Assembly (NCBI RefSeq): GCF_016900375.1
Contig: NZ_JACJKB010000010.1
Span: 1-64,000, forward strand
DNA: 64,000 nucleotides
Reading direction: 5' to 3'
Origin: Collinsella tanakaei
GTDB taxonomy: Bacteria > Actinomycetota > Coriobacteriia > Coriobacteriales > Coriobacteriaceae
The notes beneath the pieces are model-generated. The model saw only the letters and a program-made list of their open reading frames with translations. It was not told the origin of the DNA and searched no databases. Every line of letters starts with the position of its first letter. The stretch's first letter is position 1. Below are positions 1 through 64,000 of the stretch, piece by piece. The translations under genes were made by a program, and so were the position numbers.

Positions 1-313
1 CCACCCCGTTGTCGCGCGGCACGAAGGCGTCGTGGTCGCGCGCGATCGAGCCGTCGGCCTCGGCCCAGTACCAGGCGTCGGTCGCGGGGTCGTAGAAGAA
101 CTTGGACTCGGCCGGCCCCCCGGCGTCGACCCAGCCCGCGGCGCCCGCGGGGGCGCAGGGCTCGCCGCCGGCGTCCACCCAGCCGGTGTAGGCGGGGCCG
201 GCCTCGCCGGGATCCGGAAGCGCAAAGGCGGCGCCAGGGCATACCAAAGCCGCTGCGAGCGCAGCGCACACGGCGGCACGAGCGCCGATACACCCGTGAA
301 GCATGTCGACCAT
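1..313 (-). CDS. Secreted cell-wall-binding-repeat protein, N-terminal part (cut by window edge)
   Basis: Reading the minus strand from an ATG at 313 gives an open frame to the window edge. It opens with a short basic stretch and a hydrophobic Ala/Val-rich signal peptide ending near AFA, then Gly/Pro-rich sequence and a wall-binding unit of the type FFYDPATDAWYWAEADG. The same WYWADADG unit occurs in the amidase at 34913. A purine-rich GGGAG/GGGG tract lies just upstream; a second ATG at 304 is possible. The catalytic part, if any, lies outside the window, so the activity is unknown. The surface location is inferred from the signal peptide and repeat. Confidence 0.7.
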   Translation of the reverse strand, partial: MVDMLHGCIGARAAVCAALAAALVCPGAAFALPDPGEAGPAYTGWVDAGGEPCAPAGAAGWVDAGGPAESKFFYDPATDAWYWAEADGSIARDHDAFVPRDNGV

Positions 314-394
314 ACGTCCCCACTCCCATCCCGAAACAGATAACACGGTATGGATACACATCTTTTTAAGTTTAGCCAACCTCCCTCCCACCCC

Positions 395-495
395 GTTGCG
401 CAACATGCAAGTTCGGGGACAGGTCCCAAACTTTCACGGCGCCTAGCGGCAGGTGAAAGTTTGGGACCTGTCCTTGAACTTGCATGTTGCGCAAC
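395..495. repeat. Palindromic repeat family A, copy 1 (long form)
   Basis: A 101 bp inverted repeat with arms of about 43 bases that differ at two positions. The outer end is GTTGCGCAAC, the middle ATGCAAGTTC and the inner part GGGGACAGGTCCCAAAC followed by TTTCAC. It sits between the divergent genes starting at 313 and 562 and is the longest form of a motif found at nine other places here. Confidence 0.85.
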
Positions 496-561
496 GTCTT
501 TGACCTCAACGCTGATACATTGCTTTTCAACCCACTCATCGCGATTCACCCGGTGGTTACC

Positions 562-2310
562 ATGAAGCTTCCTTTCAGGGCACTGCTGTGCACAGCGGGC
601 ATGTCGGCTGCGCTCGGCGTCCTCTCCCCCATCAGCGCGCTCGCTGCAACCGATGCGGCAGCGCAGCCAGCCGATACCCCCTCTGCCGAAATCCAGTTGG
701 AAACCGAGGCCGAGCCCGAAATCAGCCTCCTAGGCGAGCAGGTCATCGACGGCCACTGGTGCTACATCGACGACGCCACGGGCCAAAAGGTGACCGGCAT
801 GATGCAGCTTCCGGGCAAAACCGTATACTACGGACCCGACGGCGCCATGCGCTACGGCCTGCAGGACGTGCCTGGCTTCGGCTTGCGATACTTCGATACG
901 ATCACGGGAGCCATGGCGACCAACTGCTGGGTCGCAACCGACACGGGCACCTACCGAGCCGGCTCCGACGGCGCCTTCCTCACCGGCGAGCAGGCGATCG
1001 ACGGCGGCTGGTACTGGCTTGACCCCGATGCGGGCGGTGCCCGAGCCACCGGCTTCACCGATATCCCCGATAACCGACCGGGCAAGACGACCAAGACGGT
1101 CTTTTACGACGAGAACGGCCGCATGCAGTACGGCGAGCGCTGCGTCGACGGCCGCTGGTATCACTTCGAAGAGGTCTACGGCGAGATGTCGCGCGGCCTG
1201 ACCGACCTGCCGGCCGGCAAGACCGTCTACTACGGCGACGACGGCGCGATGCGCTACGGCGCCCAGGACGTGCCCGGCCTCGGGCTGCGCTATTTCGACC
1301 GCATCACCGGTGCGCTTCTCACGAACACCTGGGGCGACCTGGGCGACGGCACGCTCCGCTTCTTCGATGGCACCGGCACCGCAACGGGCTATCTCCTTAT
1401 CGCCGATGCGCAGGGCTCGTATCTGACCGATGAGTCTGGCGAGCGCCTGACCGGGATGCTGTCCATCGGCGGGACGCGTTTCTATGCCGACCCCGAAACG
1501 GGGAGGTTGGCATCAGGATGGATCACGGTCGACGGATCCACCTACTATGCCGACCCCTCTACCCACACGCTCATGACCGGCGAGGCCGTCGTCGACGGCT
1601 CGTGGCACCTGTTTGACGACAACGGCGCAATGCGGACCGGGTTCGTCACGCTCGGCGAGGGCGGAGGCGCAAAGACCGTCTACTACGGCGACGACGGCGC
1701 GATGCGCTACGGCGAGCAGGCGATCGACGGCCGCTGGTATTACTTCGACACGATCACCGGCAAGATGCGGGTCGGCTGGAAGTACCTGGAGAACGGTGAC
1801 AAATGGGTCTGGTACGGCTCGGACGGCGCCATGCTCTACGGCAACCAGGTCGTCGACGACGGTCGCACGATCCACTTCGACATGAACACAGGTGCGGCCC
1901 AGATCCCGGTGACGGAGCGGCAGCGTCGCGTGGCCGACCAGGCGAAGCGCTGCGACACCTACGGCCTTTCCGGAGGTTGGTGCCAGGCGTGGATCTCACG
2001 CACCTACCGCCGCGCAGGCGAATCCGCCGACAGCCGGGCCTGCGCCTACGAGGCCATGCGCGCCTGGCGCGTCTCGACGAGCCGCGGCGGCATCCCCGTT
2101 GGCGCAACCGTCTACTCCAAGAGCCGCTCCGGCTCACACGGCTGGACCGATGGCGTCTACTACGAGGACTACGGCCACGTGGGCATCTATGTCGGAGGCG
2201 GCAAGGTCGCGAGCCTCATGTACGGATTGGTCTACCTGGAACCCGTCGAGGTCTGGACCGAATCGGACGGATACTTCGGCTGGGGCTGGAACGGCGGCAT
2301 CGCGCTGTAG
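562..2310 (+). CDS. Secreted NlpC/P60- or CHAP-like peptidase with cell-wall-binding repeats
   Basis: A 582-residue protein. The start chosen is the ATG at 562, which opens a typical signal peptide (MKLPFRALLCTAGMSAALG, cleavage near ALA); the frame is open further upstream but without signal-peptide character. Residues ~55-440 are tandem wall-binding repeats of the KTVYYGDDGAMRYG / WYYFDTITG type. The C-terminal ~130 residues look like a papain-fold wall hydrolase, with Cys474 in GGWCQAW and His539 in YGHVGIYV as the likely catalytic pair. The likely role is cleavage of peptidoglycan peptides or attachment to the wall of this or other cells. Family assignment rests on the Cys/His spacing and repeats. 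It converges on the GH43 gene, with a shared hairpin between them. Confidence 0.8.
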   Translation: MKLPFRALLCTAGMSAALGVLSPISALAATDAAAQPADTPSAEIQLETEAEPEISLLGEQVIDGHWCYIDDATGQKVTGMMQLPGKTVYYGPDGAMRYGLQDVPGFGLRYFDTITGAMATNCWVATDTGTYRAGSDGAFLTGEQAIDGGWYWLDPDAGGARATGFTDIPDNRPGKTTKTVFYDENGRMQYGERCVDGRWYHFEEVYGEMSRGLTDLPAGKTVYYGDDGAMRYGAQDVPGLGLRYFDRITGALLTNTWGDLGDGTLRFFDGTGTATGYLLIADAQGSYLTDESGERLTGMLSIGGTRFYADPETGRLASGWITVDGSTYYADPSTHTLMTGEAVVDGSWHLFDDNGAMRTGFVTLGEGGGAKTVYYGDDGAMRYGEQAIDGRWYYFDTITGKMRVGWKYLENGDKWVWYGSDGAMLYGNQVVDDGRTIHFDMNTGAAQIPVTERQRRVADQAKRCDTYGLSGGWCQAWISRTYRRAGESADSRACAYEAMRAWRVSTSRGGIPVGATVYSKSRSGSHGWTDGVYYEDYGHVGIYVGGGKVASLMYGLVYLEPVEVWTESDGYFGWGWNGGIAL

Positions 2311-2334
2311 CCCCACTGCAGTCCCGCAAACGAA

Positions 2335-2364
2335 AGCGGGCGGACCGCAAGCGATCCGCCCGCT
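2335..2364. terminator. Shared hairpin between convergent genes
   Basis: AGCGGGCGGA pairs perfectly with TCCGCCCGCT (10 bp stem, 10 nt loop) between convergent genes ending at 2310 and 2404. The minus-strand side is followed by a T-rich stretch (TTCGTTTG); the plus side lacks a clear U tract. Confidence 0.6.
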
Positions 2365-2372
2365 CATCACGA

Positions 2373-2403
2373 TGAAGGTTTGGGACCTGTCCCCGAGCTT
2401 TCA
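2373..2403. repeat. Palindromic repeat family A, copy 2
   Basis: TGAAGGTTTGGGACC followed by TGTCCCCGAGCTTTCA: an imperfect copy of the family A palindrome. Its CAC end abuts the stop codon of the minus-strand GH43 gene, giving tandem TAG-TGA stops. Confidence 0.75.
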
Positions 2404-3966
2404 CTAGCGGCGTGCGCCGGTGACCTCGTCGAAGTGGATGTTCTGTCCGTCGACGACATGCCAGCCGTGCAGCATCTGGCCGTTGACCAGGTCGTAGTAC
2501 ACCTGACGGCCATCGGGCAGCGTGCGCCAGCCCTTGCACATGGCGCCGGTGATCGGGTCGAAGTAGTACCAACCGCCGTAGCGGAAGTCCTCGCCCTTGA
2601 TCATCTCGCCGTTCTCGTTGTAGCGCACCCACTTGCCGCCGCTCGAGGGCAGGTAGGCGTCCTTGTTGAAGGCCATGGTGCCGTCGGAGTCGTACCAGCG
2701 CCACGCGCCGTCGACGAAGGCCTCCTTGGACTGGGCCATGACGCCGTTCTCCCAGAAGAAGCGCTCCGTCACGCCGTTGACCTCACGCGTCTCGGAGCCG
2801 TTCTTGCCGGCCTCGTACACGTAGCCCGCGCGCTCGCGCGCCTTCCATACGACCTCCTTGGCCGCAGGATCGGTCACGACGATCACGGTGCCGTGGCGGT
2901 TGGGGATGTCGCGGCCATCGAGGTTCTTGGTGGTGATGCGGTCGTTGCCCCACCAGCCGGACGCGAGGCTGTTCGAGCGCTGCACGAACGTGCCGGTCTT
3001 GCCGTCGGAGGCGCCCGCCGGATAGTCGGCGAGCTTATCGGTGTAGAGCCAGTACTGACCCTGGAACTTCACGAGCGAGGGGCCCTCATAGCCGGTGAGA
3101 GCGTTGCCGCAGACCTTCGTCCAGGCGGACGGGTCACTCACGCGGTTCATGTCGCGGATGCTCCAGATCTCGTTCGTGATGCCGTTGTTCTTGATGATGT
3201 AGTAGTAGACGCCGTTCTCCTCGTAGAAAGAGCCATCGATGCGGTTGGTACTGCCCTCGGGCAGGTTGATGCGCTGCGCAGTGCCGTAGTTCAGCCTCGG
3301 CTGGGCACCCGGGTTCGACTCGGGGTTCTGCGTGCCCGGCTCGAGGTAGTCGAGCTTCACGATGTAGGGGTACATCTGGTCGTTTTGCGGCTGGCCATGG
3401 TTCGCGCCGTAGTAGCCCGCGCTGAACGTGATGTAGACGTCGCCGTTGCTCGTCTGGAAGAACTCGGGCGCGACGATGTCGAAGTTCGAGGCGTTCGACG
3501 TCGGCGGAAGCTCCGAGAGCGCCACGTTCGACGAGCTGCCGCTGTTCGGGTACGCCCAGTTCACGAGGTCCTTGGAGTAGCCGATCATCGGGATGAACTT
3601 GCCGGGACACGACCTGTGGTCCGTATAGCCCGAGAGCATGTAGAACCAGCCGTTGTGGTAGATGATGCTCGGGTCGTGCAGGCACGCCACGTTATACGGC
3701 GTGTTGGGAATCCACGCCTGCGCGCCGTCGTTGGGCGTCGCGTCCTGGTACGCCACGCCGATCGACTGGAAGTTCTGGCCGTCGACCGAGGTGTAGAGCG
3801 TGTCGGTCTGGTCCTCCTCGCTGTTGAAGAACGCGGCGAGCAGGATGTCCGGGTACTCCTCGGCGAGCGCGGGAGCCGCCGGTGCCGCTACCGTGAGCGC
3901 CGCCACCGCGAGCGCGGCGCAGGTGCGACCCACCCGTCCTCGCAGGTTCTGGAGCTGTTTGAGCAT
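2404..3966 (-). CDS. Secreted GH43-like glycosidase with cell-wall-binding repeats
   Basis: A 520-residue secreted protein with a signal peptide at residues 1-35 (cleavage near ALA-EE). Residues ~38-370 look like a five-bladed beta-propeller of the GH43 superfamily, with candidate catalytic acids Asp98 (LHDPSIIYHNGWFYM), Asp244 (RIDGSFYEENGVYYY) and Glu294 (YEGPSLVKFQGQYWLY). Residues ~385-520 are wall-binding repeats (WRWYDSDG, WYYFDPITG). GH43 enzymes release arabinose or xylose from plant glycans; substrate and bond cannot be read from sequence. The ATG at 3966 has GAAGGAG nearby on the minus strand. The same repeat module as in the neighbours suggests a surface-displayed enzyme set. Confidence 0.8.
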   Translation of the reverse strand: MLKQLQNLRGRVGRTCAALAVAALTVAAPAAPALAEEYPDILLAAFFNSEEDQTDTLYTSVDGQNFQSIGVAYQDATPNDGAQAWIPNTPYNVACLHDPSIIYHNGWFYMLSGYTDHRSCPGKFIPMIGYSKDLVNWAYPNSGSSSNVALSELPPTSNASNFDIVAPEFFQTSNGDVYITFSAGYYGANHGQPQNDQMYPYIVKLDYLEPGTQNPESNPGAQPRLNYGTAQRINLPEGSTNRIDGSFYEENGVYYYIIKNNGITNEIWSIRDMNRVSDPSAWTKVCGNALTGYEGPSLVKFQGQYWLYTDKLADYPAGASDGKTGTFVQRSNSLASGWWGNDRITTKNLDGRDIPNRHGTVIVVTDPAAKEVVWKARERAGYVYEAGKNGSETREVNGVTERFFWENGVMAQSKEAFVDGAWRWYDSDGTMAFNKDAYLPSSGGKWVRYNENGEMIKGEDFRYGGWYYFDPITGAMCKGWRTLPDGRQVYYDLVNGQMLHGWHVVDGQNIHFDEVTGARR

Positions 3967-4177
3967 GAGAACTCCTTCCTCTCACAATTAACCCAACACC
4001 TGTCAAGTATAGGGCGCCCATCGCGCACAAAATTGCGCAACTGTAAGCGGTGCGACCACCCGCGCCAGCGGCGCTGTCCATTAATAGACACCGCCCCCGT
4101 GTTCAAATTGTCCGCTTACGGATAATGGTCAACTGCGCTATACCAAGTTTCGCAAACGTGCGAGCACACTCGTGCCC

Positions 4178-4390
4178 ATGGATACCTCGCCCTCACAGAA
4201 ACTTTCCGATAACGTTCGCCGCGCCCGCGAGCGCTCCGGCCTGAACCAACGCGACTTCGCGTTGATGGTCGGGGTCAGCAGGCCCATCATCAGCGCGATC
4301 GAGCAGGGCAAGGAAATCAACATCAAGCTCACCACCCTCCATCGACTTGCCGAGGGCATTGGAGTCGAGCCCTGGGAGCTCCTCAAGTAG
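4178..4390 (+). CDS. Small XRE/Cro-type HTH transcriptional regulator
   Basis: A 70-residue protein that is almost entirely one helix-turn-helix domain: LSDNVRRARERSGLNQRDFA, then LMVGVSRPIISAIEQGKE, where VSRPIISAIEQG is the recognition-helix region. It resembles the Cro-like regulators used as antitoxins or stand-alone repressors. The ATG at 4178 is preferred; a GTG two codons upstream is possible, and neither has a strong Shine-Dalgarno. No partner toxin lies beside it. It precedes the polysaccharide exporter by 144 bp, but a regulatory link is only a guess. Confidence 0.85.
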   Translation: MDTSPSQKLSDNVRRARERSGLNQRDFALMVGVSRPIISAIEQGKEINIKLTTLHRLAEGIGVEPWELLK

Positions 4391-4534
4391 CCACATCTCC
4401 GCCGCACGTGCCGCGCCGCTCTGCCGCCGTTTTGCAGCCTTCGCGTGCACCTCGTGCAAATCCCGTGCAGCCATCTGCGTGTGCTACCATGACACTTCGA
4501 CATAATCCCATCGATACGCTCGAGGAGTCAGCCC

Positions 4535-5365
4535 GTGGCGGATACCCTCACGACGCTTAAGGCAACCCATGCCAAGAGCGATTTCCAAAAAGATGTGTTC
4601 ATCCTCAAGCAGCTCGTCGGCCGCGATTTCAAGCGCAAGTACCGTCGCAGCGTTCTCGGCGTGGTCTGGAGCGTCCTGAACCCGCTGCTCATGATGGTCG
4701 TCATGGCCATCGTCTTCTCGACGATCTTCGCGCAGGGCCGCAACGGCAGCGTGTCGCCCGAGCTCTACCCGCTCTACCTCATCGTCGGTAACGTCACGTT
4801 CTCGGTGATGTCCGACTCCACCTCGCAGGCGCTCATGTCGATCATCGACAACGCGTCGCTGCTCAAGAAGGTCAAGGTCCACCGCTTCGTGTTCCCGGTC
4901 CAGAAGGTCCTCTTCTCGCTTGTGAACTTCGGCTTCTCGCTCATCGCGGTCGCCATCGTCATGCTGTGGTTCCGCATCGTTCCCACCTGGCACCTCATCT
5001 GGCTGCCTGTGGGCCTGCTGTTCCTCATGCTGTTCTGCATGGGCATCGGCCTTCTGCTCTCGTCGCTCACGGTTTTCTTCCGCGACATCATGCACCTGTG
5101 GAGCGTCGTCATCACGGCGTGGACCTACTTCACGCCCATCTTCTGGACGGACGACTTCATCAAGCTCATGCACCCCGTCCTGCAGTTCTTCATGTACGGC
5201 AACCCCATGTACAACTACGTGAACTTCATGCGCCAGATCTTCCTGTGGCAGACGAACCCCGAGCCCGTGACCGTCATCATCTGCGCCGGCTGGGCGCTCG
5301 TCGCCTTCGCGGCGGGCTACACCGTGTTCCACAAGCTCGAGCACAAGTTCATCCTCTACATCTAA
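4535..5365 (+). CDS. ABC-2 type polysaccharide export permease (Wzm/TagG-like)
   Basis: A 276-residue membrane protein starting at GTG 4535, with GAGGAG seven bases upstream. The FKRKYRRSVLGVVWSVLNPLLMM segment at residues ~33-55 is the hallmark N-terminus of the ABC-2 permeases that export O-antigen, teichoic acid or other wall glycans. About six membrane spans follow, ending in HKLEHKFILYI. The partner ATPase starts 18 bp downstream. The pair should flip a lipid-linked cell-surface glycan; the glycan is unknown, though GtrA-like proteins and a glycosyltransferase elsewhere in the window fit a surface polysaccharide. Confidence 0.9.
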   Translation: MADTLTTLKATHAKSDFQKDVFILKQLVGRDFKRKYRRSVLGVVWSVLNPLLMMVVMAIVFSTIFAQGRNGSVSPELYPLYLIVGNVTFSVMSDSTSQALMSIIDNASLLKKVKVHRFVFPVQKVLFSLVNFGFSLIAVAIVMLWFRIVPTWHLIWLPVGLLFLMLFCMGIGLLLSSLTVFFRDIMHLWSVVITAWTYFTPIFWTDDFIKLMHPVLQFFMYGNPMYNYVNFMRQIFLWQTNPEPVTVIICAGWALVAFAAGYTVFHKLEHKFILYI

Positions 5366-5383
5366 GGAATCCAAGGTACCCCC

Positions 5384-6148
5384 ATGGCAAACATCACGAA
5401 GCAGGACGCCTCCGACTACGCCATCGAAGTCGACGACGTCACGATGATCTTCAACATGGCGTCCGAGACCCTGACGAACCTCAAGGAGTACTTCATCAAG
5501 ATCATGCGCCACGAGCTCTTCTTCAAGGAGTTCCGCGCGCTCAAGAACATCTCGTTCAAGGTGCGCCGCGGCGAGATCGTGGGCCTCGTGGGCACGAACG
5601 GCTCCGGCAAGTCGACCATGCTCAAGATCATCGCCGGCGTGCTCGAGCCCAGCGAGGGCACCTGCACCGTGCACGGCAACATCTCGCCCCTCATCGAGCT
5701 GGGCGCGGGCTTCGATATGGAGCTCACCGCGCGCGAGAACATCTACCTGAACGGCGCGCTGCTGGGCTACACCAAGGAGTTCATCGACGACAACCTCCAG
5801 GGCATCATCGACTTCGCCGAGCTGCACGACTTCATGGACATGCCGCTCAAGAACTTCTCGTCGGGCATGGTCGCGCGCATCGCGTTCGCCATCGCCACGA
5901 TCGCCGAGCCCGACATCCTGATTGTCGACGAGACCCTCTCGGTGGGCGACGTGTTCTTCCAGGAGAAGTGCGAGCGCCGCATCAAGCACTTCATCGAGAG
6001 CGGCAACGTCACGGTCCTGTTCGTGTCGCACTCCATCAAGCAGGTCGAGCGCATCTGCCAGCGTGCCGTCTGGATCGAGAAGGGCGACCTGCGCATGGAC
6101 GGCCCGGTCGAGGAGGTCTGCGAGGCCTACCGCAACCAGTTCAACTAG
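5384..6148 (+). CDS. ABC polysaccharide export ATPase (Wzt/TagH-like)
   Basis: A 254-residue nucleotide-binding subunit with Walker A GTNGSGKST (residues ~67-75), signature FSSGMVARIAFAIA and Walker B DILIVDETLSVGD, the DETLSVGD form being typical of polysaccharide exporters. The MFNMASETLTNLKEYF-like N-terminus resembles TagH/Wzt proteins that lack the extra C-terminal glycan-binding domain, and the length (about 250) matches that short type. It is cotranscribed with the permease, and a strong terminator follows at 6185. Confidence 0.92.
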   Translation: MANITKQDASDYAIEVDDVTMIFNMASETLTNLKEYFIKIMRHELFFKEFRALKNISFKVRRGEIVGLVGTNGSGKSTMLKIIAGVLEPSEGTCTVHGNISPLIELGAGFDMELTARENIYLNGALLGYTKEFIDDNLQGIIDFAELHDFMDMPLKNFSSGMVARIAFAIATIAEPDILIVDETLSVGDVFFQEKCERRIKHFIESGNVTVLFVSHSIKQVERICQRAVWIEKGDLRMDGPVEEVCEAYRNQFN

Positions 6149-6184
6149 GTTCCGCGCAGCGTGCCCGCCACAGCGCGTATCCAT

Positions 6185-6222
6185 CCGCCCGCCTGTCAGC
6201 GCGACAGGTGGGCGGTTTTCGT
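6185..6222 (+). terminator. Rho-independent terminator after exporter operon
   Basis: CCGCCCGCCTGTC pairs with GACAGGTGGGCGG (13 bp with one G-U pair, 5 nt loop), followed by TTTTCGTT. Confidence 0.9.
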
Positions 6223-6394
6223 TGCAGCCTCACCGGCCTCCGCGGTGCGGCTGCGACCGTTCGCCGCCCCGAACACGGCCAAGACAGCCACCTCCACAAC
6301 CTCTCGACAGCTTTGGGCCATACTTTATATCGTTGTACACATATGCAAGGGTGCCGCAGGGGTTTTAGGGGACGGCACCGGAAGGCAGGTCCTT

Positions 6395-8308
6395 ATGGTT
6401 CCCATGGAATATTCCGAACAGACCCTCAAGTACCTCAATCTGCTTTCTGAGCAGTTCCCCGATCAACGCGCCGTGTTCTCCGAGATCATCAACCTGCAGG
6501 CGATCCTCAACCTGCCCAAGGGCACCGAGCACTTCATGAGCGACCTACACGGCGAGTACGAGGCGTTCCTGCACATCCTGAACAACTGCTCCGGCGTCAT
6601 CCGCGAGCACGTGGACGAGGACTTCGGAAACACGCTCACCGATCAGGAGAAGGGCGACCTGTGCACCCTGATCTACTACCCGCGCGAGAAGATCGAGCTC
6701 GTGCGCAGCGCCCGCCGCGACTCCCCCACCTGGTACAAGACGATGCTCGACCAGCTCATCACCGTCGCGCGCCGCCTGTCCAGCCGCTACACGCGCTCCA
6801 AGGTGCGCAAGGCCATCCCGCACGACTTCGCCTACATCATCGACGAGCTGCTGCACACGCATCCCGACGAGAACAACTACCGCGTGCGCTACCACGAGCG
6901 CATCATCGACTCCATCCTCGAGACCGACTCGACCGAGGACTTCATCTGCGCCCTCGCCGAGCTCATCAAGGTGCTTGCCGTCGACCACATCCATCTGGTG
7001 GGCGATATCTTCGACCGCGGCGGCGGTGCCGCCAAGATCATGGACCGGCTGCTGCGCTGCACGCATCAGCGCACCGACATCCAGTGGGGCAACCACGACG
7101 TGCTGTGGATGGGCGCAGCTGCCGGCGTGCCGGCGTGCATCGTCACCGTGCTGCGCAACAACCTGCGCTACAACAACTACGAGATCCTCGAGAACGACTA
7201 CGGCATCTCGCTGCGCCAGCTCGTATCGTTCGCCGAGCGTACCTATCGCGCGGGCGAGCGCATCACCCCGCTCATGAAGGCCATCAACGTCCTGCTGTTC
7301 AAACTCGAGGGGCAGATCATCCAGCGCCACCCCGAGTTCGACATGGAGGACCGCCTGCTGCTCGACAAGATCGACCTCGAGGCGGGCACCGTCACGATCG
7401 GCGACACCACCTACGACCTCGTGACCTGCGACTTCCCCACCCTCGACCCCGAGCATCCCTACGAGCTCTCCCAAGCCGAGCAGCGCATCGTCGACAAGCT
7501 CGTCTACGAGTTCACGAACGCCGACCATCTGCAGCACCACATCAGCTTCCTGTACCGTCACGGATCGGTCTACCTCGTGCGCAACGGAAACCTGCTATTC
7601 CACGGCTGCGTGCCCATGAACGCCGACGGCACCTTCGCGAGCGTGAACTGCCTGGGCACCTGGCGCGCGGGCCGCGCCTATATGGACTTCTGCGACGATA
7701 TCGCCCGTCGCGCTTGGCGCACGCGCGAGCCGGAGGCCATGGACTGGCTGTGGTACCTGTGGGTCGGGCACCGCTCGCCCATGTCGGGCCGCGTGGTGAA
7801 GACCTTCGAGCGCTCCTACATCGAGGACAAATCCGCCTGGGAGGAGCCGATGGATCCCTACTTCGAGCTCACCCGCGAGGCGCCCGCCTGCGACGCGATC
7901 ATGCGCGAGTTCGGCCTCATCCCCGGTTTCGGCCATATCATCAACGGCCATACCCCCGTCAAGGCGATTCAGGGCGAGTCGCCGCTGCGCGCCGAGGGGC
8001 GCCTGGTCGTCATCGACGGCGGCTTCTGCCAGGCCTACCACCCCAAGACCGGCATCGCGGGATACACGCTGATCGCGAGCTCGCGCGGCGTGCGTCTGAA
8101 GGCGCACGAGGCGTTCAAGAGCGTCGAGGAGGCCCTCACCCGCAACGCCGACATCCAGAGCGAGACCACCTACATCGATGTCGCCGAGCGGCGCGTCATG
8201 GTGTCCGACACCGACACCGGCCAGGAGATCCGCGCGCAGATCAACGACCTGCGCCAGCTGCTCGAGGCCTATCGCGCGGGCATCATCACGGAGCACAAGC
8301 GCGGATAG
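6395..8308 (+). CDS. fbp: Fructose-1,6-bisphosphatase, class III
   Basis: A 637-residue protein, close to the ~640-670 of Firmicute-type class III enzymes. It hydrolyses fructose-1,6-bisphosphate to fructose-6-phosphate in gluconeogenesis. Metallophosphatase motifs are clear: MSDLHGEYEAF near the N-terminus, VGDIFDRGGGA, IQWGNHDVLWMG and the late INGHTPVKAIQGESP and VVIDGGFCQAYHPKTGIAGYTLI. The start at ATG 6395 is set by AAGGCAGG five bases upstream; the open frame reaches back to 6161 but has no better site. It is a single gene between two terminators. A weak promoter-like TCGACA...TTATAT pair lies at about 6304-6330. Confidence 0.95.
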   Translation: MVPMEYSEQTLKYLNLLSEQFPDQRAVFSEIINLQAILNLPKGTEHFMSDLHGEYEAFLHILNNCSGVIREHVDEDFGNTLTDQEKGDLCTLIYYPREKIELVRSARRDSPTWYKTMLDQLITVARRLSSRYTRSKVRKAIPHDFAYIIDELLHTHPDENNYRVRYHERIIDSILETDSTEDFICALAELIKVLAVDHIHLVGDIFDRGGGAAKIMDRLLRCTHQRTDIQWGNHDVLWMGAAAGVPACIVTVLRNNLRYNNYEILENDYGISLRQLVSFAERTYRAGERITPLMKAINVLLFKLEGQIIQRHPEFDMEDRLLLDKIDLEAGTVTIGDTTYDLVTCDFPTLDPEHPYELSQAEQRIVDKLVYEFTNADHLQHHISFLYRHGSVYLVRNGNLLFHGCVPMNADGTFASVNCLGTWRAGRAYMDFCDDIARRAWRTREPEAMDWLWYLWVGHRSPMSGRVVKTFERSYIEDKSAWEEPMDPYFELTREAPACDAIMREFGLIPGFGHIINGHTPVKAIQGESPLRAEGRLVVIDGGFCQAYHPKTGIAGYTLIASSRGVRLKAHEAFKSVEEALTRNADIQSETTYIDVAERRVMVSDTDTGQEIRAQINDLRQLLEAYRAGIITEHKRG

Positions 8309-8342
8309 CGTCCCTTGCGCCTGCGCGACCGGATAATTCCCA

Positions 8343-8371
8343 AAAGCGGCCGTCCCCGAGGCGGCCGCTTT
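8343..8371 (+). terminator. Terminator after fbp
   Basis: AAAGCGGCCG pairs perfectly with CGGCCGCTTT (10 bp, 9 nt loop). A TACAAT sequence follows at once and could be the -10 of the next gene. Confidence 0.75.
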
Positions 8372-8426
8372 GCTACAATGGCTCACCGCTGCATGCGAAA
8401 AACGTACAACGAAAGGTCGATCAGCC

Positions 8427-8828
8427 GTGCGGAACCTGATAGCCCAGATCATGAAATTCGGTGTCGTCGGCATCCTGGCCACGCTACTCGACTATGTCGT
8501 CATGATCGTCTTGACCGAGGTCTTCGGCGTGCCGCCCGTGGCGTCGTCCACCATCTCGTTCTCCATCTCCGTGGTGTTCAACTACCTCGCGAGCATGCGC
8601 TATGTGTTCAGCCACCGCGAGGGCATGAGCCGTCGGCGCGAGTTCATCATCTTCCTCGTGCTGTCCATCATCGGCCTCGGCATCAATGCCGCCCTCATGT
8701 GGGTGGGCACCGAGCTTGCGGGCATCGACTACCGTATCGTCAAGCTCTTCGCCACCGCCGTCGTCATGGTGTGGAACTTCGTGAGCCGCAAGGTCCTGCT
8801 CGACGGCAGCGGCAACTCCGGACGATAG
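8427..8828 (+). CDS. GtrA-like membrane protein, copy 1
   Basis: A 133-residue protein with four predicted membrane helices and the GtrA-family pattern: KFGVVGILATLLDYVVM (helix 1), SFSISVVFNYLASMRYVFS (helix 2 with the conserved N-Y and F), REFIIFLVLSIIGLGINAALM and KLFATAVVMVWNFVSRKVLL. GtrA proteins act with glycosyltransferases and are thought to move or handle undecaprenyl-linked sugars. The GTG start at 8427 has GAAAGG ten bases upstream. A homologue follows at 8995, so this looks like a tandem duplication. Confidence 0.88.
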   Translation: MRNLIAQIMKFGVVGILATLLDYVVMIVLTEVFGVPPVASSTISFSISVVFNYLASMRYVFSHREGMSRRREFIIFLVLSIIGLGINAALMWVGTELAGIDYRIVKLFATAVVMVWNFVSRKVLLDGSGNSGR

Positions 8829-8994
8829 GCGCGAGCCCTGCCTCGCTGCCGCGGCGAGGCCTTGATGAATATGGATACCATCTGCAGTTTTGTTAAATCG
8901 ACGCGGTACCCTTACCATCTTCAAACCCAACGCGTAGAGTAATGGTTCACTGTTCGAGGGACACCTCGATTCCCGTCCGCCGAGGAGGCATTGC

Positions 8995-9402
8995 GTGCAC
9001 AACGTGCTCCAAAAACCCGATGCGAAGCAGTTCGCCAAGTTCGCGCTGGTCGGCTTCGCTTCCCTCGCGGTCGACTACGCGATGCTCATCGCGCTCGTGG
9101 AGCTGTTCCACGCCGACTTCCTCATCGCGACCTCCGTCTCGTTCATCGCATCGGTCGTGGTGAACTACTTCCTGAGCGTCAAGTTCGTGTTCGGCCGTCG
9201 CGACGACATGTCGCGCAAGCGCGAGTTCACGATCTTCGCCGTGCTCTCCGCTATCGGCCTCGGCCTCACCGACCTCTTCATGTTCGTGGGCGTCGCCTTC
9301 CTGAGCATCGGCTACCAGCTCATGAAGCTCATCTCCACCTTCATGGTCACCTGGTACAACTACTTCAGCCGCAAGCGCTTCCTGAGCGGATCCCACGCGT
9401 AA
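8995..9402 (+). CDS. GtrA-like membrane protein, copy 2
   Basis: A 135-residue paralogue of the preceding gene with the same four-helix plan: KFALVGFASLAVDYAMLIA, SFIASVVVNYFLSVKFVFG, KREFTIFAVLSAIGLGLTD and KLISTFMVTWYNYFSRKRFL. The GTG at 8995 has GGAGG six bases upstream. A 166 bp gap separates the copies and a terminator follows. The target glycan is unknown; the nearby ABC exporter makes wall polysaccharide decoration a reasonable inference. Confidence 0.88.
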   Translation: MHNVLQKPDAKQFAKFALVGFASLAVDYAMLIALVELFHADFLIATSVSFIASVVVNYFLSVKFVFGRRDDMSRKREFTIFAVLSAIGLGLTDLFMFVGVAFLSIGYQLMKLISTFMVTWYNYFSRKRFLSGSHA

Positions 9403-9430
9403 ACGGGAGCCTATCTTCTGATTGATTCAG

Positions 9431-9459
9431 GCCGTTCGTCTTCTGGCGAGCGGCTTTTT
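9431..9459 (+). terminator. Terminator after GtrA pair
   Basis: GCCGTTCG pairs with CGAGCGGC (8 bp with one G-U pair, 8 nt loop), followed by TTTTT. Confidence 0.85.
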
Positions 9460-9493
9460 CTTTACCGGGCCACCCTTGACGAACCCGCGGCTT

Positions 9494-9630
9494 AACCCTC
9501 AAGGTGAACTTGAAACTCCAAGATATCTCGACAACTCACCGAAAGGCCTGTTCACACGTATCCTGAACCTTCAAGTTGACCCTTAAGGAGGTCTAAGGTT
9601 CAAGTAGAGGTCTAAACCATGTCGTATAAT
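9494..9630 (+). promoter_or_regulatory. Putative operator/promoter region upstream of the coiled-coil wall protein
   Basis: The region holds a dyad TCAAG-GTGAA-CTTGA near 9500-9515, a second CCTTCAAGTTGACCCTTAAGG-like dyad at 9568-9588, a direct repeat GAGGTCTAA at 9588-9596 and 9607-9615 (19 bp apart), and a perfect TATAAT at 9625-9630. CTCAAG/CTTGA half-sites resemble MerR-family operators. No good -35 stands at the normal distance, which fits an activator-dependent promoter. The regulator is not in the window. Confidence 0.45.
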
Positions 9631-9667
9631 CGACCGCGGATAAAACCCAACGTTCCCGGGATCGAGT

Positions 9668-10777
9668 ATGCAGAGTCATCGCAACAGTATTCACATGCTT
9701 GCGCAGAAGCCGGCGCGCATCATCACCTGCGCCGCCCTTGCTGTCGCCTTCGCGGCTGCGCCCACCTTCTCCCCTGCCACCGCCTATGCCGACTCCAGCG
9801 CGGCCGAGGCACGTCTCGAGCAGACGCGCCAGCAGGTCGAGCAGGCGACCCAGGCCTATGATCAGGCACAGGGCAATGTGGACAACCTGCAGGCGCTCAT
9901 CGATTCCGACAGCGCTGACATCGCGGCCATCGAGGAGCAGCTTCCCGCCCAGCGCGAGCGCGCCGCCGAGGCCATGCGCACCCAGTATAAGTACCAGAAG
10001 AGCTCGAACGGGCTGCTCGGCGTCGTGCTGGGCATCTCCACGCTCGACGATGCCATCTCGACGCTCGCCTACATGGACCAGATCCAGGAGGCGACCACCG
10101 AGGAGATCGACCGCCTGCGCGACATGGAGGCGGAGCTCGAGGAAAAGAAGGCCGAGCTCGTCCAGGCGAAGAGCCAGGCCGAGACCGAACGCCAGAAGGC
10201 CGCCGACGCCCTTGCCGAGGCGACGCGCCTGCGCAGCGAGGCTCAGGCAGACGCCGAGCGCGAGGCCGCAGAGCAGCTTGCCCTGCTTGCCAACCAGACC
10301 GCGCCCGCCGCGGGTGAAGGCGTCGACGGCGGCAACGCCGAGAACACCGCCAACCAGGGCAGCCAGACCGTCTCGACCGTCATGGCCGGCGGCGCGGTCG
10401 ACTGGGGCCTCTCCGAGCAGGACTTCGTTGCCACCTGGACCGCCCGCATCGATGCCTACCTCGAAGGCAGCCCCCTTGCCGGCTACGGCGCCGTGTTCGC
10501 CCAGGCGGCGTGGGACAACAGCCTCGACCCGCGCTTCTCCCCCGCCATCGCCTGCACCGAGAGCACGAAGGGCACCTACTGCTTCCGCGACTACAACGCA
10601 TGGGGCTGGATGACGAGCCGCACCTTCAGCAGCTGGGAGGAGTCCATCACCGCGCACGTGGCGTTCCTCAGCGCCAACTACGGCCCGACGCTCACGCCCG
10701 AGGGCGCTCAGCGCTACTGCCCGCCCACCTGGCAGGACTGGTACAGCACCGTCGCCTCCCAGATGAACATAATCTAG
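9668..10777 (+). CDS. Secreted coiled-coil protein with a lysozyme-like C-terminal domain
   Basis: A 369-residue protein. A signal peptide at 1-~42 ends near AYA-DSS. Residues ~43-205 form a long coiled coil (EARLEQTRQQVEQATQAYDQ onward), like the N-terminal part of CwlO/PcsB wall hydrolases, then a Gly/Asn-rich linker. The last ~125 residues (WTARIDAYLEGSPLAGYG, SPAIACTESTKGTYCFRDYN, AWGWM, SWEESITAHVAFL) resemble a lysozyme/glucosaminidase-like fold, with the Glu of ACTEST as possible catalytic acid. A peptidoglycan-remodelling role is inferred. The gene is alone, with unusual upstream dyads and a terminator after it. Confidence 0.72.
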   Translation: MQSHRNSIHMLAQKPARIITCAALAVAFAAAPTFSPATAYADSSAAEARLEQTRQQVEQATQAYDQAQGNVDNLQALIDSDSADIAAIEEQLPAQRERAAEAMRTQYKYQKSSNGLLGVVLGISTLDDAISTLAYMDQIQEATTEEIDRLRDMEAELEEKKAELVQAKSQAETERQKAADALAEATRLRSEAQADAEREAAEQLALLANQTAPAAGEGVDGGNAENTANQGSQTVSTVMAGGAVDWGLSEQDFVATWTARIDAYLEGSPLAGYGAVFAQAAWDNSLDPRFSPAIACTESTKGTYCFRDYNAWGWMTSRTFSSWEESITAHVAFLSANYGPTLTPEGAQRYCPPTWQDWYSTVASQMNII

Positions 10778-10809
10778 GGTTCGCCTCGAGTCGATATCGC
10801 AACCCGTAC

Positions 10810-10835
10810 GCCCGCTCCCCAGGAGCGGGCGTTTT
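10810..10835 (+). terminator. Terminator after coiled-coil wall protein
   Basis: GCCCGCTCC pairs perfectly with GGAGCGGGC (9 bp, 3 nt loop), followed by GTTTTC. Confidence 0.9.
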
Positions 10836-10836
10836 C

Positions 10837-10927
10837 ATGACAGTTAGGACGGGGCCCAGTGTCATACTTTTTCGCTTCGGTCTGACTTTAGCGAAAACAT
10901 GACAGTGGGCCCCGTCCTAACTGTCAT
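10837..10927. repeat. Palindromic element (family D), 91 bp
   Basis: Terminal arms of 29 bases (ATGACAGTTAGGACGGGGCC onward) with one mismatch, around an inner stem TTTTTCGCT / TAGCGAAAA. It lies between the wall-protein terminator and the 3' end of the kinase gene (stop at 10930). No coding content. It could fold as a cruciform or a long hairpin. Confidence 0.8.
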
Positions 10928-10929
10928 AT

Positions 10930-12333
10930 CTACAGCAGGCCGGCCGCCATGCCGATGATCGTGACGCCGAGGATGCACGCGAACGAGATGCCGATATAGA
11001 GCAGGAGCTGCCGCATAAGCGGTACGCGGGCAAGCGTGGGAAACCGCTCGAACAGCCGGCGCTTATCGAGCAACAAGTAGGCCGCGCCTCCGAACACAGC
11101 GAGGGCGGCCGCGCCGTATTCCAGCAGCAGGAACCATAGAGGAAACGCGCTGTCGTGCTCGTTGGGAAAGAGCACGGCGGCAAAGCACACAACGAAGAAA
11201 AATGCGTAGACGATCAGCACGAGGATGTTCCAGGCGCGCCCAACCGACTGCGGAACGCGGCGGGCCAAAAAGCGCATCGCTCGGGCGATAATACCATCGC
11301 GCTCGGCGCCTGTGCGAGCCGGCGGCCGCACCCCATGCGCCGCGGCCGTGCTCATCGAGGCCTGCGTTAAAGCGATTCCTAGACCATACGAGCTGAAGCT
11401 CGACCCATCATCCCGCCTTGCATTGCTCCCCGAATACGGCTCATGGCTCAACGCATCAACCTGCTCAGACGCCGCTACCTGCGAAGCCGAGCGATTTGCA
11501 CCCGCCAGGACAAACGCATGCTTGAGCTCGCGGGCGCCCGCATGGCGCGCTGCAGGATCGAACGCCGTGGCGCGCGTGATGATCTTCGCGTAGCTCGCGG
11601 GAACACCCAGCCGCTCGAGTGCGAATTCGTCCGACGAGACCGCAGGCTCGCTGCCTGTTAAACAGAACAGCAGCAGCTTGCCCAGGGCGTACACATCGCT
11701 GCGCTCGTCGGTCTGCTTGAAGCCGAACTGCTCGGGCGGCGCATAGGCCTTGGTGCCGAAATGCGTCGTGTCGGCCTCGGCGCCCTCGTGCCAGCTGCGC
11801 GCGATGCCGAAGTCGATGACCACCGGCTCCTCGCCGCGCACGATGATATTCGACGGCTTGAGATCGCGATGGATAAGCGGGTGCGGCAGACGCTCGTGAA
11901 GCTCCGCCACCGCGTCGCACATCGGAGGAAACAGGCTGCGGGCGAGCGCCTCCGATCCGCCCCGCGCGGCAACGGCATCTTCCAGGGTGGGGCCTGCAAT
12001 GAACTCGAGAACGACCGTGAGCTCATCGCCCGCGCGCACGCAGTCGATGATACGCGGTGCGTAGCGCAGCATCACGCCGCGCTGCTGCGCCTCCCACAGC
12101 TCCTCATAGGCGGTTCCCACACCGGCTGAGCAGTCGATGCGCTTGCGCACAAAGGGGCCGAGCGCTCCCCCGCGAGCGCCCTCGAACTCAACGAGATCGG
12201 TCGTCTCGAAGTCGGACTGTTTGAGCGTACGCACGACGCTCCAGCTGTCCGCGCGTTCGCACGCGGACAGAAAAGCATCGAGGCGCTCGGGTGCTATGCG
12301 ATCTGTCGTGCCGTTGGTATCCATAGCTGTCAT
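10930..12333 (-). CDS. Membrane-associated Ser/Thr protein kinase (PknB-type)
   Basis: A 467-residue protein. Residues ~30-280 form a Hanks-type kinase: FVRKRID (possible ATP-site Lys), HRDLKPSNIIV with catalytic Asp157, VIDFGIA with metal-binding Asp174, the activation-segment end YAPPEQF and DVYALGKLLLFCL. A glycine-rich loop of normal form is not obvious, so ATP binding may be atypical. A linker of ~70 residues leads to two or more C-terminal membrane spans (NILVLIVYAFFFVVCFAAVLF and later segments), with no extracellular PASTA domain. The ATG at 12333 or the one at 12324 may be used. It follows the HTH-like gene by 72 bp and probably forms an operon with it. Confidence 0.88.
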   Translation of the reverse strand: MTAMDTNGTTDRIAPERLDAFLSACERADSWSVVRTLKQSDFETTDLVEFEGARGGALGPFVRKRIDCSAGVGTAYEELWEAQQRGVMLRYAPRIIDCVRAGDELTVVLEFIAGPTLEDAVAARGGSEALARSLFPPMCDAVAELHERLPHPLIHRDLKPSNIIVRGEEPVVIDFGIARSWHEGAEADTTHFGTKAYAPPEQFGFKQTDERSDVYALGKLLLFCLTGSEPAVSSDEFALERLGVPASYAKIITRATAFDPAARHAGARELKHAFVLAGANRSASQVAASEQVDALSHEPYSGSNARRDDGSSFSSYGLGIALTQASMSTAAAHGVRPPARTGAERDGIIARAMRFLARRVPQSVGRAWNILVLIVYAFFFVVCFAAVLFPNEHDSAFPLWFLLLEYGAAALAVFGGAAYLLLDKRRLFERFPTLARVPLMRQLLLYIGISFACILGVTIIGMAAGLL

Positions 12334-12405
12334 AGTACCAGCGCGTGCGGACAGATTCGCGCCGATCCCGACATCGGACGCCGGCGCCGCCGACGCGCTC
12401 TGCCC

Positions 12406-12825
12406 CTAGCAGATGGTCTCCTCGCCCAGGCGATAGAGCTCCTCGTTGACCTTTTGCAGCGAGCAGCCGTGGTCGATGCAGAAGATGATGATGGCGTCGC
12501 GCCGGCTCTTGCAGGTCAGCGCCGCCACACCCGCAGCAGTAAGGGCCCGGTTCGTCTCGCGCAGCGAAAGCGCCATGGCGAAGGCGATCTGCAGCACCTT
12601 GTTGCGGCTGGGATTGCGCGCGCCCGTGAAGATCTGGTACCCGAAGGTCTCGTTTAAATCGGCCATGCGCACCACCCGGGCGCGCTCGAGGTTCTTCTTC
12701 TGGAGCAGCTGCTGCAGGTACTCGGACAGGGTGCAGGCGGGAAACTCGCGCCCGTCGACAAACGAATCGATATCGGGAGCCTCGAGCAACTCGTGGAGGA
12801 CCTCTTCGGTCAGCCGCTCTGTCAT
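12406..12825 (-). CDS. HTH-like partner protein of the Ser/Thr kinase
   Basis: A 139-residue protein beginning MTERLTEEVLHELLEAPDID. The central part, LSEYLQQLLQKKNLERARVV then RMADLNETFGYQIFTGARNP, reads as a degenerate XRE-type helix-turn-helix. LQIAFAMALSLRETNRALTAAG and CSLQKVNEELYRLGEE follow. Proteins of this shape often lie beside Hanks-type kinases in Gram-positive genomes (family knowledge), and the adjacent kinase supports that. The frame is open to 12906, but the ATG at 12825 is the plausible start. It may bind DNA or be a kinase substrate; neither can be read directly. Confidence 0.7.
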   Translation of the reverse strand: MTERLTEEVLHELLEAPDIDSFVDGREFPACTLSEYLQQLLQKKNLERARVVRMADLNETFGYQIFTGARNPSRNKVLQIAFAMALSLRETNRALTAAGVAALTCKSRRDAIIIFCIDHGCSLQKVNEELYRLGEETIC

Positions 12826-13017
12826 GGGTTCGACCCCCGTCCCTTCAGGACAGCACGGCGTCGTCGCCTTTCTGCGCCCCGACCATATGCGCAGACCGGA
12901 ATACACGACGCCGCACTGATATAACCTACAACACTTCCGACACCTACAAGGTGTCAGTTTTGAGATTACGTTACCGCGTCTTTACAAACATCATAACGAG
13001 CTTGGGGTTTTGACAGG

Positions 13018-13467
13018 CTAGAAACCCGTTACCTCGACGCGCTCCCAGCTCCCGATCTCCTCAGGGGCCTTCAGCGTTCCCGCCTCGAACTTCCACGTGC
13101 CCCCGGCCTTCAGGTTGGTCGTGTTGGCGTAAGCGTTGCCGATCTGAGCGCCGTCGGCATCGTAGATGACGTACTCCACCGAGACGTACGACTTCTCGGA
13201 ACCGGTGTTGTTCGTCAGCGTGCCGGTGATGGTCGCTGAATAGGGGTTCTCGGTATTCAGCGTCTCGTCGGAGATCGTGAAGGGCTCAGGCTCGGGAGCT
13301 GCCTGCTGCTGCTCCGTCGTCGCGGCCTGCCCCTGCGCGGATGCCTGCTGGGCGTCGCCGCCCGACGACCCCTTCCCTCCCATTGCGCCTACCGCGCCGA
13401 TCACCACGAGCACGACAACCACGATGAGGATGATCTTGCCGATGGGCTTCTTGCCTTCTTTAGCCAT
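13018..13467 (-). CDS. Membrane-anchored FxLYD-like domain protein
   Basis: A 149-residue protein. A basic N-terminus (MAKEGKKPIGK) leads into one membrane helix (IILIVVVVLVVIGAVGAMGG), then a Gln/Ala/Glu-rich linker and an Ig-like domain from ~65. The domain has ATITGTLTNNTGSEKSYVSV and DADGAQIGNAYANTTNLKAG, the pattern of FxLYD domains, which are extracellular beta-sandwiches of unknown role. There is no lipobox, so the helix is the anchor. The gene is alone in its orientation, between the kinase pair and the RiPP island. Confidence 0.75.
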   Translation of the reverse strand: MAKEGKKPIGKIILIVVVVLVVIGAVGAMGGKGSSGGDAQQASAQGQAATTEQQQAAPEPEPFTISDETLNTENPYSATITGTLTNNTGSEKSYVSVEYVIYDADGAQIGNAYANTTNLKAGGTWKFEAGTLKAPEEIGSWERVEVTGF

Positions 13468-13570
13468 GATGAAATCACTTCCGTTCCCTTAGCGATGGGG
13501 CTATCCCCCTTGATTCCTGCATGGTAGGAAAACGAAAAGCGAATAACATTAGCTGCGAGCTATGAAAGTT

Positions 13571-13601
13571 TGAAAGTTTGGGGACAGGTCCCAAACTTTC
13601 A
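13571..13601. repeat. Palindromic repeat family A, copy 3
   Basis: TGAAAGTTTGGGG-ACAGG-TCCCAAACTTTCA, a near-perfect palindrome, with an extra partial TGAAAGTT just before it. Confidence 0.85.
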
Positions 13602-13662
13602 CGGGCCGCAGCCAGGGCGCACGGCCATGTTTGTGCTCAGTAAAATACCTGACGATAGACAG

Positions 13663-13720
13663 ATGAACCGCCTTCCATCTCTCGGAGCACTCGTCCCCTA
13701 AGAGATGGAAAGCGGTTCAT
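13663..13720. repeat. 58 bp hairpin resembling an IS3-element end
   Basis: ATGAACCGCCTTCCATCTCT pairs with AGAGATGGAAAGCGGTTCAT across an 18 nt loop. The first 24 bases from TGAACC match the left end of the IS at 17287 at 19 of 24 positions, with nearly all differences transitions. The IS left end has a similar internal hairpin. It may be a solo end or miniature derivative of a related IS. Confidence 0.6.
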
Positions 13721-13797
13721 AAGCACCCAATGAGGGCAAGGCCGAAAACCCGGCACAGCGCCCTTTCGTACGTGCGCGGGGTTATGCGTATTCGCGA

Positions 13798-14133
13798 TTA
13801 CGGCGTGAAACCGGGATTGCCGCACTCGCCCACGTTGGGATCATCGTCATGGACCTTGTAAAACTTGCAGGTGCTGAAGCAGGCGCAAAAGCCATGTCCG
13901 CACTTATCGACCCCGGGGCGAACGGTTCGCGTACCCTTGCAGGCACCACCTGCAACGGAGCCGAGTTCATCGTCAGCGATCTCCTGCATGCCCTCGCCGT
14001 GAAGACGCTCGAACAGACGCTCGGCATCGCCGTCAGCAAGTTCGATACCTGCATCCTGGGCGAGCTGGGCGATCTCTTCGGCGCTCTGTGCGCTCAAAGC
14101 CAGCTCTTGCAGCTTGTTTACGGTCTCTGACAT
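13798..14133 (-). CDS. Cys-rich RiPP precursor peptide A (Nif11-like leader)
   Basis: A 111-residue peptide. The ATG at 14133 has AAGAGG six bases upstream; the longer open frame above it is not needed. Residues 1-63 are the leader: helical (LQELALSAQSAEEIAQLAQD), acidic, ending DDELGSVAGG. The 48-residue core has cysteines at 65, 78, 83, 85, 89 and 104, with CKFYK after the fourth conserved Cys. The leader is about 49% identical to that of peptide B and exactly the same length, and five of the six Cys align. The radical SAM enzyme upstream is the likely modifying enzyme. Product structure and activity are unknown. Confidence 0.85.
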   Translation of the reverse strand: MSETVNKLQELALSAQSAEEIAQLAQDAGIELADGDAERLFERLHGEGMQEIADDELGSVAGGACKGTRTVRPGVDKCGHGFCACFSTCKFYKVHDDDPNVGECGNPGFTP

Positions 14134-14253
14134 GGCTTGCCTCTTTTGAATCGCGTACCATCCGTTTCTAGCGCAATCATAAAACGTCCGATACCGCGCC
14201 GGTACACCCGGTCGACATAGAAAATGAGTAGGAGCGAACAGGCGACTTTGCGC

Positions 14254-14286
14254 ATGCAAGTTAGGGGACAGGTCCCAAACGTTCAA
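14254..14286. repeat. Palindromic repeat family A, copy 4
   Basis: ATGCAAGTTAGGGGACAGG followed by TCCCAAACGTTCA. Imperfect, and it has the ATGCAAGTT outer form also seen in copy 1. Confidence 0.75.
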
Positions 14287-14333
14287 AGGCACGTGCGCTT
14301 GGCTGACTTGAAGCCTCAAGAGGGGGGGGGCTG

Positions 14334-14516
14334 GTACCAAATCCGCGACTTTTGAGAGGGTAATCGTCCAAGTGACGCTGTGTCGCTTATCGAAATGTAT
14401 CAACCACGCTCGCTATGCGGCGTATTTCCAACTTGATTGCATAACACCGAACCCGCTTCGCGCTCAGATCAGCCCACCATTCTGGTGAGATATCTCAAAA
14501 GTCGCGGATTTGGTAC
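14334..14516. mobile_element. MITE-like element E, copy 1 (183 bp)
   Basis: Perfect 24 bp terminal inverted repeats: GTACCAAATCCGCGACTTTT plus GAGA at 14334-14357, and its reverse complement at 14493-14516. No coding content, and the interior is more AT-rich than its surroundings. A related copy in opposite orientation lies at 27654-27831. Confidence 0.8.
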
Positions 14517-14649
14517 ACCGTTATGAGCCAACCCCCTGATCAGCCTTGAAACGCCCTCGCTGACCGGGCTTCAGCGCAAAGCACGGGATCAAAGCGGCGC
14601 TCATGCAGCCAAGACAACGGGCGCTTGGTCTCACGAGCGCCAGCCACCT

Positions 14650-14682
14650 GTGAAAGTTTGGGGCCTGTCCCCTAACTTTCAC
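14650..14682. repeat. Palindromic repeat family A, copy 5, overlapping the maturase stop
   Basis: GTGAAAGTTTGGGG-CCTGT-CCCCTAACTTTCAC. The TGA inside one arm is the stop codon of the radical SAM gene (14679-14681). Confidence 0.85.
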
Positions 14683-16079
14683 TCGCAGTCGTTAATGCAG
14701 CGATAGGGCACGCCACCTGCACTGTTAAGCACCTGGGGAACCTTCTCGAGGTAGCCATCGTGGAAGAAGAGGCATTTCGCCTTGTCGGCGGCGAGAAACT
14801 CACCAGAAAGCGTGCAGGCGATGGCGCGGCAGCCACCAAGGCACAGGCGCCAGTAGGGGCACGCGGCGCACCGCTCGTTGCGCTCGAGCACCTTCGAAAC
14901 GGGCGTCGTCACGCACTCAAGGTAGGTGCCCTCGATCAGATACTCGTGCAACGGCCTCTCCTTCACGTTGCCGAGGCTGATGCCGTGCGCAGCAAACCAG
15001 CCAGACAGCTGGTTGCAGGGAGACAGCTCGCCGGTGTGCGACACGGCGATCGTGCCACGCGCGCCCTTGCAGACGGGCACGTTGTCGCGGTATCGCTCGC
15101 ACGAACCCTGCACGGGATGCACGCCGTACCAACGTCCGCGCGGGTTGAAGTACGCGAACTGCCACACGTCTACCACGATGCGCATGTCGCTCGCCGCAAC
15201 GCGCGCCATAAGCTCGAGCATCGCGTCGTAGTACTCCTTGATGTCCAGGCACATTCCGTGGGCGTTCTCCTCCCAGCGCGGTGCCTCGCTCGTGCGGATG
15301 ATGCGGATCTCCTCGACGCCGAGGTCGTCGAGCCATTTCACCGTGTCGTACATGCAATCGAGGTTTCCGCGGTGGACGTTCGTCTGCGCGCGGGTGCGGA
15401 AGCCCTTCGCGTGGCAGAGCTCGAAGGCGCGGCGGGCAAGCTCCTCGGCACCCGGCCGGTTCCTCAGCCAATCATGGTGCCCCACGCCGTCGTAGCTGAT
15501 CTTGATCTCGGGGCTGAGCCCGAGCTCATGGAACTCGTCGAGCATCGCCTCGGTGATGAAGCTGCCATTCGTATTGATTTCGGAAAGCGTCAGATGGCGC
15601 CGTGCGATCTCGCGGCAGATATCCATGAAGTGCGGATGGAGCGTCGGCTCGCCACCCGTGAGCGTGACGGCTTGGATGCCGCAGCCCTCGATCTCGTCGA
15701 GCAGCGCCAGGCACTCATCCCACGTGAACTCCTCCATCATGGGCGCGTTGTCCGCCGCCATGAAGCAATGCAGGCAGTTGAAGTTGCACTTGCCCGTAAT
15801 CGACCAGTTGATATGGGGGAAGTACCGATTGGAAAACAGGCGCAGGCGCTGCCAGTCGTCGATCCCGTCGCCCGGCTCGCACTCCTCCACAAGACCGCGT
15901 GCCATAAGGTCGCGAAGCGTCGGCGAATCCTCCACGTCGTGCTCGCCATCGCACGCGAGCATCACAAAGAACTCCTCCGGCGAAAGGCCACGTGCCTCGC
16001 GGATGCCGTCGACGTAGTACGCGCGTGGCACGAGCTTCCAGCTGCGCAGCGCTATGCAGTCGTTCAACCTGCAGTACAT
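14679..16079 (-). CDS. Radical SAM/SPASM RiPP maturase (Nif11-class)
   Basis: A 466-residue enzyme starting at ATG 16079 with AAAGGA upstream. Residues ~1-70 (YYVDGIREARGLSPEEFFVM and DVEDSPTLRDLMARGLVEE) read like a built-in PqqD/RRE domain for leader binding. The radical SAM core starts with CNFNCLHC (Cys98, Cys102, Cys105), which binds the [4Fe-4S] cluster that cleaves S-adenosylmethionine, then TLTGGEPTLHP and EINTNGS. The C-terminus is a SPASM-type Cys cluster (CNQLSGW, RCAACPYWRLCLGGCRAIA, KCLFF). Such enzymes commonly form thioether or C-C crosslinks in Cys-rich peptides. It lies 60 bp after precursor B, and its TGA stop lies in a repeat. Confidence 0.93.
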   Translation of the reverse strand: MYCRLNDCIALRSWKLVPRAYYVDGIREARGLSPEEFFVMLACDGEHDVEDSPTLRDLMARGLVEECEPGDGIDDWQRLRLFSNRYFPHINWSITGKCNFNCLHCFMAADNAPMMEEFTWDECLALLDEIEGCGIQAVTLTGGEPTLHPHFMDICREIARRHLTLSEINTNGSFITEAMLDEFHELGLSPEIKISYDGVGHHDWLRNRPGAEELARRAFELCHAKGFRTRAQTNVHRGNLDCMYDTVKWLDDLGVEEIRIIRTSEAPRWEENAHGMCLDIKEYYDAMLELMARVAASDMRIVVDVWQFAYFNPRGRWYGVHPVQGSCERYRDNVPVCKGARGTIAVSHTGELSPCNQLSGWFAAHGISLGNVKERPLHEYLIEGTYLECVTTPVSKVLERNERCAACPYWRLCLGGCRAIACTLSGEFLAADKAKCLFFHDGYLEKVPQVLNSAGGVPYRCINDCE

Positions 16080-16139
16080 GTGGCGTCCTTTCGAATGCAG
16101 CCTGTCGCCCCAAACATCATAGACGAGGCACGAGATCAA

Positions 16140-16463
16140 TTACGATTGTCTGCTGCAAATCCCCGATCCGTCCCACGCGGACATCGTATAGTACGTGCAA
16201 TCGGCACCGCACCAGGCCACATCGCCCCATATGCACCGTTGCCCCTTGTTCACGGGCATGTCGGATCTGCGGCAGCCGCCCGCGACGCCCTCAAGCTCAT
16301 CATCGGAGAGCCTCTCCGCACCCTCGCCATGGAGGTGCTCGTACAGTCCCTTCACCTCATCTTCCGTCAGGGTAAAGCCCGCCCCCTCGGCGATACCGGC
16401 AAGCTCTTCGACACTTTGCGCCTTGAGTGCCAGCTCGTAGAGCCCCCTCGCGATCTTCTCCAT
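16140..16463 (-). CDS. Cys-rich RiPP precursor peptide B (Nif11-like leader)
   Basis: A 107-residue peptide; ATG 16463 with AGGGGAG six bases upstream. Leader residues 1-63 (LYELALKAQSVEELAGIAEG then YEHLHGEGAERLSDDELEG) end in VAGG. The 44-residue core starts right at Cys64, with further Cys at 77, 85, 89 and 103 and CTYYT after the fourth. Spacing C-x12-C-x7-C-x3-C-x13-C matches peptide A (x12, x6, x3, x14). It is the first gene of the minus-strand cluster, directly before the maturase. No transporter or leader peptidase lies in the window, so export must use proteins encoded elsewhere. Confidence 0.87.
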   Translation of the reverse strand: MEKIARGLYELALKAQSVEELAGIAEGAGFTLTEDEVKGLYEHLHGEGAERLSDDELEGVAGGCRRSDMPVNKGQRCIWGDVAWCGADCTYYTMSAWDGSGICSRQS

Positions 16464-16658
16464 ACTGCTCCCCTTTCAGCCTCGCGCAGCGCGTCTATGG
16501 CAGCTCCGGCGGGCGCCTGGGCAGCCGCGGCGCAAAGGAGGCTCGGTCGGAAGGTGAAAGCAGGCACGCGGTCGATTGCATGCCGCATCTTGCGAACATC
16601 ATATCGAGAGATCCGCTGCGGCATTACATCCGATTGCTTCGAATAATGGGTATGGTTC

Positions 16659-16691
16659 GTGAAAGTTTGGGGCCTGTCCCCAAACTTTCAC
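16659..16691. repeat. Palindromic repeat family A, copy 6 (best consensus)
   Basis: GTGAAAGTTTGGGG-CCTGT-CCCCAAACTTTCAC: perfect 14 bp arms around a 5 nt centre. Confidence 0.9.
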
Positions 16692-16713
16692 GCTGGGCAG
16701 CCTCATAGCAGAA

Positions 16714-16746
16714 GGAAGGGGCCCGGATTATCTCCGAGCCCCTTCC
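16714..16746 (-). terminator. Possible terminator after the small double-glycine Cys protein
   Basis: GGAAGGGGC pairs with GCCCCTTCC (9 bp, 15 nt loop) downstream of the stop at 16805. Only a weak T run (TTCTG) follows on the minus strand. Confidence 0.4.
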
Positions 16747-16804
16747 AAAGCATTGCCGGCAGGATGCTTATTTCGACCCTGCTCCACGGTCAGACGCAGA
16801 ATCT

Positions 16805-17032
16805 TTAACGCTCCTCGTGGTACCCGGCCCTTTCCGCACGAATGCGAACGTCACACTCCCTGCAGAAATGAGGCGGCTCGGACATCATGGATGTCTCGCA
16901 AATGTAGTCAGCCCCGCAGTTGGAGCACTTGACGTGCCAGAGCTGACCCACGAGCTTACCTCCCGACACCTGGGAGAGGTCATCGCTATCCAGGCGCTCG
17001 ACACCTTCGGGCACGCGCTTGTCGTCTGTCAT
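16805..17032 (-). CDS. Small double-glycine, CxxC...CxxC protein; possible third precursor
   Basis: A 75-residue protein; the ATG at 17032 has a strong AAGGAGG five bases upstream. Residues 1-25 end LDSDDLSQVSGG, matching the DDEL..VAGG cleavage motif of the two precursors. The rest has Cys36/Cys39 (KCSNCGAD), Cys45 and Cys57/Cys60 (FCREC), a spacing that would also suit a zinc ribbon, and a basic, charged tail. It may be a divergent RiPP substrate or a small zinc protein with a coincidental GG motif. It is on the same strand as the cluster, 341 bp upstream of precursor B. Confidence 0.7.
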   Translation of the reverse strand: MTDDKRVPEGVERLDSDDLSQVSGGKLVGQLWHVKCSNCGADYICETSMMSEPPHFCRECDVRIRAERAGYHEER

Positions 17033-17192
17033 TGCTGCCTCCTTCGCTGCAACTGCTTTGCTCCGTTCCCGGCCTGCCAACCGGGGTATGCGCCTCTTGA
17101 CACGTTTATTGTGGCATGGCCGCATCCCGAGCGGGCGAGCACCTCGCGCCCCAAAGCCCCCGTTCGCGACAGGCCGTCCGACGGCTTCGGAG

Positions 17193-17226
17193 ATGAAAGT
17201 TTTGGGGCCTGTCCCCTAACTTTCAT
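17193..17226. repeat. Palindromic repeat family A, copy 7
   Basis: ATGAAAGTTTTGGGG-CCTGT-CCCCTAACTTTCAT, with an extra T in one arm. It lies 60 bp before the left end of the IS3 element. Confidence 0.85.
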
Positions 17227-17345
17227 CACAGGTCGCGGGCGCCGATTATATTCGCCATGAAATTCTTACCCCCGCACATCCTGCAGTGAACTGCCTCCCA
17301 TTTCTTGGACAAAGTAATAAAGTCCGAGAGATGGGAGGCCTTCTC

Positions 17346-17861
17346 ATGCCGATCGACCTTAGATGCAGGCACGACCGCGAGGTCAGGGAGCTCGCCGCTG
17401 ACATGTTCGAGTCCGGGCGGGGCTACCGCTCCGCCGCCAAGGCCCTTGGCGTCCCCGCCGAGGCTGTGAGAAACTGGCTGAAGACGTACCGCGCGATCGG
17501 AAGGGACGGGCTTCTGGCCATGGGAGGGCAGCGCGCCAGATACGACTACGAGACCAAGGTCGCCGCGGCGAGCGCCGTGGTCGACGGGGGCATGCCCAAG
17601 CCCGAGGCGATGGAGCGCTTCGGCATCGCGAGCGCCACGCCGCTGAAGCGGTGGTGCAGGCTGTACCGCGAGGGCGGGGCCGAGGCCCTGAGGCCGAAGC
17701 CCAGGGGCAGGCCCAGGGGATCGGGCGCGAAGGCGGCCCCGAAGACCCGCGAGGAGGAGCTCGAGGAGCGCGTGCGCAAGCTCGAGGCGCAGGTGGCGTA
17801 TCTAAAAAAATCGATAGCCCTGAAGGCGGAGCTGCGCTCCCGAACCGGGAGAAGGCCCTAG
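17346..17861 (+). CDS. IS3-family transposase OrfA
   Basis: About 171 residues from ATG 17346 (MPIDLRCRHDREVRELAADM); the frame is open to an earlier ATG at 17286, which overlaps the IS end. It has two helix-turn-helix units (YRSAAKALGVPAEAVRNWLK and KPEAMERFGIASATPLKRWC), a basic linker (RPKPRGRPRGSG) and a leucine-zipper-like tail (EELEERVRKLEAQVAYLKK). It binds the IS ends. Seven As at 17804-17810 near its end let ribosomes slip by -1 into orfB. Confidence 0.92.
   Translation: MPIDLRCRHDREVRELAADMFESGRGYRSAAKALGVPAEAVRNWLKTYRAIGRDGLLAMGGQRARYDYETKVAAASAVVDGGMPKPEAMERFGIASATPLKRWCRLYREGGAEALRPKPRGRPRGSGAKAAPKTREEELEERVRKLEAQVAYLKKSIALKAELRSRTGRRP
17804..17851 (+). promoter_or_regulatory. 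Programmed -1 frameshift site of the IS
   Basis: The slippery run CT-AAAAAAA (17804-17810) lies where orfA (frame of 17346) and orfB (frame -1) overlap. The perfect stem CTCCCG-AAC-CGGGAG at 17837-17851, 26 bases downstream, could stimulate slipping, although that spacing is long. Confidence 0.7.
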
Positions 17862-18721
17862 CGGTCGCCGAGCTTTCAGGGCGTGGCCACAAGCTGTCCG
17901 ACCTGCTGGAGTGCGCCGGACTCGCCAGGTCGTCGTACCACTACGCGCTCGCGCACCCGAGGAGGCCGACCAGGCCCGAGCTGCGCGGGAGGGTCGCCGA
18001 GATCTTCGGCCGGCTCCCCAACGGCGTCGGCCACCGCCAGATCGCCATGGAGCTGCGCGCCGTCGACGGGGAGCGCATAGCGGACAAGACGGTGCTCAAG
18101 ATGATGCGCGAGATGGGACTCAGGTGCGGCATCCGCCGCGAGACCGACTATCACAGGTACAACTCCTATAAGGGCGAGGTCGGCGAGACCTTCGGGAACG
18201 TCATCGGCCGCGACTTCGAGGCCGACGGCCCGTGGCAGAAGATGGGCACCGACGTCACCGAGTTCAAGCTCTCCTTCGGCAAGGCCTACCTCGCGCCGGC
18301 GTACGACTTCGGCAGCAAGGAGATCGTCGCCTGGTCGGTCTCGGAGCACCCCGACCTCGCGCAGCAGGAGGAGATGCTCGCCATGCTCGTCGCCGCGAAG
18401 CCGAGGGGCAAAGAGCCCATACTGCACTCCGACATGGGCTGGCAGTACCAGCACGCGTCCTACGTGGAGAGGCTCAGGGAGAACGGCTTCATCCAGAGCA
18501 TGTCGCGCAAGGGCAACTGCATCGACAACGGCGCGACCGAGCAGGTCTTCGGCCATATCAAGGACGAGTTCTTCCGAGGGCGCGACTGGGGCGACTTCGA
18601 GTCGTTCAAGCGCGACCTCGAAGAGTACATCGTCCACTGGAACACGAGAAGACGCCAGGTGAAGCTGAAGGGCCTGACCCCGGTCGAGTTCCGGGAGCAG
18701 GCCCTCCGGGAGGCCGCCTAG
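17810..18721 (+). CDS. IS3-family transposase OrfB (DDE catalytic part)
   Basis: About 300 residues translated as an OrfAB fusion after the -1 slip. The start given is the slip point, since no independent start is obvious. It shows the HTH_21-like region (RPELRGRVAEIFGRLPNGVG then HRQIAMEL) and the integrase fold with the DDE triad: Asp in GTDVTEFKL, Asp in LHSDMGWQYQH and Glu in EQVFGHIKDEFF. The end has RRRQVKLKGLTPVEFRE, typical of IS150-group transposases. Confidence 0.9.
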   Translation: MDSPEGGAALPNREKALAVAELSGRGHKLSDLLECAGLARSSYHYALAHPRRPTRPELRGRVAEIFGRLPNGVGHRQIAMELRAVDGERIADKTVLKMMREMGLRCGIRRETDYHRYNSYKGEVGETFGNVIGRDFEADGPWQKMGTDVTEFKLSFGKAYLAPAYDFGSKEIVAWSVSEHPDLAQQEEMLAMLVAAKPRGKEPILHSDMGWQYQHASYVERLRENGFIQSMSRKGNCIDNGATEQVFGHIKDEFFRGRDWGDFESFKRDLEEYIVHWNTRRRQVKLKGLTPVEFREQALREAA

Positions 18722-18762
18722 CGGTTATGATTAATCACATCCAAGTTTTGGGGCGCAGTTCA

Positions 18763-18788
18763 TTTGGGGCCTGTCCCCAAACTTTCAC
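18763..18788. repeat. Palindromic repeat family A, copy 8 (truncated by the IS)
   Basis: TTTGGGGCCTGTCCCCAAAC then TTTCAC. The leading GTGAAAG of the consensus is missing and the IS right end takes its place. The TGA in the remaining arm is the stop codon of the M20 gene (18785-18787). Confidence 0.85.
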
Positions 18789-19990
18789 TCCATCAGGACC
18801 AGCCTCTTGTAGACCGAAAGGCCGCGCAGCAGCACGCGCTCGTCGAACATGAACGTATCCCCGTGCAGGGCGCAGGTCGCATAGCCGAGGTCGCCGCAAT
18901 CCGCATCAGCGATGCCATCGGCGACGGGCGCGCCCACGCCCAGCAGGAAGAAAACACCGGGCAGATGCCGCTGGTAGAACGCGAAGTCCTCTGCGATCAG
19001 CAGGGGCTCCTCCACCAGCGTAAGCTCCGGCAGCACGTCGGCCGCCTTCGAATACAGCACCGAATCGTTCGTCACCGGAGGATACCCCTCGGCGAAATCG
19101 ACCTCACCGGTGCAGCCGCACGAGGTGCACGACTCATCGAGCAGCGCACGGATCTCGTCCTTCGCCCGCTCGAACATGCTGTCCGTGAACACGCGCAGGC
19201 TTCCGGCCAGGCGCGCCTCCCCCGCCACGGCGTTGCACACGGTGCCTGCCTCGAGCTGCCCGAACTGGCAGATCACAGGCTCCTCCTGGGCAAGCTTGCG
19301 CATAAGCCAGCGCTCGCTCACCATGAAGCGCGCGGCAGCCAGCGCGGCATCATGGCTGTCCGTGTCCGACACGCCGTACGTCTTGGCGATATGCGTGCTT
19401 TGCCCGTGGATGGAGATATGCGTCTCGCTCGAGCGCGCCAGCAGCGGGCCGGGGCGCGACGCCACCGTACCCCACGGCAGGTCGGGCCACACATGGAAGC
19501 CGAAGATGCGCTCGACCGCACAGCGCTCGAACACGCCGCTTTCGCACACGCGCTTCGCACCGCCGGTCGTCTCCTCGGCGGGTTGAAAGACGAAGAGCAC
19601 GTTTCGCGGGAGCGCCCCCGGGCGCTCGCGCACGATGCCGTCGACCCACACGGCAGCAGCAAGGGCCATCGCCATATGCGCATCGTGACCGCAGGCGTGC
19701 ATGTGCCCCTCGTGCTCGGAGGCAAACGGCGCACCCGTATTCTCGCTGATAGGCAGGGCGTCCATGTCGGCTCGGATCGCCATCGTGCGGGCGCACCCCG
19801 CATCGAACAGCGCGCAGATGCAGCTCGCGCTCGGTGAGAACACCTCGCACGAGAGCTGCTCGAGCACACCGCGCAGGTAGCGCTTGGTCTGCGGAAGGTC
19901 GTAGTCGAGCTCCGGGATGCGATGCAGATCGCGCCGATAGCGCGCCAGCAGCTCCAGATCCTGTTCGGTCACATCCGGCATCAAGTTCAT
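18785..19990 (-). CDS. M20 amidohydrolase, probable N-acetyldiaminopimelate deacetylase
   Basis: A 401-residue M20D-type metallopeptidase. Key motifs are IRADMDALPI (with the metal/catalytic Asp), ACGHDAHMAM (metal His), FVFQPAEETTGG (catalytic Glu pair) and FGFHVWPDLPWGTV. Family members include amino-acid hydrolases and the N-acetyl-LL-DAP deacetylase of the acetylated lysine pathway. The latter role is inferred from the position, back to back with lysA-dapA-dapB-dapH, where DapH makes the acetylated intermediate. The start at ATG 19990 has GAGAGG upstream; the longer frame to 20047 is less likely. Its stop lies in a palindromic repeat. Confidence 0.82.
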   Translation of the reverse strand: MNLMPDVTEQDLELLARYRRDLHRIPELDYDLPQTKRYLRGVLEQLSCEVFSPSASCICALFDAGCARTMAIRADMDALPISENTGAPFASEHEGHMHACGHDAHMAMALAAAVWVDGIVRERPGALPRNVLFVFQPAEETTGGAKRVCESGVFERCAVERIFGFHVWPDLPWGTVASRPGPLLARSSETHISIHGQSTHIAKTYGVSDTDSHDAALAAARFMVSERWLMRKLAQEEPVICQFGQLEAGTVCNAVAGEARLAGSLRVFTDSMFERAKDEIRALLDESCTSCGCTGEVDFAEGYPPVTNDSVLYSKAADVLPELTLVEEPLLIAEDFAFYQRHLPGVFFLLGVGAPVADGIADADCGDLGYATCALHGDTFMFDERVLLRGLSVYKRLVLME

Positions 19991-20051
19991 CTGCCCATCC
20001 TCTCCCACGGTTTTCAAAAGTATAGCCTCCCCGCCCCTCGTCACCACGCTT

Positions 20052-20133
20052 GCCTCTCTGGGGACGTAGCCGGGAGGCCAACCGGCCCGCGGCGGCGGGT
20101 GTCCGGAAACATCTCCGTCCTGAAAGTGGACAC
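20052..20133. repeat. Chimeric half-elements of palindrome families B and C
   Basis: GCCTCTCTGGGGACGTAGCC is one arm of the family B hairpin (full copy at 38741). It is followed by GTCCGGAAACATCTCCGTCC and TGAAAGTGGAC, one arm of the outer palindrome at 45159. It lies between the divergent M20 gene and lysA. Confidence 0.75.
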
Positions 20134-20205
20134 GTTACAGATGTGTATCGCCGCAGCGTTCACTCTTGTTCGGTAAAGCCCGTTCGTGATAGCATTCCTC
20201 CAATC

Positions 20206-20363
20206 GATAGAGGTAGCGGGCGCGAAGATGCGCGGGCGAGCCGGCAGGCATCGACCCCGCGCGGGGGCAATCCCGCCGAACTCGGCCGCCGGGCGCGGCG
20301 GAACCGGGTGGGACCGCAGGAAACACCTGCGGGACTGTCTGCAGGGTCTGCAGGAGAGCTATC
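20206..20363 (+). promoter_or_regulatory. Lysine riboswitch (L-box) upstream of lysA
   Basis: The leader begins GATAGAGGTAGCGGGCGCG and ends GGAGAGCTATC, so GATAG (20206-20210) and CTATC (20359-20363) close helix P1. Inside are the L-box features GCCGAAC, GGGTGGGACCGCAGG...CCTGCGGGACTGTC and GGAGAGC. The lysA Shine-Dalgarno AAGGAGG starts at 20364, directly after P1, and CCTCC at 20197-20201 could extend P1 over it. No terminator stem follows, so control of translation is inferred. A weak promoter-like TTGTTC...GATAGC lies at 20166-20193. Confidence 0.88.
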
Positions 20364-20376
20364 AAGGAGGCAGCAC

Positions 20377-21687
20377 GTGCCAGCCAAGCACCCCTTTGTG
20401 ACAAAAGACCAGCTCGTCACGATCGCCGAGCACTATCCGACCCCGTTTCACCTGTACGACGAGGCCGGCATCCGCGCGAACGTGGAAGCCGTGCTCGACG
20501 CGTTCAGCTGGAACCCGGGCTTCAAGGAGTATTTCGCCGTCAAGGCGAATCCCAACCCGCGGCTCATCTCCATCCTCGCCGAGTACGGCTGCGGCTGCGA
20601 CTGCTCGAGCGACACCGAGCTCATGATCTGCGATGCGCTCGACATCCGCGGTTCCGACATCATGTTCTCGTCGAACGACACGCCCGCCGACGACTTCCGC
20701 TTCGCACGCGAGCTCGGGGCCATCGTGAACTTCGACGACATCACGCACATCGAGTTCTTCGAGCGCGTCGCGGGACCCATCCCCAAGACGGTGAGCTGCC
20801 GCTTCAACCCCGGCGGCCTGTTCCAGCTTGCCAACGGCATCATGGACAACCCGGGCGATTCCAAGTACGGCATGACGCGCGAGCAGCTCTTCGAGGCCTA
20901 CCGCATGCTCGTCGACCGCGGCGCGGAGAATCTCGGGCTGCACGCCTTCCTCGCCAGCAACACGGTCACGAACGACTACTACCCCGCGCTCGCCCGCATC
21001 CTGTTCGAGCTCGCCGTCGACCTCGCGCGCGAGACCGGCGCGCACATCGGCTTCATCAACCTCTCGGGCGGCGTGGGCATCCCCTACCGCCCCGACCAGG
21101 TGCCCAACGACATCCACGCCATCGGCGAGGGCGTGCGCCGCGCCTTCGAGGAGGTGCTCGTGCCGGCGGGCATGGGAGATGTGGCCCTCTGCGCCGAGAT
21201 GGGCCGCTTCATGATGGGTCCCTACGGATGCCTGGTCACGCGCGCCATCCACGAGAAGCATATCTACAAGGACTACGTCGGCGTCGACGCCAACGCGTGC
21301 GACCTGATCCGCCCCGCCATGTACGACGCCTATCATCACATCACCGTGATGGGCCAGGCGGGCGGCCCCGACAAGAGCGGTCTGCCTGCCACGAGAACCT
21401 ACGACATCGTGGGCAACCTCTGCGAGAACAACGACAAGTTCGCCCACGACCGCGCGCTTCCGCAGGTGGATATCGGCGATTTGCTCGTGATCCACGACAC
21501 CGGGGCGCACGGCTACTCGATGGGCTACAACTACAACGGGCGCCTGCGTCACGCCGAGGTCCTGCTGCGCACCGACGGCAGCTGCGAGCTCATCCGCCGC
21601 GCCGAGACCGCAGCCGACTACTTCGCGACCCTCGACATCACCGACACGGGCCGCGCCCTCATCGCGCGCGCGGCGCGCACATCCTAA
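20377..21687 (+). CDS. lysA: Diaminopimelate decarboxylase
   Basis: A 436-residue fold-III PLP enzyme that decarboxylates meso-DAP to L-lysine, the last step of lysine synthesis. The PLP Lys is Lys56 in YFAVKANPNP. Other family motifs are FSSNDTPADDF, VNFDDITHIEFF, INLSGGVGIPY, GRFMMGPYGCLVT, GNLCENNDKFA with the active-site Cys, and the C-terminal GAHGYSMGYNYNGRLRHAEV. The GTG start at 20377 is fixed by AAGGAGG six bases upstream; the open frame to 20050 only crosses the riboswitch. It is the first gene of a four-gene operon. Confidence 0.95.
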   Translation: MPAKHPFVTKDQLVTIAEHYPTPFHLYDEAGIRANVEAVLDAFSWNPGFKEYFAVKANPNPRLISILAEYGCGCDCSSDTELMICDALDIRGSDIMFSSNDTPADDFRFARELGAIVNFDDITHIEFFERVAGPIPKTVSCRFNPGGLFQLANGIMDNPGDSKYGMTREQLFEAYRMLVDRGAENLGLHAFLASNTVTNDYYPALARILFELAVDLARETGAHIGFINLSGGVGIPYRPDQVPNDIHAIGEGVRRAFEEVLVPAGMGDVALCAEMGRFMMGPYGCLVTRAIHEKHIYKDYVGVDANACDLIRPAMYDAYHHITVMGQAGGPDKSGLPATRTYDIVGNLCENNDKFAHDRALPQVDIGDLLVIHDTGAHGYSMGYNYNGRLRHAEVLLRTDGSCELIRRAETAADYFATLDITDTGRALIARAARTS

Positions 21688-21703
21688 GGCAAGGAGGCCG
21701 AAC

Positions 21704-22594
21704 ATGGACATCCGCAACCTCGAGGGCTCGATCGTCGCCCTCATCACCCCCTTCGACAGCGACGGCAACGTCGACTTCGACGCGCTCGGCCGACTGGTCG
21801 ATTTCCAGCTCGAAGCCGGCACCGACGCGCTGCTGCCGCTCGGCACCACCGGCGAGAGCTCCACGATGACGCACGAGGAGGACGACGCCGTCGTGTCGTT
21901 CGTGGTCGAGCGCGTGGCCGGCCGCGTGCCCATCATCGCCGGATCGGGCTCCAACTGCACGCAGACGATGCTCGAGAAGAGCCTCTCCTACCAGCGCCTG
22001 GGCGTCGACGGCCTGCTGCTCATCACGCCCTACTACAACAAGAGCAACGAGGAGGGTATCTACCGCCACTTCGCCACCGTGCTCGACGCGGTCGACGTGC
22101 CCTGCATCCTGTACAACGTGCCCGGCCGCACGGGCTGCTCCATCAGCGTCTCCAACGTCGAGCGCCTGGCCGCGCATCCCAACGCGCTGGGCATCAAGGA
22201 GGCGAGCGGCTCGATCGTCTACGCGAGCGACATCGCGCACGTGATCGGCCCCGACTTCAAGATGTTCTCCGGCAACGACGACATGGTCGTGCCGCTCATG
22301 AGCCTCGGCGCCTCGGGCGTGATCTCGGTGTGGGCGAACGTGCAGCCCGCCCTGGTGCGCGAGATGACCCACGCGTTTTTGGATGGCGATCTGGCGCGCG
22401 CACGCCAGATCCAGCTGGAGGGGCTGCCGCTCGTGCACGCCCTGTTCTCCGAGGTGAACCCCATCCCCGTCAAGGAGGCCTGCGCGCAGATGGGCCTGTG
22501 CGACGCCAACTACCGCCTGCCGCTCGTGCCCATGGCCGACGGCAACCGCGAGAAGCTCGTGTCGACGATGAAGGAGGCTGGTCTCGTTGATTAG
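21704..22594 (+). CDS. dapA: 4-hydroxy-tetrahydrodipicolinate synthase
   Basis: A 296-residue TIM-barrel aldolase that condenses pyruvate with aspartate semialdehyde. The Schiff-base Lys165 is in LGIKEASG, Tyr137 in LYNVPGRTG, and the N-terminal TTGESSTMTHEE is standard. AAGGAGG lies upstream. It comes 16 bp after lysA and overlaps dapB by 8 bp, so translation of dapB is probably coupled. It should share lysine control through the leader RNA. Confidence 0.96.
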   Translation: MDIRNLEGSIVALITPFDSDGNVDFDALGRLVDFQLEAGTDALLPLGTTGESSTMTHEEDDAVVSFVVERVAGRVPIIAGSGSNCTQTMLEKSLSYQRLGVDGLLLITPYYNKSNEEGIYRHFATVLDAVDVPCILYNVPGRTGCSISVSNVERLAAHPNALGIKEASGSIVYASDIAHVIGPDFKMFSGNDDMVVPLMSLGASGVISVWANVQPALVREMTHAFLDGDLARARQIQLEGLPLVHALFSEVNPIPVKEACAQMGLCDANYRLPLVPMADGNREKLVSTMKEAGLVD

Positions 22595-23327
22595 CATAGC
22601 CATCATGGGAGCGGGCCGCATGGGCTCGCTCATCCGCACGACCGCCGAAGCCGCGCGCGGCGTGGACGGCGAGCCTGCATTCGAGGTCGTGGCGCAGGTC
22701 GGCTTCGACCTCGCCGCGGTAGACGACGCCCCTGCCGCCGACGTGCTCATCGACTTCTCCAACGTCGCCTGCCTGCCGGCGGTCGTCTCCTATGTGCGCC
22801 GCTGCGACTGCGCGCTCGTGAGCGGCACCACCGGCTACACATCCGAGCAGCTCGACGAGCTGCGCGCCCTCGGTGCGGACGTACCGGTCGTGTGGTCGGG
22901 CAACTACTCCATCGGCGTGGCGGCGCTCAGGCACCTCACGGCACAGGCGACCCGCGAGCTCCCCGGCTTCGACGTCGAGATCGTCGAGACCCATCACAAC
23001 CAGAAGGCCGACGCCCCCTCAGGCACGGCCGCCATGCTGCTCGATGCCGTCATCGACGCGCATGAGGGCATGGGGTACCACCCGGTCTACGGCCGCGAGG
23101 GCATGTGTGGCGCCCGAGACGAGCACGAGATCGGCATGCACTCGCTGCGCGGCGGCACGGTCGCCGGCGTGCACACGGTTTCGTTTTTCGGCACCGACGA
23201 GGAGGTCTCGCTCACGCACCGCGCGACGAACCGCCAGATCTTTGTGAACGGCGCCCTTGCCGCCGCAAAGAGGCTGCTTGCCCGCGAAGCCGGCTTCTAC
23301 ACCTTCGACGACATCATGTTCGCATGA
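22587..23327 (+). CDS. dapB: 4-hydroxy-tetrahydrodipicolinate reductase
   Basis: A 246-residue NAD(P)H-dependent reductase with N-terminal nucleotide-binding GAGRMGSLI and catalytic motif [15 protein letters not shown]. The start is TTG 22587 ([13 protein letters not shown]), with AAGGAGG nine bases upstream inside the end of dapA. It reduces the DapA product to tetrahydrodipicolinate. The TGA stop (23325-23327) is the first part of a family A palindrome, so the element sits exactly at the gene end. Confidence 0.95.
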
Positions 23328-23356
23328 AAGTTTGGGGACAGGTCCCAAACTTTCAG
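23324..23356. repeat. Palindromic repeat family A, copy 9, overlapping the dapB stop
   Basis: ATGAAAGTTTGGGG-ACAGG-TCCCAAACTTTCAG. It lies between dapB and dapH in the operon and includes the dapB stop codon. Confidence 0.88.
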
Positions 23357-23373
23357 CTAGAGAAAGGACGCGT

Positions 23374-24075
23374 GTGAACGCTCAGGAAATCATCGACTTC
23401 ATCGCCTCGGCGGAAAAGAAGACGCCGGTCAAGCTCTACGTGCACGAGGCGGCGGGCGCCCAGATCGATTGGGGAGCCGCCCATGTGTACGGCACGCCCG
23501 AGGGACGCATCGTCTTCGGCGACTGGAAGGAGCTCGCCGCGATCATCGAGGCGCATGCGGACGACATCGTCTGCCTCGATATCGAGAACGACTGCCGCAA
23601 CTCCGCCGTGCCGCTGCTTGACCTGAAGGGCGTCAACGCGCGCATCGAGCCGGGCGCCATCATCCGCGACCAGGTCGAGATCGGCGACAACGCCGTCATC
23701 ATGATGGGTGCCATCATCAATATCGGCGCACGCATCGGCGCGGGATCCATGATCGACATGGGCGCTGTGCTGGGCGGCCGTGCCACCGTGGGCAAGAACT
23801 GCCATATCGGCGCCGGCACCGTGCTCGCCGGCGTCATCGAGCCCGCAAGCGCCACGCCGGTCATCATCGACGACAACGTCATGATCGGCGCGAACGCCGT
23901 CGTGCTCGAGGGCATACACGTCGGCGAGGGCGCGGTCGTGGCGGCAGGCGCCGTCTGTGTCGAGGACGTTCCCGCCGGCGCCGTCGTCGCCGGCGTGCCC
24001 GCGCGCGTCATCAAGCAGCGCGACGAGAAGACTGACAGCAAGACCGGCCTCGAGGAGGCCCTGCGCACGCTGTAG
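23374..24075 (+). CDS. dapH: Tetrahydrodipicolinate N-acetyltransferase
   Basis: A 233-residue left-handed beta-helix acetyltransferase. Hexapeptide repeats run from ~85 ([40 protein letters not shown]), with [20 protein letters not shown] the signature that separates DapH from the succinyl enzyme DapD. An N-terminal alpha-helical domain precedes. The GTG at 23374 has AGAAAGGA upstream. It acetylates tetrahydrodipicolinate, so this organism uses the acetyl branch of the DAP pathway. It is last in the operon and a strong terminator follows. Confidence 0.94.
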
Positions 24076-24110
24076 CGTCCACACATCACAGCAGCCCATC
24101 CCCCTTATGC

Positions 24111-24152
24111 GGCGGCCGCGCTCCCAATCAAGGCAGCGCGGCCGCCGTTTTT
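24111..24152 (+). terminator. Terminator of the lysA-dapABH operon
   Basis: GGCGGCCGCGCT pairs perfectly with AGCGCGGCCGCC (12 bp, 12 nt loop), followed by GTTTTT. Confidence 0.93.
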
Positions 24153-24341
24153 GCTGCCGCTGCATGGGCGTTTCGCGGAATCTTCCGCCGCATCGCCTTC
24201 GATCATGTTCGTAAACCCGCATATGCTCAAGCTGGCACCTCACCGGTTGGACGCGCATATGCATACGGTCGGATATCGGCTCGAGACCTCGCTAAAACCG
24301 GTTGCATCGCCGGGTGTACCCTCTCGCCTACCGTCGGGCGC

Positions 24342-24373
24342 TTGCCGCCCGAACACTTTTGCGTTACAAAAGT
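24342..24373 (+). promoter_or_regulatory. Promoter and overlapping operator of the toxin-antitoxin pair
   Basis: TTGCCG (24342-24347), 17 bp spacer, TACAAA (24365-24370). The inverted repeat ACTTTTG-CGTTA-CAAAAGT (24355-24373) covers the -10 and is a good candidate site for autoregulation by the ribbon-helix-helix antitoxin. The rest of the 309 bp gap before it (24153-24341) shows nothing else. Confidence 0.6.
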
Positions 24374-24384
24374 AGGTGAGCACC

Positions 24385-24654
24385 ATGGATCGCGTCATCG
24401 TCCATCCGAGAGTCACGCAGCGGCACCCATCGATTACCGAGGAGGACGTGCTGCATGCGTGGAATCAAGCAGTCCGTATCTCCTGGCGCGGAATATCCGC
24501 GCCTGACCAGTATGTAGCAGTTGGAATCGACCGGCGCAATCGCCTCATTGAGATGGTTGCAGCCGAAACGGAAGCAGGAGATTGGATGATATACCACGCA
24601 ATGACCCCGCCTTCTAAGCGCACATACTTAGAGCTGGGCATTCGCTGGATATAA
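24385..24654 (+). CDS. Putative type II toxin
   Basis: An 89-residue protein; ATG 24385 with AGGTGAG upstream. It has a small alpha/beta pattern (PSITEEDVLHAWNQAVRISW, YVAVGIDRRNRLIEMVAAET, GDWMIYHAMTPPSKRTYLEL). Size, position 14 bp before a ribbon-helix-helix protein and the palindromic operator suggest a toxin of the RelE/BrnT-like group. Direct family membership is uncertain, and the order (toxin first) matches BrnTA and HicAB-type modules. The activity (for example RNA cleavage) is not shown by the sequence. Confidence 0.62.
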   Translation: MDRVIVHPRVTQRHPSITEEDVLHAWNQAVRISWRGISAPDQYVAVGIDRRNRLIEMVAAETEAGDWMIYHAMTPPSKRTYLELGIRWI

Positions 24655-24668
24655 GGGGGTTCCTATCA

Positions 24669-24959
24669 ATGGAGTACAAGCTGAAATCCGGCAAGATCGT
24701 CACCGACGAGATGCTCGAGAAGGACGCCGAGATGTTCGAGCGCGGCGAATGGCCCGAAGGCGACTGGATTCCCGTCGTCATGGGTCGCCCGCCCCTCAGC
24801 AGCACCGAGGAGAGCATCACCGTCACCTTCCGCATGCCGCGCTCGCGCGCCCTAGCCTGCGCCGCGATCGCCGCGCGCCACGGAATGACCCGCTCGCAGT
24901 TTATCCGTGAGGCCATCGACCGCGCCATCGACGAGGAGATTCTGCATCAGGCGGAATAG
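24669..24959 (+). CDS. Putative ribbon-helix-helix antitoxin
   Basis: A 96-residue protein. An acidic N-terminal region (LEKDAEMFERGEWPEGDW) would bind the toxin. The C-terminal half is a ribbon-helix-helix DNA-binding domain: beta strand SITVTFRMPRS, then helices ALACAAIAARHGM and TRSQFIREAIDRAIDEEIL. GGGGG lies upstream of ATG 24669. It probably neutralises the upstream toxin and represses the pair through the dyad at 24355. Confidence 0.75.
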   Translation: MEYKLKSGKIVTDEMLEKDAEMFERGEWPEGDWIPVVMGRPPLSSTEESITVTFRMPRSRALACAAIAARHGMTRSQFIREAIDRAIDEEILHQAE

Positions 24960-24997
24960 GGCACGGCAGGGCACTCGCCGCCAGCACCGATCCGCCG

Positions 24998-26002
24998 CTA
25001 GCGGTTCTCGATGCTCCCGATGTTCTTCAGCTCGATGGAGATGAGCCCGTTCGGCTCGTTGACGAACTCGACGTACTCGGTGTTGCGCAGCATCTCGGCC
25101 GGGAAGGTGATCTCGATGCCCGTGTCGGTGCGGATCTTGTGGTTGCGCACCGCCGCGCGCTCCACGTTCGCACGCTCGACCGGCACGCGCTCGGGCAGCT
25201 TCTCCTCGCGCATCTCGGCCTCGAAGCGCTCCTTCATCGCGGGTTCGTCCTCGAAGATCTCGTCGGCGAGGTCCCAAGGGGCGAGTTCCTCGTCCTCCTC
25301 GACGCGCTCGGCCACAACCTCCTTGGCGCGCGCGAGCGCCATCGCGGTGTTGGCGCCGTGCTCCTCGGCGACCTCCTCGACGATGCGCGTCACCGTGTCG
25401 ATGACCTCCTTGCCCGAAACGCCCGTCACGCACTGCAACAGGCCGTCGGGGATGAGCATCGTGTCCTCGCCGGCGATCTTGCGCTTCTTGTCCTGGTACA
25501 TGACCTCCATCGTGCTCGCGCGCACGACGGCATAGCTCGACACCTTCTGCGAGGGGTTCGGCAGGATCGCATAATGACGCGCGATGTCGTTGCGCACCGC
25601 CCCGCCCTCGCGGTCGACCTCATGCATGAACGCCATGCGGCTCGTCATCAGCATGACGGCGAACCAGCGGACCTCGTCATCGTCCTCGAAGTCCGCCACG
25701 AGCACGTCGGTCGACTCCTGCTTATCGCATTTTGCCAGCTCACCGGCGATGAACTCGGCGATCTGCTGCGAGAGGTCGATAAACTCGCGGTCGCCGAACA
25801 GGAACGCCTTGAGCTCGCCGGCAAACGCGCTGTTCTCCGCGAAGGACCCACGACGGTTGTCGGCGCTCGTGCGCGCGCGGCGCAGATGCGAGGTCAGAAA
25901 CGAGCGGACCGCCCGCGTATCAAGGTCGAGCTCGCGCGCGCTCATGACGTTCACGGCGGACTCGAAATCGAGGATATGCAGGATGGCGTGGTTGATCTTC
26001 AT
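24998..26002 (-). CDS. 37-kDa nucleoid-associated protein (NdpA/YejK family)
   Basis: A 334-residue protein that begins MKINHAILHILDFESAV, the hallmark of the family, and has DFEDDDEVRWFAVMLM, YAILPNPSQKVSSYAVV and the C-terminal GIEITFPAEMLRNTEYVEFV. Family members associate with the nucleoid in Gram-negative bacteria; their role in Actinobacteria is poorly known, and phage-related functions have been proposed for some. It follows the TA pair convergently and has its own minus-strand start with GGAGA upstream. Confidence 0.85.
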   Translation of the reverse strand: MKINHAILHILDFESAVNVMSARELDLDTRAVRSFLTSHLRRARTSADNRRGSFAENSAFAGELKAFLFGDREFIDLSQQIAEFIAGELAKCDKQESTDVLVADFEDDDEVRWFAVMLMTSRMAFMHEVDREGGAVRNDIARHYAILPNPSQKVSSYAVVRASTMEVMYQDKKRKIAGEDTMLIPDGLLQCVTGVSGKEVIDTVTRIVEEVAEEHGANTAMALARAKEVVAERVEEDEELAPWDLADEIFEDEPAMKERFEAEMREEKLPERVPVERANVERAAVRNHKIRTDTGIEITFPAEMLRNTEYVEFVNEPNGLISIELKNIGSIENR

Positions 26003-26133
26003 GCGGCGGTCTCCTTCGGGCGCAGTATCGGCTCGAAAAAGTATAGCGGCACGATGGCGCCGCGCGACCGAATCGAACGCCCGCGCACAAAAAGGAAAGC
26101 AGACCGCTTCTACCCCTCGACGCGAGGCGACCG

Positions 26134-27531
26134 TCAGATGCCCTCGTCCTGCTCCTCATCCTCGTCGTCGCGCGCGATGCCCAGCCCATCGAGGAGCGTC
26201 GACGCGACACCCGTCACTTTATCGATCGTGGCGACGCGCGCGAGCGCCTTCATCACATCGCCGACGAAGGCGCGTTGCTCGGGCTCGAGCGTATCGTAAG
26301 CATCCCGCATCGCAGGCAGACTCACGCGCCAGCTCTCGCGGATATCCGCCAGACGTGTCGCGCCGGTAACGTCCAGCACGCCGAACAGCGTGTCGATGAA
26401 CGTGCCGCGCTCCTCTGCCGTGAAGCGGTCCATCCACGCGGCGACGGTCGAGCCGAAGTACCGCGAGCTCGCAGAAAGGCCGTCTGCCTGCTTGAATACG
26501 AGGCCATCGACCTCCCAGAGGAACGGGTTATGCTGCAGGATCGATATGCCATCGCTCTCCACAACCGTGAAATCGTGATCTTCGTCCATGATGAGGCCGA
26601 TGATCGACGATTTGGGCACGGTCTTGTCGATGCGCTCCCGAATGCGCGCATAGCCCTCGCTCGCCAGGAACTCCGCGTTGAAGCCGGGGCCGTCGTGCGA
26701 GAACACGCGCACGATGCGCTCCTGGACTGCAGGCGACGCGCAGGCCGCCGCATAGACCGCGAGGTTTCCGCCCTTGGAGTGCCCGCCGATGTAGATCGGA
26801 CCGTCGAGCAGCGTCGCCACGCGCTCGAGATACTCATGGGCCTCGCGCTGCGCGGGCACCGGGCACAGCGACGCCATGTTGAAGTCCTCGCGCCACCCTA
26901 CGAGCGTCGAGTCGGTACCCCGAAAGGCGACGTACATGCCGCCGCCGGGAAGCGAGAACGTCATGGCCGCGAACTGCTCGGCCGTGGCGAGGTCGGTCTT
27001 GAAATCGAAGGCGCACAGGCGAGCATTGCGGAAACGTGGGCTGGCGCACACGGCAAACAGCAGGTCGCGGCTGCCCTCGGGGTCCCAGCTCGTGCCGAAC
27101 ATGGTGTCGAACTCTTCAGCACGCAGCAGCTCGTGAAGCGCGATGCCCTCGCTCGACCACCTGCGCCGTGCGCCGGGATTCAGCCGATAGTAGGACATCC
27201 ACGAGAACACGAGGCTGTCGAGCGTGCAGAGCGGACGCTCATCGAAGGTCTCGAACGCCGTCTGCGCGTACGTAAGGAAGTTGTCGGGGTCGGACTTGCG
27301 CTTCGAGCGCTTCTCGTCGCTGTCTGAGCCAGCGTCCTCATCCGCGTCGTCCTGTCGATCGCTTCCGAAGCGACCGGCGATCGCCTCGATGAGGCTCGCA
27401 AGGCGACCTCCCTCACTGGCTCCCTCGGAATCCTCGGCCTCGCCGGCGGTATCAGCCTTCAACGGAGCGACGTCACCATCTGCATCGCTGACGAAAGCAC
27501 CCAGCGGCTGCTCGACCCTGTCCTCGCCCAT
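26134..27531 (-). CDS. Mbeg1-like alpha/beta-hydrolase (DUF2974)
   Basis: A 465-residue protein. The N-terminal ~90 residues are acidic and disordered (SDADGDVAPLKADTAGEAED). From ~95 the Mbeg1-like domain follows (NFLTYAQTAFETFDERPLCT, DSLVFSWMSYYRLNPG) with lipase-like features: nucleophile Ser in IYIGGHSKGGNLAVYAA, VAFRGTDSTLVGWREDFNM, VFSHDGPGFN and DEDHDFTVV. The substrate is unknown; lipid or ester hydrolysis is inferred. The ATG at 27531 is preferred (GGGGG five bases upstream), though the frame runs up through a family A repeat to 27582. Confidence 0.82.
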   Translation of the reverse strand: MGEDRVEQPLGAFVSDADGDVAPLKADTAGEAEDSEGASEGGRLASLIEAIAGRFGSDRQDDADEDAGSDSDEKRSKRKSDPDNFLTYAQTAFETFDERPLCTLDSLVFSWMSYYRLNPGARRRWSSEGIALHELLRAEEFDTMFGTSWDPEGSRDLLFAVCASPRFRNARLCAFDFKTDLATAEQFAAMTFSLPGGGMYVAFRGTDSTLVGWREDFNMASLCPVPAQREAHEYLERVATLLDGPIYIGGHSKGGNLAVYAAACASPAVQERIVRVFSHDGPGFNAEFLASEGYARIRERIDKTVPKSSIIGLIMDEDHDFTVVESDGISILQHNPFLWEVDGLVFKQADGLSASSRYFGSTVAAWMDRFTAEERGTFIDTLFGVLDVTGATRLADIRESWRVSLPAMRDAYDTLEPEQRAFVGDVMKALARVATIDKVTGVASTLLDGLGIARDDEDEEQDEGI

Positions 27532-27550
27532 AGGACCCCCAATCATGCCC

Positions 27551-27581
27551 TGCAAGTTTGGGGACAGACCCCAAACTTGCA
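27551..27581. repeat. Palindromic repeat family A, copy 10
   Basis: TGCAAGTTTGGGG-ACAGA-CCCCAAACTTGCA: perfect 13 bp arms. It has TGCAAG instead of TGAAAG and sits just upstream of the hydrolase start. Confidence 0.88.
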
Positions 27582-27653
27582 CGTTCTGTCTCCATGCTAG
27601 CGCTCTGAAGCCCGGTCGATGCGCACATACAGGGGTTTGTTTTTAGCTGGGGA

Positions 27654-27831
27654 TCAAATTCGCGACTTTTGAGATACCTCACCGATATTGTGGGTTGATT
27701 CCACGCTTACCAGGCTCCAGTTTTATCCACTCGTGCTATCGTTTTACCAGATCACATTGGCTTTTTGATACATTTTGGTAAGCTACGCCGCGTCACTAAA
27801 GACGACACTCTCTCAAAAGTCACAAATTTGA
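27654..27831. mobile_element. MITE-like element E, copy 2 (178 bp)
   Basis: Terminal repeats TCAAATTCGCGACTTTTGAG (27654) and the complement of TCAAATTTGTGACTTTTGAG ending at 27831, two mismatches. Interior stretches match copy 1 in opposite orientation (for example AAATGTATCAA and TATCTCAAAAGTCGCG). With copy 10 of family A it fills most of the 378 bp gene-free stretch 27532-27909. Confidence 0.78.
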
Positions 27832-27909
27832 CACTGACCCCCTACTCAACAGGTGCATCGCCTGACGCGCGAGCCCCCAAGTCGCGAACCCACGCAGCAA
27901 ACGCAGCTT

Positions 27910-29676
27910 CTAGCGCACGAACCAGGCAGCGGTATCCTGCGGCACCGACCCGTCGGAAGCAAGATCACCCGAAGCGACGAGCAGCGCACCGACCGGAGCA
28001 GGAACCGCTTCAGCGCCGAAGTTGACGACGCACGTAAACGTGCGCCCATCGGCGCAGGGCCGCTCATAGGCGATCACCTGGTCGGGTGTGGCGCCCAACT
28101 CGAGCGCCGGCAGCCACGTGAGCGACATGTCACCCGTTGCGGTAAGCATCTCTGCACGAAGCGCCAATACGCACTGGTAGAAGTTAAGCATCGAGCGGCC
28201 ATCGGCCTGCTCTGCATCGGCTGCGAACTCGGCATACCACAGCGGCTGGGGCAGATGGGGTGCAGTGGGCGCGGCAACCCGAGCGACACCCTCGACCGGT
28301 GCGGAAAACCCGAACGACCCGGTCGCGCCATCCCCGAACGAAGCGTCCCATACAGCCGGGGCAGGCAGGTCGGACGCGCACCACGGCAGCGGCACGCGGC
28401 AGCCATCGCGGCCCTTGAGCGCATCGCCATGGGCCGTGCGCCGAGCCTGCGGGTCTTCCAGGCGATCCCAGGGAATGGTCGCCACCTCGAACAGCCCGAG
28501 CTCCTCGCCCTGATAGATATACACCGAACCCGGAAGCCCCATCTCCATGAGCAGCGCCGCGCGTGCGCGCTTCGTCCCGAGTGCGCGGTCCTCGATGTAC
28601 GTCGCACCATCGCGGAGCAGCCAATCGTTCACAAGCTGATGATGCGCGTGCGAGCGCACCTGCGGCAGGCCGTAGCGGGTCGGATGACGCGGCACGTCAT
28701 GGTTCGACAGCACCCACGTGCTCGTGGAACCCGACAGCTCCGCACAGGTAAGACCCTCCTCGATCGCGCGACGGAAATCGTCCGCGCGCCAATCGGCCTT
28801 GGCGAACTCGAAATTGAACACCTGTCCGAGCTCCTCGGTCGAGGCGTAATACCGCTGGTGCTCCGGCGTCACCCATGCCTCCGCTACCGCGAAACGCGGC
28901 GGTTCGTACTCGTTGAAGACCTGCCGCCACTCACGGTAGATCTCGTGCACCTCCGGCCGGTCCCATAGCGGATTGTCCTCGTTGCCCGCGCCCTGGTCGG
29001 GCACCTGATCGAGCTCATCGAGCGGACGGCTGTCAAGATCTTTCGCCAGCGCATGCGCCACATCGATGCGGAAGCCATCGACCCCGCGGTCGGACCAGAA
29101 GCGCAGCGTCCGCTTGAACTCCTCATGCACATCAGGATGCTTCCAGTTGAGGTCGGGCTGCTCCTTGGCAAACAGGTGCAGGTACCACTCGCCATCTTCG
29201 ACGCGTTCCCACGCCGAGCCGCCGAAACACGACCTCCAACCGTTGGGCGGCAGCTCCCCGGCCTCGCCGCGTCCTGGACGGAAGATATAGCGGTCGCGCT
29301 CGGGCGAGCCGGGACCCGCCGCAAGCGCCGCCTGGAAGAAACGGTGCTTATCGGATGTATGGTTGGGCACGATGTCGACGATCACGCGGATGCCGCGCTC
29401 ATGGGCGGCGGCAACCAGGTCGTCGAAATCGTCAAGCGTTCCGAGGCGCGGGTCAACGTTCCGGTAATCGATGACATCATAGCCGCCATCGGCGAGCTCT
29501 GACGGGTAGAACGGCGAAAGCCAGATGGCGTCGACACCGAGCCGCTTGAGGTAGCCCATCTGCGTCACGACGCCGCGGATGTCGCCGAGACCGTCTCCGT
29601 TCGCATCGCGAAAGCTGCGCGGATACACCTGGTACACGACCGCCTGTTTCCACCAATCGGCACCTTTGCCCAGCAT
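27910..29676 (-). CDS. GH13 alpha-glucosidase (oligo-1,6-glucosidase type)
   Basis: A 588-residue cytoplasmic enzyme starting at ATG 29676 with AGGAGG five bases upstream. It opens WWKQAVVYQVYPRSF and has the four GH13 regions: DIVPNHTS, GFRIDVAHAL (nucleophile Asp205), AEAWV (acid Glu266) and LSNHDVPRHPTRYG (Asp327). The PLWDRPEVHEIYREW region fits the alpha-1,4/1,6-glucosidases of family GH13_30/31. It probably hydrolyses maltose- or isomaltose-type oligosaccharides taken up from outside. A promoter with an overlapping dyad lies at 29726-29755. Confidence 0.92.
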   Translation of the reverse strand: MLGKGADWWKQAVVYQVYPRSFRDANGDGLGDIRGVVTQMGYLKRLGVDAIWLSPFYPSELADGGYDVIDYRNVDPRLGTLDDFDDLVAAAHERGIRVIVDIVPNHTSDKHRFFQAALAAGPGSPERDRYIFRPGRGEAGELPPNGWRSCFGGSAWERVEDGEWYLHLFAKEQPDLNWKHPDVHEEFKRTLRFWSDRGVDGFRIDVAHALAKDLDSRPLDELDQVPDQGAGNEDNPLWDRPEVHEIYREWRQVFNEYEPPRFAVAEAWVTPEHQRYYASTEELGQVFNFEFAKADWRADDFRRAIEEGLTCAELSGSTSTWVLSNHDVPRHPTRYGLPQVRSHAHHQLVNDWLLRDGATYIEDRALGTKRARAALLMEMGLPGSVYIYQGEELGLFEVATIPWDRLEDPQARRTAHGDALKGRDGCRVPLPWCASDLPAPAVWDASFGDGATGSFGFSAPVEGVARVAAPTAPHLPQPLWYAEFAADAEQADGRSMLNFYQCVLALRAEMLTATGDMSLTWLPALELGATPDQVIAYERPCADGRTFTCVVNFGAEAVPAPVGALLVASGDLASDGSVPQDTAAWFVR

Positions 29677-29725
29677 AGCGTCCTCCTGTCCGATCGCCGC
29701 GGGATACCCCGCGTCACCTGGGTCA

Positions 29726-29755
29726 ATTGTAGCCCGGACATCTTGTACGAACAAG
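29726..29755 (-). promoter_or_regulatory. Promoter and operator-like dyad of the glucosidase gene
   Basis: On the minus strand: -35 TTGTTC (29754-29749), 17 bp spacer, -10 TACAAT (29731-29726). The dyad CTTGT-TCGT-ACAAG overlaps the -35, so a sugar-responsive repressor could block the promoter. Confidence 0.6.
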
Positions 29756-29825
29756 GATTGGCCATATGGCAAGATGCCGCTCATACCTACCGAGACAGGA
29801 GGACCCCAGCTTCGATCGATCGCGC

Positions 29826-30779
29826 CTACAGCTCGCGCAGACCCGCCCGGTCGATAACATCGGAAAGCGCCTCCGCCGAGGCGTGCAGCCGTGCGAGCTC
29901 GTCCTCGTCGAGCGAGATGGGCACACGGCATTCAATGCCGGCGCGCCCGATAATCGTGGGCAGCGAGATTGCGATGTCCGTCAGACCGTACTCCCCCACC
30001 ATCAAGCTCGAAACCGGAAGTACGCAGTGCTCGTCGCGCATGATGGCGCCGCATAGACGCGCGACCGACATGGCGATGCCGTAGTACGTCGCCTTCTTGC
30101 GCGCGATGATTTCGTATGCCGCCCCCTTGACGTCGTCTGCGATGCGCCGCTGCGCTGCAACGTGGTCAAAATGGCCGCGCATCTCGCAGAAATCCTTGAG
30201 CGGCACGCCCGCCACGTCGGCGCTCGACCACACCGCGAGCTCCGAGTCGCCGTGCTCGCCGATGATGTAGGCCCCCACATCGCGCGGATCCACGCCCAGA
30301 TGGTCGCCGAGGGCCTCCTGCAGACGTGCGGAATCGAGCACCGTCCCCGATCCGATCACATGACTCTCGGGCAGGCCGGACATCTTGATCGCGGCGTAGG
30401 TGAGCACATCCACCGGATTGGACACCACGAGAAGGATGCCCTCGAACCCGACCTCGCGAATACGGGGGATGATGGACTCGTAGATACCGACGTTCTTGTT
30501 CACGAGGTCAAGGCGCGTCTCGCCGGGTTTTTGCGCGGCGCCGGCTGTGACCACGATGATCGCGGCGTCGGCTGCGTCCTCGTAATCGCCCGCATACACA
30601 TCGATGGGGTGTGCAAACGGCGAACCGTTCCCGATGTCGAGCGCCTCGCCCTCGGCGCGCGCCCGGTCGACATCGATCAGCACCATCTCCGAGAACAACC
30701 CGCTCTGCATGAGTGCAAACGCCGAAGAGGACCCCACAAACCCGCATCCGACAACGGCAACTTTCCTGGTATCGATCAT
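29826..30779 (-). CDS. ldh: L-lactate dehydrogenase
   Basis: A 317-residue enzyme that reduces pyruvate to L-lactate with NADH during fermentation. Motifs are VVGCGFVGSSSAFAL (NAD binding), AAQKPGETRLDLVNKN (Arg89 region), VVSNPVDVLTY, GTVLDSARLQ (Arg) and IIGEHGDSELAVW with catalytic His176. GETR supports a lactate rather than malate enzyme. The ATG at 30779 has AAGGAG five bases upstream. The frame is open to 30959 without a better start. Confidence 0.94.
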   Translation of the reverse strand: MIDTRKVAVVGCGFVGSSSAFALMQSGLFSEMVLIDVDRARAEGEALDIGNGSPFAHPIDVYAGDYEDAADAAIIVVTAGAAQKPGETRLDLVNKNVGIYESIIPRIREVGFEGILLVVSNPVDVLTYAAIKMSGLPESHVIGSGTVLDSARLQEALGDHLGVDPRDVGAYIIGEHGDSELAVWSSADVAGVPLKDFCEMRGHFDHVAAQRRIADDVKGAAYEIIARKKATYYGIAMSVARLCGAIMRDEHCVLPVSSLMVGEYGLTDIAISLPTIIGRAGIECRVPISLDEDELARLHASAEALSDVIDRAGLREL

Positions 30780-30867
30780 GACTGCTCCTTCGAATCGTAT
30801 CGTCAGAAAACCTATCTGACCGATGGGGATATTCCCCCGCTGGGCGCGCCCAAGCAGCCTCCTTTTA

Positions 30868-30897
30868 TTTCCTATTTGCTCTATAGGATTTTCACAA
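30868..30897 (-). promoter_or_regulatory. Possible ldh control region
   Basis: On the minus strand TTGTGA (30897-30892) is followed by the dyad CCTATAGAGCAAATAGG (30887-30871). TTGTGA looks like half of a Rex (NADH-sensing) site, but no second half is visible. No clear -10 at normal distance. Confidence 0.3.
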
Positions 30898-30917
30898 ATG
30901 ACCCCTTGACAGCAGAA

Positions 30918-30948
30918 CGCCCTGGCCCTCACACCGAGGACCAGGGCG
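30918..30948 (-). terminator. Terminator after the aminotransferase
   Basis: CGCCCTGG pairs with CCAGGGCG (8 bp, extendable with one mismatch) just below the stop at 30989. The minus-strand side is GTTCTGCTGTC, a weak T run. Confidence 0.55.
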
Positions 30949-30988
30949 AAAGCGCACATGGAAAGGGGCTCGTACCGAGGCGGCGATC

Positions 30989-32152
30989 CTAGCAGATGCC
31001 GGCATCCTTGATGGCGGCGACAGCGGCGCGCATGCCCTCGGGCGGCAGCACGAGCGCCATGCGCACGTACCCCTCACCCGACGGGCCGAAGCTCGCGCCC
31101 GGCGTCACGATGACGCCCGCACGGTCCATGAGCTCCTCGCAAAACGCCATGGAATCGGTGCGGCCGCCGGGCAGCTTCGCCCACACGAACATGGTGCCGT
31201 GCGCGTTCGGACGCTCCCAACCGATGGCCTCCAGGCCGTCGCACAGCGCGTCGCGACGTTCCTGGTACTTCAGGCGCTGCGCCTCGACCTCGTCGAGCGG
31301 ACCGGTCAGCGCGGCGATGGCCGCCTTCTGGATCGGGAAGAACATGCCGAAGTCGATCTGGCTGCGCAGCTTGGCGAACGCCTGCACCACATCGGAGCGA
31401 CCGACAAGGAAGCCGATGCGCGCGCCGGTGACGTTGAACGACTTCGAGAGCGAGAAGAACTCCACGCCAACCTCGAGCGCTCCGGGATACTGCAGGAAGC
31501 TGCCACCGCGCGGACCGTCGTAGACGATGTCGGAATAGGCGTTGTCGTGCACGATGAGCAGGTCGTGCTCGCGGGCGAACGCGATAATCTCCTCGTAGAG
31601 CTCGGGCGTGCCCACGCTGCCCACCGGATTGGCGGGAAGCGACACGATCATGTACTTGGCGCGGTCGGCGACCTCGGGGTCGATGCCCGCCACGTAGGGC
31701 AAAAAGTCGTGCTCCGCCTCGAGCGGGTAGTACGAAAGCTCGCCGTCGGCGATCTTCACGCCCGCCTCGAACACCGGGTAGCAGGGGTCGGGCACGAGCA
31801 CCGTATCGCCGGGATCGAGCAGCGCGAGGCCAAGATGGCCCACACCCTCCTGGGTGCCGTTGCACGAGGCGACCATATCGGGCGTGATGCCCTCCACGCC
31901 GAAGCGGCGCGCATAGTAATCGCACACAGCCTGCTTGAGCTCGGGAAGGTCGCCCAGGCTGTACTTCCACTGGGTCGGATCGGCAGCCGCATCGCGCAGG
32001 GCGCTGACCACATGGTCGTACGGGGCGAAATCGGGCGTACCAACCGAGAGGTTGTAGATGGTGCGGCCCTGAGCCTCGAGCTTCAGGCGGCGCTGGTTGA
32101 GCGAGGCGAACACCTCGGCGCCGAAACGATCGAGTCTCTGGGAAAACTGCAT
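30989..32152 (-). CDS. Class I/II aminotransferase, LL-diaminopimelate aminotransferase-like
   Basis: A 387-residue PLP enzyme, fold type I. The PLP Lys is in FFSLSKSFNVTGARIGFLVG; other features are SVGTPDFAPYDHV, SCNGTQEGVGHLGLALLDPG, VPDPCYPVFEAG, VSLPANPVGSVG and the C-terminal GYVRMALVLPPE. Overall it reads like LL-DAP aminotransferases and their relatives that act on N-acetyl-amino-ketopimelate. It may be the aminotransferase missing from the lysA operon, but another amino acid substrate is equally possible. ATG 32152 has GAAAGGA upstream. It lies 72 bp after nadE, probably cotranscribed. Confidence 0.8.
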   Translation of the reverse strand: MQFSQRLDRFGAEVFASLNQRRLKLEAQGRTIYNLSVGTPDFAPYDHVVSALRDAAADPTQWKYSLGDLPELKQAVCDYYARRFGVEGITPDMVASCNGTQEGVGHLGLALLDPGDTVLVPDPCYPVFEAGVKIADGELSYYPLEAEHDFLPYVAGIDPEVADRAKYMIVSLPANPVGSVGTPELYEEIIAFAREHDLLIVHDNAYSDIVYDGPRGGSFLQYPGALEVGVEFFSLSKSFNVTGARIGFLVGRSDVVQAFAKLRSQIDFGMFFPIQKAAIAALTGPLDEVEAQRLKYQERRDALCDGLEAIGWERPNAHGTMFVWAKLPGGRTDSMAFCEELMDRAGVIVTPGASFGPSGEGYVRMALVLPPEGMRAAVAAIKDAGIC

Positions 32153-32224
32153 GGTGGACTTCCTTTCAGGAACAAGCGGTGGATGAAGGGTGCGAGGCGC
32201 AGGCCCGCGCAAAGGGCGGCGGTG

Positions 32225-34372
32225 CTACTCCTCGGTAGCGACGACGGAAACCGCCTCTGACGCAACGACGACCTCCGTGGCCGGGCGCGGCGCCACGGCA
32301 CCGGCATCGGCAGCCGCGCCGGCATCGCGAAGCGCATCGATCTCGGCAAGCCAGATGCGCGCCGAGGCGTCGGACGGCATGCGCCAGTCGCCGCGCGGGC
32401 TGAGCGTGACCGATCCGACCTTGGGGCCGTCCGGCAGGCAGCTGCGCTTGAACTGTTGGGCGAAGAAGCGCCGGTAGAACACGCGCAGCCAACTCCAGAT
32501 GGTCTCCTCGTCGTACTCGCCCGCAAACGAGCGACACGCCATGCGGTAGATCTTGCCCGGCGCGAACCCGAAGCGCAGCAGGTGGTACAGGAAGAAATCG
32601 TGCAGCTCGTAAGGCCCCACAAGGTCCTCGGTCTTCTGCGCGATCTGGCCGTCGCCTGTGGGCGGCAGCAGCTCGGGCGAAACGGGCGTATCCAGGATAT
32701 CGAGGAGCGTCGCCTCGATCTGGCCGCCGTAGAGCCCCGCCGCGTAGCGCACCAGGTGCCGCACGAGCGTCTTGGGAACGCTCGCGTTCACGGCGTACAT
32801 GCTCATGTGGTCGCCGTTGTAGGTAGCCCAGCCGAGCGCCAGCTCGGAGAGGTCGCCGGTGCCGATGACGAAGCCGCCGAGCTCGTTGGCGAGGTCCATG
32901 AGGATCTGCGTGCGCTCGCGCGCCTGGCTGTTCTCGTAGGTCACGTCGGTGACGGACGGGTCGTGCCCGATATCGGCGAAATGCTGCTTCACGGCGTCGT
33001 GAATCGAGATCTCGCGGAAGCTCACGCCCAGCGAGCGCGCGAGGGTCTCGGCGTTGCCCTTCGTGCGGCCGGTCGTGCCGAAGCCCGGCATGGACGCGGC
33101 CATGATGCCCGTGCGGTCGAGGCCGAGCGCATCGAAGGCGCGCACGGTGACGAGCAGCGCGAGCGTGGAGTCGAGACCGCCAGAGAGCCCGATGACGGCG
33201 CGCGTCGTGCCCGTGTGGGCCAGACGCGTCTTCAGGCCGGCGGCCTGCAGGCCGAAGATGGTCTCGCAGCGCTCGGCAAGGTCGCCGCGGTCGGCCGGCA
33301 CGAACGGCGCGCGGCTGTAGACGCGGTCGATATCGAGGGCGGTGCGCATGAAGCCGAGGGGCGCCGCGGCGTCCTCGCCCTGCGGCTCGCCACCCTGGCG
33401 TCCAGCGGCGCCGCGAAAGGAGAACGTCGCGTCGTTCATGCCGCGCGCAGAAAACGGCGGACGCGCCCAGGTGTTCGACCGGCGGCGTTCCGCCAGCAGG
33501 CGGTCGAGGTCGACATCGGCCATGGCCATATCGCAGGTGAACAGGTCGGTCCTCGCGAGCAGGCTGCCGTTTTCGGCGATCAGGTTCTCGCCCACGAACA
33601 CAAGGTCGGTCGTCGACTCGCCCTCCCCCGCATCGGCGTAGGCGTAGGCGCAGTACAGGCGCGCCGACTGGCCGCGCACGAGGTCACGGCGGTACTCGGC
33701 CTTGCCGATGGTCTCGTCGGAGGCCGACGGGTTCAAGATGATCGTCGCCCCGCCCTGCACCGCCATGGAAATCGACGGCGGCTCGGGCACCCACAGGTCC
33801 TCGCAGATCTCGACGCCGATGGCGACCGACTCCATGCCAGGGTCGACGCAACGGTACACGAGGGCGGACCCCATGGGAACGGAACGGCTGCCGGCGAAGC
33901 TCACGTACCCCATCGGGTTGCGCGGTGCCGGGGTGAACCAGCGCTGCTCGTAGAACTCGCTGTAGTTGGGCAGGTTCTCCTTGACCGTCAGGCCGAGCAG
34001 CTCGCCGGCACAACACACGGCGGCGCAGTTGTAGATGGCCTCGCCGTGCGCGACGGGCAAGCCGACGGTGAAGAGGATCGGCAGCTCGCGCGTCTCGTCG
34101 AGCAGGCGCGCCAGCGCGCGCTCGCAGGAGCGCAGCAGCGTGCGGTCCAAGAAGAGGTCGGCGCACGTATAGCCCGTCAGGCAGAGCTCCGGCAACACGA
34201 GCGCGCCGACACCGCTCTGGGCGGCATCCTGCACGCACGCGAGAATCGCCTGCGCGTTGCCCTCGACATCGGCGACGCGGATAGCGGGCGTCGCGGCGGC
34301 GATGCGAAAGAAGCCATCGCCCGACCCCGCACCGGCCCCGGACCCGATACCGGTGAAGTACAGTTCCTCCAT
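32225..34372 (-). CDS. nadE: Glutamine-dependent NAD+ synthetase
   Basis: A 715-residue two-domain enzyme that amidates nicotinic acid adenine dinucleotide. Residues ~25-300 are the nitrilase-type glutaminase, with Glu in LVLPELCLTGY, Lys in TVKENLPNYSEF and Cys in GVEICEDLWVPE. From ~395 the synthetase domain has the pyrophosphatase P-loop GLSGGLDSTLALL, the region FGTTGRTKGNAETLARSLGV and GTGDLSELALGWATYNGDHM. ATG 34372 has AAGGGGAG upstream. The length and order match the glutaminase-fused bacterial form. Confidence 0.94.
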   Translation of the reverse strand: MEELYFTGIGSGAGAGSGDGFFRIAAATPAIRVADVEGNAQAILACVQDAAQSGVGALVLPELCLTGYTCADLFLDRTLLRSCERALARLLDETRELPILFTVGLPVAHGEAIYNCAAVCCAGELLGLTVKENLPNYSEFYEQRWFTPAPRNPMGYVSFAGSRSVPMGSALVYRCVDPGMESVAIGVEICEDLWVPEPPSISMAVQGGATIILNPSASDETIGKAEYRRDLVRGQSARLYCAYAYADAGEGESTTDLVFVGENLIAENGSLLARTDLFTCDMAMADVDLDRLLAERRRSNTWARPPFSARGMNDATFSFRGAAGRQGGEPQGEDAAAPLGFMRTALDIDRVYSRAPFVPADRGDLAERCETIFGLQAAGLKTRLAHTGTTRAVIGLSGGLDSTLALLVTVRAFDALGLDRTGIMAASMPGFGTTGRTKGNAETLARSLGVSFREISIHDAVKQHFADIGHDPSVTDVTYENSQARERTQILMDLANELGGFVIGTGDLSELALGWATYNGDHMSMYAVNASVPKTLVRHLVRYAAGLYGGQIEATLLDILDTPVSPELLPPTGDGQIAQKTEDLVGPYELHDFFLYHLLRFGFAPGKIYRMACRSFAGEYDEETIWSWLRVFYRRFFAQQFKRSCLPDGPKVGSVTLSPRGDWRMPSDASARIWLAEIDALRDAGAAADAGAVAPRPATEVVVASEAVSVVATEE

Positions 34373-34582
34373 AGTGAAACTCCCCTTGTTGGCCACCCGA
34401 TACGCACGTACCGGCCCAACAATCATACCGCAGGAGCGCAGAGGCGCCGCGCATGCCTCGGGCATTCCTTTCGGATGCACGGCTGGCCGCGTGCCATGGC
34501 AGCACGAGACCGAAAGCCGTGAGGCGCGCCTACCCGGTTTCCGGATCGCCTGCACGCGGGCAGAACCGGCCGCCTCGTGCCG
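34373..34582. other. Intergenic stretch upstream of nadE
   Basis: Together with the element at 34583 this is a 540 bp gene-free region between divergent genes. I see no hairpin or clear promoter in 34373-34582. Confidence 0.4.
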
Positions 34583-34752
34583 CCCCTGGCAAGTTTTGCA
34601 ACTTGAGCATTTTTGAAGGCACGTTCACTTGGCGTTTTGGGCCTTATCGGCTCCAATCAGACCTGAAATTCGACCTAAGAAGGCGAATTCGAGCGCTGGA
34701 ACACTCAAAACCACGCTTACAAAAATACTCAAGTTGCAAAAGTTGCCAGGGG
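34583..34752. mobile_element. MITE-like element F (170 bp)
   Basis: 33-base terminal inverted repeats differing at two positions: CCCCTGGCAAGTTTTGCAAC then TTGAGCATTTTTG at 34583, and the complement ending at 34752. The interior has no start-to-stop frame of interest and is richer in A and T than the genes. It sits between nadE and the wall amidase. Confidence 0.78.
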
Positions 34753-34912
34753 TATTGCGTATTGACCCCCTGTACGCTCAAAAAGAGTTTTACAAAAGCG
34801 CTCCCGCGAAATTCCACCACCCCCTTGCCCGCCGCCCCGGTACACTAGGGAGCGGTATAACCGCGCGCCCCCGGCGCGTCGCACTCGTCCAGAGCGCAGA
34901 AAGGACGAACTC

Positions 34913-36187
34913 ATGAAACGTACCACCCTGTTCTGTCACGCCCCGCTCGCGCGCCTTGCCGTCGGCGCGTCGCTGACGCTCGCCGCTCTGGGCTGCGTCG
35001 CCGCGCCTGTCAGCGCCTTCGCCGAGCCCGCGACCGAGCCGGCCCCCGCTGCCGAGACCCGCACGCTGAACGGCTGGGCCACCGACCCCGCCACCGGCGA
35101 GGACCGCTACTTCATCGGCGGCGAGATCGCGAACTGCGTCTTCGTAACCGATCCCGACACGAACGAGCGCTACTGGTTCGAAAACGGCCTGTTCGTACGC
35201 GAGCACGCGTTCTTTGACGCCGCCACCAACGAGTGGTACTGGGCCGATGCCGACGGAACCATCGCCCACGGCAAGGACGTGTTCATCCCCAAGGACGAGT
35301 CCGACCGCGACGCCGGCGGCAAGTGGGTCCGCATCGACGACGACTACACGATGGTCAAGGGCGAGGACTGCCGTTACGGCGGCTGGTACTACTTCGACGA
35401 CATCACCGGCGAGATGCTCAAGGGCTTCGTATTCGTTCCCTCCAACGGAGGCAAATGGGTGTTCTACGACTACATCACCGGCCAGATGGCCCACGGAGAG
35501 CGCTACATCGACGACGCTCACGGAGATGAGCCCGGCTGGATGCACTTCGACGGCGTCACCGGCGCGGTGACCTACGGCTGGATGGACGTCGCGACCGACG
35601 ACGGCACCAAGACCGTCTACTACGACGAGGTCACGGGCCGCATGGTCTACGGCTGGCGCGACATCGACGGCATGACCTGCCTGTTCGACCGCGTGACGGG
35701 CGAAGCCGTCATCAGGCAGAAGGTCGAGTGGGTCGGCACCGAGAAGTACACCCCCGGCCGCGATGGAAACGATTGGGAGCGCCTTGTCATCCACACCACG
35801 CTCATCGATACGATCGAGGGCGTCGATGAGGTCTTCGCCGACACCAACGGCCGTTCCGCCTCGGCGCACTACTGCGTCGACGGCACCGAGATCCACCAGT
35901 ACGTGCGCCTGGAGGACACCGCCTGGGGCGTGGGCAACTGGAACTGGAACACGCGCACCGTCTCGATCGAGCACGTGGGCACCCGCGAGAACCCCGCGAC
36001 CTACGAGACGCTCGATACGAGCGCCAAGCTCATGGCCTCGCTTGCGCATCAGAAGGGCTGGACGAAGCTCGTCATGGGAGAAAACGTCGACGTGCACAGC
36101 TCGTTCACGGCAACCGAATGCCCCTTCGAGCTCGACGTCGACTGGCTCGTCGAGCGCGCGAACCACTACCTCGCGCTCGGGCAGTAA
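34913..36187 (+). CDS. Secreted N-acetylmuramoyl-L-alanine amidase with wall-binding repeats
   Basis: A 424-residue protein; ATG 34913 with AGAAAGGA upstream. A signal peptide at 1-~38 ends VSAFAEP. Residues ~48-270 are wall-binding repeats (WYWADADGTIAHGKDVFIP, WYYFDDITGEMLKGF, KTVYYDEVTGRMVYGW). From ~275 an amidase_2-like domain follows: ERLVIHTTLID (zinc His), SASAHYCVDGTEIHQYVRLE, NTRTVSIEHVG and DVHSSFTATECP (second zinc His and Cys). It should cut the bond between muramic acid and the stem peptide. The repeats are of the same type as in the genes at 1-3966. Confidence 0.87.
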   Translation: MKRTTLFCHAPLARLAVGASLTLAALGCVAAPVSAFAEPATEPAPAAETRTLNGWATDPATGEDRYFIGGEIANCVFVTDPDTNERYWFENGLFVREHAFFDAATNEWYWADADGTIAHGKDVFIPKDESDRDAGGKWVRIDDDYTMVKGEDCRYGGWYYFDDITGEMLKGFVFVPSNGGKWVFYDYITGQMAHGERYIDDAHGDEPGWMHFDGVTGAVTYGWMDVATDDGTKTVYYDEVTGRMVYGWRDIDGMTCLFDRVTGEAVIRQKVEWVGTEKYTPGRDGNDWERLVIHTTLIDTIEGVDEVFADTNGRSASAHYCVDGTEIHQYVRLEDTAWGVGNWNWNTRTVSIEHVGTRENPATYETLDTSAKLMASLAHQKGWTKLVMGENVDVHSSFTATECPFELDVDWLVERANHYLALGQ

Positions 36188-36221
36188 GCGCCTGATACAC
36201 CACTTCCCACCTCGGGTTTTG

Positions 36222-36258
36222 CGGGCGGCAGCCGCGTCGAGCGGCGGCCGCCCGTTTT
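36222..36258 (+). terminator. Terminator after the amidase
   Basis: CGGGCGGC pairs with GCCGCCCG, followed by TTTT. Confidence 0.8.
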
Positions 36259-36409
36259 GCATCTTCACCCACGCGCCCGCCCGCGCGCCCTATGTGACCC
36301 CGATGGGCACGGTGCCGACATGCAAAACAAGTGCAGGCGCGGGCTATACTATAGAAATCGACGGGGCCGCGTGGCCTTTGATTATTCGACCGACCAGGAA
36401 GGCAGCGAC

Positions 36410-37471
36410 GTGAGCGAGACCGACATGAGCTACACAGGCGAGGCGGCAACCACATCGCCCGCCGTGGGTCAAAGCGGCATCCCCAAACTCGCCATCGTGG
36501 TCGTGACCTTCAAGCGTCAGCAGCTGCTCGAGAAGCTGTTCGACTCCTTCTGCGCGCTCACCTGCGCGCCCTGGCGCATCGTCATCGTGGACAACGAGCA
36601 CTCCCCCGAAACGGCCGCCATGGTCGGCGAGCTCGCCCAGCGCACCGACGAGCTGTGGGGGCAGGACACGGCGGAACCCGATGCCGAGGGCGGCGTCGAC
36701 CGCGTGGTCTACGCGCCGCAGGACGACAACCTCGGCGGCGCGGGCGGCTTCTCCGCCGGCGTCAAGCGCGCCTGGGAGCTCGGCGCCCAGTGGTTCTGGG
36801 TCATGGACGACGACGTGGCCGTCCTGCCCGAGGCCATCGAGCGCCTCGAGCCGTGGACGCACGACCACGACGTCATCCAGGGCTCGCGCCTCGACTACGA
36901 CGAGGGCGCCTTCTACTGGCAGTACCACTTCATCGTCTCGCTCGGCATCCCCAACCCCATCGCTCCGGCCGCCTTCGGGCCGGAGGGCTTCCGCCCTATG
37001 AACACGATGTGCTTCGAGGGCGGCCTGTTCGCGCGCTCCGTGGTGTCCAAGATCGGCTTCCCCGACCCGCGCTTCTTCATCTACTGGGACGACACCGTCT
37101 ACGGCTATCTGGCCTCGAAGGTCACCGAGCCCATCGTGATCGCCGACCTCATCCTGCGCCGTACCCGCGATATCGCCAACTGGGACATCGCCGGCGTGCG
37201 CCAGCTCAACGGCACGTCGGACATGAACCGCTACCACATCATGCGCAACCGCGGCTACATGATGAAGTACTTCCGCGAGCACGGCGACTACAACCGCTTC
37301 GTCTTCGGCATCGGCACCGCGGCGACCTTTGCCAAGGAGATCATCCGTCTCGTGATGGTGAACCGCGATTGCCTGAAGACAGGCATCCCGGCGCTGTTCC
37401 GCGGCATGCGCGACGCGCGCAAGATCTACCGCGACAAGACCTGGACGCCTATGCCGCCGCTCGGCGAATAA
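36410..37471 (+). CDS. Family 2 glycosyltransferase
   Basis: A 353-residue GT-A enzyme. The GTG at 36410 has AGGAAGG seven bases upstream. It starts with IPKLAIVVVTFKRQQLLEKL and IVIVDNEHS, has NLGGAGGFSAGVKRAW and the metal/nucleotide motif WFWVMDDDVAV, followed by FYWDD-like FIYWDDTVYGYL. The pattern resembles rhamnosyl- and galactofuranosyl-transferases (WbbL/GlfT type). It probably adds a sugar to a wall or surface polysaccharide. No other sugar genes lie next to it. Confidence 0.85.
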   Translation: MSETDMSYTGEAATTSPAVGQSGIPKLAIVVVTFKRQQLLEKLFDSFCALTCAPWRIVIVDNEHSPETAAMVGELAQRTDELWGQDTAEPDAEGGVDRVVYAPQDDNLGGAGGFSAGVKRAWELGAQWFWVMDDDVAVLPEAIERLEPWTHDHDVIQGSRLDYDEGAFYWQYHFIVSLGIPNPIAPAAFGPEGFRPMNTMCFEGGLFARSVVSKIGFPDPRFFIYWDDTVYGYLASKVTEPIVIADLILRRTRDIANWDIAGVRQLNGTSDMNRYHIMRNRGYMMKYFREHGDYNRFVFGIGTAATFAKEIIRLVMVNRDCLKTGIPALFRGMRDARKIYRDKTWTPMPPLGE

Positions 37472-37515
37472 CCTGTGCGCCCGGCTTTACGGGAGCACCT
37501 TCACATCGATCCGAT

Positions 37516-37556
37516 GTCGGGCGAGGCCATGCAGGTGGCCTCGCCCGACGGCTTTT
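37516..37556 (+). terminator. Terminator after the glycosyltransferase
   Basis: GTCGGGCGAGGCC pairs perfectly with GGCCTCGCCCGAC (13 bp, 8 nt loop), then GGCTTTTC. Confidence 0.9.
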
Positions 37557-37747
37557 CGCATCTGTTACAAAGGAGCATCTCCATAACATTTCCCCGTGTG
37601 TCCCCTCTTTTTGTTGTTGCGCGCTCCCGGCTTCACTTTTGGGTGAGGGGGTACAAAATCGTAGGGAGAACCATTCCGACGCGAGGCCTTCGGCTCGCAG
37701 AAACCACAGCGTCGCGTCGCATCCATATATGAAGGAGAGGTCCGTCC

Positions 37748-38731
37748 ATGAGCGATTATATGGACGATTACACCTCGCGCCGGCGCACGCGCGTGTACCG
37801 GCGCGATGAGGAGGAGACGGCCGCGCCCGCCAACCTCATCGGCCAGACGCAGGCCATCCAACCGCAGAAACCCAAGCTGTTCGACGGCATCTCGGCCGCG
37901 CAGGTCATCGCCGGCGCCGCCGCGGCGGCCACGTCGGTCGCCCTCGCGTCCTACATCGGCGTCGCGGGATCCATCATCGGTGCCGCCGTGAGCTCCGTCG
38001 TGACGGTCATCTCGTCGCAGCTGTACCGGCGCTTCCTTGACGAGAGCGCCCGCAAGCTCAAGAACGCGAACATCAAGAGCATCACGAACGCCCTGCGCGA
38101 GCAGCGCGAGGACGCGACGGTGAACCTGGGCAGCAAGCCCGTGCGCGGCGCGCGCATCGCCCCCTCCGAGCTCCGCGAGAAGGCCGCGGCGGAGCGCGCG
38201 GCGACCCAGCGGAAGGTCATCGCGTTCTCGGTGGTCGCCGCGGTGGCCGCCGTCGTTGTCGTGACCGGCGCGATCCTTCTGGGTACCGCCGGCGAGGGCA
38301 TCGGCGAGAAGACCCCGCCGCTCATCCCGCAGGTCCATGAGGCTGTGCAGCAAGGCGCTGAACCCGAGTCCGTGCCGCCTGCGGACACCGCGACCGACGC
38401 GGATGCGGCGGCTGAGCCTTCCGTCGATACGGAGACGCCCGCAGAGGGCGGAAACACCAGCGCGGATTCCTCGACTGCCGGCAGCACGACCACCGATACC
38501 GTCGGCTCCTCCACCAGCACGGGAGCCGGCACGAGCGGAGACTCCTCCCAGAGCTCCGGCGCCACCACGGACAGCGATGGCTCCATGACCGGAGCCGACC
38601 AGTCCGGCACCTCGTCGGACAGCAGCTCCTCCACGGGATCCGGCGCAGGCACGGGCGCATCAGGCACGTCGGATACCGACAGCTCCACGTCGACCGGCGC
38701 ATCGGACGCCACGAACTCATCGGCGGCATAG
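37748..38731 (+). CDS. Membrane protein with Ser/Thr-rich low-complexity tail
   Basis: A 327-residue protein of unknown function. A basic cytoplasmic N-terminus (SRRRTRVYRRDEEE) is followed by a hydrophobic Ala/Gly-rich segment at ~50-90 (AAQVIAGAAAAATSVALASY, IGAAVSSVVTVISSQL), a charged stretch and a clear membrane helix at ~158-180 (VIAFSVVAAVAAVVVVTGAI). The last ~130 residues are almost only Ser, Thr, Gly, Asp and Ala, a likely extracellular, wall-spanning stalk. GAAGGAGAGG lies upstream. A family B hairpin starts ten bases after the stop. Confidence 0.75.
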   Translation: MSDYMDDYTSRRRTRVYRRDEEETAAPANLIGQTQAIQPQKPKLFDGISAAQVIAGAAAAATSVALASYIGVAGSIIGAAVSSVVTVISSQLYRRFLDESARKLKNANIKSITNALREQREDATVNLGSKPVRGARIAPSELREKAAAERAATQRKVIAFSVVAAVAAVVVVTGAILLGTAGEGIGEKTPPLIPQVHEAVQQGAEPESVPPADTATDADAAAEPSVDTETPAEGGNTSADSSTAGSTTTDTVGSSTSTGAGTSGDSSQSSGATTDSDGSMTGADQSGTSSDSSSSTGSGAGTGASGTSDTDSSTSTGASDATNSSAA

Positions 38732-38740
38732 CTCCCTCGC

Positions 38741-38816
38741 ATTTGGCCTCTCTGGGGACGTAGCCGGAAGGCGCCATTTTTGGCGCCTTCCGGCTACGTC
38801 CCCAGAGAGGCCAAAT
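38741..38816. repeat. Palindrome family B, perfect 76 bp hairpin
   Basis: 36 bp perfect arms (ATTTGGCCTCTCTGGGGACG onward) around a TTTT loop, ten bases after the stop at 38731. It would also serve as a strong transcription barrier. One arm recurs at 20052, and the core occurs inside the 176 bp palindrome at 45159. Confidence 0.9.
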
Positions 38817-38874
38817 AAGCTGTAATCCACAGCGATGGTAAGATGGCTAGTGGAAAACAAGAAGAGAGGCCATC

Positions 38875-40431
38875 ATGGGCATGAAGGACATTCGGCCGAA
38901 GCTCTCGGTCGGCAACCATATCTATCTTTACCAGTTGCTTTCATCGGCACTCGGCTGTGGCAAGCAGACGCTGATGCCGCGGGTCGAGGAGGCACTCGAG
39001 ACCGAGCGCATGACCGCCGAGGACCTCGGCTACGAAGGCACCCGTGAGCTGCTCGAGGAACTCGATGACTTCGTCGATCTCACCGTATTCAAAGGAGGGC
39101 GCGTCTACGCCACCATCGTCGCACAGCCCGCATGGGACGAGGCCCTGGCCGCTCCCGAGAAGAAGCAGGCCGCTCCGGCGGGCAAGCCCTGGAAGCGCAA
39201 GAAGGCCGATAAGGGCCTGAAGGCCGTGAAGCCCAAGCGCGTCAAGCGCCCGGAACCGGAGCCGATTGCCGAACCGACACCCGAGCCCGAACCCGAGCCG
39301 GAGGTCGCAACGTCTCCCGCACCCGTCGACGATAACGCAACGCAGCAGGATGTTCCCGTCGCCGCCCAGCCCGAAGGCTCCGATCAGGAGCCTGCTCCCG
39401 AAAGCGCGCCGGCACCCGAAGAGCAGCCGGATGTGGCCGCAGACGATGCGAACGCGTCCCCTACTGACGAATCCAGCAGCGAAGAGGCCGTTCCCGCGCA
39501 GGTAGACGCCGCTATCGAGGAACCCCAGCCCGCGATCTCGCTCACGATCGTCTACGACCCCGAGAACGCAAACGCCGGCATGAAGACACTCGTCTCGACC
39601 CCCGGTATCGCGATGTCAGAGGTCGCCGCAGGCGCCGATACGTCCCTGGCCCCGCAGGAGCAAGCAGCCACAGAGCAACCGAGATCCGATGAGGCCCCGG
39701 CAGCGAGCCCCTCGCCTGAAGCCGAAGCGGATCGCACGCGCTGTCGCGCGCACCACAGCCCCTCCCCCGCCGCCCAGGCGAACACGGTTCTGGCAGACAG
39801 GCCTCACACGGAAGCACGCCGCCATCACACGAAGCCTGCTGCGCAGGAAACTGCGGCGAGCGCGCCGGCAGACGCTCCGTCCGGCGTCACCCACGATACT
39901 CCGGCGCAAGCTGCACAGGCAGCTGCCGCGAACGCCGCCGACCAGCCATCACTCGCGCCGCGCAGCCTGGCAGAACCCGCGACGCAGGACGCCCAGGTCG
40001 CTGCGCCGGTAGAGCCCGTCAGCGCGTCGCAGCCGTGCGAAGCCGAGCACGCTTCGCATGCCGGCACCCCTGCGCCCACGCCCGCTCCTGCAGTCCCGGC
40101 CCCCACACCGGCCGCCGACGCGCGCTCCGCGCAGTCCGTGCCCACGCTGCCCGCGGGCTACCCGGACGACCTCACCGTCGACGCCTTTTGCTCCGGCGCG
40201 CTGCTCTCCGAGATCTCGTATCTGCTCCCCTATGGCGCCGACGTCATGGGGATCCTCAACGAGTACTACCACATCGCGCTGCTGCGCGGCACGCTCACGT
40301 GCGCCCGCAACCGCGCGACCTTCCCCATGGGCTACGCGAAAGACGGCGAGCGCTGCTACGCGACCGTCTGCATCAAGCGCAATACTGCGACCCATGGAGC
40401 CCCCTGGGTTGTCGACAGCATGCAAGCGTAA
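38875..40431 (+). CDS. Protein of unknown function with Pro/Ala/Glu-rich linker
   Basis: A 518-residue protein; ATG 38875 with AGAGAGG-like sequence upstream. Residues 1-~85 form a small domain (NHIYLYQLLSSALGCGKQTL, TRELLEELDDFVDLTVFKGG) with a basic KPWKRKKADKGLK stretch after it. Residues ~125-425 are a low-complexity Pro/Ala/Glu/Gln linker. The last ~90 residues are a second compact domain (YPDDLTVDAFCSGALLSEIS, MGILNEYYHIALLRGTLTCA). No signal peptide, so it is probably cytoplasmic. I recognise neither domain; a regulator or adaptor with two ends tethered by a flexible arm is one reading. Confidence 0.7.
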   Translation: MGMKDIRPKLSVGNHIYLYQLLSSALGCGKQTLMPRVEEALETERMTAEDLGYEGTRELLEELDDFVDLTVFKGGRVYATIVAQPAWDEALAAPEKKQAAPAGKPWKRKKADKGLKAVKPKRVKRPEPEPIAEPTPEPEPEPEVATSPAPVDDNATQQDVPVAAQPEGSDQEPAPESAPAPEEQPDVAADDANASPTDESSSEEAVPAQVDAAIEEPQPAISLTIVYDPENANAGMKTLVSTPGIAMSEVAAGADTSLAPQEQAATEQPRSDEAPAASPSPEAEADRTRCRAHHSPSPAAQANTVLADRPHTEARRHHTKPAAQETAASAPADAPSGVTHDTPAQAAQAAAANAADQPSLAPRSLAEPATQDAQVAAPVEPVSASQPCEAEHASHAGTPAPTPAPAVPAPTPAADARSAQSVPTLPAGYPDDLTVDAFCSGALLSEISYLLPYGADVMGILNEYYHIALLRGTLTCARNRATFPMGYAKDGERCYATVCIKRNTATHGAPWVVDSMQA

Positions 40432-40448
40432 AGCACCCGAAAACAAAA

Positions 40449-40472
40449 ACGGCCCCGCACGGGGCCGTTTTC
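40449..40472. terminator. Bidirectional terminator between convergent genes
   Basis: CGGCCCC pairs with GGGGCCG, preceded by AAAAA and followed by TTTT, so it works for both the gene ending at 40431 and ettA (40512). Confidence 0.88.
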
Positions 40473-40511
40473 ATATGAGGTAACGATGCCGGAATCGCCG
40501 GACCGCACGAC

Positions 40512-42191
40512 CTAGTCGCGCGTGAGCTTGCGGCGGATGCGGTGCGGCTTGGCGGCGTCCTCGCCCAGACGCGCCACGCGGTTCTCCTGGTAGGACTGGA
40601 AGTTGCCCTCGAACCAATACCAGTTGCCGGGGTTCTCGTCGGTACCCTCCCACGCCAGGATGTGGGTGGCCACGCGGTCGAGGAACATGCGGTCGTGGCT
40701 GATGACCACGGAGCAGCCCGGGAACTCGAGCAGCGCCGCCTCGAGCGACGAGAGGGTCTCGACGTCGAGGTCGTTCGTCGGCTCGTCGAGCAGCAGCAGG
40801 TTGCCGCCCTGCTTGAGCGTGAGCGCCAGATTCAGGCGGTTGCGCTCGCCACCGGAGAGCACGCCGGCGCGCTTCTGCTGGTCGGAGCCCTTGAAGCCGA
40901 AGCTCGCCACGTAGGCGCGGCTCGGTACCTCGGTCTCGCCCACGAGCATCTTGTCGGTACCGCCGGACACGACCTCCCACAGGCTCTTGTCGGGGTCGAT
41001 GCCCTCGCGCATCTGGTCGACGTACGAGATCTTCACGGTCTCGCCCAGCTCGATCTTGCCGGACGTCGGCTGCTCGGTGCCGACGATCATCTTGAACAGC
41101 GTCGACTTGCCCACACCGTTGGGGCCGATGACGCCCACGATGCCGTTTCGCGGCAGGCTGAAAGACAGGTCATCGATCAGCACGCGGCCATCGAACTCCT
41201 TGTGAAGATTCTCGACCTCGAGCACCTTCGAGCCCAGACGCGGGCCGACCGGGATGCGGATGTCGGTGTAGTCGAGTTTCTGGCTCGCGCGCGCCTCGGC
41301 CTCCATCTCCTCGTAGCGCTCGAGACGGGCCTTGCTCTTGGCCTGGCGCGCCTTCGGGGAGCTGCGCACCCACTCGAGCTCTGCGGCCATGCGCTTGGCG
41401 AGCTTGGCGTCGCGCTGGCCCTGGGCGGCGATACGCGCGGCCTTGGTCTCAAGGTAGGTGGAGTAGTTGCCCTTGTAGGGGTACAGGTGGCCGCGGTCGA
41501 CCTCGCAGATCCACTCGGCGACGTTGTCCAGAAAGTAGCGGTCGTGCGTGACGGCGAGCACGGCGCCCGGGTAGTTGTGCAGGAAGTGCTCGAGCCACAG
41601 CACGGACTCGGCGTCCAGGTGGTTCGTGGGCTCGTCGAGCAGCAGCAGGTCGGGAGCCTCGAGCAGCAGCTTGCACAGGGCGACACGGCGGCGCTCGCCG
41701 CCGGAAAGCACGCTCACCGGCATGTCGGCATCGGGGCACTGCAGGGCGTCCATGGCCTGACCGAGCTTGGAATCGATATCCCAGCCGTCGGCGGCGTCGA
41801 TCTCGTCCTGAAGCTTGCCCATCTCGGCCATGAGGGCGTCCATATCGCAGTCCGGATCGCACATCTCCTCGCCGATCTTGTTGAAGCGGTCGACCTTGGC
41901 GAGCAGGTCGCCGAAGGCCATGCGGATGTTCTCGATGACCGTCTTGTCGTCGTCAAGCGGCGGCTCCTGCTCGAGCAGGCCGACGGTATAACCGGGCGTG
42001 AGGCGCGCCTCGCCGTTGGAGACCTCCTCCTTGCCCGCCATGATCTTGAGCAGGGTGGACTTGCCCATGCCGTTGGGGCCCACGACGCCGATCTTGGCGC
42101 CCGGGAAGAACGACAGGGTCACGTCGTCCAAGATGACCTTGTCGCCATGCGCCTTGCGCGCCTGATACATGGTGTAGATGAACTCTGCCAT
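40512..42191 (-). CDS. ettA: Energy-dependent translational throttle protein EttA (ABC-F)
   Basis: A 559-residue ABC-F protein starting at ATG 42191 (MAEFIYTMYQARKAHGDKVI), with AGGAGA upstream. It has two ATPase domains with Walker A GPNGMGKST and GPNGVGKST, signatures VLSGGERRRVALCKL and VLSGGERNRLNLAL, and Walker B LLLLDEPTNHLD and LLLLDEPTNDLD. The linker (ELEWVRSSPKARQAKSKARL) and length match EttA, which binds the ribosomal E site and gates early elongation according to ATP/ADP. The open frame to 42761 upstream is antisense to tcdA. Confidence 0.95.
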   Translation of the reverse strand: MAEFIYTMYQARKAHGDKVILDDVTLSFFPGAKIGVVGPNGMGKSTLLKIMAGKEEVSNGEARLTPGYTVGLLEQEPPLDDDKTVIENIRMAFGDLLAKVDRFNKIGEEMCDPDCDMDALMAEMGKLQDEIDAADGWDIDSKLGQAMDALQCPDADMPVSVLSGGERRRVALCKLLLEAPDLLLLDEPTNHLDAESVLWLEHFLHNYPGAVLAVTHDRYFLDNVAEWICEVDRGHLYPYKGNYSTYLETKAARIAAQGQRDAKLAKRMAAELEWVRSSPKARQAKSKARLERYEEMEAEARASQKLDYTDIRIPVGPRLGSKVLEVENLHKEFDGRVLIDDLSFSLPRNGIVGVIGPNGVGKSTLFKMIVGTEQPTSGKIELGETVKISYVDQMREGIDPDKSLWEVVSGGTDKMLVGETEVPSRAYVASFGFKGSDQQKRAGVLSGGERNRLNLALTLKQGGNLLLLDEPTNDLDVETLSSLEAALLEFPGCSVVISHDRMFLDRVATHILAWEGTDENPGNWYWFEGNFQSYQENRVARLGEDAAKPHRIRRKLTRD

Positions 42192-42426
42192 GGTTCTCCT
42201 TATCGTATGCAATGCTAGCGCGCCTATTGTCGCATGGAGCGGCAGCGGCGCGAGGGCCTGCGCGGTAAATCCACGGGTGGATGCGCCCGTGCTGCCGCGA
42301 TATCCCCGACGCAGCCGCGCTCGCATGCCGCAGCCAACTGCTTTCGGGTTTCTCGGGGTGCCATCGTGCGGTTGTGAGAGAATGAAGGCGGCGGGCACAG
42401 CCGCCACGCGATACGAAAGGACCGAG

Positions 42427-43218
42427 ATGACCCGAATCGACCCTGCGCCGGAAACCGCAACCGACAAGCTCGAGATCATCATGGGCAAAGAGGGCGTCGA
42501 CCGCCTGGAGCGCTCCCGCGTGCTCGTGCTGGGCTGCGGCGGCGTCGGCTCCAGCTGCGTCGAGGCGCTTGCCCGCGGACGCATCGGCACGCTCGCCATC
42601 GTCGATAAGGATGTCGTCGCCCCGAGCAACATCAACCGGCAGGCAATCGCCTTCACGAGCACGGTCGGGCAGCGCAAGATCGACGTCATGGCGGGCATGA
42701 TCGCCGACATCAACCCGGGCTGCACCGTGATCGCGCGTGAAGCGTTCGTGCTGCCTGACAACCTCGAGGCGCTTATCGACGAGATGCTCGAGGCCTGCGG
42801 CGGCGCGCTCGACTACATCGTCGACGCCATCGACACCGTATCGACCAAGATCGCGCTCGCCGAGCTCGCCGAGCGGCGCTGCCTGCCCCTTATCAGCAGC
42901 ATGGGCGCCGCCAACAAGCTGCATCCCGAATGCCTGCGCATCGCGGACATCCACGAGACGAACCGCGACCCGCTCTCGCGCATCGTGCGAAAAGAGTGCC
43001 GCCGCCGCGGTATCCGTCGCCTCAAGGTCCTCTATTCCTGCGAGGAGCCGGTGCGCACCGCCCCGCGCGACGACAGCGCCGCCGCCGGCCGCACCGAGCT
43101 CGGCACCGCCTCGTACATGCCGCCCATCATGGGGCAGATGATCGCCGGCGAGGTCATCCGGCAGATCTCGGGCGTGGGCTGCGAAACCGTGCGCGCAGAC
43201 GGCACGGTCGTGCGATAG
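42427..43218 (+). CDS. tcdA: tRNA threonylcarbamoyladenosine dehydratase
   Basis: A 263-residue E1-like enzyme that cyclises t6A37 in tRNA. It has the nucleotide-binding VLVLGCGGVGSSCVEALARG, VDKDVVAPSNINRQ, YIVDAIDTVSTKIAL and the region LGTASYMPPIMGQMIAGEVI typical of TcdA/CsdL. ATG 42427 follows GAAAGGA. The next gene starts eight bases after its stop, so the two are cotranscribed. Confidence 0.92.
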   Translation: MTRIDPAPETATDKLEIIMGKEGVDRLERSRVLVLGCGGVGSSCVEALARGRIGTLAIVDKDVVAPSNINRQAIAFTSTVGQRKIDVMAGMIADINPGCTVIAREAFVLPDNLEALIDEMLEACGGALDYIVDAIDTVSTKIALAELAERRCLPLISSMGAANKLHPECLRIADIHETNRDPLSRIVRKECRRRGIRRLKVLYSCEEPVRTAPRDDSAAAGRTELGTASYMPPIMGQMIAGEVIRQISGVGCETVRADGTVVR

Positions 43219-43226
43219 GAGGCCCC

Positions 43227-43988
43227 ATGCGCCTTGTGGACATGCACTGCCATCTCGACCTCATGGCCAACGGACCGGAGGTCGCCGCCGAGGCTGCAGA
43301 GATCGGCCTCGGCATCCTGAACGCGAGCGTGGCGCCGCGCGATTATCTGGCAACGCGCGACGCCTATCGCGACTCCCCCACCGTGCGCTGCGCCGCGGGT
43401 CTGCACCCCTGGTGGATCGACGACGGCACCTGTAGCGTCGACGATGTCGACCTGCTTGAGCAGGAGATCGCCCGCACGCCGTTCGTGGGCGAGGTCGGGC
43501 TCGATTACGGGAAGAGCCACCTTGCGAGTGCGTCCTCCCAGCGCGATGCCTTCGAGCGCATCGTGCGCGCCTGCGCCGAGCATCCCCTGCCGGGGCGCGT
43601 GCTCACCATCCACGCCGTGCGCTCCGCCGGCGATGTGCTCGATATCCTCGAGGGCCACGGCCTCACGCACAGCGCCGCTTGCATCATCCACTGGTTTTCC
43701 GGCACGAGCGATGAGCTCGCGCGGGCGCGCAAGGCCGGCTGTCTCTTTTCGGTCAACGAGTTCATGCTGGGCACGCGTCGCGGCCGCGAGTACGCGCGGC
43801 AGATCCCGGTGGAGCGCCTGCTGCTGGAAACCGACCTTCCCGCCGACCGCGGACCCGGCTCGGCTGAGGTTATCGCCGCCTCGCTCGAGCGCACGCTCGC
43901 GACCATCGCCGAGCTCAAGGGCATTGACGCAGAGCAGCTCGGACAGCAGGTCTGCAGCCACAGCTGTGAGCTTCTCGGCCTCCTGTAG
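43227..43988 (+). CDS. TatD-family metal-dependent hydrolase
   Basis: A 253-residue TIM-barrel enzyme with the metal motifs VDMHCHLDLM, GLHPWW, FVGEVGLDYGK (Glu), LTIHAVRS, IIHWFSGT and LLLETDLPAD. TatD proteins are 3'-5' exonucleases or DNases; this one is on the short side of the family and in the sequence-divergent group. TAGGAGG lies four bases before ATG 43227. It is cotranscribed with tcdA. Confidence 0.9.
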   Translation: MRLVDMHCHLDLMANGPEVAAEAAEIGLGILNASVAPRDYLATRDAYRDSPTVRCAAGLHPWWIDDGTCSVDDVDLLEQEIARTPFVGEVGLDYGKSHLASASSQRDAFERIVRACAEHPLPGRVLTIHAVRSAGDVLDILEGHGLTHSAACIIHWFSGTSDELARARKAGCLFSVNEFMLGTRRGREYARQIPVERLLLETDLPADRGPGSAEVIAASLERTLATIAELKGIDAEQLGQQVCSHSCELLGLL

Positions 43989-44110
43989 CCTCGCCGAATC
44001 ACCCCGCACCGCCCGGCGCTGTTCGCGTATAACGCGGATACGGGCGGGTATGGACTATATAGGACGCGCCACAGCGCCCCCACGAAGACGCGAGAGGGAA
44101 AGGAGCCATC

Positions 44111-44380
44111 ATGGTCGAGTCCATCGCCCTGCTGCTGCAGATCATCGTTCCGCTGGCAATCGTGTTCGTCCTGCTGGAGGCGCTTTCCTTTGTTCTGCCC
44201 GCAGTGCTCCACCGCTGGCAGGTGCGCTTCAGCCCCGATGTCGCCGACCGTGACATCGCCTGGTCCACGCACGCCGAGGTGTTGGCACCCGAAGGCGAGG
44301 CATCGATCGCGGGCAAGCCGCTGCATCCGACATCGAGCCGTCCGCTCATGAACAACCGTCCGATCCGCCAGGCGGCATAG
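44111..44380 (+). CDS. Small single-span membrane protein
   Basis: An 89-residue protein with one hydrophobic helix at the N-terminus (LLLQIIVPLAIVFVLLEALS) and a polar tail of ~55 residues (WQVRFSPDVADRDIAWSTHA). AAAGGAG lies upstream and a terminator follows, which support a real gene. No known family recognised. Confidence 0.68.
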   Translation: MVESIALLLQIIVPLAIVFVLLEALSFVLPAVLHRWQVRFSPDVADRDIAWSTHAEVLAPEGEASIAGKPLHPTSSRPLMNNRPIRQAA

Positions 44381-44411
44381 GGCGTTATCCATAGCGACGC
44401 ACCTTACAAGA

Positions 44412-44434
44412 ACGGGGCCCGCGGGCCCCGTTTT
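44412..44434 (+). terminator. Terminator after small membrane protein
   Basis: ACGGGGCCC-GC-GGGCCCCGT: perfect 9 bp stem, then TTTCC. Confidence 0.9.
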
Positions 44435-44487
44435 CCTTGCGATTCGCCGCGGGACTACAGCGTCCCGAGTGTGACCGACCGTCTCCC

Positions 44488-45141
44488 CTACACGCGCATC
44501 AGATCCGCGACGGTATCGATGATCCGGTCCGCGCCCTCCTGCGAAAAGCCGAAGCGCTCCTCGCGCTTGGCGATGACCGTAAGCCCCGCCGCGCGGCCCG
44601 CGGCGATGCCGTATACGGAATCCTCGATGCAGCAGCACACCTTGGCGGGAAGGCCCAGCAGGTCGAGTGTGTGCAGGTAGATCTCGGGATCGGGCTTGCT
44701 CTCATGGAACTGCTCGCCCGACACGATGGGCTCGAACTTGCCGGAAAGGCCGCAGTCCTCAAGCACGGCCAGGATATTCGCCATCGGCGAGGAGGACGCG
44801 AGCGCCACGCGCACGCCGAGGTCGTGCAGCGCATCCACCGTCTGTGCGACTCCGGGGTTCAGCAGCTCGGCATAGGGATGCGGACGCCCCGCCGCCCACT
44901 CGTTGTAGACGGCCTCGGCTTCATCGCCGGTCATGTGTCCACGGCCGCCGCGCTCCATCCACTTCACGAGGCTGCGCTGGAAGGCCTGATGCGACATGCC
45001 GACTTGCGCCTTGCGCTCCTCGAGCGTGATGCCGAGCCCCAGATCGTCGCTCAAGACGGCGAGCTCATCGAAATAGAACTTCTCGGTGTCGACGATCACG
45101 CCGTCCATATCGAAGATGACGGCTTTGAACGGAAACGCCAT
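44488..45141 (-). CDS. HAD-superfamily phosphatase (beta-phosphoglucomutase-like)
   Basis: A 217-residue enzyme with motif I FDMDGVIVDTE (nucleophile and acid Asp), motif II VALASSSPMANI, motif III Lys in HESKPDPEIYL and motif IV CIEDSVYGIAAG. The helical cap of ~70 residues puts it with subclass I HADs. The substrate is a sugar phosphate or similar, not resolved. ATG 45141 has AAAGGA upstream. A 176 bp palindrome starts 18 bp before the ATG, so its promoter or leader must lie in or beyond the palindrome. Confidence 0.88.
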   Translation of the reverse strand: MAFPFKAVIFDMDGVIVDTEKFYFDELAVLSDDLGLGITLEERKAQVGMSHQAFQRSLVKWMERGGRGHMTGDEAEAVYNEWAAGRPHPYAELLNPGVAQTVDALHDLGVRVALASSSPMANILAVLEDCGLSGKFEPIVSGEQFHESKPDPEIYLHTLDLLGLPAKVCCCIEDSVYGIAAGRAAGLTVIAKREERFGFSQEGADRIIDTVADLMRV

Positions 45142-45158
45142 CGCACATCCTTTCCTGT

Positions 45159-45334
45159 GTCCACTTTCAGGACGGAGATGTTTTCGGACATCCCGCGGCG
45201 GCCTGGCCTCCCTGGGGACGTAGCCGGAAGGCGCCACCGGGGCAGCCGTGTCCCGGTGGCGCCTTCCGGCTACGTCCCCAGGGAGGCCAGGCCGCCGCGG
45301 GATGTCCGAAAACATCTCCGTCCTGAAAATGGAC
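45159..45334. repeat. Near-perfect 176 bp palindrome (family C enclosing family B core)
   Basis: Arms of about 83 bp with a single C/T difference near the tips, and a 10 nt loop at 45242-45251. Outer part: GTCCACTTTCAGGACGGAGA then TGTTTTCGGACATCCCGCGG. Inner part: GGCCTCCCTGGGGACGTAGC then CGGAAGGCGCCACCGGG, the family B sequence. It lies between pgi and the HAD gene. Confidence 0.92.
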
Positions 45335-45346
45335 AACAACGTAGAC

Positions 45347-45375
45347 GGCCGGCTGAGAGGGCGTCTCAGCCGGCC
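45347..45375 (-). terminator. Terminator after pgi
   Basis: GGCCGGCTGAGA pairs perfectly with TCTCAGCCGGCC (12 bp, 5 nt loop) below the pgi stop. The minus side reads GTTGTTG. Confidence 0.75.
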
Positions 45376-45386
45376 GGTCGAATCAA

Positions 45387-47081
<1,695 letters not shown>

Positions 47082-47502
47082 GCAGATCCTCCTCGTTCTT
47101 GCGGACGCGCATCGGCGCCCAACAGTCAGGTGGCTTCATTCTAGCGCAGCGTCCCGCCGCGACATCGCCAAACCGGACAGCGCTGCCGCAAACGTTACAA
47201 CACCGCCCGCGAGGAACGAAAAGGCCCCGTGCCGGCCGTTCGGGAACCAAAAACGGAGGCGGGGGCGACAGGGAGGCAGGCGCCCCTCCCCCGATCGTCG
47301 GCAGCCCCTCCTTTCGGGCGACGGCTCCCCGGGCAGCGCCGCGTCCGCGCGGCACCGTTTGCCGAAAACCCCATCCCATTCATCCTCTATTCCCAGCATC
47401 CATTCGGCCGTCTTGCCGCCGGCGCCGCGCACCGTGGGATACTAGTCGACATATATGCCGGATGCGGATCGGCCGGCATCGAAACCGAGAAAGGAATCGC
47501 AA
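47082..47502. other. Intergenic region between pgi and the C1 protease
   Basis: 421 bp between divergent genes. It is very GC-rich, with C-runs near 47290-47310. I see no gene, hairpin with U tract or convincing promoter. Confidence 0.4.
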
Positions 47503-50022
47503 ATGGTGCATATGAACGGCACATGGCGCGACCGGACGAGGGACCTCGTCCGGCGCGGCGCGCTCGCGCTCGGCATCGCGACCACCGCGCTGGGGGCCGC
47601 GGCGGCGCCGGCGCTCGCACTCGACGCGGACGACCTCGGCTACGCGAAGGCCCACGAGGCGTACAACTTCACCCCCGGCACCTCGAACATCCGCCTCCAG
47701 ACGGCATCCGAGATCCTGCCCGACAAGTTCGACCTGCGCGACCGCGGCGTGGTGACGCCGGTCAAGTTCCAGAACCCCTGGGGAACCTGCTGGGGCTTCG
47801 CGGCCATCGCCGCCTCCGAGACGAGCCTGCTCTCCGAGATGGGGACCACCTATGCGGAGACCGGCTTGGACCTCTCCGAGCGCCATCTCGCCTACTTCGC
47901 GGTCACCCACCTGCCCGACGACGAGGAGACGGACGCGAAGTACGACGGCCAGGGCGGTGAGGGCGGCTACAACGCGCTGACCGAGACCGATGACGTCCCC
48001 GACCCGGAGTTCGCCGAGCAGGTGCTGGGGTACCCGCTCGAGAACGCGGTCTTCAACTACGGCGGCTACGTCACCTATGCGACCTCGCTGTTCTCCAACG
48101 GCATCGGGCCCGTCGACGAATCGATGGCCCCGTACAGCAACGACGAGGGCATCGCCGACCACGACGCGTACTGGTCGGCGGCGGGCACCTGGACGCTGGA
48201 CGAGGCCCTGCGCGCCGGGTCGTCCGCGGCGCTCGAGGAGTCGTTCATCCTGCCCTCGCCCGCGACGTTCGACGAGAGCGGCGCCTACGTGTACGACGAG
48301 GACGCGACGGCGGCCATCAAGGAACAGCTCTTCGAGGGGCGCGCCGTCTCGATCGCGTTTTGCGCCGACGCGTCCAAGCCCGGCGAGGAATCCGACGACG
48401 CCTACATCAACACCGAGACGTGGGCGCACTACACCTACCAGCCGGCCATGACGAACCACGCGGTGACCATCGTGGGCTGGGACGACGACTACTCCAAGGA
48501 GAACTTCAAGGCCGGGCACCAACCGCCGGCCGACGGCGCCTGGATCGTGAAGAACAGCTGGGGCTCCGCGAGCAACGAGTTCCCCAACAAGTCCAACTTC
48601 GGCGACGACGGCTACTTCTACCTGTCCTACTACGACCAGAGCATCTCGACCGTCGAGGCGCTCGACTACGACGTGGACGGCCGGGAGACCGACAAGAACG
48701 GAACCTATATCGTCAACCAGTACGACTACCTGCCGACCCAGATGTCGTTCTCCCAGGGGCACGAGGATGTCACCCGCATGGCGAACATCTTCACGGCGGA
48801 GGACGGCCAGAGGCTCACGAGTCTGTCCTGCGAGACGGCGCAACCCGGCACGACGGTGACCTACGAGGTCTTTCGCCTGGCCGAGGGCGCCGACGACCCG
48901 ACTGACGGCGAGCTGCTCACCAGCTTCGAGGCGAGCTACGAGTACGGCGGCTACCATCTGGAGAAGATCCCCGCCCAGGACCGCGAGAAGATGGGCTTCT
49001 CCCAGGGCGACCGCTTCTCGGTGGTCGTCACCATGCGGCTTGCCGACGGCGCGTACGGCATCCTGCTCCAGGGCGCGCCGAGCAGGCAGAATCGCGACCA
49101 TGAGCTCAACGAGCTGCGCATCGGCGAGAGCCAGACGCGCGCCATCGAGAACCAGGTCGTCGAGACGTTGCGTACCGGCTACCTCGAGGAGCATCCGGAC
49201 GCGACGGACGCGGAGGTCTCCGAGTACCTGGCGTCTCAGGAGCAGGCCATCGCAGACGACGTGGAGTCGGTCATCCAGGTGCAGACGCCCGTGTTCTTCC
49301 GCTCGGTCGTCAACGAGGGTGAGAGCTACCTGTACGCCGGCGGCACATGGTCCGACCTGGCCGATACACTCGAGGGCGACAACCTTCCGATGGGCGACAT
49401 GCTCGTCTACGACAACTTCCCGATCAAGGCCTACGCCGACCCGTTCGACCACGCCTTCACGGACGTGCCCGCAGATGAGTGGTACAGCTCCTGGGTCGAG
49501 CGCGCGGCGGACCTCGGCCTCATGGGCGGCTACGGGGACGGCGCGTTCGGCCCCACCGACACGCTCGCGCGCGAGCAGGCGGCACAGGTCATGCGGAACC
49601 TCCTGGGAGCGTCCGACACGGACGCGCCCGCGGCAGGGCACGTCGACGTCGACCAGGGAGCCTGGTACGCCGACGCGGTCAACTGGGCGGTGGCGGACGG
49701 CGTCATGGAGGGCTACCGCGGCTCCGACGTGTTCGGCGTGGGAGAGGCGCTCACGCGCGAGCAGTTCTGCACGGTGCTCGCCAAGGCGGCGGGCGCCGAC
49801 CTCGACGCCCAGCCGACCGACGTCCTCGACGGCTTCCCCGATGCCGACGGCGTCTCCGCATGGGCGCGCGCGGCCGTGGCCTGGGCGGTCGAAGGCGGCG
49901 TCATCGGCGGGGTCGAGACCGCCGAGGGCGCGCAGCTCCAGGCGGGCCGCGCGATGACCCGCGCCGAGATGGCCAAGATGATGGTCTCCGCCGTCGACGC
50001 GGGCATCTTCGCCGAAGGATAA
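47503..50022 (+). CDS. Secreted papain-family (C1) protease with three SLH domains
   Basis: An 839-residue protein; ATG 47503 with GAAAGGA upstream. Signal peptide 1-~40 (ALALGIATTALGAAAAPALA). The C1 domain at ~70-400 has oxyanion Gln90 and nucleophile Cys96 in VKFQNPWGTCWGFAA, His319 in MTNHAVTIVGWDDD and Asn351 in WIVKNSWGS. A beta-rich region follows (~400-560). The last ~190 residues hold three SLH domains (FTDVPADEWYSSWVERAADL, VDVDQGAWYADAVNWAVADG, FPDADGVSAWARAAVAWAVE) that bind secondary wall polymer. It is a surface protease for peptide foraging or processing. The next protease gene follows after 75 bp. Confidence 0.92.
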   Translation: MVHMNGTWRDRTRDLVRRGALALGIATTALGAAAAPALALDADDLGYAKAHEAYNFTPGTSNIRLQTASEILPDKFDLRDRGVVTPVKFQNPWGTCWGFAAIAASETSLLSEMGTTYAETGLDLSERHLAYFAVTHLPDDEETDAKYDGQGGEGGYNALTETDDVPDPEFAEQVLGYPLENAVFNYGGYVTYATSLFSNGIGPVDESMAPYSNDEGIADHDAYWSAAGTWTLDEALRAGSSAALEESFILPSPATFDESGAYVYDEDATAAIKEQLFEGRAVSIAFCADASKPGEESDDAYINTETWAHYTYQPAMTNHAVTIVGWDDDYSKENFKAGHQPPADGAWIVKNSWGSASNEFPNKSNFGDDGYFYLSYYDQSISTVEALDYDVDGRETDKNGTYIVNQYDYLPTQMSFSQGHEDVTRMANIFTAEDGQRLTSLSCETAQPGTTVTYEVFRLAEGADDPTDGELLTSFEASYEYGGYHLEKIPAQDREKMGFSQGDRFSVVVTMRLADGAYGILLQGAPSRQNRDHELNELRIGESQTRAIENQVVETLRTGYLEEHPDATDAEVSEYLASQEQAIADDVESVIQVQTPVFFRSVVNEGESYLYAGGTWSDLADTLEGDNLPMGDMLVYDNFPIKAYADPFDHAFTDVPADEWYSSWVERAADLGLMGGYGDGAFGPTDTLAREQAAQVMRNLLGASDTDAPAAGHVDVDQGAWYADAVNWAVADGVMEGYRGSDVFGVGEALTREQFCTVLAKAAGADLDAQPTDVLDGFPDADGVSAWARAAVAWAVEGGVIGGVETAEGAQLQAGRAMTRAEMAKMMVSAVDAGIFAEG

Positions 50023-50097
50023 CGGCACCGTCGGGAAGACGGTCCCCGCCGCGCCGGCGCAGGCGGATAATCTGCACCCACAAGGAAAGGAACAGCC

Positions 50098-53000
50098 ATG
50101 AAGATACCAACCGGACGCAGAAGGCTCGCCTGGGCGCTCGGCATCGCGCTGGCGTGCGGACTCGCCCCCGCCGCGGCGCTCGCCCAGCCCGCGCTGGCCG
50201 ACCTGCTCGCCAACGTGACGGCGGCCTCCTCGGCGGCGCAGCGAAGCGACCAGGAGGCCGTGCCCGGCCAGGCGCTCGTCCTGTACCGCGCATCCGACTC
50301 CCAGGTGAGCCTGCTCGACGACTCCGCGAGCGCAGACGAGCTCGCGGGCACGGGCTTCGCGGTCGCCCAGACGTGGGACTTCTCCACCGTCGACCGAGCC
50401 CTCGAGCAGGGCGCCATCGAGCTCCAGAGCGACGAGGGGACATCCGGCGACGTCCCGGAGGGCGCGGACCTGCGCGTCGCCCTCGTCGAGCGCGAGGGCG
50501 CCGACGCCGACGAGCTGGTGGCCGAGCTCGAGGAACTCGACTTCGTGGTGGCGGCGCAGCCGAACTACATCGCGACGGTGGACGGGTCCGCACCCGACGA
50601 CACGCTGTATCGCGGCTGGCAGTACAGCATGACCAGCGAGAGCGCCGGCATCGACCTCGAGGCGGCCCTCGCCGCCCGCGAGGACGCGCCTGCGACCTCG
50701 GGCAACATCGTCGCCGTCCTCGACACGGGCGTCGACGCCTCCCATCCCGACCTCGCCGACCACATGTGGGAGAACCCCGGCATCCCCGGCCTGCCCGGCG
50801 AGGCGGGGTCGTGCGGATACGACTTCGCCGGCAACGACGACGACCCGACGCCGGGCACCTCGTCCGTCGACTCCCATGGCACCCACTGCGCGGGAGTCAT
50901 CGCCGGCATCCAGAACAACGCGGAGGGGATCGCGGGCGCGAGCGCCGACACCGAGATCATGGCGCTGAAGGTTGCCCCCGAGGACTGCGGGGGCGTGCTG
51001 TACCTCAAAGACATCGTCTCCGCCTACGAGTACCTCATCGGCGCCGCGCTCTCCGGGCAAAACGTCGTCTGCGCGAGCAACTCCTGGGAGATCGGCTTCT
51101 ACGCACCGGTGCTCGATTACCTGGTGAACCAGGCCGGAAAGCTCGGCATCCTGTCCGTCTTCGCCGCGGGCAACGCCGGCTCGGACACCGCCACCGTCGG
51201 CACCGGGGCGACCACGGGTCTCGAGAGCCCTTACGCCGCCATCATCGCCTCGAGCAACAAGTCGAACGCCCTGTCGACCTTCTCGAACTTCAACGAGACG
51301 GACGTCGATGTCGCGCTGCCCGGCTCCAACATCATGTCCACGGTCAGCACCGACGCCGCGCACGCCTACTTCTCCCCCAGCGTGTCGCTGGCCGCGGGCA
51401 AGGACCTGGAGTACGTGAACGACTTCTCCGATTACGCCGCGGACTCATCCACCTACCGGCTCTACGTCTATAGCGCCGACGGAACGCCCGCCTCGCCCGA
51501 GGCCACCGACGCGTTCACCATCGAGCAGGTCGCCGATGCGGGCCACGGCACCCCCGGCCTCAAGGTGACCTTCGACCCCTCCCGGGCCGACGGGGGCTCC
51601 TCGTACACCATGACGCTCCAGTGGTATTTCGACAACCCGTTCGTCGGCACGTCGCACGCGGTGCAGGACTTCGCCATCGGGGCGAGCGCGAGCATCGATG
51701 CCGCGAGCCCCGCCAACACGAGGCTGTATATCGTGCCGTCCCTCTACTCGGTCAAGGACGGCGCGACCGTCCCGCTCCATGGCGTTTCGACCGTCTCCGA
51801 GGTGAACATCGACCTGACCACCGTCTACGACACCTCCCTATCCGCCCTCGACACCGAGTCCGACCGGCTGATCGGCGCCGTCCAGGCCTCCATCGCGCCC
51901 GCTGACGGCGTCTGGTCGAGCGAGCGGACCACCTTCTACATCGAGCCCTACGGCATCGGCCTGGTGGGCGGCGACGGCGTGAGCGACGAGACGAGCGACT
52001 ACGCCCCCTACGGCGAGATGAGCGGGACGTCCATGGCGACCCCGCTCGCCGCGGGCACCGTCGGCCAGCTGGCGGCGCTCGACCCCGAGGCGGGCGCGCT
52101 CGAGCTGCGCGGCAAGCTGGTGGGATCGACCGTCCCGCTGAGCACGACGACCTATGGAGGCGTCGAGAAGCACACGGCGACCGACGGCCGCTTCGACTGG
52201 GACGTGGCGATCGACGACGACGCGATCAGCGCGAACACGTGGTCCGTCGACGCAGACCCGGCGACCGGCTCGGTCACCGTCCACGGCTACGCCCTTAGCG
52301 ACGCGAGCGTCACCCTCGACGGCGAGGACGTCGCGTGCACGGCGCAGACCGACAGCGAGCTGACCTTCACGGCGCCCTCCGACGCCTTCGACGGGGAGTC
52401 CCACCGCATCGACGTGCTCGACCGGTCGACCGGCCGCACCCATCGCGCCTCCTACAGCCTCCCCACGCGCGAGGCGTCCTTCGACATCATGTGGACCGAC
52501 GGCTTCCCCGTCGGCGCGACCGATGCCGCCACGGGCGCCCTCGTGGGCACCTCGGACGCCCTGTACCTTGCCGACACGGTCGGCACCTACCTGTACCGCT
52601 CGGACAATCCCGGAAGCGGCTCATGGACCGCATGCGCCGCGCCCGGAGCGCCGTGGCAGTCGGCGACGCATGACTCCCACGCCCCGATAGCCTACACGGC
52701 CGTCGGGAGCGACATCGTCGCCGTCACGACCGACTTGGACGAGAACGGCATCGTCGTGCTCGCGGCGACCTACAGCGCGAAGAGCGATGAATGGAGCCCC
52801 TATCGGCGAACCGTCGCCATCGCGACCCCGGAGGAGGCCGCAGGGGCGATCTATGCCTCCTCGATCGTGGGCGCGACGGCGATCGGCGACACCTCCTACG
52901 CGCTCGTGGGCGCCGCGTACCAGCTCGCGTCGGGCGAGCAGGTCATACGATACGCGATCGCCTCGCTGGAGGGCCTCGACGGGGAGCTCTCCGCGACCGA

Positions 53001-54087
53001 GATCCGAACGGAGCAGTTCCCGGGCATCACGCTCGCTCCGATCGCTCCCATCGCACATGACGGCGAGATCTACGTGATCGGCGCGGTCGGCGGCGGGCGG
53101 ACCGACCTCTCGACGTCGTACGTGTCGCACGCATACACCGTCGACCCGGCAAGCGGGGTGCTCGACGACCTCGGCGCCATCGAGGGCGCGCCCGCCTTCA
53201 CATACTCGGACTACGGAGACATCGAGAGGAGCGTAACCGTCCCTGTCGAAGACGGCGTCCTCATCTTCGCGCGCCCGATCGCGGGCTCCGGCGACACCGC
53301 GTACATCGACCTCGACACACTCGCCTGCGAGGGGACGGCATGGCTCGGCGGCGACTCCGCGACGGGCGTCTCCATCACCTCGGCCGCGGTCTTCGACGGC
53401 TGCGTCCACCTGACCGCCTTCGATCACGGGACCGATGCGGCATCCGCGACGGGCGCGCTCTACACGCTCCCGCGCGCTGCCGCAGAGCAGCTCACGGGTG
53501 CTGTGTGCCCGACGGAGGGCTACGTCGACCTCGACGTGTCCGCGTGGTATCACAAGGCGGTCGACTGGGCGGTCGATGAGGGCGTCATGCTCGGCGTCGA
53601 CGCGGACGCCGGCGTGTTCGGGCCCATGGTCTCGCTCACCCGCGCCCAGATGGCGCAGGTCCTCTACAACATGGCCGGCAAGCCGGCGGTCGATATCCCG
53701 ATGCCCTACAGCGACTGCGCGCAGGGCGCCTGGTACCGCGATGCGGTCACCTGGTGCGCGCAGCAGGGCATCTTCGAGGGCTACGGGGGAAGCGGCGAGT
53801 TCGGGCCGGACGACCCGCTGACGCGCGAGCAGATGGCGACCATCCTGTGGCGCATCGCCGAGCCCGAGGACGCGAGCGGAGCCGACCTGTCCCGCTACAC
53901 CGACGCCGCAACGGTGTCCGATTGGGCATACGAGGCCGTCGCGTGGGCGGTCGATGAGGGCTACCTGCGCGGCATCGGGGGAACGACCGAGCTCCAGCCG
54001 CAGGGCGACCTCGATCGCGCCCAGGCGGCGACCGTGCTCATGCGCGCCGACCGCGCCGGATTCCCCTTCCCGCGCCCGGCGGAATAG
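50098..54087 (+). CDS. Secreted subtilisin-like (S8) protease with three SLH domains
   Basis: A 1329-residue protein with a signal peptide at 1-~36 and a prodomain to ~170. The S8 domain has Asp209 in VAVLDTGVDASHPDL, His260 in DSHGTHCAGVIAG, the oxyanion region SVFAAGNAGSDT and Ser645 in SGTSMATPLAAG. A ~200-residue beta-rich insert lies between SNIMSTVS and the Ser motif. Residues ~790-1130 look like a propeller-type domain (LVGTSDALYLADTVGTYLYR, APIAHDGEIYVIGAVGG). Three SLH domains end the protein (VDLDVSAWYHKAVDWAVDEG, CAQGAWYRDAVTWCAQQGIF, DWAYEAVAWAVDEGYLRG). AAAGGAA lies upstream. Probably cotranscribed with the C1 protease. Confidence 0.92.
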   Translation: MKIPTGRRRLAWALGIALACGLAPAAALAQPALADLLANVTAASSAAQRSDQEAVPGQALVLYRASDSQVSLLDDSASADELAGTGFAVAQTWDFSTVDRALEQGAIELQSDEGTSGDVPEGADLRVALVEREGADADELVAELEELDFVVAAQPNYIATVDGSAPDDTLYRGWQYSMTSESAGIDLEAALAAREDAPATSGNIVAVLDTGVDASHPDLADHMWENPGIPGLPGEAGSCGYDFAGNDDDPTPGTSSVDSHGTHCAGVIAGIQNNAEGIAGASADTEIMALKVAPEDCGGVLYLKDIVSAYEYLIGAALSGQNVVCASNSWEIGFYAPVLDYLVNQAGKLGILSVFAAGNAGSDTATVGTGATTGLESPYAAIIASSNKSNALSTFSNFNETDVDVALPGSNIMSTVSTDAAHAYFSPSVSLAAGKDLEYVNDFSDYAADSSTYRLYVYSADGTPASPEATDAFTIEQVADAGHGTPGLKVTFDPSRADGGSSYTMTLQWYFDNPFVGTSHAVQDFAIGASASIDAASPANTRLYIVPSLYSVKDGATVPLHGVSTVSEVNIDLTTVYDTSLSALDTESDRLIGAVQASIAPADGVWSSERTTFYIEPYGIGLVGGDGVSDETSDYAPYGEMSGTSMATPLAAGTVGQLAALDPEAGALELRGKLVGSTVPLSTTTYGGVEKHTATDGRFDWDVAIDDDAISANTWSVDADPATGSVTVHGYALSDASVTLDGEDVACTAQTDSELTFTAPSDAFDGESHRIDVLDRSTGRTHRASYSLPTREASFDIMWTDGFPVGATDAATGALVGTSDALYLADTVGTYLYRSDNPGSGSWTACAAPGAPWQSATHDSHAPIAYTAVGSDIVAVTTDLDENGIVVLAATYSAKSDEWSPYRRTVAIATPEEAAGAIYASSIVGATAIGDTSYALVGAAYQLASGEQVIRYAIASLEGLDGELSATEIRTEQFPGITLAPIAPIAHDGEIYVIGAVGGGRTDLSTSYVSHAYTVDPASGVLDDLGAIEGAPAFTYSDYGDIERSVTVPVEDGVLIFARPIAGSGDTAYIDLDTLACEGTAWLGGDSATGVSITSAAVFDGCVHLTAFDHGTDAASATGALYTLPRAAAEQLTGAVCPTEGYVDLDVSAWYHKAVDWAVDEGVMLGVDADAGVFGPMVSLTRAQMAQVLYNMAGKPAVDIPMPYSDCAQGAWYRDAVTWCAQQGIFEGYGGSGEFGPDDPLTREQMATILWRIAEPEDASGADLSRYTDAATVSDWAYEAVAWAVDEGYLRGIGGTTELQPQGDLDRAQAATVLMRADRAGFPFPRPAE

Positions 54088-54111
54088 GCGCACGCGCAAG
54101 CGAAGCGGCAC

Positions 54112-54160
54112 AGGGCCCGCGACGCACGGGATAAACCGGCGTCGCGGGCCCTTACCTTTT
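54112..54160 (+). terminator. Terminator after the SLH protease pair
   Basis: GGGCCCGCGACGC pairs perfectly with GCGTCGCGGGCCC (13 bp, 13 nt loop), then TTACCTTTT. Confidence 0.92.
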
Positions 54161-54197
54161 CAGCCTCACTAGGCATGCCGAAAACAGACGGGGCTCG

Positions 54198-54560
54198 CTA
54201 CAGGTGGTAGCGGCCGAACAGCTCGGGGTATCCCTCATCGACGGCGTCGTTGAACTGATGCGCGTACAGCCCGATGGCGAGCACCCAGGTGAGGGTCAAG
54301 ACGATGGCGACAAGGATCGTGAGCGCCACCGCGCTGAACGCAAGCGCGGGCGTCGGGCCCGTGAGCGACCCGGTCATGATGAGCAATGCCGCCACGAGCA
54401 CCGCCACGAACACGGTCACCCGCCGGAAGGCCCGACGGCGCGCCCGATGGGCGCGCGCGAGCGCCGCGTGCAGCGCCGCGAGCTCGTCGACGGAGAAGCG
54501 CCTCTCGACGAGCTTCGCGCGCTCGTGGGCGCTCAGGCTGTTGATGTGCAGCTGCGCCAC
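54198..54560 (-). CDS. Small two-span membrane protein
   Basis: About 120 residues from GTG 54560 (VAQLHINSLSAHERAKLVER). A basic amphipathic N-terminus (FSVDELAALHAALARAHRAR) is followed by two membrane helices (VTVFVAVLVAALLIMTGSLT and SAVALTILVAIVLTLTWVLA). It starts eight bases after the stop of the ABC-F gene, so it is cotranscribed and perhaps coupled. A longer frame upstream is a shadow of the ABC-F gene. Function unknown. Confidence 0.72.
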   Translation of the reverse strand: MAQLHINSLSAHERAKLVERRFSVDELAALHAALARAHRARRRAFRRVTVFVAVLVAALLIMTGSLTGPTPALAFSAVALTILVAIVLTLTWVLAIGLYAHQFNDAVDEGYPELFGRYHL

Positions 54561-54567
54561 GGCTCCC

Positions 54568-56409
54568 CTACCCCTCGAGCTGCTCGCTCGCCTCGAGCCA
54601 TGCGGTCTCGAGCCCATCGATCTCGGCGCGCTCGGCGTCGATTCGCGCCTGCGTGGCGACGAGCGCCTCGTAGTCGGTCGGGTCGATCGAGCCGAGCTCA
54701 CGCTCGAGCTCCTCGAGCCTCTTGCGGCGGCTCTCCATTTTGCGCTCGAGCGAGGACACCTCGCGGCGCAGCCGCTGGCGCTCGGCGTTCGTGAGGCCGC
54801 AGGCATCCGGGACAGGGCCCGCCCCGGCGGCCTGCGATGCGGCAGGCACCCCCGCGCGCCCGGAGCGGCCCGCGCCCTCGGGCGCCCCGTCATGCGCCAC
54901 GAGGCGCAGGTACTCGTCGACGCCGCCCGCGACGTGGCGCAGGTGCCCGTCGATGATGGCGTACTGGCTGTCGGTCACGCGCTCCATGAGGTAGCGGTCG
55001 TGCGTCACGAGGATGAGCGTTCCCGGCCAGCCGTCCAGCAGGTCCTCCACGATGGCGAGCATGTCGGTGTCGAGGTCGTTGCCCGGCTCGTCCAGGATCA
55101 GCACGTTGGGCTCGTCCAAGATCGTCAGCAGCAGCGACAGGCGGCGGCGCTGGCCGCCCGACAGGTCGCCGATGCGGCTCCACAGCTGCTTGGTGGTGAA
55201 TCCGAGCCGCTCGAGCAGCTTCTCGGGGCTCGTCTCCTTGCCGTCCACGACGTACAGCCGCTTGTAGTGCGACAGCACCTCGCGGATGGTCTGGTCCATA
55301 TAGGGCGCGAGCTCGTCGAGCTGCTGCGACAACACGCCGAAGCGCACCGTGGCGCCGATCTTCACGCGGCCGCGCACCGGAGCGAGCTTGCCCTGGATCA
55401 CCGAGAGCAGCGTCGACTTGCCCGCACCGTTCTCGCCCAGAAGGCCGAAGCGGTCGCCCGCGCCGATAAGCCACGTGGCGTCCGACACCACCGGCTCGAA
55501 GGCGCCCGTCTGGGCGTCGGCGTAGCCGGCGGTCGCATCGATCACGTCGATGACCTGCTTGCCCAGGCGCGAGACGGCCAGGCGCTTGAGCTCGAGCTCG
55601 TTGCGCACCGGAGGCACGTCCGCGATGAGGGCGCGCGCGGCCTCGACACGGAACTTCGGCTTGGTCGAGCGGGCCTGCGCGCCGCGCGAAAGCCATGCGA
55701 GCTCCTTTCGCGCCATGTTGCGCCGGCGGTCCTCCGCCGCCGCGGCGAGTCGGTCGCGCTCCACGCGCTGCAGAATATAGGCGGAGTAGCCGCCCTCGAA
55801 GGGATCGACGCGCCCGTCGTGCACCTCCCACATGGAAAGGCACACCTCGTCCAGAAACCAGCGGTCGTGCGTGACCACGAGCAGCGCGCCGACGCCGGAT
55901 GTCCAGCGCGCCTTGAGGTGCGCCGCCAGCCAGTTGATGGTGCGAATATCCAAGTGGTTCGTGGGCTCGTCGAGCATGAGCACGTCGTAATCGCCGATGA
56001 GCAGGCGCGCGAGGTCCACGCGGCGGCGCTGGCCGCCGGAGAGCTCGCCCACGGTGCCCTCCCAGTCGACGTCGGCGATAAGCCCGTCGAGCACCGCGCG
56101 CACGCGGGGGCTCGACGCCCACTCGTACTCCGGCGCGTCGCCCACCACGGCGCGGTGGACGGTCATGTTGTCGTCAAGCGCATCCTTCTGGCCGAGCAGG
56201 CCCACCGTCACGCCGCGCCGATGCGTCACGCGGCCGCAGTCGGGCTCCAGCGCGCCGGCGAGCACCGAGAGCAACGTTGACTTGCCGTCGCCGTTGCGGC
56301 CGACGATGCCGATGCGGTCGCCCTCGTTCACGCCGAGGGTCACCTCGTCGAAGATCCGCTTTGTCGGAAACTCAAGCTGCACCGAATCGCAGCCCAAAAG
56401 GATGGCCAT
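54568..56409 (-). CDS. ABC-F family ATPase (Uup-like)
   Basis: A 613-residue soluble protein with two ATPase domains: GRNGDGKST / LSGGQRRRVDLARLL / DVLMLDEPTNHLD and GENGAGKST / LSGGQRRRLSLLLTI / NVLILDEPGNDLD. The second Walker B reads DEPGND rather than DEPTND. The C-terminal ~80 residues form a coiled coil (LRREVSSLERKMESRRKRLE), as in Uup, which acts on DNA or ribosomes. ATG 56409 is preferred over GTG 56418 because AAGGGG is eight bases before it. Ribosome-related function is inferred. Confidence 0.9.
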   Translation of the reverse strand: MAILLGCDSVQLEFPTKRIFDEVTLGVNEGDRIGIVGRNGDGKSTLLSVLAGALEPDCGRVTHRRGVTVGLLGQKDALDDNMTVHRAVVGDAPEYEWASSPRVRAVLDGLIADVDWEGTVGELSGGQRRRVDLARLLIGDYDVLMLDEPTNHLDIRTINWLAAHLKARWTSGVGALLVVTHDRWFLDEVCLSMWEVHDGRVDPFEGGYSAYILQRVERDRLAAAAEDRRRNMARKELAWLSRGAQARSTKPKFRVEAARALIADVPPVRNELELKRLAVSRLGKQVIDVIDATAGYADAQTGAFEPVVSDATWLIGAGDRFGLLGENGAGKSTLLSVIQGKLAPVRGRVKIGATVRFGVLSQQLDELAPYMDQTIREVLSHYKRLYVVDGKETSPEKLLERLGFTTKQLWSRIGDLSGGQRRRLSLLLTILDEPNVLILDEPGNDLDTDMLAIVEDLLDGWPGTLILVTHDRYLMERVTDSQYAIIDGHLRHVAGGVDEYLRLVAHDGAPEGAGRSGRAGVPAASQAAGAGPVPDACGLTNAERQRLRREVSSLERKMESRRKRLEELERELGSIDPTDYEALVATQARIDAERAEIDGLETAWLEASEQLEG

Positions 56410-56587
56410 GCGCCGCACCCCTTGTCATCAGAAACGTTCAGCCCTCCATGCTATCACGCCGCCACGGAAACCTCGCACGGAGTTCAGCGCGACGCAGCGG
56501 GTTCCCCACACCGCCACGCAAAAAAGCAGCCCTCCCCGGCCAACCGAGCCGGAAAGGGCTGCGATGTCGCACGAGAAGCCGCGTCCC

Positions 56588-57928
56588 TTACGCCGAGGCG
56601 CCTTCCGCACGCAGGCGGTCGACCAGGCGGCGCGCCGAGGGCGCGGCTGCCATCAGCAGCACGAGCATGACGACAGCGCCGACGATCGAGATGATCCACA
56701 TGGGAACGAACGACAGGAACATGTCGAACACCATGCCGGACATGATGGTGCCGAGCGCGTAGCCGAGCATCTCGAGACTTGTGATCCAGCCGGTGATCTG
56801 GCCCATGTCCTTCGTGCCGTACAGGCGCACGGCAACAAGCGGCGGCGCGACCGTGCCCATGCAGGTGCCGAAGCCGAAGAAGGTCGCCGCAAGGAACGGG
56901 CCGACGGTCGTCGCGGGGAAGCACATGCCCGCGCTGCCGATGAGGCACGCAAGGCTGCCGATGATGATGCCCCAGCGCACGCCCACGCGGTCGTACAGGC
57001 TGCCGGTCACGATCTTGGAGATGAGCACCACGATCATGTTGTAGGAGTAGAACATGCTCGCGAAGGCCGCCGTGTGACCGCCCGTGATGACCTCCTGGCC
57101 CTCGACGGTGACGGAGGTGAGGTTCGTGATGGAGTTCGGGATGGCAGCACCGTTCAGCACGCCCATGACCACGAAGCCCGCGACGAGCATCCAAAACGAC
57201 GGATGGCGGCGCACGTTCTTCCAACCGACCTCGATGTCGACGATGGCGCCGTCACCGGTGGCCTGCTTCTTGCCGGACCCGTCGGCGGCCGCAGCACCCG
57301 CGCCGTAGGGCTCAAGCCCGATGTCGGACGGACGGCTGTGGAACACCGCCACCGTGATGGGGAACGAGATGATGAAGCACACCGCGGCGAGCACCAGAAA
57401 CGCCGTGCGCCATCCATAGGCGCCGATGAGCCCGTTGACCACGGGGCCGAGGATCGCGCCACCGAAGCCCGAGCCTGAAAGCGCGAGCGCCACGGCAAGG
57501 CCCTGCTTGACCGTGAACCAGTTGGTGACCACGATGGAGATGAGCAGGCGCGTGCCGGCGACGACGACCAGGCCATCGATGGCGAACAGCACGAACAGCT
57601 GCCAAGCCTCGCCCACGCAGGCGAAGCCGACGAGCGCCGCCGCGGTGATGGCGACGGACAGACCGCCCAGGATGCGCCCGGGCACGCGGTCGACGACGTT
57701 GCCCACCACGAGCGCGCCCACGATGGACACGAGCGTCGACAGCGAGTTCGCCGTGTTGTACGTGCCGACGCTGATGCCGAGGTCGGCCACGATATGCGGC
57801 TGGAACAGCGACATGCCGCTCACCATGATGGTGTAGCACGTCGCCATGATCAGAAAGCCCGCGGCAACGAGCAGCCATCCGTAGAACGGCTTGCCCTGCC
57901 CTCCGGTAGCAGCCCTACCCTGTGTCAT
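56588..57928 (-). CDS. MFS transporter (oxalate/monocarboxylate-type group)
   Basis: A 446-residue carrier with 12 predicted helices. FYGWLLVAAGFLIMATCYTI at the start and the RPSDIGLEPYGAG segment at the end of the N-terminal half are typical of the monocarboxylate/OFA-like MFS group. ATG 57928 has GAGGAGG six bases upstream. It follows the M20 hydrolase by 65 bp, so it may import or export that enzyme's substrate or product. The substrate is unknown. Confidence 0.88.
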   Translation of the reverse strand: MTQGRAATGGQGKPFYGWLLVAAGFLIMATCYTIMVSGMSLFQPHIVADLGISVGTYNTANSLSTLVSIVGALVVGNVVDRVPGRILGGLSVAITAAALVGFACVGEAWQLFVLFAIDGLVVVAGTRLLISIVVTNWFTVKQGLAVALALSGSGFGGAILGPVVNGLIGAYGWRTAFLVLAAVCFIISFPITVAVFHSRPSDIGLEPYGAGAAAADGSGKKQATGDGAIVDIEVGWKNVRRHPSFWMLVAGFVVMGVLNGAAIPNSITNLTSVTVEGQEVITGGHTAAFASMFYSYNMIVVLISKIVTGSLYDRVGVRWGIIIGSLACLIGSAGMCFPATTVGPFLAATFFGFGTCMGTVAPPLVAVRLYGTKDMGQITGWITSLEMLGYALGTIMSGMVFDMFLSFVPMWIISIVGAVVMLVLLMAAAPSARRLVDRLRAEGASA

Positions 57929-57993
57929 CGAAATCCTCCTCGAACACGGCGGGCGCGACGTCATGCGGCGCCCGCGATCGTCTTGCAAACGTT

Positions 57994-59241
57994 CTAACGC
58001 GCGTGGCGCGCAAGCCACGTGATGGCGGCCGCCGCATGCATGGCGGCGCCCATCCACAGCACGCTCTCGTCTATGACCATGCGTGGGTTGTGGTGCGGCG
58101 CGGCGCCGACCTTGCCCGCCCCCAGCTGCGCGAACACGCTGGGCACCGCCTCGGACACGTAGGCGAAGTCCTCCGTCACGGGCATGGGGTCGTCGCGGCT
58201 CACATGGCCGTGCCCCGCAACCGCCTCGAGCGCCGGCAGAAGCTCCGCCGCGAGCTCGGGGCTCGTGAAGGTGCACGGGCAGCTGAACGTGGCAATGCGG
58301 CAGTCGGCGCGCCAGGCGCGGCCGTAGGCCTCGATGATCTCGGGCAGGCGCTCGAGCGCATGCGCGCGGGCGGCCACATCGAAGCTGCGCATGCCGATCT
58401 TGAGCTCGGCCGTATCGGGCAGCGCGTTGGGAACGTTGCCGCCGTTCATCGCACCGACCGACAGCGTGATGGACGCGGACGGGTCGATCTCGCGCGTCAT
58501 GAACAGGTTCATGGCCTGGTAGATCTGGTTGGCGACCATCAGCGGGTCGATGCACTCCTGGGGCGCCGAGGTGTGCCCGCCATGACCCTGGATGTGCACG
58601 ACGAGCGTATCGAGCGAGGCGCTGGTGACGCCGGGCGTGTACAGCACGCGGCCCGCAGGCGCGTTGGCGATCACGTGCAGGGCGAAGGCGACGTCTGCCG
58701 TCGGGTCGGCAAGCGCGCCGTCGTCGATCATGGTCTTGGAGCCGTAGCCCAGCTCCTCACCGGGCTGGAACATGAGCTTGACGGTGCCCGGCAGTTCCGC
58801 CTCGTGCGCCTTGAGCACGCGGGCGGCAGCAAGCAACATGGCGGCGTGCGCATCGTGGCCGCACATATGGCTGCAGTCGCGCGTCGAGCGGAACGGCAGG
58901 TCGTTCTCCTCCACGATGGGAAGCGCGTCCATGTCGGCGCGCAGCAGGATGCAGGGGCCGCCGGAGCCGATCGTGGCGACGATGCCGGTCGATGCGGTGA
59001 TGCCCGGAAAGCCCAGCTGCTCGTAGCGCGCGGTGAGCTCGGGCGTGACCATGCCGCAGGCGCGCCAGGGGATCTCGAGCTCGTCGAGGCGCGCGGAGAC
59101 GTATGCCGCGGTCTCGGGCAGGCTCATGCCGACCTCGGGAATCTGATGCAGGGCGCGGCGGTCCGCAACGATCTCATCCTGAAGCGCCCGCGCCTCCTCG
59201 ACAAGCTTCGAGCGCAGGGCAGTCGGATCGCAGTTCGTCAT
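57994..59241 (-). CDS. M20-family amidohydrolase
   Basis: A 415-residue metalloenzyme with LLRADMDALPIVEE, HMCGHDAHAAMLLAAA, LMFQPGEELGYGSKTM (catalytic Glu pair) and GHGGHTSAPQECIDP (dimerisation-domain His). It belongs to the M20D group that removes acyl groups from amino acids or small amides. It is a paralogue of the enzyme at 18785 but not tied to DAP genes; here the partner is an MFS carrier. Substrate unknown, with N-acyl amino acid or aminobenzoyl-type amides the likely range. Confidence 0.88.
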   Translation of the reverse strand: MTNCDPTALRSKLVEEARALQDEIVADRRALHQIPEVGMSLPETAAYVSARLDELEIPWRACGMVTPELTARYEQLGFPGITASTGIVATIGSGGPCILLRADMDALPIVEENDLPFRSTRDCSHMCGHDAHAAMLLAAARVLKAHEAELPGTVKLMFQPGEELGYGSKTMIDDGALADPTADVAFALHVIANAPAGRVLYTPGVTSASLDTLVVHIQGHGGHTSAPQECIDPLMVANQIYQAMNLFMTREIDPSASITLSVGAMNGGNVPNALPDTAELKIGMRSFDVAARAHALERLPEIIEAYGRAWRADCRIATFSCPCTFTSPELAAELLPALEAVAGHGHVSRDDPMPVTEDFAYVSEAVPSVFAQLGAGKVGAAPHHNPRMVIDESVLWMGAAMHAAAAITWLARHAR

Positions 59242-59473
59242 GCGCAGGTTACCTCCCTATCCGACCATATGCAACAACAATGCTATAGTGGCATCTTAAT
59301 GAAGGCCATAATACCACTTTGCGGGTATTCAGACCTCTTTTATGCAATTAGGAGAAATCCTCGTTACGAGTTTCCGCCGTGCGGCCAATAATGCTACGCG
59401 AACGGCGAACGCTCCCCTGCGGCCTCGATAAGCACTATGCTTATGCCAAGCAGCCACATACAGGGAGGTACCC

Positions 59474-61108
59474 ATGAGCGAACAGCAACCGACCCGCTTT
59501 GAGCACGCGGCCATCCTGACCGAGGACCCCGCCAACCCGACCGCCGACACCATGGTGGTCGAGGGCGAGAAGATCGCCTGGATCGGCCGGGCCGAGGACC
59601 TGCCCGAGCCCTACGCGGGCGATGCCTGCACGGCCGTCGACCTCGCCGGCGCGCGCGTGATCCCCGGATTCATCGACGCCCATATGCACGCGCTGATGCT
59701 CGCCGGCTTCAGCAAGAAGATCTCGGCGCTGCCACCGGCCGTCCACTCCATCGAGGAGCTTGTCGACGCCGTGCGCGAGCGCCGCGCCGAGCAGGGCCCC
59801 GACCAGTGGATAGAGGGCTGGGGCTACGACGAGGCGCTGCTCGCCGAGAAGCGCTCCCCCACCCGCTGGGACCTCGACCGCGGCTGCGCCGACGCGCCCG
59901 TGTGCATCCTGCGCACCTGCGGGCACATCCGCTGCGTGAACAGCCGCGCCCTCAAGCTCGCGGGCATCGACCGCAACACGCCCGACCCCGAAGGCGGCCA
60001 GATCGAGCGCGACGAGAACGGCGAGCCCACCGGCGTCCTCAAGGAAACCGCACGCGACCTCGTGAACCCCTATATCCCCCGCGCGAGCCTGGCCGATGAC
60101 GTCGACAACCTCGTCGCGCTCGGAGAGCTCATGGCGTCGCAGGGCATCGTGGCCGCCACCGACCTGTGCACGCTCGACGGCACGGACGCCCTGCCCGTGC
60201 TCGAGGCGGCAGCCGAAGCCGGCTTCAAGCAGGACCTCGCCTCCTACATGCTTTGGGATTACGTGAAGGACGATCCCTCCTACACGATCGACCCCGCCCT
60301 CATGGACCGCGACCGCCAGGTGTTCCTCGCCGGCATCAAGCTGCTCTCCGACGGCAGCGTCTCCGGCAAGACGGCCTGGTTCGATGTGCCCTATCTGGGC
60401 AGCGATCCGGATGACCCCGCGTCGTGCGGATTCCCGACCTGCACCGACGAGGAGCTCGACGGCGCCATCGCCTTCAGCCGCGACCACGGCTGCCAGCTCT
60501 CCGTGCACGCCATGGGCACGCGTGCCATCGACCGTGTCGTCGACCGCCTGGCCGCGCAGAAGCCCTGGACCGATGTCTGCCCCTATGCGCGCGTGGAGCA
60601 CGTGACCGCGCCGTCGGCGCACGCCATCGAGGAGTTCGTGCGTTGCGGCATCGGCGTCGTCACCCAGCCGATCTTCGCCTACGCCGAGATCGGCACCTAC
60701 CTGACGAACCTTGGCCCCGAGCGCACCCGGACCTGCTACCCCTTCCGCACCCTGCGCGATGCCGGCGTCAACCTGTGCATCTCCACCGATGCGCCCGCGA
60801 CGTCGTGGGCCGTGCCCTCCGACCCCTTCCCCAACATCAAGTCGGCCGTGACGCGCCGCGCCTACGACGGCTTCGACTTCGGGGCCGACGAGCGACTGAC
60901 CATCGAGGAGGCACTCGAGCTGTACACCCGCGCCGCCGCGCAGATGGTCGGCTTCAAAGACCTCGGCATGCTGCGCGCCGGCTACAAGGCGAGCTTCGCC
61001 GTGCTCGATCGCGACATCCTCACCGTGCCCGCCGACGAGATCGACCAGGTGCAGGTTGCGGCAACCTATATCCGCGGCGAGAAGGTCTTCGACCGCTCCG
61101 AGGCCTAG
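59474..61108 (+). CDS. YtcJ-like amidohydrolase
   Basis: A 544-residue protein of the amidohydrolase_3 group; ATG 59474 with AGGGAGG upstream. It has the metal motif VIPGFIDAHMHALM, WIEGWGYDEALL, LRTCGHIRCVNSRALKLAGI, GIKLLSDGSVSGKTAWF (with the bridging Lys), LSVHAMGTRAIDRVV, EHVTAP and ISTDAPATSW. These enzymes hydrolyse amide or related bonds in small molecules; the substrate is unresolved. It is divergent from the M20/MFS pair, with a 232 bp shared control region. Confidence 0.88.
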   Translation: MSEQQPTRFEHAAILTEDPANPTADTMVVEGEKIAWIGRAEDLPEPYAGDACTAVDLAGARVIPGFIDAHMHALMLAGFSKKISALPPAVHSIEELVDAVRERRAEQGPDQWIEGWGYDEALLAEKRSPTRWDLDRGCADAPVCILRTCGHIRCVNSRALKLAGIDRNTPDPEGGQIERDENGEPTGVLKETARDLVNPYIPRASLADDVDNLVALGELMASQGIVAATDLCTLDGTDALPVLEAAAEAGFKQDLASYMLWDYVKDDPSYTIDPALMDRDRQVFLAGIKLLSDGSVSGKTAWFDVPYLGSDPDDPASCGFPTCTDEELDGAIAFSRDHGCQLSVHAMGTRAIDRVVDRLAAQKPWTDVCPYARVEHVTAPSAHAIEEFVRCGIGVVTQPIFAYAEIGTYLTNLGPERTRTCYPFRTLRDAGVNLCISTDAPATSWAVPSDPFPNIKSAVTRRAYDGFDFGADERLTIEEALELYTRAAAQMVGFKDLGMLRAGYKASFAVLDRDILTVPADEIDQVQVAATYIRGEKVFDRSEA

Positions 61109-61149
61109 CGCTCCGACTTGCCCCGCCGCCACGTTGCGGCGGCACATGC

Positions 61150-61190
61150 AGAGGCGGCCATCCGGTACCGGATGGCCGCCTCTCTTGTTA
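61150..61190 (+). terminator. Terminator after YtcJ-like gene
   Basis: AGAGGCGGCCATCCGG-TA-CCGGATGGCCGCCTCT: perfect 16 bp stem, then CTTGTTAT. Confidence 0.85.
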
Positions 61191-61256
61191 TCTGGCTCCC
61201 CGTTTTGGAACTTTGATACCGGATGACCGTTCCTGAGCACACGCCGCAAAGCAATA

Positions 61257-61288
61257 CAGCGGCGACCCAGTAACCCGGGTCGCCGCCG
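61257..61288 (-). terminator. Terminator of the pst operon
   Basis: GGCGACCC pairs with GGGTCGCC (8 bp, 8 nt loop) below the pstB stop. The minus side reads GCTGTATTGCTTTG. Confidence 0.6.
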
Positions 61289-61360
61289 CTGCATGGTGAA
61301 CCGCACCCGGCGGATGCAAGCAGGCCCTTGCATCCCCAAGCGGGCTATGTGGGAATCCGG

Positions 61361-62197
61361 CTAGGAGAACATGCCGGTGAGGTAGTCGTTCAGGCGCTTG
61401 TCGTTCGGACGCTGGAAGATCTGCTCGGTCTCGCCGTACTCCACCATGTCGCCCATGTAGAAGAACGCCGTGCGGTTGGACACGCGCGACGCCTGCTCCA
61501 TGTTGTGCGTCACGATGACGATGGCGCGGTCGGCCACGATGCTCGTCATGAGGTCCTCGATGGCAAGCGTCGAGATGGGGTCGAGCGCCGAGCAGGGCTC
61601 GTCGAACAGGATGACATCCGGGTGCATCGCCAGCGTGCGGGCGATGCACAGGCGCTGCTGCTGGCCACCGGAAAGGGCGAAGGCGCTCTGGTTGAGCTTG
61701 TCCTTCACCTCGTCCCACAGGGCGGCGCCGCGCAGGCTCTCCTCCACGAGCTGGTCGAGGGTGTCCTTGTCCTTGATGCCGTGGCGCTTGGGCGCGAAGG
61801 TGATGTTCTCGCGGATGGACTTATGGAAGGGATTCGGCTGCTGGAACACCATGCCGATGGACTTGCGAAGCTCGTAGAGGTTCTCGGTCTTGGTGTTGAT
61901 GTTGCGTCCCTGGTAGAGGATCTCGCCCTCCACGCGGCAGCCACGGATCTCGCGGTTCATGAGGTTCAGGCTGCGCAGGAAGGTCGACTTGCCGCAGCCG
62001 GACGGACCGATGAGCGCGGTGATCTCGCCCTTGTGGAACTTCAGGCTCGTGTCGTTCAGCGCATGGTGGTCGCCGTAGTACACGTTGACGTCACGCGTCT
62101 CGAGAACGACCTCGTCGGAGATGGCCACGCCGGAGACACGCTTTGCCTTCTCGCTCGAGCCGACGCTCTGCAGGAACTGATCGGTTTCGTTCGTCAT
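61361..62197 (-). CDS. pstB: Phosphate ABC transporter ATPase
   Basis: A 278-residue ATPase with Walker A GPSGCGKSTFLRSLN, PstB-typical MVFQQPNPFHKSIRENI, signature ALSGGQQQRLCIARTL and Walker B VILFDEPCSALDP, then VIVTHNMEQASRVS. It powers high-affinity phosphate uptake with PstS, PstC and PstA. Its start overlaps the end of pstA by four bases. No phoU follows in the window; a terminator does. Confidence 0.96.
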   Translation of the reverse strand: MTNETDQFLQSVGSSEKAKRVSGVAISDEVVLETRDVNVYYGDHHALNDTSLKFHKGEITALIGPSGCGKSTFLRSLNLMNREIRGCRVEGEILYQGRNINTKTENLYELRKSIGMVFQQPNPFHKSIRENITFAPKRHGIKDKDTLDQLVEESLRGAALWDEVKDKLNQSAFALSGGQQQRLCIARTLAMHPDVILFDEPCSALDPISTLAIEDLMTSIVADRAIVIVTHNMEQASRVSNRTAFFYMGDMVEYGETEQIFQRPNDKRLNDYLTGMFS

Positions 62198-63120
62198 TCG
62201 GCGGTCATCCTCCTTGCGAGCGCCTTGCCGGCGATGCGCGAGAGCACGTTGAACAGCAGGACGCAGATCATCAGAAGCGCAGCGGTACCCCAGACGATGT
62301 GCTGGGCCTCGGGGCTGCCCTCGCCGTAGATCTTGTAGATGTGCACGGCGAGCGACTCACCCGGACGGAAGATGTTCCACGCGCAGGTGGGGCTGGCAAA
62401 GTTGAGCGAGAAGAAGTTCAGGCGCGCCGGCGAGCTCATGCCGGAGGTGAACAGCAGGGCAGCGGCCTCGCCGAACACGCGGCCGGCCGAAAGCACGACA
62501 CCGGTCACGATGGCGGGCATGGCCGCCGGAATCAGCACGTGCAGGGTGGTCTCCCAGCGCGTGAGGCCCATGGCCAGACACGCGTCGCGCTGGCTGGAAG
62601 GCACGTCCTCCAGCGCCTGCTGGATCACGCGGGTCAGGATGGGGATGTTGAACATCGTGAGCGCGATGGCGCCGGAGATGAGCGAGTAGCCCCAGCCGAA
62701 GTTCACCGAGAACATGAGGAAGCCGAACATGCCGACGACGATGGAGGGCAGGCTCGAGAGCGTCTCGATGGCCGTCGAGGCGATCTTGGTGATCGGGCCC
62801 TCGGGCGCGTACTCAACGAGGAACACCGCACCGCCCAGGGAGATGGGCAGCGAGATGATCAGCGTCAAGATCAGCAGGTAGAACGAGTCGAACAGCTGGT
62901 AGGCGATACCGCCCTCGGTGCCGTTCGAGCGGCTGGCCTCGGTCAGGAAGCCAGGCTGGAACAGTTGGCCGATACCCTGGGCCAGGATGTAGAGCACCAT
63001 CGAGACGACGATGACGATAACGAGGCCCACGATGAAGGTGAGGATGCCGGTCGCGATCCGGTCGTTGCGCATGGAGCGCTTGATGCGCGCCTCCTGCGCC
63101 TGCGCGGTGATGCTAGCCAC
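62194..63120 (-). CDS. pstA: Phosphate ABC transporter permease PstA
   Basis: A 308-residue permease with six helices. The conserved loop is LEDVPSSQRDACLAMGLTRW; LSSLPSIVVGMFGF and FGEAAALLFTSGM are PstA-typical. It overlaps both neighbours (8 bp with pstC, 4 bp with pstB), so the operon is tightly coupled. Confidence 0.95.
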   Translation of the reverse strand: MASITAQAQEARIKRSMRNDRIATGILTFIVGLVIVIVVSMVLYILAQGIGQLFQPGFLTEASRSNGTEGGIAYQLFDSFYLLILTLIISLPISLGGAVFLVEYAPEGPITKIASTAIETLSSLPSIVVGMFGFLMFSVNFGWGYSLISGAIALTMFNIPILTRVIQQALEDVPSSQRDACLAMGLTRWETTLHVLIPAAMPAIVTGVVLSAGRVFGEAAALLFTSGMSSPARLNFFSLNFASPTCAWNIFRPGESLAVHIYKIYGEGSPEAQHIVWGTAALLMICVLLFNVLSRIAGKALARRMTAE

Positions 63121-64000
63121 GAGCCTTCGCCCCCTTCGCGCCGATGAGATGGATAATCAGGATGAAGATGAGCGACATGCCCATGAGCAGCAGGCCGAGA
63201 GACCACAGGACGTCGTTTTGCACCGAGCCGGTGGCGTAGACGGCCATGGAGGTCGTGAGCGTCGTCGTGATGGTCGATGCGGAATCGAGCAGGCCCTCGG
63301 GCATGGCCTCGACGCCACCGATGACCATGCGGACGGCGAGCGTCTCGCCGAAGGCGCGCGTCATGCCCAGGATGACCGCGGTCATAAGGGAGGGCGTGGC
63401 GCTCTTGAGCACGACGTGCCAGATGGTCTGCCAGCGGGTGTAGCCCAGCGCAAGCGAGCCGTTGCGGTAGCCGTCGGGCACGGCGCGCAGGGCATCGATG
63501 GAGAGCGTCGTGATGGTCGGCAGGATCATGAGCGCCAGCACGATGGAGCCCGGCAGGATACCCAGACCGAGGTCGACGTTGAAGATCACACGCATCGCAC
63601 CCACGATCACATGGAAGCCGATGAGGCCGAAGACGACCGAGGGGATGCCGACGAGCAGCTCGATGAGCGGCTGGAAGTACTTCTGGCCGAACTTGGGCTG
63701 GATCTCGACGACGAAGATGGCCGCGCCGATCGCGATGGGCACCGCGATGATCGTGGAGATGACCGTCACGGCAAACGAGGTCACGATCAGCGGGAGCGCG
63801 CCCGTGAAGGGAAGGCCCGTGGCCTCGTTCTCGTTGGCGAGGTTCCACTCCGTCCCCGTGAAGAATTCTGCAACGTTAACGCCGTCCTTGATGAAGGTGG
63901 ACAGGCCGCGCTGCGCAACCATGAAGATGAGTGCCACAACGACAAGTGTCACGAGCGCGACGCAAGCGCCCGTGACACTCAAGCCTACCTTCTCAAGGTT
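63113..64000 (-). CDS. pstC: Phosphate ABC transporter permease PstC (5' end outside window)
   Basis: The frame is open to the window edge (…NLEKVGLSVTGACVALVTLV), so the true start lies beyond 64000; an internal TTG at 63982 is not convincing. It has LPFTGALPLIVTSFAVTVIS, LLVGIPSVVFGLIGF, LRAVPDGYRNGSLALGYTRW (ATPase-contact loop) and FGETLAVRMVIGG, all PstC features. It is the upstream partner of pstA. Confidence 0.93.
   Translation of the reverse strand, partial: NLEKVGLSVTGACVALVTLVVVALIFMVAQRGLSTFIKDGVNVAEFFTGTEWNLANENEATGLPFTGALPLIVTSFAVTVISTIIAVPIAIGAAIFVVEIQPKFGQKYFQPLIELLVGIPSVVFGLIGFHVIVGAMRVIFNVDLGLGILPGSIVLALMILPTITTLSIDALRAVPDGYRNGSLALGYTRWQTIWHVVLKSATPSLMTAVILGMTRAFGETLAVRMVIGGVEAMPEGLLDSASTITTTLTTSMAVYATGSVQNDVLWSLGLLLMGMSLIFILIIHLIGAKGAKARG

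Follow-up and report, generated by a model that had tools for sequence, protein, structure and literature searches.

Organization of the Locus

The window analysed here, a stretch of 64,000 nucleotides from Collinsella tanakaei, a gut-type bacterium, carries a gene cluster in which the gene for a radical SAM/SPASM maturase lies between those of two Cys-rich precursor peptides, P0002 and P0001 (Table 1). The ORFs, coordinates and common minus-strand orientation of these three genes agree with those given in an earlier note on this DNA, whose inventory of two precursors and one enzyme stands, although it overlooked a candidate third peptide (P0004) and a distant export operon. The enzyme gene starts 60 bases downstream of P0002, at an ATG that is kept in relatives, and P0001 lies a further 545 bases on. 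The latter gap contains a perfect inverted repeat with arms of 24 bases (14334-14357 and 14493-14516), together with palindromes of the TTTGGGGnCnGnCCC type (14265 and 14657), and these repeats suggest a separate putative promoter for P0001.

Table 1. Features of the cluster in the window.
Feature	Position	Strand	Description
Precursor P0002	16140-16463	minus	107 aa: 63-aa Nif11-type leader ending VAGG + 44-aa core with 5 Cys
Radical SAM/SPASM maturase	14679-16079	minus	466 aa, ATG start; Radical_SAM and SPASM matches over cut-off
Precursor P0001	13798-14133	minus	111 aa: 63-aa leader ending VAGG + 48-aa core with 6 Cys
RRE-like N-terminal domain of the enzyme	15819-16079	minus	Residues 1-87; predicted-fold matches
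Candidate third peptide P0004	16805-17032	minus	25-aa short leader ending VSGG + zinc-ribbon-like core
545-base gap, enzyme to P0001	14134-14678		Palindromes and inverted repeat

The leaders of the two precursors, previously described as paralogous, are confirmed by alignment to be 49% identical over 63 residues each, with the same VAGG terminus. Their designation as Nif11-type gains support from P0002, which exceeds the cut-off of the Nif11-like leader model TIGR03798 (33.4 against 32.3 bits); P0001 stays under it (20.3 bits), and neither precursor reaches the Pfam Nif11 cut-off. In both, the GG-site leader end is followed by a variable core, the cores of relatives being very divergent. P0001 can be regarded as a constrained coding gene, since comparison with its relative L161 gave a dN of 0.13 and a dS of 1.05.

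Precursor Cores and Their Cysteine Frame

In translation, the core Cys of P0001 are spaced 12/6/3/14, with one extra Cys within FCAC, and those of P0002 12/7/3/13, so that the pattern C-x12-C-x6/7-C-x3-C-x13/14-C proposed earlier is found in both window precursors. It is kept only in part at L061, a locus from another family of the same order, where a P0002-type core has the spacing 12/8/3/14 and a P0001-type core (11, 11, 14) lacks the third Cys. Both L061 precursors lie upstream of an enzyme 83% identical to that of the window; the start of the P0001-type gene is unsure there, because the ORF as listed has no ATG at the leader start. A further gene of the same genome, L161, encodes a precursor 80% identical to P0001 overall with a near-identical core, on a contig where the enzyme is absent from the stretch fetched, and the core of the P0001-like gene L160 (genome G168) is out of frame in that assembly.

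Aromatic residues adjoin the second Cys (CIW, CVWW, CGH, CAHY) and the fourth Cys (CTYY, CKFY, CAYF, CYY, CRFY) in the aligned precursors, and the aromatic pair noted earlier after the fourth Cys is present in the window as both CKFYK and CTYYT. From the comparison of the P0001, P0002, L061 and L161 cores, four Cys were therefore taken as the kept frame, which, as far as these sequences go, is one in which the second and fourth Cys have adjoining aromatics.

The Radical SAM/SPASM Enzyme

The enzyme exceeds the Pfam cut-offs for both Radical_SAM (74.4 bits) and SPASM (21.9 bits). Its CX3CX2C motif is formed by C98, C102 and C105, and all seven Cys of the SPASM motif are present (C337-x12-G-x4-C355 ... 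C404-x2-C407-x5-C413-x3-C417 ... C436). Among 65 enzyme rows, the window included, CX3CX2C was detected by pattern in 63, the two exceptions being late starts, and the full SPASM motif in 55; some of the ten rows without the latter are truncated, and L050, L051 and L071_5057 are full-length variants. Matches to the enzyme were obtained from 73 NCBIfam families, none of which, among the 25 listed, is over its curated cut-off; TIGR04103 (rSAM_nif11_3) gave 77.7 bits against a cut-off of 725, and the PapB model 57.9 against 340.

A whole-enzyme model made from a five-row alignment (pLDDT 68, pTM 0.70) matches the folds of SuiB (Z 20.8), anSME (20.4), SkfB and ChlB (both 19.8), PqqE (19.7), TigE (19.0) and 5wgg (18.2), which we take to be CteB, with 11-16% identity to SuiB, SkfB and CteB over the alignments listed. 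The complete motifs, the Pfam scores and these matches to solved maturases together substantiate the assignment of the protein as a radical SAM/SPASM maturase. SkfB and CteB form thioethers and SuiB forms a C-C link; because its matches include both kinds of enzyme, the fold is compatible with either chemistry.

As a Pfam search produced no match, RRE-type models included, to residues 1-87, this N-terminal domain was folded separately (pLDDT 80). Lasso B1 proteins, MccB, SuiB and cyanobactin-type heterocyclase chains, all presumably RRE-bearing, account for 17 of the 24 fold matches listed, and since the scores are low (top Z 5.5; best Foldseek E 0.92), an RRE reading rests on their ranking and not on single scores. 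By this ranking the predicted fold of the domain falls with leader-binding (RRE) domains, and it is in this sense that the RRE-like N-terminus of the earlier description finds support.

Distribution of the Enzyme Family

The host genome contains two other matches to the enzyme of the window, 33 and 29% identical to it. An enzyme match was found in 30 of 396 genomes of the host's class, its own included (E<=1e-40), and in the Bacillota in 9 of 250 genomes of the family of G400 and 9 of 299 of that of G401 (E<=1e-60; G400 and G401 included); at 1e-30 none of the 64 other genomes of the host's own family had one. An enzyme 82-83% identical to that of the window recurs, with both core types, in another family of the order. 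A tree of 65 rows, built by a quick method with SH-aLRT support only and with three rows on long branches, separates a window clade of 27 rows from a clade of 38 that contains L046 and the host's 33% paralogue. Rows shorter than 340 aa, the duplicate L115 and the enzyme of L073, which contains in-frame TGA codons, were left out of the tree. LanM neighbours relatives of the enzyme at L010, L103, L113 and L073, and the cores at L103 and L113, both of clade A, have two Cys.

Association of Leaders with the Enzyme

A leader profile of nine rows, two of them from the window, matched the whole 2.48-Mb genome at three places (E<=0.01), namely the two precursors described here and one site beside the 33% paralogue. 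Leaders were detected in 17 of 18 enzyme-bearing genomes (11 of 12 when the six that supplied seed leaders are set aside) against none of 18 same-genus genomes that lack the enzyme, counts that are not independent because the negative genomes come from one genus. Some of the leader matches are partial (e.g., G904 and G913); no leader match was obtained in the enzyme-bearing G285, and in G168 the leader matches lie on other contigs. A leader occurs within 3 kb of 36 of 67 enzymes (6 of the 62 enzyme loci having supplied profile seeds), compared with no match in 498 kb of control DNA. Of the other 31 enzymes, some lie near the end of a contig and some have GG peptides nearby that escape the profile. 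The earlier proposal of two products made by one enzyme gains indirect support, in that the one close family member encoded by the genome is flanked by the two precursors and L061 again has both core types beside one enzyme.

A Candidate Third Peptide

The start of P0004 is preceded by AAGGAGG, and its core contains the zinc-ribbon-like arrangement CSNC...CREC. By its sequence it is a candidate for a third peptide of the cluster; it matched neither TIGR03798 nor the Pfam leader models nor the nine-row leader profile, and counterparts are found near the enzymes of relatives at L061, L116, L105, L110 and L010. A regular expression recovered 90 GG-leader ORFs from the enzyme loci, 13 of them, spread over six loci including the window, with at least two CxxC, versus a single GG ORF, without CxxC pairs, in 498 kb of control DNA. 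At L061 and L116, several zinc-ribbon-like cores are carried on full-length leaders near the enzyme. A short peptide encoded beside the transporter operon has a start region like that of P0004 (84% identical over 32 bases), although its start codon would be CTG.

Export and Its Control

The single Peptidase_C39 match in the genome is an NHLM_micro_ABC1 protein (939.6 bits, cut-off 853.3) encoded on another contig and followed by ABC2 (716 bits, cut-off 709.4), so that an NHLM export system is present in the genome, outside the window. The order of the operon is PP2C-STAS-RsbW-HlyD-ABC1-ABC2; STAS is over its cut-off, and the PP2C, RsbW-like and HlyD-like matches are below their curated cut-offs (HlyD 34.5 against 156.2). 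NHLM ABC1 occurs, at no less than 43% identity, in 20 of 62 enzyme loci, with some matches cut by contig ends, and at L114, where the enzyme shares 45% identity with that of the window, the enzyme, PP2C, STAS, RsbW and ABC1 genes follow each other in that order on one strand. ABC1 is over its cut-off in 14 of 18 enzyme-bearing genomes compared with one of 18 without the enzyme (G018). G285 (840.6) and G904 (826.1) miss the cut-off narrowly, the match in G495, located at the end of a contig, is partial, and G400 lacks any match.

Origin of the Cluster

Six relatives' stretches at the site were compared, of which three from the same genus (L170, L172, and L173) keep both flanks in order and contain no match to the cluster, two (L171 and L174) have the right-hand flank genes only, and one (L169) is a contig end with an IS scrap. 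The gap at the site is ∼0.4 kb in L172 as opposed to 5.3 kb here, including an IS3-like element whose type was judged from its two ORFs. The dS of the enzyme to the other family is 0.56-0.70, against ∼1.7 for two nearby genes that L161 also has, and its identity is 82-83%, against 42-68% for five window loci matched in 379 kb of G349 (six rows, two of which are opposite strands of one locus, with the coding strand not confirmed for each). LysA, considered as a baseline, had no match at 1e-60 in G168, G349 or G123. On these dS and identity values plain vertical descent was rejected, and sequence comparison suggests that the cluster is probably a horizontally moved insertion at a conserved locus. 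Carriage by a phage or plasmid was also rejected: neither collection gave a match at E<=1e-20, and 88 pattern stretches in viral_contigs included no relative. The history is not simple, because in the other genus the P0001-type genes adjoin homologues of the HTH-kinase pair found here; as these homologues are common to both sites, homologous exchange at the HTH-kinase site is possible.

Relationship to Known Systems

The combination of Nif11 leader, radical SAM maturase and NHLM export is already known from papers of 2010-2014. The accessible part of Haft (2010; PMC2887384) describes NHLP/Nif11 precursors with the TIGR03796/03797 transporter and proposes cleavage on export; the leader family and NHLM transporter are shared with the present host, whereas the clusters described there are azole- and lanthionine-forming, and the words radical, phosphatase and anti-sigma are absent from that part of the text. 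TIGR04064 is named as a nif11-class peptide radical SAM maturase (PMC3023750, available portion), and does not appear among the 25 listed of the 73 NCBIfam families that match the window enzyme. As with nif11-class maturases (TIGR04064, TIGR04103), a radical SAM/SPASM protein with C-x2-C-x5-C-x3-C is the only candidate maturase beside the Nif11 leaders of the window.

In the available section of Letzel et al. (2014; PMC4289311), the Nif11-like cluster of Eggerthella lenta VPI 0255 (Elen_2949/2953/2954) resembles that of the window in its Nif11-type leaders, radical SAM proteins and peptidase transporter. L046 is almost surely this locus, because its three precursors (130 = 71:59, 122 = 71:51, and 121 = 71:50) agree in length with those printed there. 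Its enzyme, a 31% relative of that of the window, belongs to the other clade, its leaders are of 71 aa, its cores are unrelated to those of the window, and NHLM ABC1 lies within the stretch fetched, whereas that of the host of the window is on another contig.

SuiB, SkfB and CteB share with the predicted structure of the window enzyme a radical SAM and SPASM fold with an N-terminal domain. They have different leaders. P0002 contains one C-x3-D (CIWGD), as in the PapB/freyrasin ranthipeptides (PMC11002830, accessible portion), and the clade-B relatives L111 and L110 carry CWWND/CWGTD motifs, but the conserved C-x3-D/E of the PapB type is not kept in the P0001 or L061 cores; C-x3-D was also rejected as a general core rule, occurring once in P0002 and not at all in P0001 and not being kept in L061. 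A literature search yielded, among the matches listed, no title or abstract start on the window enzyme clade or these cores, and both the enzyme family and the peptide cores look uncharacterised.

Proposed Pathway and Alternatives

The genes, motifs, predicted folds and co-occurrence together make it highly probable that this is a RiPP cluster in which P0001 and P0002 undergo leader-guided radical SAM/SPASM modification followed by NHLM cleavage and export, probably giving at least two exported Cys-rich peptides that owe their cross-links to a single radical SAM enzyme. In such a pathway, the ribosome would make P0001 and P0002, and perhaps P0004, and the RRE-like domain of the enzyme would bind the Nif11-type leader, as its fold and the co-occurrence suggest. 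The CX3CX2C cluster would cleave SAM and, with the SPASM clusters, core Cys sulfurs would be oxidatively joined to core carbons to form thioether rings. SPASM maturases that act on Cys-rich cores commonly give such rings, and thioether cross-linking appears to be the likeliest chemistry here. The NHLM-type ABC pair, the sole C39-peptidase transporter detected, would then cut after GG and export the products, an assignment consistent with the GG site, the lack of a second match and the operon linkage in relatives, while export or expression is probably under the control of the PP2C/STAS/RsbW-like switch encoded in that operon. Outside the cell, the products would probably act as narrow-range antimicrobials or signals, which is the weakest step of the scheme.

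The chemistry could differ within the same cluster, the enzyme forming C-C links (cyclophane-like at the aromatics) or carrying out epimerisation or splicing, with the Cys ending as disulfides. This seems conceivable, though somewhat doubtful. It is a serious alternative because relatives sit beside LanM, two of them, in clade A, with two-Cys cores, so that substrates of the enzyme family need not be Cys-rich; the aromatics adjoining the second and fourth Cys are also compatible with it. A precedent is PlpX, the radical SAM enzyme of an NHLP/Nif11-type-leader cluster, which splices out tyramine (PMC11002830, accessible portion). Against this, no feature of the cores is more regular than their Cys.

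That the GG-leader peptides remain unmodified, as bacteriocins that form disulfides or bind zinc, and that the enzyme modifies another substrate, is distinctly improbable. The zinc-ribbon-like character of 13 of the 90 GG-leader ORFs, the short leader of P0004 missed by the profile and the occurrence of P0001-type genes on enzyme-free contigs or contig parts (L160, L161) would fit such an arrangement, but leaders and enzyme are present or absent together among the genomes examined, and zinc-ribbon-like cores occur on full-length leaders close to the enzyme at L061 and L116. That the cluster is a functionless remnant of a decaying horizontal acquisition, as its insertion between conserved genes, the adjoining IS3-like element and repeats and the out-of-frame core in G168 might suggest, is very improbable given that every ORF here is intact, that dN/dS follows a purifying pattern (∼0.13 for P0001 versus L161, 0.17 for the enzyme versus L061) and that a matching exporter is present in the genome.

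Leader-guided radical SAM modification followed by NHLM export thus being the preferred reading, a broader proposal, which we consider rather unlikely, is that the two-clade family of Coriobacteriia and Bacillota is a radical SAM platform of general use, guided by Nif11 leaders and able to handle zinc-ribbon-like and lanthipeptide-type cores as well, with the window clade installing an undescribed link or metal-binding fold and one partner-switch-controlled NHLM exporter serving several precursor loci scattered over the genome.

Significance

With one enzyme and two natural cores on similar leaders, the cluster offers a minimal target for co-expression, to which L061 adds a second natural pair, and it is suited to asking how different Cys frames are accommodated by a single radical SAM enzyme. 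In addition, the findings link NHLM export and a PP2C/STAS/RsbW-like switch to an enzyme family present in Coriobacteriia and Bacillota, for which no curated cut-off was reached among those listed, and they draw attention to zinc-ribbon-like leader peptides near such enzymes.

Repeats and putative mobile elements around the cluster

The MITE-like perfect inverted repeat that lies between the enzyme gene and precursor P0001 was recovered at three of 208 loci, all three overlapping the same site in the window. An IS3-like element lies immediately upstream of P0004, the candidate third GG peptide. Palindromes of the TTTGGGGnCnGnCCC type gave 17 matches in the window (both strands, one mismatch) vs 0.3 expected, several of them positioned around the peptide cluster; the exact TTTGGGGnCnGnCCC pattern was not found in 11 further stretches, two of these from the host's own genome.

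Coordinates of the features described
Feature	Position	Setting
Perfect inverted repeat, 24 bases per arm, 135-base spacer	window 14334-14516	between enzyme and P0001
IS3-like element, two overlapping ORFs	window 17286-18721	edge of cluster insertion
TTTGGGGnCnGnCCC-type palindromes	window 416, 2379, 13577, 14265, 14657, 16666, 17201, 18763, 23331, 27557	
RsbW-like protein, transporter operon	L124:7305-7880	contig C35, host's own genome

Transporter operon

The RsbW-like protein of the host's transporter operon (L124) ends in a leader-like tail, RLDDKELDGVVGG followed by 13 residues, which is missing from the end of the corresponding RsbW-like stretches at loci L114 and L137.

Enzyme relatives and their precursors

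Precursors beside enzymes of clade B, which includes the host's own paralogue, carry CWWND, CWGTD, CWSND, or CFNDD motifs at L111, L110, L059, and L054, where they are partly arranged in arrays; these motifs resemble that of the C-x3-D ranthipeptides. Further clade-B precursors (L041, L075, L119, and L121) have CxC repeats and Gly-rich cores, and the locus of the host's own paralogue is among these. Eight in-frame TGA codons occur in the enzyme-like frame of L025/L073 (genome G315, contig C131); either the gene has decayed or the contig comes from an organism in which TGA encodes an amino acid. At L010, L103, L113, and L073, radical SAM enzymes belonging to the window enzyme's family have LanM-type synthetases and Nif11 leaders as neighbours, and the peptides of these loci may be doubly modified.
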